In this document: positions 1 to 64,000 of the stretch, in pieces | How the letters are laid out: the number at the start of each line of letters is the position of its first letter | How positions within the stretch are numbered: the first letter of the stretch is position 1 | NCBI GenBank assembly: GCA_007693855.1 | Contig: RECU01000061.1 | Coordinates: forward strand, 1-64,000 | Length of the DNA stretch: 64,000 bases | Direction: 5' to 3' | From: Gammaproteobacteria bacterium | GTDB lineage: Bacteria > Pseudomonadota > Gammaproteobacteria > Steroidobacterales > PWYM01 | The notes under the pieces: model-generated | Databases searched by the model: none | What the model was told of the DNA's origin: nothing | Seen by the model: only the letters and a program-made list of their open reading frames with translations | Translations under genes and position numbers: made by a program

Positions 1-352
1 CTTGGTGGATTTGATCCGAGATGAACAGCAACTCGTCACCCTGGTAGAGACGGGCGGCGACTCGATAACTATGCCGTGGGTTGATGTCTGCCGGATCGTA
101 TTGGATCGTAAACGGGTATGGTGGTTGCCCGGCATCCTCGATAGTCAGCTTCGCAATCCGCACGGCGGCGGCGCCCGCCCGGCTGATGTCTTCCAGCACG
201 ACCTCCACGCGGGCGTTTGCCGGTGCCGCGATCCGCTCGATGTAGAATGCCTGTCCACTGATTTCTGACTTCTCGGTCTCGGTGGTCGTCATCGTACAGC
301 CCGCCATCGTGACTAGCGCCAACAGGCAGGGAATGTTCAATAGATACCGCAT
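1..352 (-). CDS. YbaY/YscW-like lipoprotein, 3' end cut by window edge
   Basis: Partial gene: 117 codons are visible from an ATG at 352 and no stop is reached before the window edge. An AGGGA ribosome-binding site lies just upstream. The first 19 residues form a lipoprotein signal peptide with a basic start, a hydrophobic core and a MAG-Cys lipobox (Cys19). The mature part begins with polar TTTETEKSE, then a stretch (RIAAPANARVEVVLEDIS) typical of the YbaY/YscW small beta-domain lipoproteins, followed by a similar second strand-rich stretch. Inferred location is the outer-membrane inner face. It starts 23 bp after the stop of the broken mechanosensitive-channel gene on the same strand, so the two may be co-transcribed. 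The function of YbaY proteins is poorly known. Confidence 0.75.
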   Translation of the reverse strand, partial: MRYLLNIPCLLALVTMAGCTMTTTETEKSEISGQAFYIERIAAPANARVEVVLEDISRAGAAAVRIAKLTIEDAGQPPYPFTIQYDPADINPRHSYRVAARLYQGDELLFISDQIHQ

Positions 353-375
353 GGGCTTCCCTGTTGGTTGCTCGC

Positions 376-1320
376 TCAGGTGCTTGAGGCCGACTTCGGC
401 GTGAAATCGACGCATCCCTTCGGTGGATAGTCCAATGTATCTCTCATGGTTTTCCGCGTTTGAATATCAAATTCCGGGAAGGGAATTTCGCTGCTCTCGC
501 GCTGCTCGCGTATGCTCTCCTCAGCCCGCTTCGTAAGGTCCTGATCGAGACCGCCATCGCGGGCCAAGTAGTTGACCATGGAGGGGAACGCGAAGCCGGT
601 GCCCGACTCGTCGACGATATCGATAAGACGCAGGAAGACGTCCTCGCGTACCGCGAGGAATTCGTTCCAGTCGTTGCTCATCACGTAGGCGAAGATCTCG
701 ATATCGACAGAGTGATCGCCGAATCCGAGAAGCCGTGCCCGCGCCGGTTCGGCGGTGATTGCTGGATGCTGCAGCAATAGCTTGCGAATCTCGGCAAGGA
801 CCCATCGCAACTGGTCGGGGGTTGTTTCATAACGCAGTCCGATGGTGGTGCGCAGGAGAATCCGGTCACGTCGGGTAAGATTCTCGATATTCATGTTGAC
901 GAATTCGGCGTTCGGGATGGTGACGACCGTCCTGTCCAGCGAGCGTACCTTGACGGATCTAAGCGCGATCCCCTCGATGATTCCCAGGTGATCTCGAAGC
1001 TGGCAGAAATCACCCACCTCGACCGGCTTGTCGGCAAACAGCGTGAGACCACCAATAAAATTCTCCAGCGTGCTGCGTGCAGCCAACGCCACCGCCAGGC
1101 CGCCAATGCCGAGACCTGCGATCACCCCCTGATAGGGCAGCGAGAGGATTTCGGCAAGAAAAAGGATAGCTCCGACGATCACGGCGAGCTTGGCTATCGA
1201 CACGGCGAGGGAACGCAGTATTTCGTCACGGTAACGATAGCGCTGGGATTGAGCCTCCAGCAGGTGAGCAGCCAGCTGATCGCTATGCTGAACAACAGCC
1301 ACAGCATCAGGGCCAGCCAC
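376..1320 (-). CDS. MscS-type mechanosensitive channel, C-terminal part of a frameshifted gene
   Basis: This frame carries the channel core of an MscS-family protein. A helix lies around residues 38-63, then the Gly/Ala-rich pore helix (AGLGIGGLAVALAARS, about 67-82). The MscS beta domain follows (TLENFIGGLTLFADKPVEVGD, IPNAEFVNMNIENLTR), then an alpha/beta C-terminal domain. The first 15 or so residues after the ATG at 1320 are out-of-frame translation of the preceding reading frame, so this ATG is probably not a real start. Sensible protein begins near LAAHLLEAQ at about 1275. The upstream fragment (1194-2138) ends in a transmembrane helix exactly where this one takes over. Joined, they make one channel of about 587 residues. 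MscS channels release osmolytes on hypo-osmotic shock. Confidence 0.75.
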   Translation of the reverse strand: MAGPDAVAVVQHSDQLAAHLLEAQSQRYRYRDEILRSLAVSIAKLAVIVGAILFLAEILSLPYQGVIAGLGIGGLAVALAARSTLENFIGGLTLFADKPVEVGDFCQLRDHLGIIEGIALRSVKVRSLDRTVVTIPNAEFVNMNIENLTRRDRILLRTTIGLRYETTPDQLRWVLAEIRKLLLQHPAITAEPARARLLGFGDHSVDIEIFAYVMSNDWNEFLAVREDVFLRLIDIVDESGTGFAFPSMVNYLARDGGLDQDLTKRAEESIREQRESSEIPFPEFDIQTRKTMRDTLDYPPKGCVDFTPKSASST

Positions 1321-2138
1321 TGCCAGAGCTCCATGCCAGCGCCGCTCTCCTGCAAAGGTTCTCGATGGACCGAGCGGACCTGGTTGCGTATTTGGAAAAA
1401 CGGCGTCGATTCCTGCAGTTCCTCTTGTGGCGGCACGACGATGCGCCAGTTCGGTGTGGCCTCACCGTTTCTGTCTCCGCCAGCCCGGAACGTCAGACGT
1501 TGTCCGAGTTGACTGCCGGCCTGGCTCAATTCGACGATGTAGTCTTCGCCGCTATCGAGTACTCGGTTGGGCCGGAGCTCCCAGATGCGAAACGTCATAC
1601 GATCGATGATCTGGAATAGCTGCCGCGCGAGATCGATGCGCTGATAAGCCGTCAGTGCCTCTCCATGGGCGGTGAAATCCAGTAACGGAGTGACAACGCC
1701 CAAGCGATCGCTGCGTCCGCCACGTGCCGCGTTGCCGGCACGCAGAAACGATTTCAGGGTCAGCTCCGGACTCGATGAATCGAGCTCGCCGAATAATGTC
1801 GCGGCCATGTGGGTGTCCGTGCGCATCCCGGTCCACCACTCGCCCGTGCCAAAACGACCCATGAAGCTTTGCTGATCTGGAGCCATCACGAAGGTAAACA
1901 CGCCGTTACCGGCGGCGTCTTCCCAGGTGCCGAAAAGCGTTTTACCGTCGATTCTGCCCTGCACCACGCCTTCAAACCCGGGGTAGCTTCCCTCGACGTG
2001 GTCGTCGTCCTGCCGTAGCTCCATCACGGCGCCACCCCCTCGCCACTGTGTATCCCACACGCCGGTCCAGTCCGCCGAATCTGCAGCGGAGGCCAGCGGG
2101 GTCAACAGCAAAGAAGCAGCAAGCAGAGGTCTTTTCAT
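1194..2138 (-). CDS. N-terminal periplasmic part of the frameshifted MscS-type channel
   Basis: The chosen start is the ATG at 2138, because it opens a clear Sec signal peptide (MKRPLLAASLLLTPLASA). The frame extends upstream to an ATG at 2270, but that extension looks non-coding. After the signal comes a roughly 250-residue periplasmic domain rich in Trp and Gly (DWTGVWDTQWRGGG, GTWEDAAGNG, FMGRFGTGEWW), a pattern like lipocalin-style or 'TGVW' stress domains. Residues about 269-291 are a transmembrane helix (MELWQWLALMLWLLFSIAIS). After that the frame degenerates (CWRLNPSAIVTVTK) while the -1 frame continues as a normal channel. A one-base loss near 1260-1280 explains both fragments. Whether it is a real mutation, an assembly error or a programmed shift cannot be told from one sequence. 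Confidence 0.7.
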   Translation of the reverse strand: MKRPLLAASLLLTPLASAADSADWTGVWDTQWRGGGAVMELRQDDDHVEGSYPGFEGVVQGRIDGKTLFGTWEDAAGNGVFTFVMAPDQQSFMGRFGTGEWWTGMRTDTHMAATLFGELDSSSPELTLKSFLRAGNAARGGRSDRLGVVTPLLDFTAHGEALTAYQRIDLARQLFQIIDRMTFRIWELRPNRVLDSGEDYIVELSQAGSQLGQRLTFRAGGDRNGEATPNWRIVVPPQEELQESTPFFQIRNQVRSVHREPLQESGAGMELWQWLALMLWLLFSIAISWLLTCWRLNPSAIVTVTKYCVPSPCR

Positions 2139-2533
2139 CAGGATGCCAGCATCGCGTGTCTCGGCCGGCGGATCCACGCCTGCATCCAGACACAGGCTAG
2201 GTGGATAGTCCTTGTTGCCGTGTCTGGTAATCGCGTTGAGGACTGTGCTGGCGACAGATGTGGGTCGCATCTCGCGAAACTATGCTCTGCTACCGTGGGT
2301 TGGGTGAGGCGCGCTGAGAGTTCTGACACGAAATTGTGTTGCTGGGCGATAAGTGACTTGATGGCCCACCAGCATAAATTAAGCCCCGGCAACCAAAACA
2401 GTCGAAAAAGTGCATGAAAGCTCGGAGGTGACAGGCTGCTTTGCGGGTGCTAGAAGGTCTACTACTGTACGAGGTGGGGACGCCCTTTGGAGCGATCGTG
2501 TCGATACAGAACCACGCTACAGGGAGTGCAGCA
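2139..2533. other. 395-bp divergent intergenic region
   Basis: This gap lies between the leftward channel gene and the rightward VOC lipoprotein gene. I see no convincing gene in it; the open frames lack ribosome sites and coding character. It holds an AT-richer patch (about 2325-2410) with an imperfect inverted repeat, TGCTGG (2340-2345) and CCAGCA (2369-2374), and a weak rightward promoter match, GTGACT (2353-2358) and TAAATT (2375-2380). Promoters for both flanking genes must lie here, but none is certain. An AGGGAG ribosome site at 2521-2526 belongs to the downstream gene. Confidence 0.5.
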
Positions 2534-3442
2534 GTGAGCCGATTTCCGCAAAGCGGTTTGCGTCCTGCGTTGGTCGCGCTGGTGCTCGCCGTGGCGGGTG
2601 GCTGCGTCGGTCTCGATCCGGCCAGAATACCGCCTATCGATACTGCAGGTACCCAATCCATGCCGGGCAAGGTGGTCTGGCATGATCTGTTGACCGAGGA
2701 TCCGGCGGCCGCGCGGCGGTTCTATGGCGGGCTGTTCGGCTGGACCTTCCGTCAGGTCGGCCTCGGTCTCGGTCAGAGCTATACCGTCATAGAACATGAC
2801 GGCCGCGTCATCGGCGGGCTCGTGGATGCTCGTCGCATCGGCCGCGGTGTCAATGTGTCACGTTGGATTCCGGTGGTGTCCGTTGCCGATATGGCCGCGG
2901 CGATGGCGGAGGTTCGCGCGGCCGGAGGGAGCGTCTTCCAGGAGCCTGTGACTATCCAGCAACGGGGTCGCGTAGCTGTCGTGGCGGATCCCCAGGGAGC
3001 GGTGCTGACGTTGTTCGAATCGCGCGAGGGTGAACCGGTGGATCGTCCTGTCGAGTACGGCGACTGGTTATGGAACGAGATCTGGAGTTCGGACCCTGAG
3101 GCCACATTGACCTTCTATCTCTCTCTGGTGCCGGACTATGAGATTGAGGTTGCCGGCGACGCCGGGGAAAGCGATTATCGCTTCCTCAGCGCCGGTGGCG
3201 TGCCGCGGGTCGGCGTGGTGCCCAAGCCGGTCGAGGGCATCGCAGATACCTGGGTCGCCTACGTCAGGGTGCTGGATGCTGCGGTCACTGCGGCCGCCGC
3301 CCAGGAACTCGGGGGCGAGATTCTGCTGCCCGCGCAGAGAAATCCGCGCGGTGGAGAACTCGCCATCCTGAACGATCCCACTGGCGCGGGCTTCCTGATC
3401 CAGACCTGGGCGCCCGCGCGTTCAACGCCTCAGCCGGACTGA
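2534..3442 (+). CDS. Lipoprotein with two VOC (glyoxalase-fold) domains
   Basis: Start chosen at GTG 2534, because AGGGAG sits 7 bases upstream and the resulting protein (302 aa) opens with a lipoprotein signal peptide ending in AVAGGC (Cys about 23). An upstream in-frame ATG at 2441 gives no sensible leader. Two vicinal-oxygen-chelate domains follow: the first begins at KVVWHDLLTEDPAAARRFY and the second at WNEIWSSDPEATLTFYLSL. Both have the usual 'D-x2-A/T-x3-FY' opening of the glyoxalase/bleomycin-resistance fold. VOC proteins are usually cytosolic; a lipid-anchored version implies action in the periplasm or at a membrane surface. The substrate is unknown. A small lipoprotein gene follows 20 bp downstream, so the two probably form an operon. 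Confidence 0.85.
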   Translation: MSRFPQSGLRPALVALVLAVAGGCVGLDPARIPPIDTAGTQSMPGKVVWHDLLTEDPAAARRFYGGLFGWTFRQVGLGLGQSYTVIEHDGRVIGGLVDARRIGRGVNVSRWIPVVSVADMAAAMAEVRAAGGSVFQEPVTIQQRGRVAVVADPQGAVLTLFESREGEPVDRPVEYGDWLWNEIWSSDPEATLTFYLSLVPDYEIEVAGDAGESDYRFLSAGGVPRVGVVPKPVEGIADTWVAYVRVLDAAVTAAAAQELGGEILLPAQRNPRGGELAILNDPTGAGFLIQTWAPARSTPQPD

Positions 3443-3462
3443 AACCAAGGAGGAAGCAAGAG

Positions 3463-3675
3463 ATGCACAACATTTCCGCGTCGACGGATCTCCGCCTTTG
3501 GCAGCCGCTGGTCTGTCGTCGTGCACTGCTCGCCGCCCTCTGCCTGTCGCTTTCGCTGTCGCTGGTCGGTTGCTCCGGGGGTGGGATCTACGCCAATGTC
3601 GGTATCGCGGGACCGAGTGTCGATCTTGGTCCGGTGTCGGTACACACAAGTGTAAATATCGGGCATTGGTTCTGA
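3463..3675 (+). CDS. Small lipoprotein, 70 aa, function unknown
   Basis: A strong AAGGAGG ribosome site precedes the ATG. The product has a positively charged N-terminus, a Leu/Ser-rich hydrophobic core (ALLAALCLSLSLSLVG) and a lipobox ending at Cys37. Only about 33 mature residues follow, starting GGGIYANVGIAGPSVDLGP and ending NIGHWF. The alternating hydrophobic/small residues (YANVGI, VDLGPVSV, TSVNIG) look like short beta strands. I do not recognise a family. It follows the VOC lipoprotein by 20 bp and is probably co-transcribed with it. The signal peptide plus the strong ribosome site make it very likely to be a real gene despite its size. Confidence 0.7.
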   Translation: MHNISASTDLRLWQPLVCRRALLAALCLSLSLSLVGCSGGGIYANVGIAGPSVDLGPVSVHTSVNIGHWF

Positions 3676-3762
3676 TGTGAGGATGGCCGGGCGGCTGGGC
3701 GGTTGCTCTCAGGTCTGGCTTGAACCCCCGCAAGCTTGCTGAATTTATGCTAACGTACATTG

Positions 3763-3783
3763 CTGCAAGGCTAAAGCCTGCAG
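3763..3783. repeat. Short hairpin between the small lipoprotein gene and the AraC-type gene
   Basis: CTGCA-A-GGCT is followed by AGCC-TGCAG with a two-base spacer and a single bulged A. It lies 88 bp after the lipoprotein stop and has no T-run, so a simple Rho-independent terminator is not supported. It could be an operator for the AraC-type gene that starts about 100 bp downstream. An adjacent small palindrome (GCAAGCTTGC) lies at 3730-3739. Confidence 0.3.
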
Positions 3784-3878
3784 GCACGTTGTGAGACCTG
3801 AACGTCGCTTCGATGGGTGGCTCGGCCGGCGATTGGTCTGGCGTCGATAAATGCGCACCGGCATCAAGGGCGGCGAAC

Positions 3879-4817
3879 ATGCCAAACCACCGAGTTCGTT
3901 ACTCCTGCGTCGACGCGCTTCAGGACGATCTCTCCCAGATCGGCGAATTTGAATTTACCCAGTCTGAGCCTGGTCCATTGGACCTTGCCATGATGTCGAC
4001 CGCGATTGGCGGGTGTCTGGTTCGCAGTAGCAGCACAAATCGACCACTGGTCTGCACGGGGCGGCGGTCTCCGAATCACTGGACCATCACCCCGATCACT
4101 CCCCGGTGCGCAGATGGACGTTACCGTGGCGCTCGACTCGACAGCGGGGACCTGCTGCTGCTGGATCCAGCAGGTGAAATCTTTCAGTGTGTCCAGCGTG
4201 GCCATAGTCAGAACGCGATTTCGATCCCGCTGCCGCTGGCCGAACGCATCATCCAGGTCGAGCACCATGCACAACCGGAGGAGATCTGGAGCCACTGGCG
4301 GGTCAAATCGGATCCCAAGAACTCGCTCGAACTCGACGGAATGCTAAGACAAGTGCTCTCGGCTCACGTGCTCGTGTCGGGCAGTGCGTATTCAGAGGAC
4401 GAGTTCGCCGGGAAGGTGATCGCCCTGGCCCAGGCCACTGAGGAGTCGGTAGCGCCTCGACCCACTGCGGTGTCCAGTCGGCGGATCGTGGCGCGCGCGC
4501 AGGAACTGATTCATAGCCGGCTTGACAGCCCGCCGACCATCACCGACCTCTGCGAAGTCAGTTTTGCCAGCCGGCGCGCGCTGTTTTATGCATTCAAGGC
4601 GCTGCTGGGACGTTCCCCTCACGCGCACGTCAAGATGTTACGTCTGCACGCGGCGCGCAGACGAATTCTCAGGCAGCGCGATCGGCGCTGTGTGCAGCAA
4701 GTGGCGTATGAACTGGGATTTCAGCATCCGGGGCAGTTCGCCATCGACTATGCGCGAACCTTCGGTGAGTCGCCTAGCGAAACCCGCGAACGCGCAGGGT
4801 TGGCCACCGGTCACTAG
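3879..4817 (+). CDS. AraC-family transcriptional regulator
   Basis: The product is 312 aa from ATG 3879 (MPNHRVRYSC), preceded by AAGGGCGG. An earlier in-frame ATG at 3813 is possible but lacks a ribosome site. The last 95 residues form an AraC-type double helix-turn-helix: ITDLCEVSFASRRALFYAFKA (first HTH) and VQQVAYELGFQHPGQFAIDYA (second HTH), ending with the typical FGESPSETR. The N-terminal 190 residues are a variable sensing/dimerisation domain with little recognisable sequence, similar in layout to regulators annotated only as 'helix-turn-helix domain-containing'. It is convergent with the TRAP binding protein gene, 22 bp away, and downstream of the VOC/small-lipoprotein pair, either of which could be its target. 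Ligand unknown. Confidence 0.88.
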   Translation: MPNHRVRYSCVDALQDDLSQIGEFEFTQSEPGPLDLAMMSTAIGGCLVRSSSTNRPLVCTGRRSPNHWTITPITPRCADGRYRGARLDSGDLLLLDPAGEIFQCVQRGHSQNAISIPLPLAERIIQVEHHAQPEEIWSHWRVKSDPKNSLELDGMLRQVLSAHVLVSGSAYSEDEFAGKVIALAQATEESVAPRPTAVSSRRIVARAQELIHSRLDSPPTITDLCEVSFASRRALFYAFKALLGRSPHAHVKMLRLHAARRRILRQRDRRCVQQVAYELGFQHPGQFAIDYARTFGESPSETRERAGLATGH

Positions 4818-4839
4818 TCGTTCGGAGCGCGCGTGACGT

Positions 4840-5886
4840 TCACCTGTGCGGCGCTGCGTCCGGCGATTGCAGATCTCTGCGGGCCGCCACGGTCAGCGCC
4901 TCGATACGTTTCCGGAGTGCCTCGGCATCGGTCCCTTCGGCGGCAATCGCCGCCAGGCGCGCATGGGTGTGGCGTTCCGCCGCTGCCCGCCAGGCCGCCA
5001 ATGCCGATCCGTCGACGGTAAGGACAGTATTGCCCGCGGCGGTGGCAAGACCGCGTCCTCGGTGCTCCTCATCATCCCAGGCCTGCGCAGCGGCCAAGGC
5101 CTGGGTCTCGCCCGAATGGCTGAGCACCACGTCGCGCAGATCAGGCGGCAGGGCAGCCAGCGCCTCTTCGTTGATGAACAGCCCCAGCGTGCTGACGAAC
5201 AGGAAGACCTCGGTGTGGTAGTCGAGCTGTTCTGCCAGCCGGAAGACGCCCATCGCCTCGTAGGGGAAGATCGTGCCGTCGACATGCCCGTCGCGCAGCG
5301 CGCCGTAGACCTGGGGTGCCAGAAAGCCCTCCACGGGCGTGGCGCCCAGGGCCGCGAGCAGGGCGCGGATGTCTGGTGTGGCACCGCGCATGCGCAGTCC
5401 TTCGAGGTCCTCGGGTCGGCGTACCGGCGTGCTTCGCGTATGCAGCAGCGAGGGGGCATTGGTTTGCAGCAGCGCGACATGCAGGCCTGACAGGTCGTCA
5501 TCGAGCATGCCGTCCGCCAGCAGGCGCAGCGCGATCCGCGTGCCGTGCGCTGCCGAATCGGCCATGAAGGGCAGCCCGAGTACCGAGAGTGCGGGGCTTG
5601 AGGGGGCTGGGCCAAAGCCGAGTTCGGCGCGGCCCTCGCGCACGCCTGGTGCGATGTCGTTCAGCCGCAGCAGCGTGTTGTTCGGGTGAACGATGATGCG
5701 CAGCCGACCTTCGCTGGCGGCCTCCAGCGACTCGACCCACTCGCGCAGCCAGCCGCTGGCGAAGAAATGTCGCTCTGGCAGATAGTGCGCCAACCGCCAC
5801 TCGACGGGTTCGGTCGCGGCCGTGGGCCCGGCGGGCAGCAGCAGCCAGGGCAACGCAAGCAGGGTAAGCAGGCCGCGACTTGTCAT
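4840..5886 (-). CDS. TRAP transporter solute-binding protein (DctP family), orphan
   Basis: A 348-aa protein with a Sec signal peptide (MTSRGLLTLLALPWLLLPAG, cleaved near TAA-TEP), then the DctP-family fold: WRLAHYLPERHFFASGW at the mature N-terminus, an LRMRG motif carrying the conserved Arg that grips the substrate carboxylate, and the central GFLAPQVYGALRDGHVDGT. DctP proteins capture carboxylates or related solutes in the periplasm for a DctQM membrane pair. No dctQ or dctM lies next to it in this window, so it must use permeases encoded elsewhere or serve another role, such as solute sensing. It is followed by DUF1841 after 14 bp on the other side of its start, on the same strand. Confidence 0.9.
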   Translation of the reverse strand: MTSRGLLTLLALPWLLLPAGPTAATEPVEWRLAHYLPERHFFASGWLREWVESLEAASEGRLRIIVHPNNTLLRLNDIAPGVREGRAELGFGPAPSSPALSVLGLPFMADSAAHGTRIALRLLADGMLDDDLSGLHVALLQTNAPSLLHTRSTPVRRPEDLEGLRMRGATPDIRALLAALGATPVEGFLAPQVYGALRDGHVDGTIFPYEAMGVFRLAEQLDYHTEVFLFVSTLGLFINEEALAALPPDLRDVVLSHSGETQALAAAQAWDDEEHRGRGLATAAGNTVLTVDGSALAAWRAAAERHTHARLAAIAAEGTDAEALRKRIEALTVAARRDLQSPDAAPHR

Positions 5887-5900
5887 GTCATCCCCTTTTT

Positions 5901-6356
5901 CTAGAGGTCAGCTCCGGGCGTCGACTCTCCGGTCAGCCGGCGCAAGGCGGCAAGATAGGCGCGCTCGTCGGGCGCGCACTGATCGCGCTGCGCCTGCCAG
6001 AGGGTCTCGGCCAGTACTTCCATCATCGCGTGCTCGGCGGCATGTGGGTCGCCATGGCGTGCACAGAGCTGTTGCCAGAGCGCGCGGATGCCGGGCGGGC
6101 GGTCCGTGGTCACCTGCTCGAGCAGGGCCATGTGCAGGCCCAGATGCAGGAAGGGATTGGACTGGCCGCCCTCGGGGGTGAACTCGCGCTCGAGGCTGGC
6201 CTCGGGGCGGGCAAGCAGGCCATGGTATTCGGGATGGCGCTCGATGAGCTCGGCGAGCTGGCGCTCCAGCGGCTCGAGCGGTGCGCCGCGCCTGGCCTTG
6301 TCCCAGGCGGTGAAGTACATCGCCCGCAGCTGTTCGCGTTGCTGGTCGTGGAACAT
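5901..6356 (-). CDS. DUF1841 family protein
   Basis: A 151-aa soluble protein starting MFHDQQREQLRAMYFTAWDKA, the usual opening of the DUF1841 family found next to nth in gammaproteobacteria and betaproteobacteria. It contains the conserved ESxFxPEGGQSNPFLHLGLH-like block (here REFTPEGGQSNPFLHLGLHM) and several His/Glu residues (HHxD-like AEHAMMEVLAETLW), suggesting a small helical metal-binding or DinB-like fold. That fold is inference. Its ATG overlaps the stop of nth by one base, so it is translationally linked to the rnf-nth operon. Function unknown. Confidence 0.88.
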   Translation of the reverse strand: MFHDQQREQLRAMYFTAWDKARRGAPLEPLERQLAELIERHPEYHGLLARPEASLEREFTPEGGQSNPFLHLGLHMALLEQVTTDRPPGIRALWQQLCARHGDPHAAEHAMMEVLAETLWQAQRDQCAPDERAYLAALRRLTGESTPGADL

Positions 6357-6991
6357 CAGTCTGTCGTCTTGTGCCGGTATTCGCAGAGGTCCTGGATGAT
6401 GCAGCTGCTGCAGGCCGGTCGTCTGGCCTTGCAGACGTAGCGCCCGTGCAGAATCAGCCAGTGATGGGCGTCCTGCAGATAGGGCTCGGGCACCAGCCGC
6501 AGCAGCCGCTTCTCGACCTCCAGCACGGTCTTGCCCTTGGCGATGCCCGTGCGGTTGCTGACCCGGAAAATATGCGTGTCCACCGCCATGGTCGGCTGGC
6601 CGAAGGCGGTGTTGAGCACCACGTTGGCGGTCTTGCGACCCACGCCGGGCAGGGCTTCCAGCGCGGCGCGCTCCGCCGGCACCTCGCCGCCGTGGCGCTC
6701 GAGCAGCAGTCGGCAGGTGGCGATGACGTTTTTCGCCTTGGCGTTGAACAGTCCCAGCGTGCGGATATGCCTGCGCACGCCGTCCTCGCCGAGGGCCAGG
6801 ATACCGGCCGGGGTGCGCGCCTCGGCGAACAGCCCGCGGGTGGCGCGGTTGACGCCCACGTCGGTCGACTGGGCGGAGAGGATCACCGCGATCAGCAGTT
6901 CGAAGACGCTCTGGTATTCCAGTTCGGTGGTCGGCGAGGGGTTGGCCGCCTGCAGGCGGCGGAAGATCTCGCTGCGCTTGTCGCGGTTCAT
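6356..6991 (-). CDS. nth: Endonuclease III (DNA glycosylase/AP lyase)
   Basis: 211 aa from ATG 6991, identical in length to E. coli Nth; an upstream in-frame extension to 7069 is inside rnfE and is rejected. It removes oxidised pyrimidines and nicks at the resulting abasic site. Visible features are the helix-hairpin-helix with catalytic Lys (LEALPGVGRKTANVVLN), the catalytic Asp (TMAVDTHIFRV), and the C-terminal 4Fe-4S ligands in C-x6-C-x2-C-x5-C spacing (CKARRPACSSCIIQDLC). The start overlaps the rnfE stop in an ATGA, the standard rnfE-nth arrangement, and the stop overlaps the DUF1841 start. Confidence 0.97.
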   Translation of the reverse strand: MNRDKRSEIFRRLQAANPSPTTELEYQSVFELLIAVILSAQSTDVGVNRATRGLFAEARTPAGILALGEDGVRRHIRTLGLFNAKAKNVIATCRLLLERHGGEVPAERAALEALPGVGRKTANVVLNTAFGQPTMAVDTHIFRVSNRTGIAKGKTVLEVEKRLLRLVPEPYLQDAHHWLILHGRYVCKARRPACSSCIIQDLCEYRHKTTD

Positions 6992-7674
6992 CCGGCGGGC
7001 TCGCGGGTCGGGGTGACGGCGGTATTCTGCGGGGCGGCGCCCCGTGGGCGCATGTCCAGCCAGCGCCATGCGGCGACCATCAGGCCAAGCCCGATGAATG
7101 CCCCCGGCGGCAGGATGGCGAGCAGCAGGCCATCGACCGGCAGGACCAGGCCGGGGCCAGCCGCCGCGGGACCGAACAGCAGATCCAGCCCGGCGAACAG
7201 TGTGCCGCGGCCGACGAGTTCCCGTGCTGCGCCGAGCACCAGCAGCACTGCGGCAAAACCGCTGCCGGTGGCCAGGCCGTCGAGCAGTGCCGCGCCGGGG
7301 GGCTGGCGCGAGGCGAAGGCCTCGGCCCGGGCGAGGATGGTGCAGTTGGTCACGATCAGCGCCACGAACAGCCCCAGGCGCTGGTCGAGCGCTGGCAGCC
7401 AGCCGGCAAGCACCAGTTCCACCACGGTCACCAGCGAGGCGATGATCAGTACGAACACCGGGATGCGCAGGCTGCCCACCAGCAGGGGCCGCAGCAGCGA
7501 GACGACGAGATTGGTGCAGGTGAGCACGAACAGGGTGGCCAGCCCGAGGCCCAGCCCGGCCACCGCCGAGGTGCTCACCGCCAGCAGCGGGCAGAGTCCG
7601 AGCAGCTGCACGACGCCGGCGTTACGCCGCCAGAGTCCGTCGCGAAGAATGTCGGCACGGCCGGGTGAGGTCAT
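6988..7674 (-). CDS. rnfE: Rnf electron transport complex subunit RnfE
   Basis: A 228-aa integral membrane protein with about six helices and the RnfE/NqrD pattern: WRRNAGVVQLLGLCPLLAVSTS at the N-terminus, then VTNCTILARAEAFASR in the centre, with the membrane-embedded Cys residues (LGLCPL and TNCTI) that in the Rnf/NQR family help bind an intramembrane Fe centre with RnfA. The complex moves electrons between reduced ferredoxin and NAD while pumping Na+ or H+. It is the last rnf gene, after rnfG (19-bp gap) and before nth (ATGA overlap). The C-terminal tail after the last helix (RPRGAAPQNTAVTPTREPAG) is hydrophilic. Confidence 0.97.
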   Translation of the reverse strand: MTSPGRADILRDGLWRRNAGVVQLLGLCPLLAVSTSAVAGLGLGLATLFVLTCTNLVVSLLRPLLVGSLRIPVFVLIIASLVTVVELVLAGWLPALDQRLGLFVALIVTNCTILARAEAFASRQPPGAALLDGLATGSGFAAVLLVLGAARELVGRGTLFAGLDLLFGPAAAGPGLVLPVDGLLLAILPPGAFIGLGLMVAAWRWLDMRPRGAAPQNTAVTPTREPAG

Positions 7675-7693
7675 GGGCCAGTCCAGGGCGCGG

Positions 7694-8395
7694 TCATGGG
7701 TTGCTGTTGGGCTGGAGCAGCCCTGGGTCGGGGCCCGTTGTCAGGTCGGTGCTGCCGCCAGCGTGGTCTGGATCGCGCCCGGCGAGCAGCGCCTGCGCCT
7801 CCGCGTCGAAGTATACCAGCGCCCGGTGCAACGCCCCGGTGACCGCGCGGGCCGTCACCGTGGCCCCGGTCACGGCATCAAACTCACCGCCGTCCCGGCG
7901 CACGCGCCAGCGCTCGGCAGGCGGGCGGCCCAGCTGCCGACCCTGAAACTGCATCAGCCAGTCGGAGCGGGCGGTCTCGATGAAGTCGCCCAGCCCCGGG
8001 GTCTCGCGGTGCGCCAGGGTGTCCACGCCGAGCACCTCGCCGCCTGGCGTCAGCCCGACCAGGAGCACGATGCGTCCGCTGTAGCCCTCCGTGGTGGCCA
8101 CCTGCAATACGACGCCGACCGGTTCGCCGCGCCGGCGGGCGAGCCAGGCATGCTCCACGCCGGCGATGCGGGCGGCTGGTGACTGCGGACGGTAGCCGGT
8201 CGCGGCCAGCGCGTTGTCGAAGACGGTATCACCCAGCACGGCGGCCAGCCCGGCCTCGGCGCGGGCCTGAACATTGGCCTCGATGCGCGGTGCGGCCGCC
8301 TGCCAGGTGAGCGCCACCAGGCCGGCGGCGGCGATGGCCACACCGCAGAGCAGGACCAGGCCGCGGCGCAGTTCGCTGGTCGGCGGCGTGGTCAT
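7694..8395 (-). CDS. rnfG: Rnf electron transport complex subunit RnfG
   Basis: 233 aa from ATG 8395, which overlaps the rnfD stop (ATGA). One N-terminal membrane helix (LVLLCGVAIAAAGLVALTW) anchors a periplasmic FMN-binding domain. The FMN attachment motif appears as DAVTGATVTARAV near residue 175, where the second Thr of TGAT would carry the phosphoester-linked FMN. LAHRETPGLGDFIE is the typical conserved block of this domain. RnfG passes electrons between RnfD and the rest of the complex. The C-terminus after LVYFDAEAQALLAG is a low-complexity tail rich in Asp, Thr and Pro, longer than needed for the fold. Confidence 0.96.
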   Translation of the reverse strand: MTTPPTSELRRGLVLLCGVAIAAAGLVALTWQAAAPRIEANVQARAEAGLAAVLGDTVFDNALAATGYRPQSPAARIAGVEHAWLARRRGEPVGVVLQVATTEGYSGRIVLLVGLTPGGEVLGVDTLAHRETPGLGDFIETARSDWLMQFQGRQLGRPPAERWRVRRDGGEFDAVTGATVTARAVTGALHRALVYFDAEAQALLAGRDPDHAGGSTDLTTGPDPGLLQPNSNP

Positions 8396-9423
8396 GTGCC
8401 GAACGGCCTGGAGCGTGTGTGCCGGTCCAGCAACGGGACGACGAGATTCATCAGCAGCACGGCGAAGGCCACGCCGTCCGGGTAGCCGCCCCAGCTGCGG
8501 ATCGCGAAGACCAGTGCGCCGATGCCGCTGCCATAGATCAGCCGGCCCAGGCGCGTGGTGGCGGCCGACACCGGATCGGTGGCGATGAAAAACGCGCCGA
8601 TCAGCGCGGCCCCGCTGAACAGCTGCAGGAACGGCCCCGGGAACCGGTCGCCATCGATGGCCGCGGCCACGGCCGAAAGCAGCGCCAGGGTGGCCAGCAT
8701 GGCCACCGGGATGTGCCAGCGGATGGCCCGGGTCCACAGCAGCCAGAGTCCGCCGAGGGCGATCAGGCCGTTGATCCACAGCCACGCCTGCTCGCCGGGC
8801 CCACCGAACGGCGCGACGGCACGGATCTCGCTCAGGGTCTGCAGCTGGGCCAGGCCGCTGCGCATGGCGTCCAGCGGGGTCGCCTGGGTGATCGCATCCA
8901 GCGTCACTGCGTCGGGCAGGCGTCCGGTCAGGGTGAAGGCCAGCGTCTGGCCCACATCCAGGGCCGGTGGAGCCAGCCCGCCTGGCGCGGCCACGCTCCA
9001 CAAGGCAAGCTGGCCTGGGAAGGACACCAGCACCACCGCGTAACCGGCCATCGCCGGGTTGAACACGTTGTAGCCCAGCCCGCCGTAGAGGTGTTTGGCG
9101 ACGATCATCGCGAAGGCACTGCCGGTGGCGGTGATCCACCAGGGCGTCAGCGGAGGCAGGGCAAAGGCCAGCAGCACCGCGGCGAGTACCGCGCTGCCAT
9201 CGGCGAGTCCCGGGCCGAGCGGCCGCCCGCGCAGGCGCAGCATGAGCGCCTCGGCGGCCAGCGCCGTCACCACGGCCACGGTGAGGTTGAAGGCCAGGCC
9301 CGGACCGAAGAACCACAGGTGCGCGGCGGCAGCCGGCGCCAGTGCCCAGAGCACCCGGCGCATCAGCCGGGGCACACTGGCCTGGACCGGCAGATGCGGT
9401 GCCGCGGCCGTCTCGAATCTCAT
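8392..9423 (-). CDS. rnfD: Rnf electron transport complex subunit RnfD
   Basis: 343 aa from ATG 9423 (MRFETAAAPHLP), overlapping the rnfC stop in ATGA; the open frame upstream is a shadow of rnfC. About nine membrane helices. Family hallmarks are KHLYGGLGYNVFNPAMAGYAVVLVSFP and the FMN attachment block DAITQATPLDAMR, where the Thr of QAT corresponds to the residue esterified to FMN. The C-terminal IRSWGGYPDGVAFAVLLMN is also typical. RnfD forms the membrane core of the ferredoxin:NAD oxidoreductase with RnfA and RnfE. Confidence 0.96.
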   Translation of the reverse strand: MRFETAAAPHLPVQASVPRLMRRVLWALAPAAAAHLWFFGPGLAFNLTVAVVTALAAEALMLRLRGRPLGPGLADGSAVLAAVLLAFALPPLTPWWITATGSAFAMIVAKHLYGGLGYNVFNPAMAGYAVVLVSFPGQLALWSVAAPGGLAPPALDVGQTLAFTLTGRLPDAVTLDAITQATPLDAMRSGLAQLQTLSEIRAVAPFGGPGEQAWLWINGLIALGGLWLLWTRAIRWHIPVAMLATLALLSAVAAAIDGDRFPGPFLQLFSGAALIGAFFIATDPVSAATTRLGRLIYGSGIGALVFAIRSWGGYPDGVAFAVLLMNLVVPLLDRHTRSRPFGT

Positions 9424-10952
9424 GCGTCCCTGCTGCCCGGGTCGTTGTCGCCGCGTGCGCGACGCAGAATGTCGGCGATGGCGGCGGAGGAGGCGGCCGG
9501 GTCGCGCGCCGCACGACGCCGGCGCTCCAGCGCGGCCTCGCGCTCGGCCAGCCGTTGCGCCAGCCGATGCTCGCGGGCCGCGTAGCGGGCCTCGGCCAGC
9601 CGGGCGCGCTCGCGCTCCATCTCGCCCAGCCAGACTCGGCGCTTGGCCACGCGGAACTGTTCGGTCAGCGGGATGTGGCTCGGACAGACCAGGTCGCAGC
9701 AGCCGCACTCGATGCAGGCGAACAGGCCGAGGTCGGCGAGGCCGGTATCGTCCTGACGTCGGGTGGCGCCGTGGAGCAGCTGCGGTGAGAGCCCGGCAGG
9801 ACAGTGCTCGGCGCACTCGCCGCAGCGGATGCAGGCGACGGTCTCACCGCGGTTACCGAGTTCGGCGGCCGTGGCGGCAATCACCCCGTGGGTGCTGCGG
9901 GTCACCGGCACCTCGTCGCAGGCGATCGCCCGGCCGGTCATGGCCCCGCCGACGATCAGCCGCGCGACCTCCGGACGATAGCCCCCACAGACGCGGATCA
10001 GCTCGGCGATGGGGGTGCCCAGTCGGACGTCCAGGTTGCGCGGCTGGGCGACCCCACCGCCGGTCACCGTGACGATGCGGCGGGTGAGCGGACGACCGGT
10101 CTCGAGATAGGTGGCCAGGGCGGCCGCGGTCCCGGCGTTGTGGCAGAGATAGCCGATGTCGGGCGGGTAGCCCTCGGCGGGGACATGCTCGCCGGTGACC
10201 AGTGCGATGAGCTGGCGCTCGCCGCCGGAGGGATAGATCGTCGGCACGGTGACAATGCTCAGCGCCGTCGCGTCGGGGCACTGGCCAATGGCCGCCTCGA
10301 GCGCCGCCAGCGCTTCGGGCTTGTCATCCTCGAGCACGAACACCGCCGCCGGGCAGCCGGTGAGTGTGAGCATGGCACGGGTGCCGGCCACCACTGCCGG
10401 CGCGCGTTCGCGCAGCAGCCGGTCGTCACAGCTGAGATAGGGTTCGCACTCCGCGACGTTGATGAGCAGCGCCCTGAGCCCCTGACGCTGCGCGGCCGCA
10501 AGCTTGGCCCCGGTGGCGAAGCCTGCGCCACCGAGCCCGGCAAGCCCGGCAGCAGCCAGCGTGGCCTCGAGCGTCTCGCTGTCGCGCAGCAGGGCTTCAT
10601 TCGGCGGGGTGCAGGCGAGACGCTCGTCGCGTCCGTCGACCTCGATCACGATGCACAGGGCCTCGCCGCCTGCGACCGGCCGCGGCTCGATCGCCACCAC
10701 GCGGCCCGAACTCGCGGCATGCACCAGCACCGGCTGGCCGTCGCGGGCGCGCACCAGCGGCTGGTCACCCAGCACGTGCTCACCCAGACGCACGGCCGGC
10801 TCGGTGTCGCCGCCCGCGTCGGCCCCCAGCGGATAGATCAGCTCGGCCGGCAATGGCGTCTCGGCAATCGGCAGGCTTGCGCTCTGCGCCTTGCGTGCAG
10901 GCAGCACCAGGCCGCCGGCCAGGCGCCCGTCACCCTCGAGCACCACACTCAT
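9420..10952 (-). CDS. rnfC: Rnf electron transport complex subunit RnfC
   Basis: A 510-aa peripheral subunit that binds NADH and FMN and carries two 4Fe-4S clusters. It has the glycine-rich nucleotide-binding segment AGLAGLGGAGFATGAKL, then LLINVAECEPYLSCDDRLL, GGERQLIALVTG and the ferredoxin-type ligands CIRCGECAEHCP and CIECGCCDLVCP near residues 375-425. The last 70 residues are a highly charged Arg/Ala/Glu helix (AREHRLAQRLAEREAALERR) common as a variable-length tail in RnfC. The start overlaps the rnfB stop (ATGA). Confidence 0.97.
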   Translation of the reverse strand: MSVVLEGDGRLAGGLVLPARKAQSASLPIAETPLPAELIYPLGADAGGDTEPAVRLGEHVLGDQPLVRARDGQPVLVHAASSGRVVAIEPRPVAGGEALCIVIEVDGRDERLACTPPNEALLRDSETLEATLAAAGLAGLGGAGFATGAKLAAAQRQGLRALLINVAECEPYLSCDDRLLRERAPAVVAGTRAMLTLTGCPAAVFVLEDDKPEALAALEAAIGQCPDATALSIVTVPTIYPSGGERQLIALVTGEHVPAEGYPPDIGYLCHNAGTAAALATYLETGRPLTRRIVTVTGGGVAQPRNLDVRLGTPIAELIRVCGGYRPEVARLIVGGAMTGRAIACDEVPVTRSTHGVIAATAAELGNRGETVACIRCGECAEHCPAGLSPQLLHGATRRQDDTGLADLGLFACIECGCCDLVCPSHIPLTEQFRVAKRRVWLGEMERERARLAEARYAAREHRLAQRLAEREAALERRRRAARDPAASSAAIADILRRARGDNDPGSRDA

Positions 10953-11524
10953 GCCGGGTCAGCCGGCCGGAGGGGACTGTCCATCACCGGCGCCTGCAGG
11001 CGCGCACCGGCCGGCAGCCTGTCCGTCCGCGGCACCAGGTCGATGCAGTCGACCGGGCACGGCGCGATGCACAGCTCGCAGCCGGTGCACTCCGCGGTGA
11101 TCACCGTATGCATGTACTGCTGGGCGCCGACGATGGCATCGACCGGGCAGGCCCGCAGACACAGCGTGCAGCCGATGCAGCGGCTCTCGTCGATGACCGC
11201 CACCTGGGGCGGCGGCGCGCGCTCCAGCTCCGGCGCCAGCGGCACCGGTTCGCGACCGAGCAGGCGCGCGAGCGCCGCGATGGTTGCCTCGCCGCCCGGT
11301 GGGCAGCGGTTGATGTCAGCCTCGCCGGCCAGCAGGGCCGCCGCGTACGGCCGGCAGCCGGGATAGCCGCACTGGGCGCACTGAGTCTGTGGCAGGGCGG
11401 CGTTCAGACGTTCCACCGCCGCGCCCTCGCGGTCGGTCAGCCGCCGCGAGATCAGCACGATCAGGCCACCCAGCAGCAGCGCCAGACCGGCCAGCACGCC
11501 GATGGCGGCGAGCACCGTGTTCAT
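10949..11524 (-). CDS. rnfB: Rnf electron transport complex subunit RnfB
   Basis: 191 aa from ATG 11524, overlapping the rnfA stop (ATGA). One N-terminal membrane helix ([20 protein letters not shown]) is followed by the RnfB 4Fe-4S domain ([16 protein letters not shown]) and then two ferredoxin-type clusters ([16 protein letters not shown] and [16 protein letters not shown]). RnfB is the ferredoxin-interacting subunit on the cytoplasmic side. The length matches the short gammaproteobacterial RnfB. Confidence 0.97.
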
Positions 11525-12102
11525 CCGCGGCCCATCCCGGCGAAGCCGAGGAAGGCCAGCGACATCATCCCGGCCGTGATGAGCGCGATTCCCGCGCCGC
11601 GAAAGGCCACCGGGACCGGGGCGGCGTCGATGCGCTCGCGCAGCCCGGCGAACAGTACCATCACCAGGGCGAACCCGGCGGCGGCGCCGAGGCCGTAGAC
11701 CACGGCCTGCACGAAGCCCTCGGCCTCGGTGAGATTGATCAGGGCGACGCCGAGCACCAGGCAGTTGCTGGTGATCAGCGGCAGATAGATGCCGAGCACC
11801 TGGTAGAGCAGCGGACTGGTGGCGCGGACAACCAGCTCGGTGAGCTGGACCAGTCCGGCGATGACCAGGATGAACGCGAGGGTGCGCAGCCAGGTCAGCT
11901 CCAGCGGCACCAGCACCCAGGTGTACACGAGGTGTCCGGCCGCGGCCGCAAGCGTCAGCACGAACGCGGTGGCCAGTGCCATGCCGGCGGTCCCCGTGGT
12001 GCTGGAGGTCACGCCCATAAAGGGACACAGGCCCAGAAAATTGACCAGCACCAGGTTGTTGACCAGCACCGTGGCGATGACGATCAGCGCCAGCTCGGTC
12101 AT
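11521..12102 (-). CDS. rnfA: Rnf electron transport complex subunit RnfA
   Basis: A 193-aa membrane protein with six helices, the family length. Hallmarks are [20 protein letters not shown] and [19 protein letters not shown]; the two Cys residues (GLCPF, SNCLV) correspond to those binding the intramembrane Fe centre with RnfE. It is the first rnf gene and begins 10 bp after the metG stop, so the rnf operon is probably read through from metG. No separate promoter is visible in that gap. Confidence 0.97.
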
Positions 12103-12112
12103 GCCGTCGGGC

Positions 12113-13792
12113 CTAGCCGGCGCCGGCGTCCGGCGTCGCCGCGGCGGCCGCCGCCGTCCGCGCGGCCGCCACCAGAGCTTCGACCCGGGCGGGTTCGATG
12201 CGCGAGAGCAGCGGCGAAAACGCCTCGATCTCGCGGTCGAGCAGGGGCGTGTCCAGGTCAGCCCAGGTGAGCGGCGGCAGGCGCAGCAGCGTCTCGGAGG
12301 CCTTTGCCACCTCGGGCAGCACCGGTTTGAGGAAGATCACCAACTGGCGGTACAGGTTCAGGCCCTGGGTACAGACATCGAGCGCCGCGGCAGTCTCGCC
12401 CTCGCGCGCCAGCACCCAGGGCTTGTGCTGGTCGATGTACTGGTTGGCACGATCGGCCAGCTGCATGATCTCGCGCATGGCGCGGGAGAACTCGCGCGAC
12501 TCGTAGGCCGAGGCGATCGATCCGGCCGCGGCGGCAAAACTGTCGTGCAGCTCCGGGGCGTGCAGGTGCGTGCCCAGGCGGCCCCCACCGAGCTTGTGGA
12601 TGAAGCCTGCACAGCGGCTGGCGATATTGACCACCTTGCCGACGAGATCGGCATTCACGCGGGCCACGAAGTCCTCGAGGTTGAGGTCGATGTCGTCGAT
12701 GCCGGGGCCGAGCTTGGCGGCGTAGTAATAGCGCAGGTATTCGGGCTCGAGGTGATCGAGGTAGCTGCGCGCGGTGATGAAGGTGCCACGGGACTTCGAC
12801 ATCTTCTGGCCGTTCACGGTCAGGAAGCCGTGGGCGAAGATACCGTCGGGCGTGCGGAAACCGCTGCCAGCGAGCACGGCCGGCCAGAACAGCGCATGGA
12901 AATACACGATGTCCTTGCCGATGAAGTGATAGAGCTCGACGGTGCTGTCGGGGCCCCAGTAGGCATCGAAGTCGAGATCGTCGCGGCGGCGGCTGAGTTC
13001 GAGAAAACTCGCGATGTAGCCCACCGGTGCATCCAGCCAGACATAGAAGAACTTGTCGGTTTCCCCAGGAATCTGAAAGCCGAAGTAGGGCGCGTCGCGC
13101 GAGATGTCCCAGTCCTGCAGCCCGGCCTCAAACCATTCCGCGAGTTTGGCGGCGACGGCCGGATGGAGATGCCCTTCGGCAATCCAGTCCTGCAGCATCT
13201 TGGCGAAACTGCCGAGTCTGAAGAACAGGTGTTCGGATTCGCGCACGCTCGGTGGGGTGCCCGAGAGTACCGAACGCGGATCGATGAGCTCGGTGGGGGC
13301 GTAGGTGGCGCCGCAGACCTCGCAGCTGTCGCCATACTGGTCCTGGGCCCCGCATTTCGGGCAGGTGCCGCGCACGAAGCGATCGGGCAGGAACATCCCG
13401 CGTGTTTCGTCATAGGCCTGCTTGATGCTCCGCCGGGCAATATGCCCCCCGGCGCTGAGGGCGCCGTAAATGCGCTCGACGATCTCGCGGTTCTCCGGTG
13501 AATGGGTGCTGTGGTAGTTGTCGAACTCGATCAGGAAATCGCCGAAGTCCTGCCGATGGCGGGCAGCCACCTGTTCGATCAGGGCTTCGGGCGTGAGTCC
13601 CGCCTGCTCGGCGCGCAGCATGATCGGTGTGCCGTGGGCGTCCGAGGCGCACACGTACAGGCAATCGTGGCCACGCAGCTTCTGGAAGCGGACCCAGATG
13701 TCGGTCTGCAGGTACTCCACCAGGTGCCCGAGATGAATGTCGCCGTTGGCATACGGCAGGGCGCTGGTGACCAGGATCTGGCGGGTGGACAT
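12113..13792 (-). CDS. metG: Methionyl-tRNA synthetase, short form without the C-terminal tRNA-binding domain
   Basis: 559 aa. It charges tRNA-Met. Class I signatures are HLGH at 20-23, the zinc knuckle [17 protein letters not shown] near 145-162, [12 protein letters not shown] and KMSKS ([16 protein letters not shown]). An anticodon-binding helical domain follows. The protein stops after an Ala-rich tail ([17 protein letters not shown]) at the point where E. coli MetG (about 677 aa) continues into the EMAP/Trbp111-type tRNA-binding dimerisation domain. That domain is missing here and is not encoded in the adjacent rnf genes. Short monomeric MetRS forms exist in other bacteria. The 73-bp gap to the pilus ATPase gene shows nothing notable. 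Confidence 0.96.
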
Positions 13793-13865
13793 GGCGTGCT
13801 CGATCTGCGGTGGCGGTGCGCGGCAAACCCCCGATTATGCCAGAGACGGATGTGTCCCCGCCGCC

Positions 13866-14930
13866 TCAGCGGGTCTGTTCGCGGATGTCCTCGAAAGCGG
13901 ACTTGTTACTGGCGGCAAGGTAGGCGTCGCGGCCGGAGATGAACCGCCGGTCGAAGAGTTCGCGCAGGGCCGTGTCCATGGTGCGCATGCCGGCGTTGCC
14001 GCCGGCCTGCATCGTGCTCTCGAGCTGGTCGAGCTTGCCCTGGCGGATCAGGTTGCCCACCGCCGAGTTGTTAATCAGGATTTCCAGTGCCGGAACCCGT
14101 CCCTTGCCGTCCTTGCGGGGGATCAGCTGCTGGGAGACCACGCCACGCAGAGAGGTCGAGAGCATGGTGCGGATATGCGATTGTTTGTCCGAGGGGAAGG
14201 CGTTGACAATACGGTCGACCGTGGCGGCCGCGCCATTGGTGTGCAGGGTACCCATCACCAGAATGCCCATTTCGGCGGCGGTCACCGCGATCCCGATGGT
14301 CTCCAGGTCGCGCATCTCACCGACCAGAATCACGTCGGGATCCTCGCGCAGGGCCGAGTGCAGCGCGGCGGCGAAACTCGGGCTGTGGGTGCCGACTTCG
14401 CGCTGACTGATCAGGCAGTTCTTGCGCTTGTGTACGAACTCGATGGGATCCTCGATGGTCAGGATGTGGCCACGTAGCCGGCTGTTGATGGCGTCGACCA
14501 TCGCCGCCAGTGTTGTCGACTTGCCCGAACCCGTCTTCCCGGTGACCAGGATCAGGCCGTTGGTGCTGCGGGCCAGGTTGTGTACCGCCTGCGGCATGTC
14601 GAGTTCCTCGAGGCTCTTCGCTCGCGCCGGGATGGCTCTGAATATCGCACCCATCCCGTTCAGATGCCGGAAGACATTCACGCGGAAGCGCGCAAGCTCC
14701 GGAACCATGTACGCGAAATCTGCAGAATCGTGGCGCTCGAACATATGCTGCGTCGCCCTTGGCATGATGGCGTAGAGCGCATCGCGCAGCTCGTCGGCGC
14801 GCAGGGCCGCAGGCTCGAGGTGACGCAGATCGCCATAGCGGCGGATTCTCGGCGGGTCGCCAGCCAGCAGATGGAGGTCGGAGCCATCTTCGCTGAGCAC
14901 GCTTTGCAGGTAGCGGTCGACGAGACTCAT
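13866..14930 (-). CDS. PilT/PilU-type pilus retraction ATPase (second copy, PilU-like)
   Basis: 354 aa from ATG 14930. The frame runs on to a TTG at 14981, but MSLVDRYLQSVLSEDGSDLH aligns with the usual PilT/PilU opening. Motifs are Walker A GKTGSGKSTT (131-140), the ALREDPD Asp/Glu motif (193-199), Walker B VILVGEMRD (200-208) and the His box TAAEMGILVMGTLHT (217-231). PilT-type hexamers power retraction of type IV pili; PilU cannot work alone in known systems. It follows a paralog with matching spacing in every motif and a HEAT-kinase gene. Translation may be coupled through a seven-codon mini-ORF (14927-14950). I call it PilU-like from its second position in the operon; sequence alone does not settle which copy is PilT. 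Confidence 0.9.
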   Translation of the reverse strand: MSLVDRYLQSVLSEDGSDLHLLAGDPPRIRRYGDLRHLEPAALRADELRDALYAIMPRATQHMFERHDSADFAYMVPELARFRVNVFRHLNGMGAIFRAIPARAKSLEELDMPQAVHNLARSTNGLILVTGKTGSGKSTTLAAMVDAINSRLRGHILTIEDPIEFVHKRKNCLISQREVGTHSPSFAAALHSALREDPDVILVGEMRDLETIGIAVTAAEMGILVMGTLHTNGAAATVDRIVNAFPSDKQSHIRTMLSTSLRGVVSQQLIPRKDGKGRVPALEILINNSAVGNLIRQGKLDQLESTMQAGGNAGMRTMDTALRELFDRRFISGRDAYLAASNKSAFEDIREQTR

Positions 14931-14950
14931 GGCGTGAGGGCCGAAGTCAT
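14927..14950 (-). other. Seven-codon mini-ORF linking the two pilus ATPase genes
   Basis: The stop of the upstream ATPase gene (TGA, 14952-14950) overlaps an ATG (14950). That ATG opens a seven-codon frame (MTSALTP) whose TGA overlaps the ATG of the downstream ATPase (14930). GGAGG stands 6 bases before the mini-ORF start, while the downstream gene has no good ribosome site of its own. This layout would let ribosomes pass from one gene to the next by two termination-reinitiation steps. The overlaps are seen directly; translation of the mini-ORF is inference. Confidence 0.35.
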
Positions 14951-16056
14951 CAGGAGCCTCCGCGCATGGCTGGCATGTCAACCTTGGTCAGGATCGTCGT
15001 GTCGGTGACGAAGCGCTCGAAAGCTTTCTTGTCGTTGCCGTAGCGATAGGCATCGTCCGGGTCGAGTGTCTTGTTGCGCACACCTTCCAGAAGGGCCTGA
15101 TCCATGGTCTGCATGCCAAGGTCACGTCCCGTCTGGAGTTGCGCGGGAATCTGGTGGGTCTGCTCGGTCATGATCAGTTTGCCGATGGCCCGAGTCATGA
15201 GCATGATCTCCAGGACGGCACGGCGGCCGCGCCCATCGGCGGTCTTCACCAGGTTCTGGGTGATCACCGCGTTCAGGCTCTGGGACAGGAAACTCTTGGT
15301 CTGCTCGCGTTCCTCGGCGGGCAGTGCGTCGATCACGCGGTCGATGGTCTTGACCGCGCCGGTGGTGTGCAGCGTGCCGAGCACGAGATGGCCGGTCTCG
15401 GCGGCCGTCATGGCCCAGCGGATGGTTTCCGCATCACGCAGTTCGCCGACCAGGATGACGTCCGGGTCCTGACGCATGGCAGCCCGGACGCCTTCCGCGA
15501 AGCTGCGGATATGCGTGCCGAGTTCGCGCTGGATGACCTGAGAGTTCTTGCTCGGGTGGACGAACTCGATCGGGTCTTCGAGGCTGATGATGTTGAGGGC
15601 CCGATCACTGTTCAGGTGATCGATCATCGACGCGAGCGTGGTCGACTTCCCGGTGCCGGTGGAGCCGGTGACCAGCACCATGCCCTGGTGGTGATCGCAG
15701 AGCTTTTGGATCACGGGGGGCATACCGAGGCTGTCCATCGTCGGAATGCTGGCGGGGATGTGGCGGAACGTGGCGCCGAGTCCGGTGTCTTTGCGGTAGA
15801 GATTGACCCGGAACCGTCCGCCTTCTTCGCTGACGTAAGAGAAGTCGAGATCGTTGCCGCTTTCGAAGTACTCGCGTTGGTGTTCGGTGAGCACCTCGTA
15901 GAGGTAGCCTTCGAGTTCCACGTCGCCCAGATCCCGGAACTTGATGGGCATCAGGTCGCCGTGCATCCGCAGCATCGGCGGCACCCCCACTGCGAGATGG
16001 ACGTCGGAACAGCCCTGGGCCAGTCCCAGCTTCAGAAAGGCGTCTAGGCGCGGCAT
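14950..16056 (-). CDS. PilT/PilU-type pilus retraction ATPase (first copy)
   Basis: 368 aa. Opens MPRLDAFLKLGLAQGCSDVH, the PilT/PilU N-terminal domain. Walker A is GSTGTGKSTT (131-140), the MRQDPD motif is at 194-199, Walker B VILVGELRD (200-208), and the His box TAAETGHLVLGTLHT (217-231). Compared with canonical PilT (GPTGSGKSTT, EDLRDxET) the core is intact, so activity is expected. The C-terminal 35 residues (DKKAFERFVTDTTILTKVDMPAMRGGS) extend past the usual PilT end, as in PilU proteins. Its start lies inside the last codons of the kinase gene (13-bp overlap), so the three genes are one translation-coupled operon. No pilB, pilC or pilin gene is in the window. Confidence 0.92.
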   Translation of the reverse strand: MPRLDAFLKLGLAQGCSDVHLAVGVPPMLRMHGDLMPIKFRDLGDVELEGYLYEVLTEHQREYFESGNDLDFSYVSEEGGRFRVNLYRKDTGLGATFRHIPASIPTMDSLGMPPVIQKLCDHHQGMVLVTGSTGTGKSTTLASMIDHLNSDRALNIISLEDPIEFVHPSKNSQVIQRELGTHIRSFAEGVRAAMRQDPDVILVGELRDAETIRWAMTAAETGHLVLGTLHTTGAVKTIDRVIDALPAEEREQTKSFLSQSLNAVITQNLVKTADGRGRRAVLEIMLMTRAIGKLIMTEQTHQIPAQLQTGRDLGMQTMDQALLEGVRNKTLDPDDAYRYGNDKKAFERFVTDTTILTKVDMPAMRGGS

Positions 16057-18509
16057 GCCTGGCGGTGCTCCTGAAGATATCCGGCGAGCGCTTCATGCAA
16101 CTCGTCCATGGTCTGATGACGGGCGTTCTTGTCCAGGGCCATGGCCTTTTGCACAATGGCGGAGAGCGGTTCCGGCAGCGCGGGGTTGCGTTCATGCGGG
16201 GCCTCGGCCTTGCCCTGCACGTGCTGGTACATCACCGACATGTGATCGCCCTTGGTGTACGGTGGCGAGCCGGTGAGCATCTCGTACAGGATCACCCCGA
16301 GGCTGTAGATGTCCGCGCGTTCATCGACTTTCTTGCCCAGGATCTGCTCGGGCGCCATGTACTTCGGCGAGCCGATGACATACCCCGTCTTGGTGAGTTC
16401 CGTACCGCCGCTGGCCGCTGCCGCCGCCACTCCGAAATCGACGATTTTCAGCAGGCCCGCGTCGTTGATCAGGATGTTCGCCGGCTTGAGGTCGCGGTGG
16501 ATGATGCCCTGCTGATGGGCCACGGCCATGCCGGTGGCGATATCGCAGCCGTATCGAAGGGCCCGCTCGATCTCCAGCGGGCGTTGATCCACCACCTCCG
16601 TGCCGAGGGTGTGCGAGGGAAAGAACTCCATTGAGATGGCGTAGTTCCCGGAGATGAAGACGAAGTCATAGATGCGAATGACGTTCTTGTGCGTGATCTT
16701 GCGCGAGTAGCGCAGCTCGTGCACGAAGCGTTTCATCATTTCCTCGTCCGAGGCGAAATTCGGATTCAGGAACTTGAGGATCAGGCGCTCCTCGACCACG
16801 GTGTCCTCGACGAGCACGACGGTGCCGAAGGCGCCTTTGCCGATCTTCTCGATGAAGCGGTATCGACCCTCGATGATGTCGCCCGGCGAGAGCGCGGCGA
16901 TGTCCAGTGAACCACCGTCTGTCCCCTTGGGCAGCGGAGGCAACGCGCTTGCGACGCTGTCGAGACTGCCAGGCGCCTCCAGCAGAGTATGGCTGCCGCT
17001 GGCCGCGAGCGCCGGGTGACTGCCGCTTAGCGAATCGGCGGCGCGGGCCACGCTGCCGCTGGCGGTCGTCGTCGCGCCGAGCAGGCGATTCTCCATGTCC
17101 TGGACCAGCTTGCCAGCAAGCCGGTTGACCGTCATGTCCGCAGTGGCCTGGCCGGCATGCAGCAGCAGGGTGCGCACTGACTCGGCCTCGCGTTCCCCGG
17201 CAAGCCGCGAGAGCGCTGTCATGGTCTCGACCTTGATGGCCTTGTCGCCACGCCGGAGCAGCGGGGTCAGCCGCTGGACCACGGAGGCATCGCCGAGCTT
17301 GCCCAGGGCGCGGATGGCGGCCGGCACGCTTTTCGGCTCGCCCTCGAGCATGGCCACCAACGCTGGCACCGCTTGACTGCTACCGATCGCCCCGAGCGCG
17401 TCTGCCGCCCGTTCCCGCACCCACCAGTCTTGGTCGCGGGTCGCCTCCATCAGCGCCTTCACCGCACGCTCGTCGCGGGTGGAGTTGAGAATCTCGATGG
17501 CCGCGCGGCGGATGGCCTCGTCCTCATCGTTGACGAGTTTCAGGACCGCGTCGATGACCCGTGGCCCGCCGATCTTGGCCAGCGCGTCAGAGGCCCGGGA
17601 GCGAACCCACCAGTCCTCGTCCTTGACCGCTTCGAAGAGCACCTTGACGCTGCTGACATCGCACAGTTCGTTCAGCACCTCGACCGCCGCCCGCCGGGCG
17701 TACTCGGATTCGTCCTTGAGCGGCTCGATCAGGTGGCGGACCGTATCCGGATCGGCGAGGCGGACGACCAGGTCAACCGCTCGGTTGACGACGTCGATGT
17801 CGGGATCCCGCAGCAGCCCGCACAGGCGCACCACGTCCAGGCCATTGTCCTGCTCGCCCAGGGCCTCGAGCGCTGCCCGGCGCACCTGCTTGTTGCCGTC
17901 GCCGAGCTGGCGCTGCAGTGCGATGGCCACCTCCGGCGCCTTGAACTGACCGAGAATACGCATCAGGTGCACCCGGACCCCAGGATCCTTGCCGTCCAGG
18001 CGGGCGATCAGTTCGGGCACGGTTTCGGCAGTGGCGGCCCGGCCAATCAGTTTGAACAATCCTGTGCGTTCCGCGCCCTCGAGATCGTACGCCACCTGCA
18101 GGAGTTCACGTAGATTCAGGCGCTGGCGATGCACGGCCATGATCTCGAGGACAGCTGGCCGCGAGATGTCTTCCTCGTTCAGCAGTTCGAGCAGACGGTT
18201 GGGGTTGAACTCCTGGCTGGAGGACAGTGCCCATGCGGTGCCGGACACTGCCCGCGGGCTGGGATCGGCCAGGCCGCGGGCGACTTGCGGAAACGTTCGC
18301 TCGGAGATCAGCCCGGTGAGCACCTCGACGAACTCCACGGTCTGCCGCCGATCGGCGTGGCCCAGGGCCTCGATGATGCGCGGAATGGCGCTCGGGCCGA
18401 CCCGGCGCAGCTTGTCGAGCGCCTTGCGCGCCTCCGGGGAGGCAGGATCGCCCGCGCCCTGGATCTGGGCGATGAGCCGGTCGGCCTTGAGCACGCTGAG
18501 GAAGTTCAT
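16044..18509 (-). CDS. HEAT-repeat protein with C-terminal Ser/Thr kinase domain
   Basis: 821 aa from ATG 18509; the frame extends upstream but without coding character. Residues about 20-450 are HEAT/PBS-lyase-type repeats, including two near-identical units (EDWWVRSRASDALAKIG at 298-314 and QDWWVRERAADALGAIG at 360-376). A Ser/Ala/Gly-rich linker (480-545) leads to a complete Hanks-type kinase: glycine loop GKGAFG (557-562), Lys579, HRDLKPAN (671-678), DFG (691-693), APE (719-721) and DIYSLGVILYE. No signal peptide or membrane helix is seen, so the protein is cytosolic. All catalytic residues are present. The overlapping downstream genes are two pilus retraction ATPases, so phosphorylation control of pilus retraction or twitching is the natural hypothesis. 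The HEAT array probably binds the partner protein. Confidence 0.92.
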   Translation of the reverse strand: MNFLSVLKADRLIAQIQGAGDPASPEARKALDKLRRVGPSAIPRIIEALGHADRRQTVEFVEVLTGLISERTFPQVARGLADPSPRAVSGTAWALSSSQEFNPNRLLELLNEEDISRPAVLEIMAVHRQRLNLRELLQVAYDLEGAERTGLFKLIGRAATAETVPELIARLDGKDPGVRVHLMRILGQFKAPEVAIALQRQLGDGNKQVRRAALEALGEQDNGLDVVRLCGLLRDPDIDVVNRAVDLVVRLADPDTVRHLIEPLKDESEYARRAAVEVLNELCDVSSVKVLFEAVKDEDWWVRSRASDALAKIGGPRVIDAVLKLVNDEDEAIRRAAIEILNSTRDERAVKALMEATRDQDWWVRERAADALGAIGSSQAVPALVAMLEGEPKSVPAAIRALGKLGDASVVQRLTPLLRRGDKAIKVETMTALSRLAGEREAESVRTLLLHAGQATADMTVNRLAGKLVQDMENRLLGATTTASGSVARAADSLSGSHPALAASGSHTLLEAPGSLDSVASALPPLPKGTDGGSLDIAALSPGDIIEGRYRFIEKIGKGAFGTVVLVEDTVVEERLILKFLNPNFASDEEMMKRFVHELRYSRKITHKNVIRIYDFVFISGNYAISMEFFPSHTLGTEVVDQRPLEIERALRYGCDIATGMAVAHQQGIIHRDLKPANILINDAGLLKIVDFGVAAAAASGGTELTKTGYVIGSPKYMAPEQILGKKVDERADIYSLGVILYEMLTGSPPYTKGDHMSVMYQHVQGKAEAPHERNPALPEPLSAIVQKAMALDKNARHQTMDELHEALAGYLQEHRQACRA

Positions 18510-18679
18510 GTAACGGAGCTCGTCTCCACGAGATGACCGCCCACCGCCGTTGCGGCCCCCGACGCGCGGGAACTGCAGGCAACAGCCGGCCATCATTGGA
18601 AAATCACTGCTGGATTATGCCATAGGGTCAAATATGACACGTGCGCCGCGTCGCAACCCGTCCGGATCGCCGGGTGGGC

Positions 18680-18685
18680 TACAAT
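18680..18685 (+). promoter_or_regulatory. Candidate -10 element for apbC-dcd
   Basis: TACAAT lies 29 bases before the apbC ATG, giving a leader of roughly 23 bases that includes the AGGGAG ribosome site. No good -35 hexamer is found at the right distance, so the call rests on the -10 alone. The kinase operon runs the other way from this 205-bp gap, where a leftward CATAAT-like element lies near 18615. Confidence 0.35.
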
Positions 18686-18714
18686 TCGGGCCGATTCGGA
18701 CAGGGAGCAAGGGC

Positions 18715-19812
18715 ATGTCGACACAGGATGAGGCGACGCTGCGGACACGCATTGGCACGCTCGAGCTGCCATGGTTTGGGCGGCCGCTGTCCGAGGTCGC
18801 CGGGCGGCTGGAGGTCAGTGGCCAGGCGCCGGGCCGGATCCGGGTGTCGCTGTCGCTCGGTGTCCCCCTGACCCATCGCCAGGAGGCCCTGCGGGCTGCC
18901 ATCGCCGAGCACCTCGCCGGCGCCGGCATCCAGGCCGAGGTGGAGCTCGAGCTGGCCTGCGAGGTGGCCCGTCATGCGGTGCAGGGCAACCTCAAGCCGC
19001 TTGAGGGCGTCCGCAACATCATCGCGGTGGCCTCGGGCAAGGGGGGCGTGGGCAAGTCCACCACGGCGGTGAACCTCGCGCTGGCCTTGGCGGTCGAGGG
19101 CGCCCGGGTGGGCCTGCTCGATGCTGATATCTACGGGCCGAGCATGCCGCGGATGCTCGGACTGATCGGCGAGCGTCCGGTCACGCCGGATGGCAAGCAT
19201 TTCGAGCCCCTGGCGGCCCACGGACTGGCGGCCATGTCCATCGGGTTTCTCATCGACGACGCCCAGCCGATGGTCTGGCGCGGCCCGATGGTGACCTCCG
19301 CACTCAACCAGATGCTCGGCCAGACCTTTTGGGGTGAGCTTGACTACCTGATCGTCGACATGCCGCCGGGCACGGGTGACATCCAGCTCACGCTGGCGCA
19401 GCGGGTACCGGTCAGCGGTGCGGTAATCGTCACCACCCCGCAGGACATCGCGCTGTCGGATGCGCGCAAGGGGCTGGAGATGTTCCGGAAGGTTAATGTG
19501 AACGTACTGGGGATTGTCGAGAACATGAGCCTGCACATCTGCTCCAACTGCGGCCACCAGGAGCCGATCTTCGGTCACGGCGGCGGCGAGCGCATGGCCA
19601 CCGAGTATGGGGTCCCGCTGCTCGGCAGCCTGCCGCTGGATATCCGCATCCGCGAGGAGACCGACAGCGGTCGCCCAAGCGTGGTGGCCGACCCCGAGAG
19701 CGCCGTGGCCCGGGCGTATCGCGAGGCCGCACTGAACATGGCCGGCCGGCTGGCCTTGTCCGGGCGCGACTACGGCCACCGCTTCCCCAATATCGTCGTC
19801 GAGGATTCCTGA
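18715..19812 (+). CDS. apbC: Iron-sulfur cluster carrier protein ApbC/Mrp (P-loop NTPase)
   Basis: 365 aa from ATG 18715, chosen over the longer frame because CAGGGAG precedes it at good distance. An N-terminal MIP18/DUF59-like domain (about 1-90) is followed by the ParA/MinD-type NTPase: deviant Walker [33 protein letters not shown], and [13 protein letters not shown]. The bridging CxxC (CSNCGHQ, near 285) binds the transferable 4Fe-4S cluster between two subunits. It delivers Fe-S clusters to target enzymes. The stop overlaps the dcd start (TGATG). In many relatives apbC is divergent from metG; here the kinase/pilus operon is inserted between them. Confidence 0.96.
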
Positions 19813-20378
19813 TGAGCATCAAGTCCGACCGCTGGATCCGCCGCATGGCCGAGCAGACTGGCATGATCGAGCCTTTCGAACCCGGGCAGGTGCGCGAGGT
19901 GGCTGGCCAGCGCGTGGTGTCCTACGGCACGTCGAGCTACGGCTACGATGTCCGCTGCGCCGACGAATTCAAGATCTTCACCAACATCAATTCCGCAGTG
20001 GTCGACCCCAAGGCCTTCGACAGCAACAGCTTCGTCGACCTCAAGGCGGACGTCTGCATCATCCCGCCGAATTCCTTTGCACTGGCCCGGACGGTCGAGT
20101 ATTTCCGCATCCCCCGCAGCGTGCTGACGATCTGCCTGGGCAAGTCCACCTATGCCCGCTGCGGCATCATCGTCAACGTGACCCCCCTGGAACCGGAGTG
20201 GGAAGGCCATGTGACCCTTGAGTTCTCCAACACCACGCCCTTGCCGGCGAAAATCTATGCCAATGAGGGTGTGGCACAGATGCTGTTTCTGGAGTCCGAC
20301 GAGGTCTGCGCCACCAGTTACGCCGATCGGGGTGGCAAGTACCAGGGCCAGCGCGGCGTGACCCTGCCACAGACCTGA
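19812..20378 (+). CDS. dcd: dCTP deaminase
   Basis: 188 aa, standard length. It converts dCTP to dUTP for dTMP synthesis. Visible are the [16 protein letters not shown] block, [10 protein letters not shown] with the conserved Arg, and [12 protein letters not shown] carrying the catalytic Glu (EGHVTLEF). The C-terminal lid [19 protein letters not shown] is the family's nucleotide-closing tail. It forms a homotrimer in known cases. It is coupled to apbC by a one-base overlap and convergent with purN 10 bp away; its stop codon sits in a small hairpin (20372-20386). Confidence 0.97.
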
Positions 20379-20386
20379 AACAGGTC
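20372..20386. repeat. Small perfect hairpin at the dcd/purN junction
   Basis: GACCTG-AAA-CAGGTC, six pairs and a three-base loop, overlaps the dcd stop codon and lies 3 bp from the purN stop. It has no T-run on either strand, so it is at most a weak transcript-end structure shared by the two convergent genes. Confidence 0.35.
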
Positions 20387-20388
20387 AT

Positions 20389-21066
20389 TCAGCCCGGAAT
20401 GGGCGCCATGTCACGGGTCACCACCAGTGGCGCGGCCAGCGGTTTGCCATCGAGATACGCCTGGCCGTCCGTGCAGTCCAGTCGGCCCTGCAGCCACCAG
20501 CGGACCGCCAGCGGATAGATGAAGTGCTCGCCGTGGCGGACCCGTTGGGCGAGGCGCCCCGGAGTGTCCCACGGCTGCACGGCGATGCGGTACTGCAGGA
20601 CGGGGGGGCCGGCGTCGAGTTCCGGCTCGACGAAATGGACGGTGGAACCGTGTATCCGGTCGCCGGCCTCCAGGGCGCGGCGATGCGTGCCCAAGCCGCG
20701 ATGCCGGGGCAGCAGCGAGGGATGGATGTTCAGCATACGCCCGGCAAAACGCTGGACCACCTCGGCCTCCAGAATGCGCATGAACCCGGCGAGGACCACC
20801 AGGGTGATCTGCCGCTCGGCGAGCAGGTCGGCCAGCGCGTGGTCGTAGGCCGCACGTGTCGACCAGTCTGCCGGCGACAGGTGGATGGCGGGGATGCCGG
20901 CGGCCCGCGCCCGCACCAGGGCGCCGGCCTCGGCCCGGTCGCTGACCACCAGCGCGATGCCGTCGCGCAAACCCTCGCGTGCCGCGGTGTCGATCAGCGC
21001 CTGGAGATTGGTGCCTTCCCCTGAGGCCAGTACCGCGACGCCGCCTGGCGCGTCGGCAGCGCTCAC
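20389..21066 (-). CDS. purN: Phosphoribosylglycinamide formyltransferase
   Basis: 225 aa from a GTG start that overlaps the purM stop (GTGA). It transfers the formyl group of 10-formyl-THF to GAR in purine synthesis. Motifs are [15 protein letters not shown] for the phosphate site, VLAGFMRIL, the catalytic [20 protein letters not shown] (Asn and His) and [15 protein letters not shown] with the catalytic Asp. The 20 or so residues after the Rossmann core are typical. It is the second gene of a purM-purN operon read leftward. Confidence 0.97.
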
Positions 21067-22097
21067 GTTGCCAGCACCACCCCGGCGTCGCCGGCCTCGA
21101 CCCTGCCGATCCGATACACCGTCTCACCCGCCGCGGTCAGGTGCGCTGCCGCGCGGTCCGCCTGCGCAGGGGAGACCACCACGACCATGCCGATGCCGCA
21201 GTTGAAGGTGCGGAACATCTCCTCCTCGCTGACGGCGCCTTCGCGCTGCAGCCAGGTAAACAGCTCGGGCCGTGTCCAGCTGGTCGGATCGATACGCGCC
21301 TGCAGGCCCTCTGGCAGCACGCGCGGGACGTTGTCGAGCAGGCCACCGCCGGTGATGTGCGCCAGGCCCTGCAGCGGCACTTCCGCCAGGGTCGCCAGCA
21401 CGCTGCGCACGTAGATGCGGGTTGGCGTGAGGGCCGCCTCGGCCACCGCACGGCCGTCGCTCAGCACGCGGGTCTCCGGGTCGGCCCGCTCGAGAATCCG
21501 GCGCAGCAGCGAGAAACCGTTCGAGTGCGGTCCCGAGGACGCCAGGCCCAGCAGCACGCTGCCCGCCTCGATCCTGCTGCCGTCGAGGATGGCGTCGCGT
21601 TCGACGATGCCGACGCAGAAGCCGGCGAGGTCGAAGTCGCCGCCGTGGTACATGCCGGGCAGCTCGGCGGTCTCGCCGCCGATCAGCGCGCAGCCGGCTT
21701 CGGCGCAGCCGGCGGCAATCCCGCCGATGACCGCGCTGGCCGCCTCGACGTCGAGGCGGCCGGTGGCGTAGTAATCCAGGAAAAACAGCGGCTCTGCCCC
21801 AAGTACCAGGACATCGTTCACGCACATGGCCACCAGGTCGATGCCGACGGTGTCGAGCTTCCCGAGGTCGAGCGCGAGCCTGAGCTTGGTGCCGACGCCG
21901 TCAGTGCCCGAGACCAGGACTGGCCGCCGGTAGCGGTCCATCGGCAGTTCGAAGAGCCCGCCGAAACCACCGAGTCCGGTGAGGACACCGGGACGCAGGG
22001 TGCTGGCCACGGCCGGTTTGATGCGTTCGACCAGTGCGGCCCCGGCGTCGATGTCTACGCCGGCGTCACGGTAGGAGAGGGGCGGTTTGGCTGTCAT
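21063..22097 (-). CDS. purM: Phosphoribosylformylglycinamidine cyclo-ligase (AIR synthetase)
   Basis: 344 aa. It closes the imidazole ring, turning FGAM into AIR with ATP. It has the PurM/ThiL fold signatures: [19 protein letters not shown] at the N-terminus, [45 protein letters not shown], and [14 protein letters not shown]. It is divergent from the DUF2066 operon. The 141-bp gap contains a TATAAT element whose reverse complement (TATTAT) could also serve purM. Confidence 0.97.
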
Positions 22098-22157
22098 TGC
22101 GGATGGCGTCCGGTGGCCGACGCCGACGCCTGCGGCGGCGGCACGTGGATGCGGAGG

Positions 22158-22163
22158 TATAAT
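22158..22163 (+). promoter_or_regulatory. Candidate -10 element between purM and the DUF2066 operon
   Basis: A perfect TATAAT lies in an otherwise GC-rich 141-bp divergent gap, 75 bases before the DUF2066 start. The other strand of the same patch reads TATTATA and could be the -10 of purM, so it may be a shared bidirectional element. No clear -35 was found. Confidence 0.45.
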
Positions 22164-22238
22164 AGAGATTCACGCCGCGGCGGGGAACCCGCGGTGAGGT
22201 CGACCCACCACTGCTGTCGGTCATGCCCGGAGACTCTA

Positions 22239-23390
22239 ATGCGCTTCGCCGCCCTGCTGCTGATATTGCTGTGCTGCCTGATGCCCCGGCTGGGCGTGGC
22301 TGCGGCGACTGCCGAGCTGTACGCAGCGGAAGTGCCATTGCAGGTGCGCGATCGCGCGGCCGAGGATGAGGCCTTTGCGGCGGCGCTGGCCAAGGTGCTG
22401 GTTCGCGTCACCGGCCTGCGCGATGTCCGCGACGACGACGCCCTCACGGCGCTGCTGCCGCGGGCGCGCACGCTGACCCGACAATGGAGCTACACCCGTG
22501 AGGGCCTCTGGGTGCAGTTCGACGCCGGCCTGGTGCGCCGCGAGCTGCAGGCGCTGGAGCGTCCGGTCTGGGGTGCGGAACGCCCGCGCGTGCTCGCCTG
22601 GCTGGCCATCGATGACGGCGAGCGCCCGGCGTTTGTGCTCGGCGAACAGGACAGTGTCTGGCCGCCCCAGCTGGAAGTGGTCGACACGGCCGCGACTCCC
22701 CCGGCGCCAGACCTGCCCAGCGACCCTGGGGTGCTCCAGCCGCTGCTGGACCTCGCCGGGTTGCGCGCGGGGATGACCGACGTGGCCGCGCTCCGAGCCG
22801 TCCCCGTCGTGCTGCCGGTGATGGACCTGGGCGACCGTGTCCGCGTCACGCCTGAGCGGCTGTGCGGTGCGGGTTTCGACTCGTGGCCTGAGTCGCGCCT
22901 CGCGGTGGAGGCCTATGCCGCGGCGGCGGACACGGACCTGCCCTGGCGGGTGGCTGCCGAGCGTTACCGTGCCGACGCGATCCTGATCGGGTGTGCGCGC
23001 GCGCTGGGGGATCGGCTGGTGATCGACTGGACGCTGCAGCTCGGCGAAGGCGAGGCCGGGGAGCGGCGCCGCTGGCGCGGCGACCTTGCCGAAGGGCCGC
23101 ACGGCGCCGCCGATGTGCTCGCCCGGGCGCTGGCCCCGGTCGGGCGCGAAACGGGGCGGTATCGCCTGCAGGTGTCCGGAATCGACAGTCTCGAGGCCTA
23201 TGGCCGGCTCATGCGCCATCTCGAGGGACTCTCGCTGATCGACGCGGTGGAGGTGGAACGGGTGACTGGCGAGACGATTCACCTGGCGGTGCGAACGCGC
23301 GCGGATGCCAACCAGCTGGCCCGTGCGTTGCAGATCGGCCGTACCCTTTCGGCGCTGCCCGGCGAGGGCAGGTACGCGCTGGTGCCATGA
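22239..23390 (+). CDS. DUF2066 domain-containing exported protein
   Basis: 383 aa from ATG 22239, which starts a Sec signal peptide (MRFAALLLILLCCLMPRLGVAAA). The long open frame upstream is antisense to purM. The body has the DUF2066 layout: EVPLQVRDRAAEDEAFAAAL, then VLVRVTGLRDVRDDDAL, then QWSYTREGLWVQFDAGLVRREL, followed by a C-terminal part ending in a region like a permuted sensor (IDSLEAYGRLMRHLEGLSLIDAVEVERV). DUF2066 proteins are commonly encoded beside purM and hda in gammaproteobacteria; their role is unknown. The stop overlaps the next start (ATGA). Confidence 0.88.
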   Translation: MRFAALLLILLCCLMPRLGVAAATAELYAAEVPLQVRDRAAEDEAFAAALAKVLVRVTGLRDVRDDDALTALLPRARTLTRQWSYTREGLWVQFDAGLVRRELQALERPVWGAERPRVLAWLAIDDGERPAFVLGEQDSVWPPQLEVVDTAATPPAPDLPSDPGVLQPLLDLAGLRAGMTDVAALRAVPVVLPVMDLGDRVRVTPERLCGAGFDSWPESRLAVEAYAAAADTDLPWRVAAERYRADAILIGCARALGDRLVIDWTLQLGEGEAGERRRWRGDLAEGPHGAADVLARALAPVGRETGRYRLQVSGIDSLEAYGRLMRHLEGLSLIDAVEVERVTGETIHLAVRTRADANQLARALQIGRTLSALPGEGRYALVP

Positions 23391-23980
23391 CCGTGTCGCC
23401 GAGCGCTGCCGTGAACACACCGCTGCGTCATCTGCCGAATCTGATCTGTATCCTGCGCATGCTGCTGGTGGCGCCGATCGTGCTGTTGCTGCTGCATGGG
23501 GACTGGCTGGCCGCACTGCTGCTTATTGGCGTGGCGGGATTCTCCGATGGCCTGGACGGCTTTCTGGCAAAACGCTTTGGCTGGCAGTCCCGTCTGGGCA
23601 GCATGCTCGACCCCGCGGCCGACAAGCTGTTACTGGTGGCGCTGTTTGTCACCCTGACCTGGCTGGGGCTGGTGCCGTTGTGGCTGACCGCATTGGTGGT
23701 CCTGCGCGACGTGCTGATCAGCGGGTGCAGTCTCGCGTACAACGCGCTGGTCGAACCCTTGACGGCGCAGCCCAGCCTGATCAGCAAATTCAATACCGTC
23801 CTGCAGCTGGCCTTCGTGTTGGCAGTCATTACCCTGCAGGCGTTCGGCTGGCCCCCGGCACTGGTGGTCGAGGTCCTGGGTGCCGGTGTCTTCGTCACGC
23901 TGATGGTCAGCGGTTTTGACTACATCATGACCTGGACCCGCCGGACTCGCCGGACCCGCGCGGTGCGCCGCGGCGCGTGA
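23387..23980 (+). CDS. CDP-alcohol phosphatidyltransferase family protein
   Basis: 197 aa from ATG 23387 (MTVSPSAAVNTPLRHLPNL). About five membrane helices. The CDP-alcohol transferase signature is present as SDGLDGFLAKRFGWQSRLGS plus MLDPAADK, with all four Asp residues that bind the two metal ions; the usual AR is AK. It resembles PgsA (phosphatidylglycerophosphate synthase) or the related cardiolipin-type enzymes, but the alcohol acceptor cannot be read from the sequence. It is translation-coupled to DUF2066 upstream and to hda downstream (GTGA). Confidence 0.9.
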   Translation: MTVSPSAAVNTPLRHLPNLICILRMLLVAPIVLLLLHGDWLAALLLIGVAGFSDGLDGFLAKRFGWQSRLGSMLDPAADKLLLVALFVTLTWLGLVPLWLTALVVLRDVLISGCSLAYNALVEPLTAQPSLISKFNTVLQLAFVLAVITLQAFGWPPALVVEVLGAGVFVTLMVSGFDYIMTWTRRTRRTRAVRRGA

Positions 23981-24723
23981 ACACCCCCGCGCAGCTGGCG
24001 CTGCCTGTGGGGCTGCGTGACCACGCCACCTTCGATTCTTTCGATGACACGGCGCAGCCCTTGTTGATCGCCGAGTTGCGGGTGGCCGCCAGCAGCCCTG
24101 GCGGCCGACAGCCGACATGGCTGTGGGGCGCCCCGGGCAGTGGCCGCAGCCACCTGTTGCAGGCGGTGTGTGCGGCGGCGGCCGAGGCCGGCCACACGGC
24201 CGCCTATCTGCCCCTGGAGCAGCTGGCCGCCGTAGATCCCGGCGTGCTCGAGGGCCAGGAGCGCGCAGCGGTGATCTGCCTTGATGATCTCGATCAGCTG
24301 GCCGCTGCCGGGCAGCGCTGGCGCGAGGCCTTGTTCGCCCTCTATAACGCGGTACGCGATACCGACGGCTGGCTGGTGTTCACGACGGCCACCCCGCCGT
24401 CGGCGTTCCATAGCGGTTTGCCCGATCTCGACTCACGCCTGGCTGCCGCGGCCGTCCACCGCCTCACACCCCTGGATGATTCCGGGCTGCTGCGCGCGCT
24501 CGTCGCCCGCGCCGCGCGCCTGGGTCTGGAGCTGCCCGAGGAGACCGCGCGTTGGCTGCTTGCCCGCGCGCCCCGCGACGCCGAATCGCTGTTTGCGCTG
24601 CTTGACCATCTCGACGTTGCCGCACTGCAGGCCCAAAGGCGCCTCACCGTGCCATTTGTGCGCGCGGTGCTGGCGAAGGGTTCCGATGGGCGTGAGGCGC
24701 GCGCTGAGGATGCGCCCCGTGGC

Positions 24724-24744
<21 letters not shown>
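23977..24744 (+). CDS. hda: DnaA regulatory inactivator Hda
   Basis: 255 aa from a GTG that overlaps the preceding stop. A DnaA-like AAA+ protein: the N-terminal QLALPVGLRDHATFDSF carries the QL[SP]L-type motif that docks on the sliding clamp. Then come Walker A GAPGSGRSHLLQAV (Lys replaced by Arg in the GSGRS form, usual for Hda), Walker B VICLDDLDQL, sensor-like TTATPPSAF and a C-terminal lid. Hda with the clamp stimulates ATP hydrolysis by DnaA after replication starts. The C-terminal 20 residues (GSDGREARAEDAPRGSGGAGP) are extra and overlap the convergent DUF2069 gene. Confidence 0.93.
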
Positions 24745-25794
<1,050 letters not shown>

Positions 25795-26118
25795 GTGTTC
25801 TTGCCGCAGTCTTCGGGAGTCGGAAGGGCTGGAGGGATCGCTTGCATGCTGGTGCTCGGGGTCCTGGCAGGCTGCACTTCAGCGCCTGTCCAGGAGATGA
25901 GCGACGCCCGCCAGGCGATTCATGCCGCGGTCCAGTCGGGGGCGGCCGAACACGCACCGGAGCAGCTCAGCCAGGCGCACAACCGCCTTGCACTTGCCCA
26001 GCAGCATCTCAAGGTGAGGCGTTTCGACGACGCCCGTGCTGAGGCGGTGGAGGCCAGGGCGCGTGCCACCGAGGCGCTGTATCTGACCGAAGCGGCGCGC
26101 CGCGCGCGCCGCGACTAG
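25795..26118 (+). CDS. DUF4398-like small lipoprotein with a helical body
   Basis: 107 aa from GTG 25795; a TTG at 25801 is an alternative start, and ATG 25846 has the best ribosome site (GGAGGG) but would leave too short a signal peptide. The leader ends in a lipobox VLAGC (Cys about 27). The mature part (VQEMSDARQAIHAAVQSG through LYLTEAARRARR) is Ala-rich, all helical, with the QEMSDARQAI opening seen in DUF4398 proteins, which often precede OmpA-like domains. Here there is no OmpA domain. The gene is followed by acylphosphatase after 3 bp. Confidence 0.8.
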   Translation: MFLPQSSGVGRAGGIACMLVLGVLAGCTSAPVQEMSDARQAIHAAVQSGAAEHAPEQLSQAHNRLALAQQHLKVRRFDDARAEAVEARARATEALYLTEAARRARRD

Positions 26119-26121
26119 CCG

Positions 26122-26400
26122 ATGCAGGCGATACGGTGTCTGGTGACCGGCCGGGTCCAGGGTGTCGGCTTCCGTGCGGCGACCGCGCGCCGTGCCCGCG
26201 GCCTCGGGATCGAGGGTCATGCCCGCAATCTCGAGGATGGTCGTGTCGAGGTGCTGGCCCGCGGGGGCTCGGAGGCGCTGGCGGAACTCGTGCGCTGGTT
26301 ATGGCAGGGGCCGGCATTTGCGCATGTCAGCGAAGTAGCGCTCGAAGAGGCCGCGCCGACGGACGACACGTTCACCGTCGGCGCGTTTACAACCGAGTAG
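26122..26400 (+). CDS. acyP: Acylphosphatase
   Basis: 92 aa. Hydrolyses carboxyl-phosphate bonds such as acetyl phosphate. The signature VTGRVQGVGFRAATARRA supplies the catalytic Arg (GFR) and phosphate loop, and GHARNLEDGRVEV supplies the catalytic Asn. Standard length. It starts 3 bp after the lipoprotein stop, so is co-transcribed, and is convergent with the lytic transglycosylase gene. Confidence 0.95.
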   Translation: MQAIRCLVTGRVQGVGFRAATARRARGLGIEGHARNLEDGRVEVLARGGSEALAELVRWLWQGPAFAHVSEVALEEAAPTDDTFTVGAFTTE

Positions 26401-26413
26401 TCAGCGCGGCGGC

Positions 26414-27004
26414 TCAGCTCTGATACCAGCGCGTGCGCAGGCGGTCGAGCACCCGGTCGGCGTACCAGCGCTGGCCCCGGCTGCCGTTGTAGCGGGCCAG
26501 CGCCTTCACCAGGTCACCGTTTTCCATGTCGAGGTAATGGCGCAGGATCGTGCAGCCCATGCGCAGGTTCGTGCGGATGTGGAACAGGTTATCGTCCGGG
26601 CGGCCGATCTCGTGCAGCCAGAATGGCATGACCTGCATCAGACCCAGCGCGCCGGCCACCGAGATGGCGAAGCGGTCGAAATTGCTCTCGACGTCGATCA
26701 CCGCCAGCACCAGTTCCGGGGGCAGGTCCACGCGAGCCGCCTCGTAATGCACATGGCGCAGGATGTACAGACGCTCCTCCACGTCCGGCACCTGCCGGGT
26801 GAGTCGTCGGGACATGTCCGTGAGCCAGACCTCGGCCTCGAAGCGGTCGCCGAAGCTGCCGCTGTCATTGATCGCGGCGCTCAGCAATGCCCGCAGTTGA
26901 GGGTCCACCGGCTCCTGAGCGGGGAGGGCAGTCGCCAGCAGCAGGCCCGCTCCCAGCCCGAGGGCTGGAGCCAGGCGGCGCCTGTCAGCGCTGCGTTGTG
27001 CCAT
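26414..27004 (-). CDS. Exported lytic transglycosylase (SLT family 1)
   Basis: 196 aa with a signal peptide ([22 protein letters not shown]). The SLT domain has the catalytic Glu in [14 protein letters not shown], followed by [12 protein letters not shown] and [10 protein letters not shown], the standard transglycosylase order. It cleaves peptidoglycan glycan strands in the periplasm with 1,6-anhydro product. The start lies 20 bp inside the 3' end of proS, so it is expressed from the proS operon. The pairing of proS with a short SLT is common in Chromatiales-like and pseudomonad genomes. Confidence 0.93.
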
Positions 27005-28715
27005 CTCCCGGCTCCGCTGCGGTGGCCAGCAACTGTTCGATATCCTCCAGCGCGATCCGCTGGGGCTCGCGCTCGTCGCGCCGCTGGTATTCCACTGCCG
27101 CCTCGGCCAGCGAGCGTTCGCCGATCACGATCCGCTGCGGGATACCGATCAGCTCGGCGTCGGCGAACTTGACACCGGGTCGTGCCGGTCGATCGTCCAG
27201 CAAGACTTCCAGTCCCCGGGCACGGAGACTGGTGTAGAGCTGGTCGGCGGTCTCGCGCACCAGCTCGGACTTGTCGTAGTTCAGGGGCACCAGCACGACG
27301 TCGAACGGCGCCATCGGCGCCGGCCAGCGGATGCCGCGCTCGTCGTGATGCTGCTCGATGGCCGCCGCGACAATCCGCGAGACGCCGATGCCGTAGCAGC
27401 CCATGGCCATGGGGGTCTCCTGGCCGGCTTCGTCCAGCACCACCGCGCCGAGGGCTTCGCTGTACTTGCAGCCCAGCTGGAAGATATGACCGACCTCGAT
27501 GCCGCGGTCGATGGCCAGCACGCCGCCGCCCCGGGGGCTGGGGTCGCCGGCGACGACATTTCGCAGGTCAGCGCAGACCGGCTCGGGAAGATCCCGTCCC
27601 CAGTTGACGCCGGTGAGGTGCGCATCGACGCGGTTGGCGCCGCAGACCACGTCGGCCAGCGCTGCCGCGGCGTGATCTGCGATCACCGGAACCGACAGGC
27701 CGACGGGGCCGATGAATCCCGGCTCGCAACCCGTGTGCCGGCGCACCGTGGCGGCATCGCAGAGCGTCAGGGGGTCGGCGACCTGAGGGAGTCGCGCCGC
27801 CTTGATGGCGTTGAGTTCGTGGTCACCGCGCACCACCAGGGCCACGGCACCGCCGTCGCTGCCCGCGACCAGCAGGGTTTTCAGGCAGGCCGCAGGCGCG
27901 ACTTCCAGCAGCGCGGAGACCTCTTCGATGGTGCGCGCGCCGGGTGTCTCGACTTCGCGCAGGGCTGCGGCTGGCGCGGGGCGTGGCCGGGTTGGCGCCA
28001 GTGCCTCGGCGGTCTCTACATTGGCGGCGAAGCCGTCGTCTTCACACCAGGCGATGGCATCTTCGCCCGAGTCGGCCAGCACATGGAATTCCTCCGAGCG
28101 GCTACCGCCGATTTCGCCGCTGTCAGCCTCGACGACACGGAATTTCAGCCCCAGGCGGGTGAAAATGCGCAGGTAAGCCTCGCGCATCGCCAGATAACCC
28201 TCTTCCAGGGAGGCCTGGTCGACGTGAAACGAATAGGCGTCTTTCATGATGAACTCGCGGGCACGCATCACGCCGAAACGCGGCCGGATCTCATCACGGA
28301 ACTTGGTCTGGATCTGGTAGTAGTTCACCGGCAGCTGGCGGTAGCTCTTGAGCTCCCTGCGGGCGAGATCGGTGATGACTTCCTCGTGGGTGGGCCCGAA
28401 ACAGAACTCCCGCTCGTGGCGATCGCTGATGCGCAGGAGCAGCGGGCCGTACTGGTCCCAGCGACCGGATTCGCGCCAGAGCTCTGCGGGCTGGACGGCG
28501 GGCATCAGCAGTTCCATAGCGCCCGCGCGGTTCATCTCTTCGCGGACGATCTGCTCGACCCGCCGCAGCACCCGCAGCCCCAGCGGCATCCACGTGTAGA
28601 TTCCCGAGGTCAGCCGCCGGATCAGGCCGGCCCGCAGCATCAGCTGGTGGCTGACGATCTCCGCCTCGGAGGGCACCTCCTTGAGGGTGTTGAGTGGAAA
28701 GCTGGACAGGCGCAT
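26985..28715 (-). CDS. proS: Prolyl-tRNA synthetase, bacterial type with editing insertion
   Basis: 576 aa, the bacterial ProS length. Class II motifs: the [24 protein letters not shown] opening (motif 1), [25 protein letters not shown] (motif 2) and [19 protein letters not shown] (motif 3). Between motifs 2 and 3 lies the YbaK-like editing domain (about 230-380) that removes Ala from tRNA-Pro. C-terminal anticodon-binding domain present. The 3' end overlaps the transglycosylase gene by 20 bp. Divergent from pssA. Confidence 0.97.
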
Positions 28716-28849
28716 GACGGATTCCGCTGAAGGACGACCCCGAGGATTCTAGCGTGGATCGCCGGCGGGGTGCGGCGAGGATGTCGCGGAATTGCTTTCC
28801 CGGGCCGATTCACTCACGATGATTGGCATCACCCTACGCCCCGGCAGAG

Positions 28850-29674
28850 ATGATCGAGCCAGACGAAAACAACGACGTGCCCGCCCCCGTGCGCCGGCGT
28901 CGAAGGGGCATTTACCTGCTGCCCAACCTGCTCACCACCGGTGCTCTGTTCTCCGGCTTCTATGCCGTGATCGCGGCCATCGACGGCAATTACATCGCCG
29001 CGGCGATCGCGATCTATGTCGCGATCATCCTCGATGGCCTGGATGGCCGTGTCGCCCGGATGACCAGCACCGAGAGCGATTTCGGCAAGGAATATGACAG
29101 CCTTTCGGACATGGTGGCCTTTGGGGTCGCGCCGGCGATCGTGGTGTACCAGTGGGGCGTCGCCCGGCTGGCCGAATATGGCACGGCCTGGGGCCGGCTG
29201 GGCTGGATCGCCGCGTTTCTCTACGTGGTCGCCGCGGCACTCCGCCTGGCGCGGTTCAACACCCGCATCGCCAGCGCCGACAAGCGATTTTTCGACGGCC
29301 TGCCGAGTCCTTCGGCGGCAGCGCTGGTCGGCGGCCTGGTCTGGCTGGGCACCGTCCAGGGCATCGACGGGCTGCCGGCCCTGCTCACCGCGTTCGTCAT
29401 CACCGTGCTGGCCGGCCTGTGTATGGTCAGTGCGTTCCACTACTACAGTTTCAAGGACTTCAACCTCGGCGGGCGGGTGCGCTTCACCCACCTGCTGCTG
29501 ATTCCCGCGACGTTCATGCTGATCTCGCTGAATCCGCCGGTGGTGCTGTTCCTGGGCTTTCTGCTGTACGCCTGCTCCGGCCCGGCACTATGGTTCTGGC
29601 GCCGGCGCCGGCGCAGCAGCAGCGCAACCGACAGCCGACACGGAGAGGAGGCGCCGCCGGGAGACGACGGATGA
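28850..29674 (+). CDS. pssA: CDP-diacylglycerol-serine O-phosphatidyltransferase
   Basis: 274 aa from ATG 28850; the frame also has a TTG at 28823. It makes phosphatidylserine, the precursor of phosphatidylethanolamine. An Arg-rich cytoplasmic lead (PVRRRRRGIYLLPNLLTT) precedes the CDP-alcohol transferase motif DGLDGRVARMTSTESDFG plus KEYDSLSD, with all four metal-binding Asp. About eight membrane helices follow. The C-terminal tail (WFWRRRRRSSSATDSRHGEE) is charged and cytosolic. This is the membrane-integral PssA type, not the E. coli phospholipase-D-like type. Its stop overlaps the next gene's start (ATGA). Confidence 0.93.
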   Translation: MIEPDENNDVPAPVRRRRRGIYLLPNLLTTGALFSGFYAVIAAIDGNYIAAAIAIYVAIILDGLDGRVARMTSTESDFGKEYDSLSDMVAFGVAPAIVVYQWGVARLAEYGTAWGRLGWIAAFLYVVAAALRLARFNTRIASADKRFFDGLPSPSAAALVGGLVWLGTVQGIDGLPALLTAFVITVLAGLCMVSAFHYYSFKDFNLGGRVRFTHLLLIPATFMLISLNPPVVLFLGFLLYACSGPALWFWRRRRRSSSATDSRHGEEAPPGDDG

Positions 29675-30393
29675 GGCCTGCGTCCGACCGCGACGCCTGG
29701 CTGGCGGCGCTGGGTCTGGTGCGCTGGGAACGCCGTTGCGCGCCGGTGCAGGGTGTCGCGGCGCCCACTCAAGAGGTTGTGCCGGACCGGCCTTCGGCGG
29801 CGGGCAAGGCTGCTCTGGTCGATCCTGGGCAACTCGACTGGCCGGCGCTGCGCGCTTGCGTCGCCGACTGTACCCGCTGCGAGCTCCATCGCGATCGCAC
29901 GCGCACCGTGTTTGGCGTGGGCAACGTGACCGCCGACTGGCTGATCGTCGGCGAGGCGCCGGGTGCCGAGGAGGATCGTCGGGGCGAGCCCTTCGTCGGC
30001 CGTGCCGGCCAGTTGCTCGATGCCATGCTGGCGGCCATCGGGCAGTCCCGGGAAACGGTGTTCATCACGAACATCCTCAAGTGCCGACCGCCGAACAACC
30101 GTGATCCGTCAACAGCAGAGGCGGCGGCCTGTCGCCCGTATCTCGAGCGCCAGATCGAGCTGCTCGGACCGCGCCTGATTCTTGCCGTGGGCCGGATCGC
30201 CGCCCAGCAGCTGCTCGAGACCGCGGCACCTCTCGCGCGCCTGCGCGGCCAGGTACACCGCCACCCGCGGCATGATGTGCCGGTGGTCGTCACCTACCAT
30301 CCCGCCTATCTGCTGCGCAGTCCGGCCGACAAGGCGCAGGCCTGGGAAGACCTGCTGCTGGCCTGCCGCACCGCTGCCGGGGTGGCGGCATGA
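29671..30393 (+). CDS. Uracil-DNA glycosylase, Fe-S family 4 type
   Basis: 240 aa from ATG 29671. Removes uracil from DNA. The 4Fe-4S ligands are CTRC and then [17 protein letters not shown] with the family-typical 15-residue gap. The active-site block is [20 protein letters not shown], and the C-terminal motif is TYHPAYLLR. The first 55 residues are a poorly conserved extension ([17 protein letters not shown]) resembling those on proteins annotated as phage-polymerase-related UDGs. Sits between pssA and rimI, coupled to both by ATGA overlaps. Confidence 0.93.
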
Positions 30394-30881
30394 GCGCCGC
30401 GGAAGACCGCTTCGACCCGAGCCTGCGGGCCATGATGGCGCGCGATCTGCCGCGGATCGCCGAGATCGAGCGCAGCGCCTATGGCTACCCGTGGTCGCCC
30501 GGCATTTTTCGCGACTGTCTGCTTGCAGGCTATACCTGTCTGGTCATCGAGGACGATGGGCGGGTGGTGGCGTACTCGATCATGTCCGTGGCGGCGGGTG
30601 AGGCACACGTGCTCAATGTCTGTGTCCACCCCGACGCGCGCGGCCGTGGCTTGGGACGGCGGCTGATGTGCGCACTCATCGAACGCGCCCTCGATGCGGC
30701 GGCCCGGCGCATGTTCCTGGAAGTCCGACCGTCCAACGCGGTGGCGCGGCGGCTCTACGCCAGCCTCGGTTTCGCCGAGGTGGGTGTGCGGCCGCGCTAC
30801 TACCAGGCAGAAGCGGGCCGCGAGGATGCCGTGGTGCTCTGCCTCGAGGGTGCCGCGCTCGAGCTCGCCGGGCGCAACTGA
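30390..30881 (+). CDS. rimI: Ribosomal-protein-alanine N-acetyltransferase (GNAT)
   Basis: 163 aa. Acetylates the N-terminal Ala of ribosomal protein S18 in known members. GNAT motif A is [23 protein letters not shown] (acetyl-CoA pyrophosphate loop), followed by [21 protein letters not shown] and [22 protein letters not shown], a RimI-type ending. Coupled to the glycosylase by an ATGA overlap. Other GNAT substrates cannot be excluded. Confidence 0.9.
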
Positions 30882-30910
30882 GCTGGCTGCACCTGGCTGC
30901 CGTACGCCGG

Positions 30911-30916
30911 TACAAT
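30911..30916 (+). promoter_or_regulatory. Candidate -10 element for prfC
   Basis: TACAAT lies in the 53-bp gap between rimI and prfC, 18 bases before the TTG start. It implies a very short leader. No convincing -35 was found, so this is tentative. Confidence 0.3.
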
Positions 30917-30934
30917 GAGCGGTTTCCCATCAGG

Positions 30935-32536
30935 TTGCCGACCTTGCTACTGCACGCAGACCAGACCGCCCGGCGGACGTTCGCGATCATCTCGCACCCG
31001 GACGCCGGCAAGACCACGCTGACCGAGAAGCTTCTGCTGTTCGGCGGCGCCATCCAGCTTGCCGGTACCGTCAAGGGCCGCAAGGCCGCGCGCCACGCGA
31101 CTTCAGACTGGATGAAGCTCGAGCAGGAGCGCGGGATCTCGGTCACCTCGTCGGTGATGCAGTTCCCTTATGAAGGTCGCATCGTCAACCTGCTGGACAC
31201 GCCCGGGCACGAAGATTTCTCCGAGGACACCTACCGGACGCTCACAGCAGTCGACTCGGCCCTGATGGTCATTGACTGCGCCAAGGGCGTGGAAGAACGC
31301 ACGATCAAGCTGATGGAGGTGTGCCGTATGCGCACCACCCCGATTGTGACCTTCATCAACAAGCTCGACCGCGAAGGCCGCGAGCCGATGGAGCTGCTCG
31401 ATGAGGTTGAGTCGGTGCTGCGGATTGCCTGCGCGCCAATCACCTGGCCCATTGGCATGGGTCGGGCCCTCAAGGGCGTCTATCACCTGCTGGAAGACCG
31501 GATTTACGTCTATCACCACGGCGAACGCGGCCGGGTGCAGCAGATCGACTGCGTTGATGGTCTCGATTCCCCGGCGGCCGACCAGGTGCTCGGCAGCGAT
31601 GCCGAAGCTGTGCGCGAGGAGATCGAGCTGGTGCGCGGTGCCAGCCATGCCTGGGACCATGCAGCTTACCTTCGCGGTGAACTGACGCCAGTGTTCTTCG
31701 GCTCGGCGATCAGTAACTTCGGCGTGCGTGAACTGCTGAACGCCTTCGTCGAGTGGGCACCCGGGCCGCAGGCCCGGGCCACCGCAGAACGGGAAGTGGA
31801 CCCGGCCGAGCCGTCACTGACCGGCTTTGTCTTCAAGATCCAGGCGAACATGGATCCCGCACATCGTGATCGCATCGCGTTCATGCGGATCTGTTCGGGG
31901 CGGTTCAGCAAGGGCATGAAGCTGCGTCACGTGCGTCTTGGACGCGACATCCGCATCGCCGATGCCGTGACTTTTCTTGCTGCCGATCGCCAGCATGCCG
32001 ATCAGGCCAGCGCGGGTGACATCATCGGGCTGCACAATCACGGCACCATCAATATCGGCGACACCTTCACCGAGGGCGAGGCGCTGCATTTCACCGGCAT
32101 CCCGAGTTTCGCCCCGGAACTGTTCCGGCGCGCGGTGCTGCGAGATCCGCTGCGGATGAAGGCGCTTTCAAAGGGCCTGGACCAGCTCTGCGAGGAAGGC
32201 GCGACCCAGGTGTTCCGGCCGATGGTCGGCAATGCGCTGATCCTCGGCGCGGTCGGTCCGCTGCAGTTTGATGTCGTGGCCGATCGCCTGAAACACGAGT
32301 ATGGCGTCGAGTGCCACTTCGAAGGCGTCCAGGTCGCCACGGCGCGCTGGGTGTACTGCGACGATGAGCGGCGCCTCGAGGAATTCCGCCGCAAGGCCGC
32401 CGAGCATCTGGCCATCGATCACGGGGGCGCGCTGGTCTACGTGGCACCGACCCGCGTGAACCTCAGTCTCACCCAGGAGCGGTGGCCGGAGATCGAATTC
32501 CGCGCGACCCGGGAAAAGGCCCCGGTCGCCGCCTGA
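30935..32536 (+). CDS. prfC: Peptide chain release factor 3
   Basis: 533 aa from TTG 30935 (RF3 of E. coli is 529). No ATG or GTG exists in the region where the family starts: the conserved [20 protein letters not shown] begins 12 codons after this TTG, and a second TTG lies at 30944. A GTPase that removes RF1/RF2 from the ribosome after termination. G motifs are [24 protein letters not shown] and [10 protein letters not shown], with [14 protein letters not shown] as switch. Overlaps in the rimI frame upstream are shadows. Convergent with the MFS gene, only 2 bp away. Confidence 0.95.
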
Positions 32537-32538
32537 TT

Positions 32539-33867
32539 TCAGTGGGCCTCGGCCACTTCCCGGCCGCGAGCCTCATCGATACGCCGGCTGACGATCAGCG
32601 CGACCGCGAACAACACGATGCAGAACAATACGGCGGTATGCAGCCCCAGCAGGGCCTGCAGCACGCCGATCGCCAGCAGTCCGGTCACGCCGGCGAGCTT
32701 CATCGCCTGGCCCCAGAAGCCGAAGAACTCCGCGGAGCGGGACAGGGGTGAAAACAGTCCGACCAAGGTGCGGGTGGCCGACTGACAGGAGCCGAGACTG
32801 AGGCCCGCCACACTGCCGACCACCAGAAACACGTACTGGGGATGCAGCGCCACGCCCGCCACTCGCGCCAGCAGTTCGGCGATGGCCGGTGTCAGGTAAA
32901 TCAGCGCGATCGCGAGCATCCACATGACCAGGGTGATCTGGTAAGTCCGTTTCGCCCCCAGCCGGTCCTGGATGAAACCGAAGCCCAGGGCGCCGACCGC
33001 GGCGGTAATCTGCACGATCACGAACATCAGCGTGCGCACTTCCTCATCCCAGGCGATGACCTGCGCGCCGTAGATGAAGGCGTAGGTGATGATGATGTAG
33101 ATCCCGTTCATGGCGAAGAACACCGAGAGCAGCAGCACCGCGAGGTCGCGGTAGGCGGCCAGGCCGCGCAGGGTGCCGCCGACGCGCGAGAGGCCGATGT
33201 GCAGGTAGCCCTTGCCCGGCGGCAGTTCCCGGGGGGTGCCGCGCTCCCGCACCCACAGGAAGGTGGGGATGGCCGCGACCAGAAAAAATGCCGCCGCCCA
33301 GGGCCCGACCCAGCGGATACGCTCGAAATTCTCGGCGCTGACGTCACCGAGCACCAGCAGGACGAAGACCGCCGAGACCATGCCGCCGACGTAGCCCAGT
33401 GCCCAGCCAAAGCCCGAGATCTTGCCGAGGTCCTCAGGGGGGCCGAGGTCAGGCAGGAAGCTTGCAATGAAGGCCTCGCCGATCGAGTAGGCGAAATTTG
33501 ACGCCATGATCAGCAGCACACCGAGCAGCGCATAGCCGGGCGCGACGAAATACAGCGCCGCGGTGGTGATCACGGTCAGCAGGTAGCTTGCGAACAGGAA
33601 GCGTTTCTTGGCGGCACGGTAGTCCATGATCGCGCCGGCGACCGGCGAACAGATCACCACCAGCAGATAGCTGGTCGACAGCGCGAGACTCCAGAGGAAG
33701 TTGCCGAGGCGGTAATCGCCGTCATTGTTGCCGACGATGACACGCGTGAACAGGTCGCCGAAAACCACCGTGATGATCAGCAGGGTGTACGCCTGATTGG
33801 CGAAGTCGAACATGCCCCAGCCGAAGATCTCGCGCTTGGGGGCGCGCGTGCGTGGGATCACCTGCAT
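32539..33867 (-). CDS. MFS transporter, UMF1/Atg22-like family
   Basis: 442 aa with about 11-12 membrane helices. The opening EIFGWGMFDFANQAYTLLIITVVFGDLF is the hallmark of the UMF1 family (related to yeast vacuolar amino-acid exporter Atg22). Further conserved blocks are VICSPVAGAIMDYRAAKKRFL, IGEAFIASFLPDLG and GLSLGSCQSATRTLVGLFSP. Direction and substrate in bacteria are not established; amino-acid efflux is a guess from the yeast relative. Single gene between prfC and the TgpA operon, starting 55 bp after the tgpA-like gene's stop. Confidence 0.88.
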   Translation of the reverse strand: MQVIPRTRAPKREIFGWGMFDFANQAYTLLIITVVFGDLFTRVIVGNNDGDYRLGNFLWSLALSTSYLLVVICSPVAGAIMDYRAAKKRFLFASYLLTVITTAALYFVAPGYALLGVLLIMASNFAYSIGEAFIASFLPDLGPPEDLGKISGFGWALGYVGGMVSAVFVLLVLGDVSAENFERIRWVGPWAAAFFLVAAIPTFLWVRERGTPRELPPGKGYLHIGLSRVGGTLRGLAAYRDLAVLLLSVFFAMNGIYIIITYAFIYGAQVIAWDEEVRTLMFVIVQITAAVGALGFGFIQDRLGAKRTYQITLVMWMLAIALIYLTPAIAELLARVAGVALHPQYVFLVVGSVAGLSLGSCQSATRTLVGLFSPLSRSAEFFGFWGQAMKLAGVTGLLAIGVLQALLGLHTAVLFCIVLFAVALIVSRRIDEARGREVAEAH

Positions 33868-33921
33868 GCGGAGCTTGCCATCGGCGAGTGCCTTGGTCGC
33901 GGCAGAGAGGGTGATTCTGGC

Positions 33922-35907
33922 CTAACGGACGGCGCGGCTCCAGCGATGTGGGCGAAAGCGCCGTGCAGCGCTGATGAAGCCTTCCCGCAGGCCAGGCGCT
34001 GGATCAGGGTCGTAGCGGAGCTGCTGATATTGGGCGGCCAGCGCCCGGGTACCCGCGGCGAGCTCAGGACGTGTCGCGGCGACGCGCTCGGCAAAGGCCC
34101 GGGGGGTCTCGCCCGGCTGTGGCGGCAGACCCTGTCGGGCCAGGCGAGTACACAGCTGCTGCCAGGCGAGCACCACCGGGTCGCGGCGCTTCGGCAGCAG
34201 TCCTCGCGCCAGCACCAGTGCCAGGATCAGCAGGCTGGCGGCCAGCCCGATCGCGAGCAGGATGACGAGGGTGCGGGCGTGCTCGCCCTCGAACCCGAAG
34301 CGTTCCAGCAGGCGACGCTGGCTGGCATCGTCGTAACCGATGACGCTGGTGTTCCACCAGGTGTTGGCGGCATCCCAGACGCGGGCGGCCTGCCGCCGCC
34401 ACTGCATGGCCTGCACGCTGCGCCCCGCGCGCGCCTCCCCGGCCCGCAGGGCGCCCATGAGCCCGTCCGAGACCCGGTAGGGTGCGACGGCGGCGACCGG
34501 GTCGACGCGGATCCAGCCCTGGCCTTCCAGCCAGACCTCGGTCCAGGCATGCGCGTCGGACTGGCGAATGACGTGGTAGCCGCTCAGCGGGTTGAACTCC
34601 CCGCCCTGATAGCCGAGCACCACCCGCGCCGGGATGCCCGCAGCGCGCATCACGGTGGCGAATGCCGAGGCATAGTGTTCGCAGAAGCCCTCGCGGGTCT
34701 CGAACAGGAACTCGTCCACAGGATCGCTGCCCAGCGGCGGCGGCAGCAGGGTGTAGTAGAACGGCTCCGCGCGAAACCGGCTCAGCAGGGCCTGGATGAC
34801 ACCTGCATCGTCGGCGCTGCCGGCGCGCAGCTGCTGTGCCAGGGCGCGACTGCGCGGATTTCCCTCCTGCGGCAGGCGCCGGTAGTGTTCCTGGTCACGC
34901 GGCGGCAGGGTCAGGTCGGCCACTGCGGCGAGATCCGAGGTCAGCCTCATCGTTCGGCGCTCGTTGACCGGGCGTACCGTCGCCAGGCGCAGGTCGGCCG
35001 CCTGCACCACTTCGTCACCCTCGGCGGCCACCGGCACGTCGAGGGCAAACACCCAGTGGCGGCCATGTGGCTCGATCACGACCTCGTACTCGATGGCCTG
35101 TCCGCCGGACGATAGCTGTTCCGGCTGTAACGGCATCTGGCTGCGCGGGCGCGAACGCCGCCAGGTGCGGCCGTTGAATTCGTCGAGCACCAGGGCGCGC
35201 CAGTAGAGCTCGGAGTTGCGCGGGACCGTCCCGTCGAACCGGGCCCGGAAGGCCAGCTCCTCGGACAGGCCGAGCTCGGTAATGTCTCCGGGGCTCATTT
35301 CCTCGGACAACCCGGTGGTGGCGCTGCCTGGACTGGCGCCGATGCCCCACAGCGGACCCGGCAGGCGCGGGAACAGCAGAAACAGGATCAGCATCACCGG
35401 GATCGCGCCCACCAGCAGTCGCCCGGAGAGTGCGAGCGCCTCGCCGGCGGGCAACGGCGCCCGGGTTCGCGTGGCCTGCTGCAGGGCGGCGGTGGTCAGC
35501 CAGGCCACCCCCAGAAGATATACACCCCACGGCAGGCTCTGGTTGTGCAGAAAGCCGGCGAACACCAGAAAGTAGGCGATCAGCAGCAGGACCACGAGAT
35601 CGCGTGCGCGCCGGGTCTCGAGCAGTTTCAGGGCCATCATGACGACCAGCAGGGCGCTGCCCGGATGCAGCCCGTTGATGGTGCCGTAGGTCGCCAGCAC
35701 GCCGAGGAAACAGACGAAGGCCAGCGCGATGCGTAGCCAGCCTGGCGGCACCGGCAGCCCGCGGGTCGCCACGCCCAGGCGCCACAGGACGCACACGGCC
35801 AGCAGCAGGGGCACCCAGGGCGGCAGGTGTCCGAGATGCGGCAGGGTGGCTGCGGCGATAACCCCGGTGACCCAGCCCAGCCGTGCAGTGGCCTCAGCGC
35901 GGCTCAT
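33922..35907 (-). CDS. tgpA: Transglutaminase-like membrane protein (TgpA family)
   Basis: 661 aa, near the 668 aa of Pseudomonas TgpA. About six N-terminal membrane helices (1-190), a large periplasmic part, a transglutaminase core with the triad Cys (TREGFCEHYASAFATVMRAAG), His (SDAHAWTEVWLEG) and Asp (WIRVDPVAAV), another membrane helix (TLVILLAIGLAASLLILALVLA) and a cytoplasmic tail. All catalytic residues are present. Last gene of a MoxR-DUF58-TgpA operon, a set conserved in pseudomonads where tgpA is reported essential. The peptide substrate is unknown. Confidence 0.92.
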   Translation of the reverse strand: MSRAEATARLGWVTGVIAAATLPHLGHLPPWVPLLLAVCVLWRLGVATRGLPVPPGWLRIALAFVCFLGVLATYGTINGLHPGSALLVVMMALKLLETRRARDLVVLLLIAYFLVFAGFLHNQSLPWGVYLLGVAWLTTAALQQATRTRAPLPAGEALALSGRLLVGAIPVMLILFLLFPRLPGPLWGIGASPGSATTGLSEEMSPGDITELGLSEELAFRARFDGTVPRNSELYWRALVLDEFNGRTWRRSRPRSQMPLQPEQLSSGGQAIEYEVVIEPHGRHWVFALDVPVAAEGDEVVQAADLRLATVRPVNERRTMRLTSDLAAVADLTLPPRDQEHYRRLPQEGNPRSRALAQQLRAGSADDAGVIQALLSRFRAEPFYYTLLPPPLGSDPVDEFLFETREGFCEHYASAFATVMRAAGIPARVVLGYQGGEFNPLSGYHVIRQSDAHAWTEVWLEGQGWIRVDPVAAVAPYRVSDGLMGALRAGEARAGRSVQAMQWRRQAARVWDAANTWWNTSVIGYDDASQRRLLERFGFEGEHARTLVILLAIGLAASLLILALVLARGLLPKRRDPVVLAWQQLCTRLARQGLPPQPGETPRAFAERVAATRPELAAGTRALAAQYQQLRYDPDPAPGLREGFISAARRFRPHRWSRAVR

Positions 35908-36913
35908 GGTCGTCTCCGCTGCGGAAGTCGGCCATGAGCGTCAGGGCCTGTTCCAGCTGGGCGCGGCCGCCAGCGGGCGCGAGGCCGACGCCAGGCAGGC
36001 GCAGGCCGAAAGGACGTCCGGCGCGCGCACAGTCCAGCGCCTGGCGGGTCAGCACCGAGAGGCGCTGTTCCAGGTCGCCTGCAGACAGTGAGTCCAGATC
36101 CAGTACAGGCGGCGCCTCCTGGTTGCCGCTGAACTGTTTAACCCGCAGCGACTGGTCGCGCGCGTAGGCCTTCCAGGCAATCCGCCGGGGTGCGTCACCA
36201 CGGTGGAACTCGCGCAAGCCGGCGAAGTCCTCCTCGCCGGCACCTGCGAGGCCCCCTTCGTGACCGCTCTGCTCAGCGGCGGGTGGCAGCTCGGCAGGCT
36301 GGGTTGCCGGCGCCGGCCAGAGGGTGGCCGTCACCGTCAGGTGCGCCCAGGACCATACCCTGAACAGGTTGCCCGGATGCCGACTCTCGACAATCACGGT
36401 ATCAAATCGCTGGCGTCCCCGCCGTCGGGCGGGAACCCCGACCGCGACCACGACTTCGGCATCTGCGGTCAGGTCTGCGGGCCGGCTGTGGTGTTCACCA
36501 AGGCGCAGCACCACGTCATAGCGGGTCACCCGACCGGGATTACGCAGGCGAAAACGGTAGAGTACGGTCTGTCCGACATGCACCGGTTCCGCGCCCAGTG
36601 GCGTCAGCTCGACGCCCAGCAGGTTGCGGTGGGCGTGGTGCATGGCGGCCAGGCCGACCCCGCCCAGCAGGAAAGCCAGCAGGTAGCCCATGGCATTATC
36701 GTAGTTCATGGCACCCAGCAGCATGGTGAACACCATCAGGGCGAACACCAGCCCCTGCCGGCTCGGCAGGATGTAGAGCCGCCGTCGCTTGAGCGTCAGC
36801 GGGGCGGCATCACGGCCGTGGCTGCGCAGCAGCCATTGGCGCAGTCGGTTCAGGCGCCGGCGCTCGCGCCGCCGGGTGCGCCTGCCTGGGACCGCCACGC
36901 CCGCGTGGCTCAC
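35894..36913 (-). CDS. DUF58 domain protein
   Basis: 339 aa from a GTG that overlaps the moxR stop (GTGA). Two membrane helices near residues 55-105 (GLVFALMVFTMLLGAMNYDNAMGYLLAFLL within that span) are followed by a cytoplasmic/periplasmic domain with the DUF58 signature FAGLREFHRGDAPRRIAWKAYARDQSL. Such proteins are predicted MoxR partners, perhaps chaperoned by it, with a von Willebrand A-like fold. The middle gene of the MoxR-DUF58-TgpA set; 14-bp overlap with tgpA. Confidence 0.92.
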   Translation of the reverse strand: MSHAGVAVPGRRTRRRERRRLNRLRQWLLRSHGRDAAPLTLKRRRLYILPSRQGLVFALMVFTMLLGAMNYDNAMGYLLAFLLGGVGLAAMHHAHRNLLGVELTPLGAEPVHVGQTVLYRFRLRNPGRVTRYDVVLRLGEHHSRPADLTADAEVVVAVGVPARRRGRQRFDTVIVESRHPGNLFRVWSWAHLTVTATLWPAPATQPAELPPAAEQSGHEGGLAGAGEEDFAGLREFHRGDAPRRIAWKAYARDQSLRVKQFSGNQEAPPVLDLDSLSAGDLEQRLSVLTRQALDCARAGRPFGLRLPGVGLAPAGGRAQLEQALTLMADFRSGDDHEPR

Positions 36914-37881
36914 GGCACCGGCACCGCCTCGATCAGCGCACGGCCGGGATCCACCTCGCCGGTGCCGGCGCGCGCGACCAGCCGATGCGAGACCACCGCC
37001 GGCAGGACGGCCTGGAGATCGTCCGGATGCACGCCAGCGTGGCCATGCAACAGTGCCCAGGCCTGGGCGGCGCGCAACAGGCCGAGGCCACCGCGCGGCG
37101 ACAGCCCGGCGACGTAGTCGCGGCTGTCGCGGCTGTGGGCGATCAGCGCCTGCAGGTAATCCAGCAGCGCCTCGGACACATGCACCGCCGGCACGGCCTG
37201 CTGCAGGGCGCGCAGGCCCTCGGGGTCGATGGTGGCGGGCTGCTGGTTGATCAGGCTGCGCCGGTCGGTGCCGGTCAGCAGAGCCCGCTCCTGTGCCGGA
37301 TCGGGATACCCCAGCCTGATCTGCATCAGGAAGCGGTCGAGTTGCGACTCCGGCAGTGCGAAAGTCCCCGTCTGTTCGGTGGGGTTGCGGGTCGCGACGA
37401 CGAAAAACGGCTCCGGCAGCGGGTGGGTCACGCCGTCCGCCGTCACTTGCTGTTCTTCCATCGCTTCCAGTAGCGCGCTCTGGGTCTTGGGGGTCGCGCG
37501 ATTGATTTCATCGGCGAGCACCAGTTGCGCGAAGATCGGGCCTGGCTGGAATTCAAACCCGCGGCGTTCCGGGTGATAGACGCTCACGCCGAGGATGTCC
37601 GCCGGCAGCAGGTCAGAGGTGAACTGGATGCGCTGAAAGCCAAGACCAAGCACCCGCGCGAGCGCATGCGCCAGGGTGGTCTTGCCGACCCCCGGCAGGT
37701 CCTCGATCAGCAGGTGTCCGCGCGCCAGCAGGCAGGCCAGCGCCAGGCGCAGCTCACGCGATTTTCCGAGAATGATGCCGTCGAGCGCCTCGAGGATGGG
37801 CGCGGCAGTCAGTGCATGATCTGCACGGGCTCGGGCGGCGTCTGCCCCGGTGACCGGAGCGGCTGCAAGCTTGCCTGACAT
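36910..37881 (-). CDS. MoxR-family AAA+ ATPase
   Basis: 323 aa from ATG 37881, which has AAGGAG 6 bases upstream; the frame extends further but without a site. Walker A is EDLPGVGKTTLAHALA, followed by IQFTSDLLPADILGV (sensor-like MoxR motif), Walker B LVLADEINRATPKTQSALLEAM, ATRNPTEQTGTFALPESQLDRF with sensor and Arg finger region, and a C-terminal lid. MoxR ATPases act as chaperones that assemble or activate partners encoded next door, here DUF58 and TgpA. First gene of the operon; the gap to valS's stop (106 bp) shows nothing striking. Confidence 0.94.
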   Translation of the reverse strand: MSGKLAAAPVTGADAARARADHALTAAPILEALDGIILGKSRELRLALACLLARGHLLIEDLPGVGKTTLAHALARVLGLGFQRIQFTSDLLPADILGVSVYHPERRGFEFQPGPIFAQLVLADEINRATPKTQSALLEAMEEQQVTADGVTHPLPEPFFVVATRNPTEQTGTFALPESQLDRFLMQIRLGYPDPAQERALLTGTDRRSLINQQPATIDPEGLRALQQAVPAVHVSEALLDYLQALIAHSRDSRDYVAGLSPRGGLGLLRAAQAWALLHGHAGVHPDDLQAVLPAVVSHRLVARAGTGEVDPGRALIEAVPVP

Positions 37882-37987
37882 GGGACTCCTTGTCCGCGGC
37901 GGAGGATGACGGGCCATCTTCGCGCAATTGCGCCGGTGTCACACCTCCCGTGCGTCGCAACTGTGATGCAGTTGGCACCCGGTGCGC

Positions 37988-40744
37988 TCAGCCAATCTCG
38001 CGTAGACGCCTGATCTGCTGCGCCAGTTCCCCGTCGAGAGCACGCCATTCCTCGACCCGCGCCTGTTCCTTGGCCACGATCTCGTCGGGGGCGTTGTCGC
38101 GGAACCGGGGATTGCCCAGCTTGGCGGTGCTTTTCTCGAGATCTTTCCGGAGCTTGCCCTGCTGGCGTTCCAGTCGGGCGATCTCCGCGGCAACGTCTAC
38201 CAGGCCCGCCAGCGGGACGTGGATCTTCATCTGGCCCAACAGGCTCAGTGCCGAGCCCTGCGGGGGCGGGGCGCCGGGTTCGAGGCAGTCGATCGACGCC
38301 AGGCGGGCCAGCGGCAGCAGGCTGCCCTGGTGGCGCGCCAGGCGTTCGCGGTCGAGTTCGCCGGCGTCTTCGAGGACTGCCGGCAGGGGCCGCCCTGGGG
38401 CGATATCCATTTCGCCGCGGATCCGCCGGATCCCGAGGATGAACGCCTGCAGCCAGGCCATTTCCGCCTCGGCGTCCGGCGCTTCGCTGAACTGTCCGGG
38501 GTGAGGCAGCCTGGCGCGCATGAGCTCGCCTTGCGCCCCGGCCAGCGGCGCAAAGCGACGCCACAGGGCGTCACTGATGAACGGCATCAGCGGGTGCAGC
38601 AGGCGCAGCAGTGCGTCGAACACACTGATCAGCGTGCGTTGAGCGGTGGCGCGTGCCACCGGGTCCTGGCCCTGCAGCACCGGTTTGAGCAGTTCCAGGT
38701 ACCAGTCGCAGAGTTCATGCCAGGTGAATTCATGGAGCGCACGGGCCACGAGATCCAGGCGGTACTGGCCGAAGGCCTCGTGGACGCTCCGGGTGGTCCG
38801 TGCCAGTCGGCTGAGAATCCAGCGATCGGCCAGCGCGGGCGGGCCGCCCTTCGCCGCGGGGTCGTAGTCCTCGAGATTCATCAGCGCGTAGCGCGAGGCG
38901 TTCCACAGTTTGTTGCAGAAGTTGCGGTAGCCCTCGAGACGCCCCATGTCGAAGTTGATGTCGCGCGAGGGCGAGGCCAGCGCCGCCAGGGTGAAACGCA
39001 AGGCGTCGGTGCCATGCGCGTTGATACCCTCGGGAAACTGCTTGCGGGTGGCGCGCTCGATGGCGGGCTTCAGCTGCGGCTGCATCAGGCCGGTGGTGCG
39101 CTTGGTCAGCAGATCGTCGAGCCCGATGCCGTCGATGAGGTCGAGCGGGTCGAGGATGTTGCCCTTGGACTTCGACATCTTCTGGCCTTCGCCATCGCGG
39201 ATCAGGCCGGTGATGTAGATCTCGCGGAAGGGCACCTCGCCCATGAATTTCAGCCCCATCATGATCATTCTGGCCACCCAGAAGAAGATGATGTCGAAGC
39301 CGGTCACCAGCACGCTGCCGGGATAGTAGCGCCCGAGTTCAGGTGTGCGTTCCGGCCAGCCGAGCGTGGAGAACGGCCACAGTGCCGAGGAGAACCAGGT
39401 GTCGAGGACATCCTCGTCCTGGCGCAGCGCTACCTCGGGGCCCAGGCCATGGCGCGCGCGCACCTCGGCCTCGTCGCGGCCGACATAGACCGCTCCGGCC
39501 TCGTCATACCACGCCGGGATCCGATGCCCCCACCACAGCTGGCGGCTGATGCACCAGTCCTGGATGTTGCGCATCCACTCGAAATAGGTCCGGCTCCAGT
39601 TCTCCGGCACGAACCGGATGCGTCCGTCTTCGACGGCGGCGATGGCTGGTGCCGCCAGTGGCGCGATTTTCACGTACCACTGGTCGGTAAGCCAGGGCTC
39701 GATCACCGCGCCGCTGCGGTCACCGCGCGGCACCATCAGGCGATGCTCGTCGATGCGCTCGACCAGCCCCAGGGCCTGCAGGTCATCGACCACCCGCCGG
39801 CGCGCCTCGAAGCGGTCGAGCCCCTGGTAGGCTTCCGGGGCCTCGTCGTTGATGCGCGCGTCGGCGTCGAAGATGTTGATCAGCGGCAGGGCATGTCGAC
39901 TGCCGACTTCGTAGTCGTTGAAGTCGTGTGCCGGCGTGATCTTCACACAGCCGGTGCCGAACTCGGGGTCGACGTACTCGTCGGCGATGACCGGGATCAG
40001 GCGCCCGGTCAGCGGCAGGCGGACCTGTTGCCCGACCAGGTGCTTATAGCGCGCATCTTCCGGATGCACCGCCACGGCGGTATCGCCGAGCATGGTTTCG
40101 GGGCGGGTGGTGGCCACCACCAGCTCGCCGTCGCCGTCAGCCAGCGGGTAACGGAAGTGCCAGAGATGCCCCTGTTCCTCAGTGGCGAGCACTTCGAGGT
40201 CGGAGATGGCCGTATGCAGTATCGGGTCCCAGTTGACCAGGCGCTGGCCCCGGTAGATCAGCCCCTCCTCGTGCAGGCGCACGAACACTTCGGTCACCGC
40301 CCGGTTCATCTCCGGATCCATGGTGAAGCGCTCGCGCGACCAGTCCACCGACGCCCCGAGTCTGCGCAGCTGCCGGGTGATGGTGCCCCCGGACTGTGCC
40401 TTCCACTGCCATACCCGCTCGAGGAAGCGCTCGCGACCGAGTGCGTGGCGGCTCGAACCCTCACCGGCGAGCTGACGTTCGACCACCATCTGCGTAGCAA
40501 TGCCGGCGTGATCGGTGCCGGGCTGCCAGAGGGTGTCGCGCCCCTGCATACGCTGGTAGCGGATCAGCGCGTCCATGATCGTGTCCTGGAATGCGTGGCC
40601 CATGTGCAGTGTGCCGGTCACGTTTGGCGGCGGGATCATGATGCAGTAGGGCTCGCCCTCGCCCGAGGGCGTGAAGCAGCCGTCCTGTTCCCAGCGGGCG
40701 TAGATCTCCTGCTCGATGGCGGCCGGCTCGTAGGCCTTGGCCAT
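37988..40744 (-). CDS. valS: Valyl-tRNA synthetase
   Basis: 918 aa from ATG 40744 ([18 protein letters not shown]), which aligns with the E. coli ValS start; the frame extends to a TTG at 40777. Class I signatures: [16 protein letters not shown] (HIGH-like), the editing domain ([19 protein letters not shown]), [20 protein letters not shown] and KMSKS ([16 protein letters not shown]). C-terminal anticodon domain and a coiled-coil arm ([20 protein letters not shown]) that helps hold tRNA-Val. Preceded by orfX and holC in the same direction. Confidence 0.97.
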
Positions 40745-40781
40745 CTCGGGTGTGGTGTTGTCGTTCGGCGTGTCCAAGGGT

Positions 40782-41087
40782 TTACTCGTCGTCCGTGTCG
40801 CCGGCGTCGTCGAGATGGTCCCGCAGTGTGCGGTCGATCAGTTCCGGCAGTTCCTGGCGCAGCCGGTTCGATACCTGCTCGAACAGGGTGGCCTCCATTT
40901 CGCGGAACGCTGCGTGCAGCATGCCCTCCGCGAGGTTCATGGTGGCCGATGCGAGCTCGGTTTGCAGCTCCGCGATCAGCGTGTCGTAGTCCTTGCGAGG
41001 GTGGCTGAGGGCGGCACTGGCATCCACCACGTCGGTCAGTACCGGCAGCTCTTCGGCATCTTCGCGGGCGTTCACGTTGTCGTTCAT
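40782..41087 (-). CDS. Small acidic protein between holC and valS
   Basis: 101 aa. The N-terminus is disordered and acidic ([22 protein letters not shown]), with the 'LPVLTDVV' short motif common to the small ORFs that sit between holC and valS in many gammaproteobacteria. The rest is a helical part ([20 protein letters not shown] through [18 protein letters not shown]) with an acidic end. No enzyme motif. Conservation of place suggests a role tied to the clamp-loader chi subunit or to valS, but that is inference. Ends 37 bp before the valS ATG. Confidence 0.8.
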
Positions 41088-41107
41088 TGTGGTGTCGCCG
41101 TGTCTGC

Positions 41108-41551
41108 CTACAGCTTGTGGGTGTGGAGTTCGTAGCCGCGCTCGCGGTAGAACTGGTAGCGTTCGCGCCCGAGTTGCCGTGCGGCCGACTCTCCAGGGAC
41201 CAGCTCGGCGACGCGCGCATAGCGGCTGAAAAACAGCGGGACACTGCCCGCAGTGTTGATCAGCAGGTCCCAGGGCTCGGCTTCCGGGGGCTCGTCATAC
41301 CCCAGGAGTACCGGTGTCGGGAGCCCGTCCACCGGCGGCTGCCAGCCCTGCGCAGCCACATGCGGCACGAAACTGCCCTGCTGGAATGTCCACAACAGCT
41401 GGTCGAGGCGTTGTGCGTGTTCGACCGAGGCGGCATGCAGGTAGACCGCGTGACCCAGCCCGAAGGCCTTGCCGGCCAGCCGACAGGCAATGGTGTCGGC
41501 CGCCTGCGCGTCGCTGTCATCGCCGAGGATGTAGAAGTCGACCCGGGTCAC
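41108..41551 (-). CDS. holC: DNA polymerase III subunit chi
   Basis: 147 aa from a GTG overlapping the pepA stop. Chi links the clamp loader to SSB. Family features: TRVDFYILGDDSDAQAADTIACRLAGKAFGLGHAVYLH, LLWTFQQGSFVPH, PVLLGYDEPPEA and DLLINTAGSVPLFFSRYARVAELV. The order pepA-holC-(orfX)-valS is the standard gammaproteobacterial arrangement. Confidence 0.95.
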   Translation of the reverse strand: MTRVDFYILGDDSDAQAADTIACRLAGKAFGLGHAVYLHAASVEHAQRLDQLLWTFQQGSFVPHVAAQGWQPPVDGLPTPVLLGYDEPPEAEPWDLLINTAGSVPLFFSRYARVAELVPGESAARQLGRERYQFYRERGYELHTHKL

Positions 41552-43047
41552 GGGCGTCGCGACTGCCTGGCCAGCAGGAATTCGCAGAGCAGTTGTACGG
41601 GCCGTCCGGTCGCACCTTTCTCACGGCCCGATTTCCAGGCCGACCCGGCGATGTCCAGATGCGCCCACGTCAGGCCTTCGGTGAAGCGTGAGAGGAACGC
41701 GGCGGCGATCGAGGAGCCGCCTTCACGAGCGCCGACATTGGCGACATCGGCAAAGTTGCTCTTCAGCGACTCGCCATACTCGGCGTTGACCGGCATGCGC
41801 CACGCCGGGTCGCCGGCGCGTTCGCCGGCGGCGAGCAGTTCATGGGCCAGGGCGTCGTTCGGCGAAAACACGGCGGTGTACTGGTGTCCCAAGGCGATCA
41901 CGCAGGCGCCCGTCAGGGTCGCGGCATCGATCACCACCTCCGGCTTGAAGCGCCGTGCATAGGTCAGTGCATCGCAGAGAATCAGCCGGCCTTCGGCATC
42001 GGTGTTGAGAATCTCCACCGTCTGGCCCGACATCGTCTCGACGATGTCACCCGGACGTGAGGCCCGCCCGCTCGGCATGTTTTCGCAGGCTGGGACGACT
42101 GCAATGACGTTCAGCCTGGGTTTGAGTTCTGCCAGTGCCGCCATGGTGCCGAGCACGGCCGCGCCGCCGCCCATGTCGAACTTCATTTCGTCCATGCCCG
42201 GAGGCGGCTTGAGCGAGATGCCGCCGGTATCGAAAGTGATCGCCTTGCCGACCAGTACGATCGGGGCCTCGCCGGCCGGTGCGCCACGATATTTCAGTAC
42301 GATCAGGCGCGGCGGCTGCTCGGAGCCGTGCGCGACTGACAGCAGCGCGCCCATGCCGAGCTTTTTCATCTGCGTCTCACCCAGCACCTCGATGCTCATG
42401 CTGCGGTGGCGATTGGCCAGTTTGCGGGCCTGCTCGGCCATGTGCGTAGGGTGGCAGATGTTCGGCGGCCGGTTGGCGAGATCACGCGCGAACTTGACAC
42501 CGGCGGAGACGCCCATGCCGTCGTCGGCGCCGCGTGCGCCCTGGTTGGCGTCAGCCCGGGTGTCGAACGAGAGCGTCAGGCGCTTGAGGGCGGATTTCGG
42601 TGTGCGGCTCTTCGCCTTGTGTTCGTCGAAGCGGTAGGCGGCGGCTGCGGCGGCTTCGGCACCCTGACGGCCGAGGGTGTAGGCGTCCAGCGAGGCCACG
42701 CCATCGCGCGCCAGCGTGACCAGCGCATCGCCCACGCGCGTCCGCGCCAGGCGGGCGACGGCCGCGGCGATGGCCTTGCGATACGCGGCGGCGTCGTAGT
42801 CCGCGGCCTTGCCGCAGCCGACCAGCAGCAGTCGCTCGGCAGCCAGTCCTGGCGGCTGCACCACCAGGTGGGTGTCGCCAGGCTTGGCATTGACATCGCC
42901 TTCGCTCAGTAACGCGGAGATCAGACCGCCAGTGGCCTCGTCTACATGCCGGGTGGTTGCCGGCTGCTGGCGTCCGTCGACCACTGCCACCACCAGGCAG
43001 GCAGTCTTGCGACGGACGGGATCGGCACTGATCGTCTTGAACTCCAT
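41548..43047 (-). CDS. pepA: Leucyl aminopeptidase (M17, PepA)
   Basis: 499 aa. Cytosolic hexameric zinc/manganese aminopeptidase. The family signature NTDAEGRLILCDALTYA is present, with metal ligands in VGKAITFDTGGISLKPP and MKFDMGGGAAVLGTM (Lys and Asp). N-terminal regulatory domain about 1-170. In E. coli PepA also binds DNA at cer and carAB; whether this one does cannot be seen. Divergent from lptF with a 175-bp gap. Confidence 0.97.
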   Translation of the reverse strand: MEFKTISADPVRRKTACLVVAVVDGRQQPATTRHVDEATGGLISALLSEGDVNAKPGDTHLVVQPPGLAAERLLLVGCGKAADYDAAAYRKAIAAAVARLARTRVGDALVTLARDGVASLDAYTLGRQGAEAAAAAAYRFDEHKAKSRTPKSALKRLTLSFDTRADANQGARGADDGMGVSAGVKFARDLANRPPNICHPTHMAEQARKLANRHRSMSIEVLGETQMKKLGMGALLSVAHGSEQPPRLIVLKYRGAPAGEAPIVLVGKAITFDTGGISLKPPPGMDEMKFDMGGGAAVLGTMAALAELKPRLNVIAVVPACENMPSGRASRPGDIVETMSGQTVEILNTDAEGRLILCDALTYARRFKPEVVIDAATLTGACVIALGHQYTAVFSPNDALAHELLAAGERAGDPAWRMPVNAEYGESLKSNFADVANVGAREGGSSIAAAFLSRFTEGLTWAHLDIAGSAWKSGREKGATGRPVQLLCEFLLARQSRRP

Positions 43048-43161
43048 GCGGCACTCCTGGTCTTTTCTTGGTCTCTTGGCCTATCGTGGCGACGGCCGGC
43101 GCTGCAGCGATGACGCGCTGCCACCCTGTGCTACATTGGCCGGGCCGGCGACCCCAGGCGT

Positions 43162-43167
43162 TATAGT
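43162..43167 (+). promoter_or_regulatory. Candidate -10 element for lptFG
   Basis: TATAGT lies 55 bases before the lptF TTG in the 175-bp pepA/lptF gap. A TTGGCC at 43136-43141 is at 20 bp, longer than ideal. Tentative. Confidence 0.35.
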
Positions 43168-43222
43168 GTACTGCAATCACCGTCCTGCCGGGCATTCGAA
43201 TCCGACTCAAGGGATTGATTTC

Positions 43223-44329
43223 TTGACGATCCTCCGTCGCTATATCTTCCGCGAGACCCTGCTGGTGTGGCTGGTGGTCACCGTGGTGCTGCTGGCCATC
43301 CTGCTGTCCAACCAGTTCGCCCGCGTGCTTGGCGATGCTGCCTCCAACCGCATCCCGCGCGACGCCGTGCTCGAGGTCATGGGGCTGACGACGCTGAACT
43401 ACCTCACGATCCTCGTCCCGGTGGCCTTCCTGCTTGGCGTGATGCTGGCGCTGGGACGTCTCTATCGAGACAGCGAGATGGCGGCGATGATGGCCTGCGG
43501 TGTGGGCTACGGCACCCTCTACCGTGCGGTATTGCCGCTGGTGGCGGCCGTGGGGGCGCTGCTGGCCTGGCTGGCGCTGGAGGCCGCCCCCTGGGCGGTG
43601 CGTCAGATCGAGGACATCCAGTACGAAGTCCAGCGGACCGCCACCCTCGGGATGCTCGAGGCCGGGCGGTTCATCGCCCTGGGGGATCCGGATACGGTGC
43701 TGTACGCGGAGCGGGTCTCCGCCGACGGCGTATTGGGCAACCTGTTCATCCAGCGCCTGCGGGGTGATCGGCTTGAGGTGTTGCTGGCGGCCCGTGGCGA
43801 GCGGGTGCTGGCGGCCGACGGCGTCAGCCAGAGTTTCGTGCTGCGTGACGGCCGGCGCTATGAGGGCGTCCCCGGCCGGCGCGATTTCCGGCTGATCGAA
43901 TTCGAGGAACACGGTATCCCGTTGCCCAGCATTCCCGAGCGCCCGGAGGAGCGTCGGGTCGAGGCCCGTCCGTTCGCCGATCTGTTGTCCGATCCGACCG
44001 GCGAGAACCTCGCTGAGATCCACTGGCGTGTGGGCGTACCGATCACTCTGCTGGTGGTGGCGCTGCTGGCGGTTCCGCTGTCACGCAGTCCACCGCGGGC
44101 CGGGCGCTTTGGCAAGGTCGGCATCGGGATCCTGATCTACCTGGTCTACACCAATCTGCTGACCGCCGGGCGCTTGTGGCTGGAGCGTGGCGAGGTACCC
44201 CCATGGCTGGGCTTGTGGTGGGTGCATGCGCTGGTGCTGGCGGTGGCCGTGGTGCTGCTGCTGCGCGAGCAGGGCGTGCTGGTGGGGCGCGTCGCGCCGC
44301 CGCGGGCGCAGCTGGAACAGTCTGCATGA
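43223..44329 (+). CDS. lptF: LPS export ABC transporter permease LptF
   Basis: 368 aa from TTG 43223, with AAGGGA 8 bases upstream; no ATG or GTG fits the family start (LTILRRYIFRETLLVWLVV). Six membrane helices in the YjgP/YjgQ pattern with a large periplasmic beta-jellyroll between helices 3 and 4 (about 130-260). ALEAAPWAVRQIEDIQYEVQ is the conserved stretch after helix 3. With LptG and LptB it extracts LPS from the inner membrane. Stop overlaps the lptG ATG. Confidence 0.95.
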   Translation: MTILRRYIFRETLLVWLVVTVVLLAILLSNQFARVLGDAASNRIPRDAVLEVMGLTTLNYLTILVPVAFLLGVMLALGRLYRDSEMAAMMACGVGYGTLYRAVLPLVAAVGALLAWLALEAAPWAVRQIEDIQYEVQRTATLGMLEAGRFIALGDPDTVLYAERVSADGVLGNLFIQRLRGDRLEVLLAARGERVLAADGVSQSFVLRDGRRYEGVPGRRDFRLIEFEEHGIPLPSIPERPEERRVEARPFADLLSDPTGENLAEIHWRVGVPITLLVVALLAVPLSRSPPRAGRFGKVGIGILIYLVYTNLLTAGRLWLERGEVPPWLGLWWVHALVLAVAVVLLLREQGVLVGRVAPPRAQLEQSA

Positions 44330-45390
44330 ATATTTTGGACCGCTACATCCTTCGGGCCATCCTGGGCACCACAGCCATGGTGCTCTCGGTGCTGCTTGGC
44401 CTCGCCGCCTTCATCGAATTCTTCGGCCAGCTCGACGATATTGGCGAAGGCAGTTACGGACTGCCGCAGGCGGCGGCCTACGTGGCGCTGCGGCTGCCGC
44501 GACTGGCGGTGGAAATGCTGCCTGCCGCCGCGCTGCTGGGTTCGCTGCTCGGGCTGGGCAACCTTGCCGCACGCAGCGAACTGATTGCCATGCAGGCGGC
44601 CGGGGTGTCGCGCCTGCAGATGGCCCGCGCAGCCCTGATGACCGGTGCGGTGCTGGTGGTGTTCATGGGCAGCGTGGGTGAGTACTTCTCGCCGACACTG
44701 GCCAACTACGCCCGGCAGATGCGCGCCATTGCCAAGTTCGACGAGCTCACCGTCGGTGGGCTCAACGCCTGGGTACGTGATGGCAGTGTCATCATGAACA
44801 TGCGCCAGGACGATACCGCGCCTGGCAATGCCGGTATTTTCGTCTTCGAGATCGGACCGGGCCAGCAGCTGACCGCCCTGGGCAGGGGCGACTCCGCGAC
44901 CGCCGAGGGCGCCGGGGCCTGGTTGTTGTCGGGCTATGCCGAGACACGTTTCCAGGACGAACGTGTCGTTGCTGCGGAGGGCGTGCGCCTGCTAGGCACC
45001 GAGATGCTCACCGAGGACCTGCTGAATCTCTCGGTGGTGCGCCCAGCCGATCTCGACGCGCGCGGGTTGTGGATGTATGTCACGTACCTGCGGGCGAACC
45101 AACTGGATTCGACCGCCTATGAAGTCGCCTTCTGGAGTCGGCTGGCGAATATCGCGTCGGTGGCGGTGATGACCGTCCTGGCGTTGCCGTTCGTCTTCGG
45201 CTCGCTGCGTGCCGCCGGCGCGGGTGCACGCCTGATGGTGGGCGTGATGATCGGCCTGGGCTACTTTCTCGTCAGCCGGATGCTGGCCAATGGCGCTGTC
45301 GTGTTCGATATTCCACCGGTGATCGTGGCCTGGGCGCCGACAGGACTGCTCCTGGCGCTTGCGATCGGCGGGCTCGCGCGCAGCCGTTGA
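44326..45390 (+). CDS. lptG: LPS export ABC transporter permease LptG
   Basis: 354 aa from ATG 44326, overlapping the lptF stop (ATGA). LNILDRYILRAILG-type opening (MNILDRYILRAILGTTAMVL), helices 1-3, coupling segment ARSELIAMQAAGVSRLQMARA, periplasmic jellyroll, helices 4-6 with VMTVLALPFVFGSLRAAGAG. Partner of LptF in the LPS export machine. Its stop codon is inside a perfect inverted repeat shared with the convergent RDD gene. Confidence 0.95.
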   Translation: MNILDRYILRAILGTTAMVLSVLLGLAAFIEFFGQLDDIGEGSYGLPQAAAYVALRLPRLAVEMLPAAALLGSLLGLGNLAARSELIAMQAAGVSRLQMARAALMTGAVLVVFMGSVGEYFSPTLANYARQMRAIAKFDELTVGGLNAWVRDGSVIMNMRQDDTAPGNAGIFVFEIGPGQQLTALGRGDSATAEGAGAWLLSGYAETRFQDERVVAAEGVRLLGTEMLTEDLLNLSVVRPADLDARGLWMYVTYLRANQLDSTAYEVAFWSRLANIASVAVMTVLALPFVFGSLRAAGAGARLMVGVMIGLGYFLVSRMLANGAVVFDIPPVIVAWAPTGLLLALAIGGLARSR

Positions 45391-45415
45391 GGCCCGGGGG
45401 GGGGCTCAACGGCTG
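45381..45415. terminator. Perfect 11-bp inverted repeat at the lptG/RDD junction, likely shared terminator
   Basis: CAGCCGTTGAG (45381-45391) is exactly complementary to CTCAACGGCTG (45405-45415), with three more C-G pairs possible inside a G-run loop. The left arm contains the lptG stop (45388-45390) and the right arm the stop of the convergent RDD gene (45406-45408). A stem this strong should end or protect both transcripts. No T-run follows on either strand, so it is not a classic Rho-independent terminator. Confidence 0.55.
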
Positions 45416-45873
45416 GACACCACCCGCACCGTGCGCGTGTCGCTGAGGATGTCGTGCCAGGTCCTGCGCTGCGAGTCAAACAGCATCCATAGATAGCCGA
45501 CGCCCAGACTCGCGAGCGACAGGCCTGCCGCCGCGAAGCGCAGGGTCGCGAGGCGCCAGTCCAGCGGTCCGCCATCGCTGCGCTGGACCTGCAGATGCCA
45601 GGCCTGCATCCCCAGCGTGGCCCCCCCATGGGTCCAGAACCAGCCGAACAGCAGATACCAGGCCCCGCCCAGGGCGCCCAGCATCAGCAGTCGGAACCAG
45701 AGGGGCGCCGGGTAGAGCGCGCCCTGTTCACCGCCCAGGGCAAGCATCACGCCGGCGGCGACCAGCGCGCCGACCACCATCAACACGGCGATCACCAGCA
45801 GGGCATCGTAGACCAGCGCGGCGAGGCGACGGATCAGCCCTGCCGGCAGGCTGTCGGTGTCTTGCTTGACCAT
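45406..45873 (-). CDS. RDD family membrane protein
   Basis: 155 aa from ATG 45873. RDD opening: LPAGLIRRLAALVYDALLVIAVLMVVG, where the conserved Arg-Asp residues (RRLAALVYD) precede helix 1. Three to four helices, then GATLGMQAWHLQVQRSDG, WRLATLRF and a final WMLFDSQRRTWHDILSDTRTV, the typical RDD ending. Some RDD proteins act as Na+/H+ antiporters, but the general role is unknown. Convergent with lptG, 15 bp apart. Confidence 0.92.
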   Translation of the reverse strand: MVKQDTDSLPAGLIRRLAALVYDALLVIAVLMVVGALVAAGVMLALGGEQGALYPAPLWFRLLMLGALGGAWYLLFGWFWTHGGATLGMQAWHLQVQRSDGGPLDWRLATLRFAAAGLSLASLGVGYLWMLFDSQRRTWHDILSDTRTVRVVSSR

Positions 45874-45996
45874 GGGTTCCAGTCGCGCGGAAAAGGCCGG
45901 TATTGTATGCCGCAAGCGGGCCGCGCTGCAGCGTGGCCCCGGTCGGCGTCTGGCGGGGCGGGGGCTGGCCGGCAGCCCGTGGCCCCGAGGAGAGCG

Positions 45997-46356
45997 ATGA
46001 TGACTGATGAGCCTGCTGACCGCCCCGTGTACATGCTGGTGCTGGCCGACCTCGAAGATCGCGAGCCGATGGCCGATTACGCCCGCGCGATGCAGGAGTT
46101 CGGCCTCTATGAGAAAAACGCCGGCTACTACACCGCCTTCGGCCGGCCGGTCGAGGTGTTCGAGGGCGACTGGCCGGAGCATCAGCCGATTGTGCTGGCC
46201 CGCTTTCCTTCGCTGGCGCACGCCAGGCGTTTCTGGCATTCGCCTGAATACCAGCACCAGGTCAAACCGCTGCGCGAGGGCGCCGGCCGTTTCCGGGTGG
46301 CGGTGTTCGAGGAACTGCCTGTGCCGGCGCGGATTGACTGGAGCGCGCGCGACTAG
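45997..46356 (+). CDS. DUF1330-like (dimeric alpha/beta barrel) protein
   Basis: 119 aa; GAGGAGAG precedes tandem ATGs at 45997 and 46000. The sequence reads MLVLADLEDREPMADYARAM, YEKNAGYYTAFGRPVEVFEGDW, IVLARFPSLAHARRFWHSPEYQ, the conserved order of DUF1330/EthD-like ferredoxin-fold proteins (a gly-rich turn, then 'F-x-S-x2-A-x2-FW-x-S-x-EY'). Small cytosolic dimer is likely. No known substrate. It is divergent from the RDD gene and 90 bp upstream of the symporter, separated by a promoter region. Confidence 0.88.
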   Translation: MMTDEPADRPVYMLVLADLEDREPMADYARAMQEFGLYEKNAGYYTAFGRPVEVFEGDWPEHQPIVLARFPSLAHARRFWHSPEYQHQVKPLREGAGRFRVAVFEELPVPARIDWSARD

Positions 46357-46370
46357 GGCGCGCCCCTGTC

Positions 46371-46428
46371 GGTTGCCCTTGAGGGTTGCCCTTGACGGCC
46401 CCGCTGATTTCATTCAACGTTCGTTGAA
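46371..46428 (+). promoter_or_regulatory. Symporter promoter region with tandem repeats and a palindrome
   Basis: Two exact copies of GGTTGCCCTTGA (46371-46382 and 46384-46395) stand in tandem with a one-base spacer. The second copy ends within a -35-like TTGACG (46392-46397). A perfect palindrome TTCAACG-TT-CGTTGAA (46413-46428) covers the expected -10/start region. The symporter ATG is at 46447. This looks like an activator-site pair plus a repressor operator (the palindrome resembles TetR-family sites). Elements are seen directly; regulators are inferred. Confidence 0.55.
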
Positions 46429-46446
46429 CTTTTCTGGGGGCGGAAG

Positions 46447-47997
46447 ATGCAGGCTGACACCTCGCCGCTGGCGGCGGCGACCTGGGCACTGATTGTCGTC
46501 TACGCCGTGGTGGTGCTGACGATTGTGGTCCGCGGTGCGCGTCGTACCCGCAGCATGGACGACTATGCGGTCGGCAGTCTGCTGTTCTCGCCGGTGGCGG
46601 TCGGCCTGTCGCTGGCCGCCTCGATGACCAGCGCCGCGACATTCATCATCAATCCCGGCTTCGTCGCCCTCTACGGCCTCAGTGCGGTGCTTTCGATGGC
46701 CGTGGCGATTCCGCTGGCCAGTCTCTGCTCCCTGGTCATCCTGACCAAGGGGTTCCGGCGCCACGGCGCGACGGTCAAGGCGCTGTCCATGGCGCAGTGG
46801 ATGGAGACCCGTTATGGCAGCCGGCCTTACGGCATTTTTTTCGGTGTCCTGTCCCTGTTGCTCATCACTTTCGTGGTGTTGATCTGCGTCGGCCTGACCA
46901 AGGTGCTGTCGGCCGCGCTCGGCATTGGCGAGGTGGCGGTGCTCACCGGGCTGGTGGTGTTCGTGTTCGGCTACATGATGTTCGGCGGCGCGAACTCGAT
47001 GGTCTACACCAACACGTTACAGGCGCTGCTGATGCTGGTGATCGCGGTGATTCTGCTGGGTTCCGGCTACGAGCATTTCCGCGAGGGGGTGACCGGGTTT
47101 CTTGATCGGCTGGCCGCCATCGACCCGAAGCTCATCAGCACGACCAACACCGACAGCTTTCTGTTTCGTGATCACTTCGAGGTCTTCGGCGCCGCGCTGA
47201 TTGTCGGCGTGGCGATCATCTGCCAGCCACACATCCTGACCAAGTCACTGCTCCTGAAGAGCGAACGCGACGTCAACCGCTATCTGATCACCGGCTGCAC
47301 CGTCCAGTTTGTTTTCTTCGCGGTGGTGTTCGCCGGCCTGTATGCACGTCTGGCGTTCCCGGACCTGACTTTCGCCGGCCAGCCGCTGCCGATGGACAAT
47401 ATCGTCTCGGCCTACGTGGTCAGTGAGTTTCCCGTGCTCATCGGGCTGATCGTGGTGCTGGGCCTGATCTCGGCGGGCCTGTCGACGCTCGAGAGCCTGA
47501 TCCAGTCGATCTCGACGACGGTGACCAACGACATCATCAAACCTCTGGCGAGTCCACGGCTGGGACTGGATCGCCCGGAGAACTTTCGCGTGGTCCTGCT
47601 GATCAATCGCGCGGTGATCATCCTGCTGGCGCTTGCGGCGTTCATGTTGAGCTGGCAACAGCTGGTCGACCCCAAGCTGAGCGTGAGCATCTTCGCGCAG
47701 AACGGCGTGTATGCGTATTTTTCCGCGGCGTTCGTGCCCATTCTGATGGGCATGTTCCTGCGCGATGTCCCGCTGGTGGCGCCGGTCGCGGCTTCGCTGA
47801 CGGCGGTGACCGTACACTTCAGCATGTATTACGGTCGTCTGCCGCTGCCGTTCACGCTTGCCGATGGCGAAAACCCCGGCGTCGCGGCCGCCGTGGCCAT
47901 CGTCGCCTCGGTGGTCGTCGGCTTCGGGATCTACCTGCTGGGCCGGGGCGGGCGTGCGCCCGCCCCGCTCAATCGCGTGGGCGGATCAGCACGATAA
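46447..47997 (+). CDS. Sodium:solute symporter (SSS family)
   Basis: 516 aa with about 13 membrane helices. SSS signatures: SMDDYAVGSLLFSPVAVGLSLAASMTSAATFI (Na+ site helix 1), then FGGANSMVYTNTLQALLML and GLISAGLSTLESLIQSISTT, the conserved helix-8 region with the Ser/Thr residues of the Na2 site. It couples Na+ entry to uptake of an organic solute; the substrate class (for example carboxylates or proline) is not readable with confidence. Its promoter carries a tandem repeat and a palindrome. The 3' end overlaps the convergent universal stress gene by 29 bp. Confidence 0.92.
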   Translation: MQADTSPLAAATWALIVVYAVVVLTIVVRGARRTRSMDDYAVGSLLFSPVAVGLSLAASMTSAATFIINPGFVALYGLSAVLSMAVAIPLASLCSLVILTKGFRRHGATVKALSMAQWMETRYGSRPYGIFFGVLSLLLITFVVLICVGLTKVLSAALGIGEVAVLTGLVVFVFGYMMFGGANSMVYTNTLQALLMLVIAVILLGSGYEHFREGVTGFLDRLAAIDPKLISTTNTDSFLFRDHFEVFGAALIVGVAIICQPHILTKSLLLKSERDVNRYLITGCTVQFVFFAVVFAGLYARLAFPDLTFAGQPLPMDNIVSAYVVSEFPVLIGLIVVLGLISAGLSTLESLIQSISTTVTNDIIKPLASPRLGLDRPENFRVVLLINRAVIILLALAAFMLSWQQLVDPKLSVSIFAQNGVYAYFSAAFVPILMGMFLRDVPLVAPVAASLTAVTVHFSMYYGRLPLPFTLADGENPGVAAAVAIVASVVVGFGIYLLGRGGRAPAPLNRVGGSAR

Positions 47998-48802
47998 CGT
48001 CGGTGTCCACGGCGTCCAGAATGCGCTCGGCGGTATTGCCGACCACCGCCCCGCCAATGCCCTTGCGTGCCAGCGAACCGATCACCAGCAGCGGCTGGCT
48101 GAGCTTCTCCGTGACCTCCGAGATCAGCGCTTCGGGGGCGGCGTCGCCGACATGGGCGCGGCTGCGCTCGGTACCGACGCGCTTGGCCAGGTCGGGCGGG
48201 TGGATGAAATTCAACGAGCCGGGATAGGCGTTGACGGCGTGCAGTTCGCTGCCGGTGGCTTTGGCGATCATGGTCGAATACTCGATCACCATGTCATTGA
48301 GCGCCTGGTGGTCGGCCTTCTCGGCCGCCAGGTTGACGGCAGCCAGCACCTGCGTGAGCGGTTCGACGCGGTCGGTCTTGACGAACATCACCGGGCAGTC
48401 GGTATTGCGCAGCAGTGTCCAGTCGGAGGTCTTCAGCAGGCGCCGCTGGATGGCCGTTCGCCGGTAGCTTGCCTTGATCACCAGGTCAGCCCGCGCACGC
48501 CGCGACGCCGGCGCAATCGCACTGCGCCAGTCATCGTCGCACTCGACCTCGATAGCCACGGACAGTCCCTGCTCCTGCAGGGGCCGCACCATTTCCCGCA
48601 GCCAGGCCTCATGCCGCGCGATCTCGGCGGCGCGGGCATCGTCGCGGTCCTCCGCGGGCAGGTTGCTCTGCCCCGGAACGCAGGCATACACATGCAGAGC
48701 CGCACCGGATTCAGCCCCTATGGCCGCGGCGCGCTTCAGGGCGCGCTGCTCCGGCGTGGTCGGGTCGATGATGCAGAAGATCTTGCTGACTTTCGTGATC
48801 AT
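47969..48802 (-). CDS. Universal stress protein, tandem UspA domains
   Basis: 277 aa from ATG 48802 (AGAAGG precedes it); a GTG two codons upstream is also in frame. Two UspA domains: residues 1-145 (IFCIIDPTTPEQRALKRAA, ADLVIKASYRRTAIQRRLL, CPVMFVKTD) and 150-277 (VLAAVNLAAEKADHQALN, LLVIGSLARKGIGGAVVGNTAERILDAVDTDVIVLI). The second domain has the GxxRxG(x)9G-type ATP site (GSLARKGIGGAVVGNTAE). Resembles UspE. Overlaps the symporter end by 29 bp, tail to tail. Confidence 0.93.
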   Translation of the reverse strand: MITKVSKIFCIIDPTTPEQRALKRAAAIGAESGAALHVYACVPGQSNLPAEDRDDARAAEIARHEAWLREMVRPLQEQGLSVAIEVECDDDWRSAIAPASRRARADLVIKASYRRTAIQRRLLKTSDWTLLRNTDCPVMFVKTDRVEPLTQVLAAVNLAAEKADHQALNDMVIEYSTMIAKATGSELHAVNAYPGSLNFIHPPDLAKRVGTERSRAHVGDAAPEALISEVTEKLSQPLLVIGSLARKGIGGAVVGNTAERILDAVDTDVIVLIRPRD

Positions 48803-48839
48803 GGCCACCTTCTCATTGGGTTGTTCTCATGCTCAGGCA

Positions 48840-48867
48840 ATTATGCCGCCTGCCGGAGCGAGGCCAA
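48840..48867 (-). promoter_or_regulatory. Candidate promoter of the universal stress gene
   Basis: Read on the minus strand, TTGGCC (48867-48862) and CATAAT (48845-48840) are 16 bp apart, about 38 bases before the ATG. A fair sigma-70-like match. Confidence 0.45.
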
Positions 48868-48939
48868 AGCGTGGCCTACCGGCAGTGCATTGCGGCAAAT
48901 GCGCATCTGCCCGCGGATGCCGGTGCCGCGCGTCCCTGC

Positions 48940-50955
<2,016 letters not shown>

Positions 50956-51043
50956 GTCCAGGTGTCCTCCAGCAGGATGCAGCCGAAGGCCGTAATCCTA
51001 CGCGATCATCGCGCCGGAAGCATGGTCGTGAGGGGACAGGAAA

Positions 51044-51118
51044 TGGCGCTCCCTACGAGAATCGAACTCGTGTTTCAGCCTTGAGAGGGCCGCGTCCTAA
51101 CCGCTAGACGAAGGGAGC
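51044..51118 (-). tRNA. tRNA-Glu (anticodon CTC)
   Basis: Read on the minus strand. Acceptor arm GCTCCCT pairs with AGGGAGC, with discriminator G and an encoded CCA at the 3' end. D arm GTCTAGCGGTTAGGAC, anticodon stem CGGCC/GGCTG with loop CTCTCAA (anticodon CTC, reads GAG), and T arm ACGAG-TTCGATT-CTCGT. The acceptor stem can be extended by two flanking GC pairs. It stands alone between the S9 peptidase and pcnB. Confidence 0.95.
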
Positions 51119-51144
51119 GCTGCACCCGGACGGGTGAGGGCTGG

Positions 51145-51153
51145 TATTATAGT
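51145..51153 (+). promoter_or_regulatory. Candidate -10 element for pcnB-folK operon
   Basis: TATTATAGT (overlapping TATTAT and TATAGT) lies 37 bases before the pcnB TTG and just after the tRNA 5' end on the other strand. No clear -35. Confidence 0.4.
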
Positions 51154-51189
51154 CCGCTTTATCGGCTACACAAGCGGAGCAGGAAACAC

Positions 51190-52569
51190 TTGAATCCGGC
51201 CCAGTTGGATGGTTCGCACGCGGATCGCTCGGAGGATGGACACTCGGGAGACGATCCGTCCGGGTCGGATCGAACGGCATCGCCCTCGATCGTCGCCCGC
51301 CCCGACCACAATATCTCTCGCGCGAATATTTCGCGGAACGCGTTGAAAGTGCTCTACCGGCTGCGGGAAGGCGGCTTCCAGGCGTTTCTCGTCGGCGGTA
51401 GCGTGCGCGACCTGCTGCTCGGGGTAACCCCCAAGGACTTCGACATCGCCACGGACGCCCACCCCGAGCAGGTCGCGGAGCTGTTCCGCAACTGCCGTCT
51501 GATCGGTCGGCGCTTCCGTCTGGCGCACGTGCGCTTCGGTCGCGAGATCATCGAGGTGGCCACGTTCCGTGCCGGCGGGGAAGAGGCCCATGACGACCGG
51601 GTGCAGGACGACGCCGGCCGCATTCTTCGCGACAACGTCTACGGCAGCATCGAAGAGGATGTCTGGCGCCGGGATTTCACCTGCAACGCGCTCTACTACA
51701 ACATTGCGGATTTCTCGATCTGGGATTTCACCGGGGGCTTCCAGGACGTTCACGATCGAGTATTGCGGCTCATAGGGGATCCGGAGACCCGCTACCGGGA
51801 AGATCCGGTGCGGATGCTGCGGGCCATTCGGTTTGCAGCGAAACTCGGCTTCTCCATTGCACCCGAGACTGCAGCGCCGATCGCCCGCCTCGCACCGCTG
51901 CTCGCCGAGGTGCCGCCGGCGAGGCTGTTCGACGAGATTCTCAAGCTGTTCCAGGGCGGTCACGGCCTCAGGGTCTTCGAGCTGCTGATGCAGTACGGGC
52001 TCTTCGGGCAGTTGTTCCCGCACACGCATGCCTCACTGGCCGGTCCCCATGGTGAAGCCCTGGAGAAACTGCTGCGCCTGGCACTGGCCAACACCGATGC
52101 TCGGGTGGCCGAGGACAAACCCGTGACGCCGACCTTCCTGCTCGCCGTGCTGCTGTGGGGGCCGATCCGCGAGCGCGCCGCGCTGTTGCTCGAGGAAGGC
52201 GGATCGGACGCCGACGCCCTGGCCGGCGGGACCACCGAGGTGGTGCTCGAACAGCTGGACCGCGTGACGATTCCGCGGCGCTTTTCCGGGCCGCTGCGTG
52301 AGATGCTGGCCCTGCAGCCACGGTTCTCGCAGCGGCGCGGCGTGCGTGCGATGCGCCTGCTGGAGCACAAGCGTTTTCGGGCGGCCTACGATTTTCTTGC
52401 CCTGCGCGCCGAATGTGGCGAAGTCGACCCTGACCTGGTGGAGTGGTGGACTGCCGTCCAGGAGATGGACAGCGAAACCCGTCGCAAGGAGATGGGTCTG
52501 CGTCGCAGCAGCGGCAAGTCGAGCGATGGCCAGCGCCCTCGGAGTCGCCGACGGAGCCGCCCGGATTGA
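51190..52569 (+). CDS. pcnB: Poly(A) polymerase I
   Basis: 459 aa from TTG 51190 (AGGA 6 bases upstream); the family-conserved part starts about 40 residues in. Nucleotidyltransferase core FLVGGSVRDLLLGVTPKDFDIATDAHPEQ with the DxD metal ligands, then the tRNA-nucleotidyltransferase-like neck (GDPETRYREDPVRMLRAIRFAAKLGF) and a C-terminal basic tail (GLRRSSGKSSDGQRPRSRRR) for RNA binding. It adds 3' poly(A) tails that target RNA for decay. The disordered N-terminus (HADRSEDGHSGDDPSGSDRT) is unusually acidic. Overlaps folK (TTGA). Confidence 0.94.
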   Translation: MNPAQLDGSHADRSEDGHSGDDPSGSDRTASPSIVARPDHNISRANISRNALKVLYRLREGGFQAFLVGGSVRDLLLGVTPKDFDIATDAHPEQVAELFRNCRLIGRRFRLAHVRFGREIIEVATFRAGGEEAHDDRVQDDAGRILRDNVYGSIEEDVWRRDFTCNALYYNIADFSIWDFTGGFQDVHDRVLRLIGDPETRYREDPVRMLRAIRFAAKLGFSIAPETAAPIARLAPLLAEVPPARLFDEILKLFQGGHGLRVFELLMQYGLFGQLFPHTHASLAGPHGEALEKLLRLALANTDARVAEDKPVTPTFLLAVLLWGPIRERAALLLEEGGSDADALAGGTTEVVLEQLDRVTIPRRFSGPLREMLALQPRFSQRRGVRAMRLLEHKRFRAAYDFLALRAECGEVDPDLVEWWTAVQEMDSETRRKEMGLRRSSGKSSDGQRPRSRRRSRPD

Positions 52570-53087
52570 TCGCCGGTGGCGGCGCCGGGCGGCGTTGGCA
52601 GCCGGCCTACGTCGCGCTCGGCAGCAACCTGGCCGACCCGGTGGCGCAGCTGCAGGCGGCGCTGCGGGCAATGAATGCCTTGGCGGACACCCGCGTCGTG
52701 ACCGTATCGCCGTTCTATCGCTCGCCGCCCATGGGCCCTCAGGATCAGCCGGCCTACGTCAATGCCGTGGCCGGACTGCTGACCCGCCTGATGGCGCCCG
52801 CCCTGCTTTCGGGTCTGAAGGCGATCGAGCGCGCGCGTGGCCGACCCGCCGATGCGCCGCGCTGGGGGCCGCGCATCATCGACCTCGACATCATTGCGAT
52901 CGGTCGTCAGCAGCTGACGCAGTCGGGGCTGACGATTCCCCATCCGGGGGCTGCGGTCCGCGCGTTCGTGCTGCAGCCGCTGGCCGACATCGCGCCGGCG
53001 TTCGAGCTGCCCGGTGCAGGCAGGGTTGAGGCCTTGCTTGCGAAGGTCGACCTCGCCGGGCTGCAGCGGCTGGAGACGGCGGCGTGA
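52566..53087 (+). CDS. folK: 2-amino-4-hydroxy-6-hydroxymethyldihydropteridine pyrophosphokinase
   Basis: 173 aa from TTG 52566, overlapping the pcnB stop (TTGA); no ATG or GTG precedes the conserved AYVALGSNLADPVAQLQAAL. Further motifs: VTVSPFYRSPPMGPQDQPAYVNAVAGLLT, and RWGPRIIDLDIIAIG with the catalytic Asp pair, then IPHPGAAVRAFVLQPL. Transfers pyrophosphate to the pterin in folate synthesis. pcnB-folK-panBC is a widely conserved order. Confidence 0.95.
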   Translation: MIAGGGAGRRWQPAYVALGSNLADPVAQLQAALRAMNALADTRVVTVSPFYRSPPMGPQDQPAYVNAVAGLLTRLMAPALLSGLKAIERARGRPADAPRWGPRIIDLDIIAIGRQQLTQSGLTIPHPGAAVRAFVLQPLADIAPAFELPGAGRVEALLAKVDLAGLQRLETAA

Positions 53088-53731
53088 GCGAGCGGCGCTA
53101 TGTGGTCGTCGAGGGTCCGATCGGGGTGGGCAAAACCAGTCTGGCCAGGCGTCTTGCCACCAGCTATGGCAGCGACCTGGTGCTCGAGCAGGCGGAAGAC
53201 AACCCCTTTCTGGCGCGCTTCTACCAGAACCCTCGCGAGGCGGCGCTGCCTACCCAGCTGTTTTTCCTTTTCCAGCGGGTCCGGCAGCTGGAGCAGCTGC
53301 GCCAGGAAGACCTGTTCGCCCGCGTACGTGTCGGCGATTACCTGTTGGAGAAAGACCGGCTGTTTGCGCGGTTGAATCTCGCTGCCGACGAACTCGAGCT
53401 CTACGAGCAGGTCTGGCGAAACCTGCGTCCGGAGGTGCCGGTACCCGACCTGGTGATCTATCTGCAGGCCCCGGTGGATGTGCTGCTCGCGCGCATCGCA
53501 CGTCGCGCCATCCCGGCCGAGCAGGCCATCCAGCGATCCTACCTGGAGCGCCTGGCGCAGGCCTACGCGGGTTATTTTCACGACTACGACGCCTCGCCGC
53601 TGCTGATCGTGAACACCGCCAACATTGACCCGGTCAACCGCGAGGCCGATTATGCTCAGCTTTTCCAGGCGATAGAACGGGTTCGCCACGGGCGGCATTT
53701 CTTCAACCCGGTGGCTGACCTCGGCACCTGA
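53084..53731 (+). CDS. Deoxynucleoside kinase
   Basis: 215 aa from a GTG overlapping the folK stop. P-loop VVVEGPIGVGKTSLARRL, then ERSYLxx-like DYLLEKDRLFARLNL and the lid with Arg (ARIARRAIPAEQAIQRSYLERL). Belongs to the dNK/dGK-dCK family that phosphorylates deoxynucleosides using ATP. Base specificity cannot be read. The place between folK and panB is found in related gammaproteobacteria, which suggests a conserved but unexplained link to the folate/pantothenate genes. Confidence 0.92.
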   Translation: MSERRYVVVEGPIGVGKTSLARRLATSYGSDLVLEQAEDNPFLARFYQNPREAALPTQLFFLFQRVRQLEQLRQEDLFARVRVGDYLLEKDRLFARLNLAADELELYEQVWRNLRPEVPVPDLVIYLQAPVDVLLARIARRAIPAEQAIQRSYLERLAQAYAGYFHDYDASPLLIVNTANIDPVNREADYAQLFQAIERVRHGRHFFNPVADLGT

Positions 53732-53747
53732 GCGAGGACGACGCAAC

Positions 53748-54578
53748 ATGTATACCCAGCTGCAGCAGCGCGATATGGAGTCGCCGCCGGTCAACGTCGG
53801 CACGCTGCGCCGCATGAAGGAGCAGCGCGTGCCGATTGCGTGTCTGACGGCCTACGACGCCAGCTTTGCCCTGCTGGTCGACCAGGGCGGGACGGATCTC
53901 GTGCTGGTGGGCGATTCGCTCGGTATGGTGATCCAGGGCCATGACACGACCGTGCCGGTGACTGTCGAGGACGTCATCTACCACAGCCGTCACGTCGCGC
54001 GGCGTTTGCGTCGGGCGTTTCTCGTCGCCGACATGCCGTTCATGAGTTACACCACCCCCGAGCAGGCCTTGAGCAACGCCGTGCGCCTGATGCAGGAGGG
54101 CGGGGCGATGATGGTCAAGCTCGAGGGGGGTGCCGGCCAGGTGGCCATCGTCGAGCACCTCGCGCGCCATGACATCCCGGTGTGCGCGCACCTGGGGCTC
54201 AAGCCACAGTCGGTGCACAAGATTGGCGGGTTCCGGGTCCAGGGCCGGGATCGCTCGGTCGCCGACCAGATGCTCGAAGACGCCCGCGCGCTGGAGGCCG
54301 CCGGCGCCGACATCGTCCTGCTCGAATGCGTGCCCAACGACGTCGGTGCAACGATCACCCGAGCACTGGAGGTGCCGGTCATCGGGATCGGCGCCGGTCC
54401 CGACGTCAACGGCCAGATTCTCGTGCTCTACGACATCCTGGATATCACGCAGGGCCGCAAGCCACGTTTCGTCCAGGACTTCATGGCTGAGGCCGGGACG
54501 CCGGCTGCGGCGATCCGCGCGTACGTCGAGGCTGTGAAACAGCGCGTCTATCCGGCTCCCGAGCACTGCTTCTCCTGA
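53748..54578 (+). CDS. panB: 3-methyl-2-oxobutanoate hydroxymethyltransferase
   Basis: 276 aa. First committed step of pantothenate synthesis: adds a hydroxymethyl from methylene-THF to ketoisovalerate. Metal ligands in LVLVGDSLGMVIQGHDTT and FLVADMPFMSYTT, Glu in MMVKLEGG, and catalytic Glu in IVLLECVPNDVG. GIGAGPDVNGQILVLYDIL is the conserved C-terminal block. Starts 16 bp after the kinase stop. Confidence 0.97.
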   Translation: MYTQLQQRDMESPPVNVGTLRRMKEQRVPIACLTAYDASFALLVDQGGTDLVLVGDSLGMVIQGHDTTVPVTVEDVIYHSRHVARRLRRAFLVADMPFMSYTTPEQALSNAVRLMQEGGAMMVKLEGGAGQVAIVEHLARHDIPVCAHLGLKPQSVHKIGGFRVQGRDRSVADQMLEDARALEAAGADIVLLECVPNDVGATITRALEVPVIGIGAGPDVNGQILVLYDILDITQGRKPRFVQDFMAEAGTPAAAIRAYVEAVKQRVYPAPEHCFS

Positions 54579-54593
54579 TCGGACACCCCCTGT

Positions 54594-55439
54594 ATGCAGA
54601 CTCTCGTCAGCGTCGGTGAGTTGCGCACGCGGCTGAGCGCCTGGCGGCAGGGGGGTGCCCGCATTGCGCTGGTCCCGACCATGGGCAATCTGCACGAGGG
54701 CCATCTCGAACTGGTGAGACTGGCGGCCCGCGAAGCCGAGCGGGTGGTGGTGAGTATTTTCGTCAACCCGACGCAGTTCGGTCCGAGTGAGGATTTCGCC
54801 AGCTATCCACGCACGCCGGAGGCCGACAGGGCCGCGTTGGCCGCCGAGGGGGTCGACGCGGTATTCCTGCCGGAGGAGGCGGAGGTCTACCCGCTGGGCC
54901 GGAGCGCGGCCACCCAGATCAGGATTCCGGCGCTGATGGACGATCTCTGCGGGCGCGGGCGCCCGGGACACTTCGAGGGGGTCGCGACCGTGGTGCTGCG
55001 GCTTCTGAACATGGTCGGGCCCGACGTCGCGGTGTTCGGTCAGAAGGATTATCAGCAGCAGTTGGTGATCCGGCACCTGGTTCGCGATCTCAATGTGGTC
55101 ACGCGCATCCTCGTCGCCCCCATCAGCCGCGAGGCCGACGGGCTGGCCCGCTCGTCGCGCAACCAGTACCTCGATCCCGGTGAGCGTGCGCGTGCGCCGG
55201 CCCTGTACGCCGCGCTGCGGACGGTCGCGGCGGGGCTTGCCGAAGGCGGGCAGTCGGCGGCGGCGCTCTGTGATGCGGCCATGGCTGGGCTGCAAGAGGC
55301 GGGCCTGGCACCTGAATACCTTGAAGTGCGTGATGCCGCGACGCTGGCGCCAGCCGACCCGGTCCGGCGCCCGTGGGTGGTCCTCGCCGCGGCCCGACTT
55401 GGGCGGGCCCGCCTGATCGATAATCTGCTCATTCCCTGA
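54594..55439 (+). CDS. panC: Pantothenate synthetase
   Basis: 281 aa. Joins pantoate and beta-alanine with [21 protein letters not shown] holds the HxGH motif, [19 protein letters not shown] the pantoate site, [19 protein letters not shown] and [13 protein letters not shown] the KMSKS-like loop. Between panB (15-bp gap) and panD. Confidence 0.97.
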
Positions 55440-55491
55440 TAAACTTTTCGGGTTTGTCCGGTCAGGGTGCCGGGAGTTCAGAGGTTTCGTC

Positions 55492-55872
55492 ATGCTCACG
55501 ACAATGCTCAAGGCCAAGCTGCATCGCGCACGGGTGACCCATGCGGAGCTCGACTACGAGGGTTCCTGTGCGATTGACGAGGCGCTGCTCGAGGCCACCG
55601 GAATTCGCGAATACGAGCAGATCGATATCTACAACGTCACCAATGGCGAGCGCTTCACCACCTATGCGATCCGCGCGGAACGCGGATCGCGAGTGATCTC
55701 GGTGAACGGCGCCGCCGCCCACAAGGCCCATCCGGACGACATCGTGATCATCTGCGCCTACGGCCACTACGACGCTGAGGAACTCGCCCGGCACAAGCCC
55801 GCGCTGGTCTATCTCGGCGAGGGCAATCACGTGAAGGGGTCGGCCAACGTGATCCCCTGTCAGGCGGCCTGA
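55492..55872 (+). CDS. panD: Aspartate 1-decarboxylase
   Basis: 126 aa. Makes beta-alanine from Asp. The self-cleavage site is Gly24-Ser25 ([12 protein letters not shown]); cleavage there creates the pyruvoyl cofactor. Arg and Tyr residues ([15 protein letters not shown]) of the active site are present. Length fits the family (126-127). Completes a panBCD set; convergent with queG 5 bp away. Confidence 0.97.
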
Positions 55873-55877
55873 GACCG

Positions 55878-56972
55878 CTAGACGGCATCCTGCGCGCGGT
55901 TCTCCTGGTGGCGCGCCAGCGCCCACCTGACGTGTTCCACCACCACCGGGTCAGGGTGCGTCAGCCGTCGCTCGAGCGCCTCGATCACAGCCGCCGAGAA
56001 CGGCGCGTTGCCCAGTGCCACGGCGATATTGCGCAGCCAGCGGACGTGTCCAATCCGTCGGATGGCACTGCCAGCCGTGCGCTCCAGCCAGTGCGCTTCG
56101 CTCCATGAAAACAGCTCGACCAGGGAGGCGCTGTCCAGCGCGTCGCGCGGGACGAAGTCCTGCTCGCCGGTGGTACGCGCGAATTTGTTCCAGGGGCACA
56201 CCAGCTGACAGTCGTCGCAGCCGTAGATGCGATTCCCCATGGCCTCACGAAACACCTCCGGGATGCTGCCGGGATGTTCGATGGTGAGGTAGGAAATGCA
56301 GCGGCGGGCGTCGAGTTCATAGGGGGCGACGATCGCGCCGGTGGGGCAGGCGTCCAGGCAGGCGCGACAGCTGCCGCAATGGTCACTGGCTGGCGTATCG
56401 GCAGGTAACGGCAGGTCGGTGTAAATCTCGCCGAGAAAGAAATATGAGCCGCTGTCGCGATCGATCAGGTTGGTGTGCTTGCCGATCCAGCCGAGCCCGG
56501 CGTTGCGTGCCAGCGGTTTTTCCAGCACCGGCGCGCTGTCGACGAATACCCGGTAGCCGAAGGGGCCGACGCGCTCGGTGAGGGCGTCGGCCAGGCGCTG
56601 CAGGCGTTTGCGCAGGACCTTGTGGTAGTCGCGCCCCAGCGCATAGCGCGAGATGTAGGCACGGCTGGGGTCGTCCAGCACGTCCCAGGCGTCGGCCGTG
56701 TCGCCCGGCCAGTAGTCCATGCGTACGGCGATGACGCTGACCGTGCCGGGCACCAGGGCTTCGGGGCGGCTGCGGCGAACGCCATGGCGCTGCATCCAGT
56801 GCATTTCGCCATGGCGACCGAGTGAAAGCCAGCGCTCCAGCCGCGCCTCGTCGGCCGCCAGATCGATGCCGGCAATGCCAATACCCTGAAAACCCAGCTC
56901 GCGGCCCAGGGCGCGGATCTCGTCTGCGAGCGCTTGCGGGTGCTGCAGCGGCGGTGCGGTCTCGCTCACCAT
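55878..56972 (-). CDS. queG: Epoxyqueuosine reductase QueG
   Basis: 364 aa. Last step in queuosine tRNA modification; needs cobalamin and two 4Fe-4S clusters. Cluster ligands are CGSCRACLDACPTGAI and CDDCQLVCPWN, with CISYLTIEHPGSIP between. N-terminal B12-binding part (ALGRDYHKVLRKRLQRLAD, RVFVDSAPVLEKPLA and NAGLGWIGKHTNLI). The C-terminus has a HEAT-like unit (LERRLTHPDPVVVEHVRWAL). Divergent from nnr; 47-bp gap. Confidence 0.96.
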   Translation of the reverse strand: MVSETAPPLQHPQALADEIRALGRELGFQGIGIAGIDLAADEARLERWLSLGRHGEMHWMQRHGVRRSRPEALVPGTVSVIAVRMDYWPGDTADAWDVLDDPSRAYISRYALGRDYHKVLRKRLQRLADALTERVGPFGYRVFVDSAPVLEKPLARNAGLGWIGKHTNLIDRDSGSYFFLGEIYTDLPLPADTPASDHCGSCRACLDACPTGAIVAPYELDARRCISYLTIEHPGSIPEVFREAMGNRIYGCDDCQLVCPWNKFARTTGEQDFVPRDALDSASLVELFSWSEAHWLERTAGSAIRRIGHVRWLRNIAVALGNAPFSAAVIEALERRLTHPDPVVVEHVRWALARHQENRAQDAV

Positions 56973-57004
56973 CCGGAGGGGGCTCCTTGGCGCGGGTCGG
57001 TCGG

Positions 57005-57010
57005 TATACT
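57005..57010 (+). promoter_or_regulatory. Candidate -10 element for nnr-tsaE
   Basis: TATACT lies only 9 bases before the nnr ATG (57020), so the transcript would have almost no leader (2-5 bases). That would make nnr a leaderless or near-leaderless message. No ribosome site is visible before this ATG, which fits. Tentative without transcript ends. Confidence 0.4.
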
Positions 57011-57019
57011 CCAGCGATT

Positions 57020-58504
57020 ATGCCTACCCTGCCAGGAGCTCTGCATACTGCGGCACAGGTCCGCGCCATCGACCGTCACGGGATCGAGGTGCAGGGCATT
57101 GCCGGCTATCGGCTGATGACGCGTGCGGCCGAGGCGGCGCTGGCGGCCCTGAGGACGCGCTTCCCCGCCGCTCGGCGGCTGCGCGTGTGGTGCGGTGCCG
57201 GCAACAACGCCGGCGACGGCTACGTGCTGGCCCGACTCGCGCACGCTGCCGGTCTGTCGGTCGATACCGTCGCCCTGATCCCGCCCGACAGGCTCGCGGG
57301 CGACGCCGCGCGGGCCTGGCAGGACTGGCAGGCCACCGGTGGGCAGGCGCTGGCCGTCGCGGCGAGCCGCACGCCGGACGTCGAGGTCGACGCCATGCTC
57401 GGGACCGGCCTGGACCGTGCACTCGGCGAGCCCTTCGTCTCGGTGGTCACGGCACTCAACGCCGCTGCGGTGCCGGTGGTCGCCCTCGATATCCCCACCG
57501 GCCTGCATGCCGATACCGGGGCGGCATGCGCAGTGGCGGTGCGGGCTGCCTTGACGATCAGTTTCGTGGCGCTCAAGCAGGGCCTGTTCACCGGGGCCGG
57601 ACCGGCACATGTCGGTGCACTGGTATTCGATGATCTGGGGGTCGACGCCGAAGCCTGCGGCATCCCGGCATCGATGTGGCGTCTCGATGCGCTGGCGCCG
57701 GCGCGGACGCTGCCGCCGCGCCGGCGTGACAGCCACAAGGGCGATCACGGCCGGGTGCTGGTGATCGGGGGCGGCCGCGGCATGCCTGGCGCCGCGCGTC
57801 TGGCTGCCGAAGCTGCGCTGCGGGCCGGGGCGGGTCTGGTGACGGTCGCCACCCTTCCGGCGCATGTGCCTGCGGTCGTCGCCGCCCGCCCCGAGATCAT
57901 CTGCGAGGGCATTGACGAGACGCCCGGAGGCTTGGCCCGGCTGGATGGGCTGCTGGCTGCCGCCGATGTGCTCGCACTCGGACCGGGGCTCGGCCGCGAT
58001 GCCTGGGCGAGGGCGCTGTGGACGCGCGCGCAGGATTTCGCGGGTCCGGTGGTGCTCGATGCGGATGCCCTGAACCTGCTGGCCGAGACTCCCGGGGCGT
58101 TGCCGGCAGATCGCGTGCTCACCCCGCACCCGGGCGAGGCGGCCCGACTGCTGGGCGTGGGTGCGGGCGATATCCAGGCCGACCGACCGGCTGCGCTGGC
58201 GGCGCTGTGTCAACGCTATGGCGCCATCGTGGTGTTGAAGGGGGCCGGGAGCCTGGTCGGTCGGCCTGGCGAGACCCCTTGGCTGTGCGATCGGGGCAAC
58301 CCGGGGATGGCGAGCGCCGGGATGGGAGATGTCCTCACCGGCGCGATTGCCGGCCTGGCGGCGCAACTGGGCTGCGCCTGGCAGGCGACGTTGGTCGGGG
58401 TGCACGCCCACGCGCTGGCTGGCGATCGCGCCGCCCGGGCCGGTGAGCGCGGCCTGCTGGCCGGAGATCTGTTGGCGGAGCTGCGGACGTGCCTGAATTC
58501 CTGA
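57020..58504 (+). CDS. nnr: Bifunctional NAD(P)HX epimerase/dehydratase
   Basis: 494 aa from ATG 57020; the longer frame overlaps queG and is rejected. N-terminal YjeF epimerase (about 1-215: AAQVRAIDRHGIEVQGIAGY, VWCGAGNNAGDGYVLARLA, ALDIPTGLHADTG). C-terminal dehydratase (about 235-494: KGDHGRVLVIGGGRGMPGAA, LALGPGLGRDAWARAL, LDADALNLLAETPG, LTPHPGEAARLLG, RGNPGMASAGMGDVLTGAIAGL). It repairs hydrated NADH and NADPH. Overlaps tsaE by 16 bp. Confidence 0.96.
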   Translation: MPTLPGALHTAAQVRAIDRHGIEVQGIAGYRLMTRAAEAALAALRTRFPAARRLRVWCGAGNNAGDGYVLARLAHAAGLSVDTVALIPPDRLAGDAARAWQDWQATGGQALAVAASRTPDVEVDAMLGTGLDRALGEPFVSVVTALNAAAVPVVALDIPTGLHADTGAACAVAVRAALTISFVALKQGLFTGAGPAHVGALVFDDLGVDAEACGIPASMWRLDALAPARTLPPRRRDSHKGDHGRVLVIGGGRGMPGAARLAAEAALRAGAGLVTVATLPAHVPAVVAARPEIICEGIDETPGGLARLDGLLAAADVLALGPGLGRDAWARALWTRAQDFAGPVVLDADALNLLAETPGALPADRVLTPHPGEAARLLGVGAGDIQADRPAALAALCQRYGAIVVLKGAGSLVGRPGETPWLCDRGNPGMASAGMGDVLTGAIAGLAAQLGCAWQATLVGVHAHALAGDRAARAGERGLLAGDLLAELRTCLNS

Positions 58505-59004
58505 CGCCGGCATCGGCCACCTTCATGCTGGCCGATGAGGCCGCCACGGAGCGTGCCGGGGCGGCGGTGGCCCGGGCGGTCGAGGACGAGGCCCGATGCG
58601 CTGCCGTGCTGGTGTGTCTCGAAGGCGACCTCGGGGCCGGCAAGACGACCTTGGCGAGGGGCTTGCTGCGAGCCCTCGGGCATGCCGGACGCGTGCCCAG
58701 CCCGACCTATACCCTGGTCGAGCCCTACGATCTCGCGGGCCTGCGGGTTCATCATCTCGACCTCTACCGCCTGGCGGATGAAGAAGAACTGCTGTTCCTC
58801 GGGGCCAGCGACTGGCTGGACGCCCCGGGACTCACCCTGGTGGAGTGGCCCGAGCGCGCTCCCGGGCTGTTTGCCCGGGCAGACCTTCGTCTGAGCCTCG
58901 CGCTCGCGGCACCCGGTCGTCGCTTGACGCTGGCGGCGGCAGCCACACGAGTGCTGGCGGTGAGCGCCGAGCTGAGTCGTGTTCAAGAGCCCGATCCGAC
59001 CTGA
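58489..59004 (+). CDS. tsaE: tRNA threonylcarbamoyladenosine biosynthesis ATPase TsaE
   Basis: 171 aa from GTG 58489, inside the end of nnr. Walker A CLEGDLGAGKTTLARGLLRAL, SPTYTLVEPYDLAG (conserved SPT[FY]), HHLDLYRLADEEELLFLG and LTLVEWPERAPGLFA. TsaE works with TsaB and TsaD to make t6A37 in tRNAs reading ANN codons. nnr-tsaE-amiC-mutL-miaA-hfq-hflX is the standard order. Confidence 0.96.
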   Translation: MPEFLTPASATFMLADEAATERAGAAVARAVEDEARCAAVLVCLEGDLGAGKTTLARGLLRALGHAGRVPSPTYTLVEPYDLAGLRVHHLDLYRLADEEELLFLGASDWLDAPGLTLVEWPERAPGLFARADLRLSLALAAPGRRLTLAAAATRVLAVSAELSRVQEPDPT

Positions 59005-59021
59005 AAAGTAACGTATATCTT

Positions 59022-59027
59022 TATAAT
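59022..59027 (+). promoter_or_regulatory. Candidate -10 element for amiC-mutL-miaA
   Basis: A perfect TATAAT lies in an unusually AT-rich patch (59004-59045) between tsaE and amiC, about 86 bases before the amiC ATG. No clear -35. The patch stands out against the GC-rich surroundings, supporting a promoter here. Confidence 0.5.
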
Positions 59028-59112
59028 TTGAATCGAAAAAATGTTGACGCCCCGAGCGTTCTGCTGGAGTATTCAAATTTCGGCACGTCAAGAACGGAGA
59101 GCTGGGGCCGTC

Positions 59113-60423
59113 ATGAGCCGAGCGTTGCTGTGGGGATGGGTAGGTCTGCTGCTGGCCACTTCGGCGGCCGCGACGGAGGTGCAGAACGTGCGCCTGTGGG
59201 CAGGTCCCGAGGGGACTCGCGTGGTGCTCGATCTGTCCCGCCCGGCTGAGCACACGCTGTTCACCCTGAGTGATCCGCACCGGGTCGTGGTCGATATCCG
59301 CGGCGCCCGACTCGAGGGGGCGTTGCCGCGCGCCGATGGCAGTGTGCGCGGGCTGCGCAGCGCGCGGCAACCCGATGGGGCGCTGCGCGTGGTGCTGGAT
59401 ATCAGCGATGCCGTTCAGCCGCGCAGCTTTCTGCTGCCCCCCAACGACACCTACGGCCACCGGCTGGTCATTGACCTGCCGCCGAGAAACGGCGCGCCGC
59501 GGGCCGTGCGTCGTCTGCCGGAACCCCAGGGGCATGGCCGCGACCTGGTGATCGCCATCGATCCCGGCCATGGCGGCGAGGATCCCGGTGCCATCGGTCG
59601 TGGGGGGACCCGGGAGAAGGACGTGGTGCTGGCCATCGGTCGTGAGCTCGCGCGTCGGGTCAATGCGGAGCCCGGAATGCGCGCGGTGATGATCCGTGAC
59701 GGCGATTACTTCATTCCCCTGCGTGGGCGCATCGAGCGGGCCCGGGCCCATCGGGCCGACCTGTTCGTGTCGATTCATGCCGATGCCTACCATAGCCAGG
59801 CGGCCCGCGGTGCCACGGTCTATGTGCTCTCCCAGCGCGGGGCGAGCGACGAGGTTGCCCGGCGGGTGGCTGAGCGCGAGAACGCCTCGGACCTCATCGG
59901 CGGGGTCACCCTGGCAGACAAGGATGATCTGCTGGCCTCGGTGCTGCTGGACCTCTCGCAGAATGCCTCGTTGTCGGTCGGCGCCGCGGTGGGCCAGGCG
60001 GTCATCGACGAGATGGCGCGGGTGACACGCATGCGGCGCACCCAGGTGCAGCGGGCGCCGTTCGTGGTGCTCAAGTCCCCCGACATCCCCTCGCTGCTGA
60101 TTGAAACCGCCTACATCTCCAACCCGGAAGAAGAACGTGGCCTGTCTGATCGCGCCCACCAGGCGCGCCTGGCCGAGGCCATGCTGGCGGGGATCCGGGC
60201 GTACTTCCACGAGAACCCGCCGCCCGACACCTCCCTGGCGCGAATGCGTCGAGACGGTCTCCTGGCGCCGGCAAGCTATGTGGTGGCGCGCGGCGACACC
60301 TTGAGTGGCATCGCCACCCGGCACAATGTCTCGCTCGCCGCGCTGCGCAGCCACAACAACCTCAACGGTGACCGTATCCGTGTAGGCCAGGTGCTGACCA
60401 TTCCGCCCGGCGCCGGGGGCTGA
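59113..60423 (+). CDS. amiC: N-acetylmuramoyl-L-alanine amidase with AMIN and LysM domains
   Basis: 436 aa from ATG 59113, which opens a Sec signal peptide (MSRALLWGWVGLLLATSAAA); an upstream ATG at 59041 gives no signal peptide. AMIN domain about 21-120 (LWAGPEGTRVVLDLSRPAEH), targeting to septal peptidoglycan. Amidase_3 domain about 145-370 with zinc ligands in AIDPGHGGEDPGAIG, TREKDVVLAIG, FVSIHADAYHS, and the catalytic Glu in LLIETAYISNPEEER. LysM about 388-434 (YVVARGDTLSGIATRHNVSL). It splits daughter-cell peptidoglycan. AmiB/AmiC distinction is uncertain; the LysM tail fits AmiB. Confidence 0.92.
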   Translation: MSRALLWGWVGLLLATSAAATEVQNVRLWAGPEGTRVVLDLSRPAEHTLFTLSDPHRVVVDIRGARLEGALPRADGSVRGLRSARQPDGALRVVLDISDAVQPRSFLLPPNDTYGHRLVIDLPPRNGAPRAVRRLPEPQGHGRDLVIAIDPGHGGEDPGAIGRGGTREKDVVLAIGRELARRVNAEPGMRAVMIRDGDYFIPLRGRIERARAHRADLFVSIHADAYHSQAARGATVYVLSQRGASDEVARRVAERENASDLIGGVTLADKDDLLASVLLDLSQNASLSVGAAVGQAVIDEMARVTRMRRTQVQRAPFVVLKSPDIPSLLIETAYISNPEEERGLSDRAHQARLAEAMLAGIRAYFHENPPPDTSLARMRRDGLLAPASYVVARGDTLSGIATRHNVSLAALRSHNNLNGDRIRVGQVLTIPPGAGG

Positions 60424-60464
60424 CCCGGCTTTCCGCCTCGCGGCGCATCTGAAACAATGCGCGG

Positions 60465-62312
60465 ATGCCGATCCGCCGCCTGCCCCCCCAACTTGTCGAC
60501 CAGATTGCCGCCGGTGAGGTTGTCGAGCGGCCAGCCTCGGTAGTCAAGGAGCTGTTGGAGAACAGTCTCGATGCGGGTGCCCGGCGGGTGGAGATCGAGG
60601 TCGAGCAGGGCGGCTGCGCGCTTGTGCGGGTGCGCGACGACGGTGCAGGCATCCCGCCCGATGAGCTCGCCTCGGCGCTCGACCGTCACGCCACCAGCAA
60701 GATCACGTCGCTTGATGATCTCGAACAGGTGGTGTCGCTCGGGTTCCGCGGTGAGGCCTTGCCCTCGATCGCCTCGGTGTCGCGCCTGACGCTGACCTCG
60801 CGCCTCCGGGACGCGGCTGAAGGGTGGCGCGTACAGGTCGAGGGCGGCCGTATCGTGGCGCCTGAGCCTGCGCCGTCGCCGCCAGGCACCTGTGTGGAGG
60901 TCCGAGATCTCTTCTACAACACGCCGGCCCGGCGGCGGTTCCTGCGCACTGACCGCACCGAGCTGGGCCACGTAGAGACCATGGTCCGGCGGATCGGGCT
61001 TGGACGCTTCGATACCACGATCAGTCTCAGTGCCGGGCGGCGCAGCCAGCTCCGGCTGCCCGCCGGCCAGGACGAGGCCAGCCGCCTGCGCCGTCTCTCC
61101 GCGGTGTGTGGCGAGACCTTCGTGGAACACTGTCTGTACATCGAGCGCGAAGTCGAAGGCCTGCGGCTGTGGGGCTGGCTGGCGCAACCCTCGTTTTCCC
61201 GTGCGCAGGCGGATCTCCAGTATGTCTATCTGAACGGTCGCGCACTGCGTGACAAACTGCTCTCCCACGCCGTGCGCCACGGCTATCGCGATGTGCTCTA
61301 CCACGGCCGCCAGCCGGCCTATGTCCTGTTTCTCGACATGGATCCGGCACGGGTTGACGTCAACGCGCATCCGGCCAAGACCGAGGTGCGCTTCCGCGAC
61401 GCCCGACGGGTCCATGATTTCGTGTTCCGCAGTGTCGAGCAGGCGCTGGCCGAGACCCGTCCGCGCGGTACCGGCACGGCCCCTGGCGCCGCCGGTGCAG
61501 GTGAGCTCGCGACGACGGGCCTTGCCGCCCCGCCGGCCTTCATGTCCGCGCGCCCGGACCAGCGCGGGCTGTCGTTGGGCGGGCCGCTGCCCTGGGCGCT
61601 GGGCGCGCCCGCCGCCGACCTTCCGGCTGGGGGGGCTGCGGGTGCCGGGGTGGGGCAGGCGGGTGTGGCTGACCGGGCGGGCGGCGGTGCCCTCGCCGCT
61701 GAGGCTGTCGCGTGCGTCGCTGCGGAGATCCCGCCGCTGGGCTTTGCGCTTGCACAGTTGCATGGGATCTACATCCTTGCGCAGAACGCCGAGGGGCTGG
61801 TGCTGGTCGACATGCATGCGGCGCATGAGCGGATTGTGTATGAGCGGCTGAAACAGGCGGCTGCCAGCGGGGGTGTGCAACTCCAGCCACTGCTGGTGCC
61901 CGAGAGTCTCGCGGTCTCCTCGGCCGAGGCGACGCTGGCCGAGCGCCATGCGCCACGGCTCCGAGAGATGGGCCTGGAAGTCGATCGGCAGGGTCCCGAG
62001 CGGCTGGTGATACGCGCCGTGCCGGCGATGCTGGCGGGGGCGGACGCTGCGCAGCTGGTGCGCGATGTGCTGGGTGACCTCGGCGAGTTGGGCGGTTCCG
62101 CCCGGATCGAGCAGGCGCAGCACGCCCTGCTGGGGACCATGGCCTGCCATGGCAGCGTGCGCGCCAATCGCGCGCTCACGCGCGAGGAGATGAACGCGCT
62201 CCTGCGCGATATGGAGGCCACCGAGCGCGCCGATCAGTGCAACCATGGCCGCCCAACCTGGACAGTGCTGCCGCTGCGGCAGCTCGACAACCTGTTTCTG
62301 CGCGGCCGGTGA
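60465..62312 (+). CDS. mutL: DNA mismatch repair protein MutL, endonuclease type
   Basis: 615 aa. GHKL ATPase motifs: VVKELLENSLDAGARRVEIEV, VRDDGAGIPPDELASALDRHATSKI and SLGFRGEALPSIASV, then a Gly/Ala/Pro-rich linker (about 345-425). The C-terminal domain carries DMHAAHERIVYE (61809-61844), which fits the DxHA(x)2E(x)4E metal-binding endonuclease motif, plus CHGSVRANRALTREEMNALL and CNHGRPTWTVLPL. MutL of this kind nicks DNA itself, as in organisms lacking MutH. Overlaps miaA (GTGA). Confidence 0.96.
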   Translation: MPIRRLPPQLVDQIAAGEVVERPASVVKELLENSLDAGARRVEIEVEQGGCALVRVRDDGAGIPPDELASALDRHATSKITSLDDLEQVVSLGFRGEALPSIASVSRLTLTSRLRDAAEGWRVQVEGGRIVAPEPAPSPPGTCVEVRDLFYNTPARRRFLRTDRTELGHVETMVRRIGLGRFDTTISLSAGRRSQLRLPAGQDEASRLRRLSAVCGETFVEHCLYIEREVEGLRLWGWLAQPSFSRAQADLQYVYLNGRALRDKLLSHAVRHGYRDVLYHGRQPAYVLFLDMDPARVDVNAHPAKTEVRFRDARRVHDFVFRSVEQALAETRPRGTGTAPGAAGAGELATTGLAAPPAFMSARPDQRGLSLGGPLPWALGAPAADLPAGGAAGAGVGQAGVADRAGGGALAAEAVACVAAEIPPLGFALAQLHGIYILAQNAEGLVLVDMHAAHERIVYERLKQAAASGGVQLQPLLVPESLAVSSAEATLAERHAPRLREMGLEVDRQGPERLVIRAVPAMLAGADAAQLVRDVLGDLGELGGSARIEQAQHALLGTMACHGSVRANRALTREEMNALLRDMEATERADQCNHGRPTWTVLPLRQLDNLFLRGR

Positions 62313-63259
62313 GCAGCCGGCGGCCACTCGCCGTATGCCTGATGGGCCCTACGGCCACCGGCAAGAGCGCCCTGGGCCTCGCGCTGGCCGACCGCCTCGG
62401 CGGCGAGATCATCAGTGTGGACTCCGCCCTGGTGTACCGTGGCATGGACATCGGTACCGCCAAGCCGACCGCGGTGGAGCGCCGGCAGGTCCCGCACCAC
62501 CTCATCGACGTGGCCGATCCGGCCGATGCCTACTCGGCGGCGCGCTTCCGCGAGGACGCGATCACGGCCATGCAGGCGATCGATGCGCGTGGCCGCCTGC
62601 CGTTGCTGGTCGGCGGTACGATGCTGTATTTCCGCGCGCTGTTGCAGGGCCTGAGTCCGCTGCCTCCCCGTGATCCCGCCCTGCGTGCACGCCTCGACGC
62701 GCAGGCCGCTGTCGAGGGCTGGCCCGCGCTGCATGCGAGGCTGGCCGAACTCGACCCCGAGGCGGCGGCGAGAATCCAGCCGCGCGACGCCCAGCGTATT
62801 CAGAGAGCGATGGAAGTCGCCACGCTCACCGGCCAGCCCCTCAGTGGGCTGCAGTCACGCCAGCCAGGTCCGCCGGCACCATGGCAGTTTCTCATCATTG
62901 CATTGATTCCCGGAGATCGGGGCAGGCTGGCGGCGGATATCGCCGCCAGATTCGACCGGATGATGGAACGCGGGCTGCTGGAAGAGGTCAGAGCGCTGTA
63001 CGGGCGCGATGACCTCGACGAACACACGCCGGCGCTGCGCGCGGTCGGGTACCGGCAGCTGATCGAGCATCTCGCCGGCCGATGTTCACTGGCGGCGGCC
63101 CGCGAGCGTGCGGTGATCGCGACCCGCCAGCTGGCGAGAAGGCAGCTCGTCTGGCTGCGCCGCGAGCAACCGGACCAGGTGCTGGAGCCGTTTGCCGGGG
63201 GGGTGGCAGAGGCAGTCGAGAGGCGGGTCATCGAGGCGGCGGGTCGCGTGGCAGGTTGA
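62309..63259 (+). CDS. miaA: tRNA dimethylallyltransferase
   Basis: 316 aa from a GTG overlapping the mutL stop. Puts a dimethylallyl group on A37 of tRNAs reading UNN codons. P-loop LMGPTATGKSALGLALAD, VDSALVYRGMDIGTAKPTAVE, VGGTMLYFRALLQGLSPLP and GYRQLIEHLAGRCSLAAARE. Standard length. Followed by hfq after 106 bp. Confidence 0.97.
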   Translation: MSSRRPLAVCLMGPTATGKSALGLALADRLGGEIISVDSALVYRGMDIGTAKPTAVERRQVPHHLIDVADPADAYSAARFREDAITAMQAIDARGRLPLLVGGTMLYFRALLQGLSPLPPRDPALRARLDAQAAVEGWPALHARLAELDPEAAARIQPRDAQRIQRAMEVATLTGQPLSGLQSRQPGPPAPWQFLIIALIPGDRGRLAADIAARFDRMMERGLLEEVRALYGRDDLDEHTPALRAVGYRQLIEHLAGRCSLAAARERAVIATRQLARRQLVWLRREQPDQVLEPFAGGVAEAVERRVIEAAGRVAG

Positions 63260-63365
63260 CAGTGCATGGTAGGATTTCACGCAGGGACGTCGTGAGGTCA
63301 CGGACGGAAGTCACGGAAAAAATCAACAAGGCAGGTTCCGGCCCGCCACCCAGGAGAACTAAAGA
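63260..63365 (+). promoter_or_regulatory. hfq upstream region with repeats
   Basis: Contains a consensus-like TTGACA (63256-63261, overlapping the miaA stop) without a matching -10 at normal distance. It also holds a perfect inverted repeat CGTGA-GG-TCACG (63291-63302) and two copies of GTCACGGA 13 bases apart (63297-63304 and 63310-63317). The hfq ribosome site AGGAG is at 63352-63356. hfq is known in other species to be controlled at both promoter and translation level, so these repeats are plausible control sites; binding partners are unknown. Confidence 0.4.
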
Positions 63366-63623
63366 ATGGCCAAGGGGCAGTCATTACAGGACCCGTTTCT
63401 CAATACACTGCGCAAGGAAAAGGTGCCGGTGTCGATTTACCTGGTCAACGGCATCAAACTGCAGGGGCAGATCGACTCGTTTGACCAGTTCGTGGTGCTG
63501 CTGAAGAACAGCGTCAGCCAGATGGTCTACAAGCACGCCATTTCAACGGTCGTGCCCTCGCGCAACGTCAAGCTGCCGGTCCCCGGTGGCGACGAGGCGC
63601 AGGGCGGGAGTGACGACGCCTGA
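63366..63623 (+). CDS. hfq: RNA chaperone Hfq
   Basis: 85 aa. Sm1 motif [31 protein letters not shown] and Sm2 [12 protein letters not shown], including the proximal-face QxxF (QDPF), Tyr and His (YKHAIS) of the U-binding pore. Forms a hexamer that pairs sRNAs with mRNAs. A short acidic C-terminal tail ([12 protein letters not shown]). Strong ribosome site (AGGAG, 9 bases). Its stop codon sits in the loop of a 9-bp hairpin (63612-63633). Confidence 0.98.
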
Positions 63624-63633
63624 CGGCGTCGTC
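63612..63633 (+). terminator. Perfect 9-bp hairpin at the hfq/hflX junction
   Basis: GACGACGCC (63612-63620) pairs with GGCGTCGTC (63625-63633) around a four-base loop TGAC that contains the hfq stop. The stem ends two bases before the hflX ribosome site (63636-63640). No T-run follows, so it is more likely a partial terminator, a 3' end protecting hfq mRNA or a translation-control element for hflX than a strong terminator. Confidence 0.5.
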
Positions 63634-63646
63634 GCAGGAGCAGCGC

Positions 63647-64000
63647 TTGAGCACATCGAATACGCCAGCCCCGGTTCGCGCGGTACTGGTCACCGTCGGC
63701 CTGCGGCAGGCGGTTTCGCCTGACGACGCCGCCGAGTTCGAAGCGCTGGCGCGCTCGGCCGGTGTCCTGCCGGTCGCCATTCTCGAGACGCGCCGTGATC
63801 GGCCGGATTCCCGGCTGTTTGTCGGTAGTGGCAAAGCCGCGGAGGTGGCTGCCGCGGTGGCGGCGCACGAGGCCGAGCTGGTGCTGGTCGACCAGCCCCT
63901 CTCGGCGAGCCAGGAGCGGAATCTTGAGCGTGCCGTGTGTGCCCGCGTGCTCGACCGCAATGGCCTCATTCTCGACATTTTCGCTCAGCGGGCGCGCTCT
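63647..64000 (+). CDS. hflX: GTPase HflX, 5' part cut by window edge
   Basis: Partial: 118 codons from TTG 63647, preceded by AGGAG (63636-63640); no stop before the window edge. Visible is the HflX N-terminal domain: RAVLVTVGLRQAVSPDD, DSRLFVGSGKAAEVAAAV, LVLVDQPLSASQERNLERAV, CARVLDRNGLILDIFAQRARS, which matches the family block preceding the GTPase domain (not in the window). HflX splits stalled ribosomes under stress. Starts 23 bp after hfq. Confidence 0.93.
   Translation, partial: MSTSNTPAPVRAVLVTVGLRQAVSPDDAAEFEALARSAGVLPVAILETRRDRPDSRLFVGSGKAAEVAAAVAAHEAELVLVDQPLSASQERNLERAVCARVLDRNGLILDIFAQRARS

Follow-up and report, generated by a model that had tools for sequence, protein, structure and literature searches.

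The window, a 64,000-nucleotide stretch comprising positions 1 to 64,000 of contig RECU01000061.1, contains a compact minus-strand operon of three genes located between apbC and metG. The first gene (18509-16044) encodes a HEAT-repeat Ser/Thr kinase of 821 amino acids, hereafter HK, as delineated by its open reading frame, Pfam matches and an AlphaFold model. Two PilT-family ATPase genes follow, T2 (16056-14950, 368 amino acids) and T3 (14930-13866, 354 amino acids). The apbC gene starts at 18715 on the plus strand and is divergent to HK, and metG (13792-12113, minus strand) lies beyond T3 and is adjoined by Rnf/Rsx electron-transport genes (7694-12102, minus strand). HK and T2 overlap by 13 nt (16044..16056), with the HK stop codon (16046-16044) inside T2, and an AGGAG sequence at 16072-16068 is placed 11 nt before the T2 ATG. 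An earlier sequence-only reading had described a kinase gene overlapping that of a PilT-type ATPase and followed by a second PilT-family ATPase gene, and the open reading frames, Pfam and TIGR01420 matches bear this out. Translational coupling, also proposed there, is not general: the 13-nt overlap is confined to the window's genus, elsewhere the median gap between HK and T2 is 57 nt, and short overlaps occur in about a dozen distant loci.

This layout is the standard one of the window's order. HK is present in 45 of 59 relatives from the order and in 302 GTDB stretches, the best 80 of which were kept for locus comparison. Among these best 80 of 302 loci, the arrangement of apbC divergent from HK-T2-T3 and followed by metG is nearly invariant. 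Where the contig is long enough, HK is always succeeded by T2 (74/74 loci), and T3 is next in 71 of 72, the exception being a Nevskiaceae MAG without T3 (L115). Because the apbC/metG layout is nearly invariant, the module is old in the order, and the suggested insertion between metG and apbC is rejected as a recent, mobile event. Across the order, the distances among HK proteins track those of T2 (partial r 0.63) and T3 (0.69) beyond the shared ApbC background, a correlation that linkage alone could cause. The lineages with the module include cultured strains (Povalibacter, Steroidobacter and Peristeroidobacter).

HK matches HEAT_2 (E=9.4e-51) and Pkinase (E=1.5e-50) in Pfam. It contains no transmembrane-like segment, with a top 19-residue hydropathy mean of 1.48, and is predicted to be cytoplasmic. 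A longer reading of 850 amino acids is unlikely because the homologues begin at the same MNF/MSF methionine. The AlphaFold model (mean pLDDT 78, pTM 0.51, with the kinase modelled poorly in parts) consists of continuous HEAT helices from residue 2 to 483, a disordered linker at about 484-535 and the kinase at 540-820. The Hanks kinase domain (residues 548-808; 16086..16868) has the catalytic Lys, Glu, HRD and DFG that characterize Hanks-type Ser/Thr kinases, and these residues (K579, E598, HRD 671-673 and DFG 691-693) are invariant in 44 homologues. The kinase is intact, and Ser/Thr phosphorylation is its predicted activity. Two threonines of its activation loop, Thr706 and Thr708 in LTKTG (16386..16394), are strongly conserved among 107 sequences: T706 is found in all 107, and T708 is Thr in 99 and Ser in 6. 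Their place in the loop matches that of the activation-loop threonines in PknB. Among solved structures, PknB-type kinases match the kinase part best, the top hit being PknB complexed with GarA. HK scores 280 bits against the PASTA kinase model (PknB/Stk1, NF033483), below its 450-bit cut-off, and the match covers the kinase domain only. Identity as an anti-phage defence kinase was considered and rejected, since the PADLOC matches span the generic kinase domain only and T2 and T3 score weakly.

The most conserved part of the HEAT array is residues 251-410 (17280..17759), which carry two DxDWWV motifs. With a mean entropy of 1.26 they are as conserved as the kinase (1.19), the remaining array lying at 1.87-2.32, and D299, W300 and W301 as well as D361, W362 and W363 are invariant in 44 homologues. 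Such conservation is as expected of a binding surface, so that this segment is a candidate docking surface, consistent with the earlier proposal that the HEAT array serves as a docking scaffold. In a PDB fold search, kinases and synthetic alphaReps made up most of the matches, and no partner for the array emerged. The HEAT-plus-kinase architecture by itself is not diagnostic of the module: kinases of family f169 match HK weakly and occur without T2.

T2 and T3 both pass the 319-bit cut-off of the pilT_fam model TIGR01420, with 420 and 432 bits, respectively. In a maximum-likelihood tree of 75 rows, each forms its own clade with a support of 100, and the two clades are mutual sisters (98/87). 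They adjoin canonical PilT, apart from the PilU clade, and neither protein falls within the canonical PilT clade or the PilU clade. The tree therefore makes T3 PilT-type, and the PilU identity previously given to the second ATPase is not supported. Walker A, the Asp box and Walker B are intact in their key residues in 33/33 T2 and 33/33 T3 proteins, as is the catalytic Glu in both. PilT has a His box and AIRNLIRE as motifs, the latter missing from PilU, and the two ATPases function as a pair (PMC6762196). Neither T2 nor T3 combines a two-His His box with AIRNLIRE: T2 keeps the His box and has lost AIRNLIRE, whereas in T3 the first His of the His box is replaced by Ile in 32/33 proteins and the N-L-I-R of AIRNLIRE is kept. 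They share a change from Asp to His after the Asp box. These complementary lesions, by which each protein is deprived of another element of canonical PilT, suggest a partnership in which each may need the other. Their predicted function is that of retraction-type motors. Thr259 of T3 (14154..14156), invariant in T3 and replaced by Glu in canonical PilT, is by position a candidate phosphosite, and T3 Ser175 is another candidate. Comparison of T2 homologues gave no clear conserved T2-specific phosphosite.

On its contig 47 the window's genome also possesses a pilT-pilU-pilU2 locus of the canonical, yggS-linked kind (L009:5843-9167), and hence T2 and T3 are extra there. PilB, PilM and GspE are encoded as well. 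The pilU2 gene is a third, PilU-like gene of the canonical locus, and the same three-gene arrangement is found in another carrier, G101 (L195). Both genomes encode five PilT-family ATPases.

The distribution of the module across Gammaproteobacteria was examined in an even sample of 369 genomes of the class. The T2 threshold of E<=1e-118 is far beyond the scores of canonical PilT. There are 51 genomes with an HK match and 45 with T2, and every T2 genome also has HK (45/45). The Fisher probability for this co-occurrence is about 1e-54 when relatedness is ignored, and the 45 carriers span about 25 families. Six genomes have HK only. Three of them, from family f169, encode distant kinases, in two others (G355 and G367) HK lies where the contig ends, and the sixth, G340, keeps the HEAT part of HK together with an upstream gene described below, the kinase domain, T2 and T3 being missing together (L185, L196; this genome is 72% complete and calls for caution). 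Two genera each include a sampled genome with HK and T2 and a sampled genome without either (G101 versus G241; G377 versus G163). Outside the window's order, HK, T2 and T3 are adjacent in 33 of 35 loci, with different flanks and no apbC/metG. In G220 and G421, HK and T2-T3 are on separate contigs with other neighbours, and both are retained. HK-T2-T3 is no chance cluster, and the three genes almost certainly form one evolutionary unit. The view of kinase and ATPases as a dedicated unit is upheld by these counts. The idea of a self-contained three-gene cassette is not, because in other orders four genes are the minimum and the unit is usually larger.

The additional genes point to phosphothreonine signalling. 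An FHA or PP2C gene is present within about five genes of the module in 21 of 33 loci outside the order, in keeping with the phospho-signalling setting envisaged earlier. Directly upstream of HK in these lineages lies a gene, c2, for a protein of about 155 amino acids, which is DUF6812-like in 16 of 17 members. A c2 profile matched 27 of 266 genomes, all carrying both HK and T2, and a search for solved structures gave no convincing relative of c2. Directly downstream of T3 in 14 loci is c3, an FHA protein in which an invariant Thr (EPTM/ERTM) follows the FHA domain (for example, L153:12767-13435 and L157:12679-13347); this Thr is possibly a phosphorylation site read by an FHA domain. Other neighbours are a PP2C phosphatase (c5), a protein with FHA, GAF and HD domains whose HHExxDGxGYP sequence is typical of HD-GYP enzymes (c6) and an adenylate/guanylate-cyclase fused to FHA (c7), c6 or c7 being present in 11 of 33 loci. 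Judged by their domains, the DUF6812, FHA and PP2C proteins beside HK-T2-T3 are predicted parts of a phosphothreonine circuit. Next to the modules of the window's order, neither an FHA nor a PP2C gene was observed, and the c2 profile found no member in 59 genomes; the circuit there is therefore unlinked or different. The window's genome has a separate kinase-PP2C-FHA locus on contig 100 (L188:1051-3173), whose FHA protein resembles c3. This protein is not claimed for the module because its scores are similar to those of relatives, which occur in many HK-negative genomes.

Because HK recurs with a PilT-like pair in many gammaproteobacterial families, and outside the window's order often beside phosphothreonine readers, the module is probably an undescribed phosphorylation-controlled type IV pilus switch. 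We lean slightly towards HK-T2-T3 being a second, kinase-controlled retraction-type motor for type IVa pili that works alongside PilT/PilU, and we lean to the same slight degree towards phospho-control by HK. Like PilT and PilU, T2 and T3 would most likely cooperate at the pilus base on its cytoplasmic side. HK would dock through the middle of its HEAT array (residues 251-410), autophosphorylate its PknB-like activation loop and phosphorylate T2/T3 or a small FHA adaptor. Phosphorylation would turn the second motor on or off upon some signal, and the PP2C phosphatase would reset the switch. For the wider proposition, that the HEAT kinase and two PilT-like ATPases, joined by DUF6812, FHA and PP2C proteins in most lineages outside the order, constitute a widespread and undescribed phosphothreonine circuit, either controlling a second type IVa retraction motor or driven by it, the chances are about even.

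The direction from kinase to motor is assumed in this scheme, and signalling from motor to kinase may also occur. T2 and T3 would then be sensors, the ATPase state or pilus engagement would activate HK, and surface contact would be signalled through the FHA-second-messenger-enzyme fusions. The presence of c6 and c7 beside the module outside the order fits this reversal, and T2 without AIRNLIRE and T3 without one His of the His box may be poor motors in a cell that already has PilT/PilU. However, both proteins retain an intact Asp box, catalytic Glu and Walker A and B motifs, and c6/c7 accompany just one third of the loci (11/33), which leaves the reversal unlikely.

Type IVa pili are the best-supported target of the second motor and a likely one, mainly on grounds of homology and of the near-universal presence of pilus genes in carriers. 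The contrary outcome named by the sequence-only reading, that homologues would mostly lack pilus genes, is absent: a pilus core (PilB or PilM) is present in 43 of 45 T2-positive genomes. PilB, called at E<=1e-180, is found in 37/45 carriers versus 231/324 other genomes, a difference that is not significant (p=0.15), and six of the eight carriers below the cut-off have PilM. In G092, a 98% complete MAG with the module, neither PilB nor PilM was found. A role of the module in powering or regulating a different filament of this family, such as the type II secretion pseudopilus or an MSHA-like pilus, is quite unlikely. Such a target would fit the presence of GspE in 38/45 carriers. The T2-negative set of the GspE test was chosen from PilB-positive genomes, which biases its baseline. 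It would also fit G101, a single-contig genome in which the module lies about 8 kb from a full gsp cluster and no PilB match exceeded the cut-off (L154, L194, L195). However, G101 has PilM and canonical pilT-pilU, and three carriers of family f166 (G208, G319 and G413) lack GspE while having the module and PilB, which rules out type II secretion as an obligatory partner. That the kinase and ATPases are merely co-expressed for shared regulation, HK having unrelated substrates, is improbable: operons can be conserved without physical interaction, but HK and T2-T3 are both retained when unlinked (G220 and G421) and are jointly present or absent across many families.

A second, kinase-controlled motor would matter because the control of retraction on and off is little understood and because many genomes contain extra PilT genes without a known role. 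The one-to-one inheritance of a kinase and a PilT pair, with phosphothreonine readers nearby, provides a testable link between phosphorylation and pilus mechanics, and DUF6812 gains its first functional context from the module. The open-access literature yielded no relevant paper joining a HEAT kinase, or FHA plus kinase, to PilT.

Several known systems share parts of the module. PilT and PilU of type IVa pili resemble T2 and T3 in belonging to the TIGR01420 family, in forming a tandem pair and in having the same ATPase motifs, and PilU, like T2, lacks AIRNLIRE (PMC6762196). In contrast to PilT/PilU, T2 and T3 are sister clades of their own beside PilT, coexist with canonical pilT-pilU, are linked to a kinase and have unusual changes, namely His to Ile in the T3 His box and the shared Asp to His following the Asp box. 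SpkA and SpkB of Synechocystis are Ser/Thr kinases needed for pilus-based motility (PMC7076178). Like HK they are Ser/Thr kinases, and they affect type IV pilus motility, but that source describes neither their co-encoding with retraction ATPases nor a role dedicated to these. The archaellum network of ArnA (FHA), the kinases ArnC and ArnD, and PP2A (PMC4307647) likewise combines a kinase, an FHA protein and a phosphatase in the control of a filament from the type IV pilus superfamily. It differs in being archaeal, in targeting the expression of the archaellum operon and in having no PilT-like pair. PknB/Stk1 kinases with FHA substrates, of the PknB-GarA type, share with HK the PknB-like domain and the activation-loop Thr pair, and with the module the nearby FHA and PP2C genes, which the module has in other orders only. 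HK differs from them in carrying a cytoplasmic HEAT array in place of the transmembrane/PASTA part and in having pilus ATPases as its operon partners.
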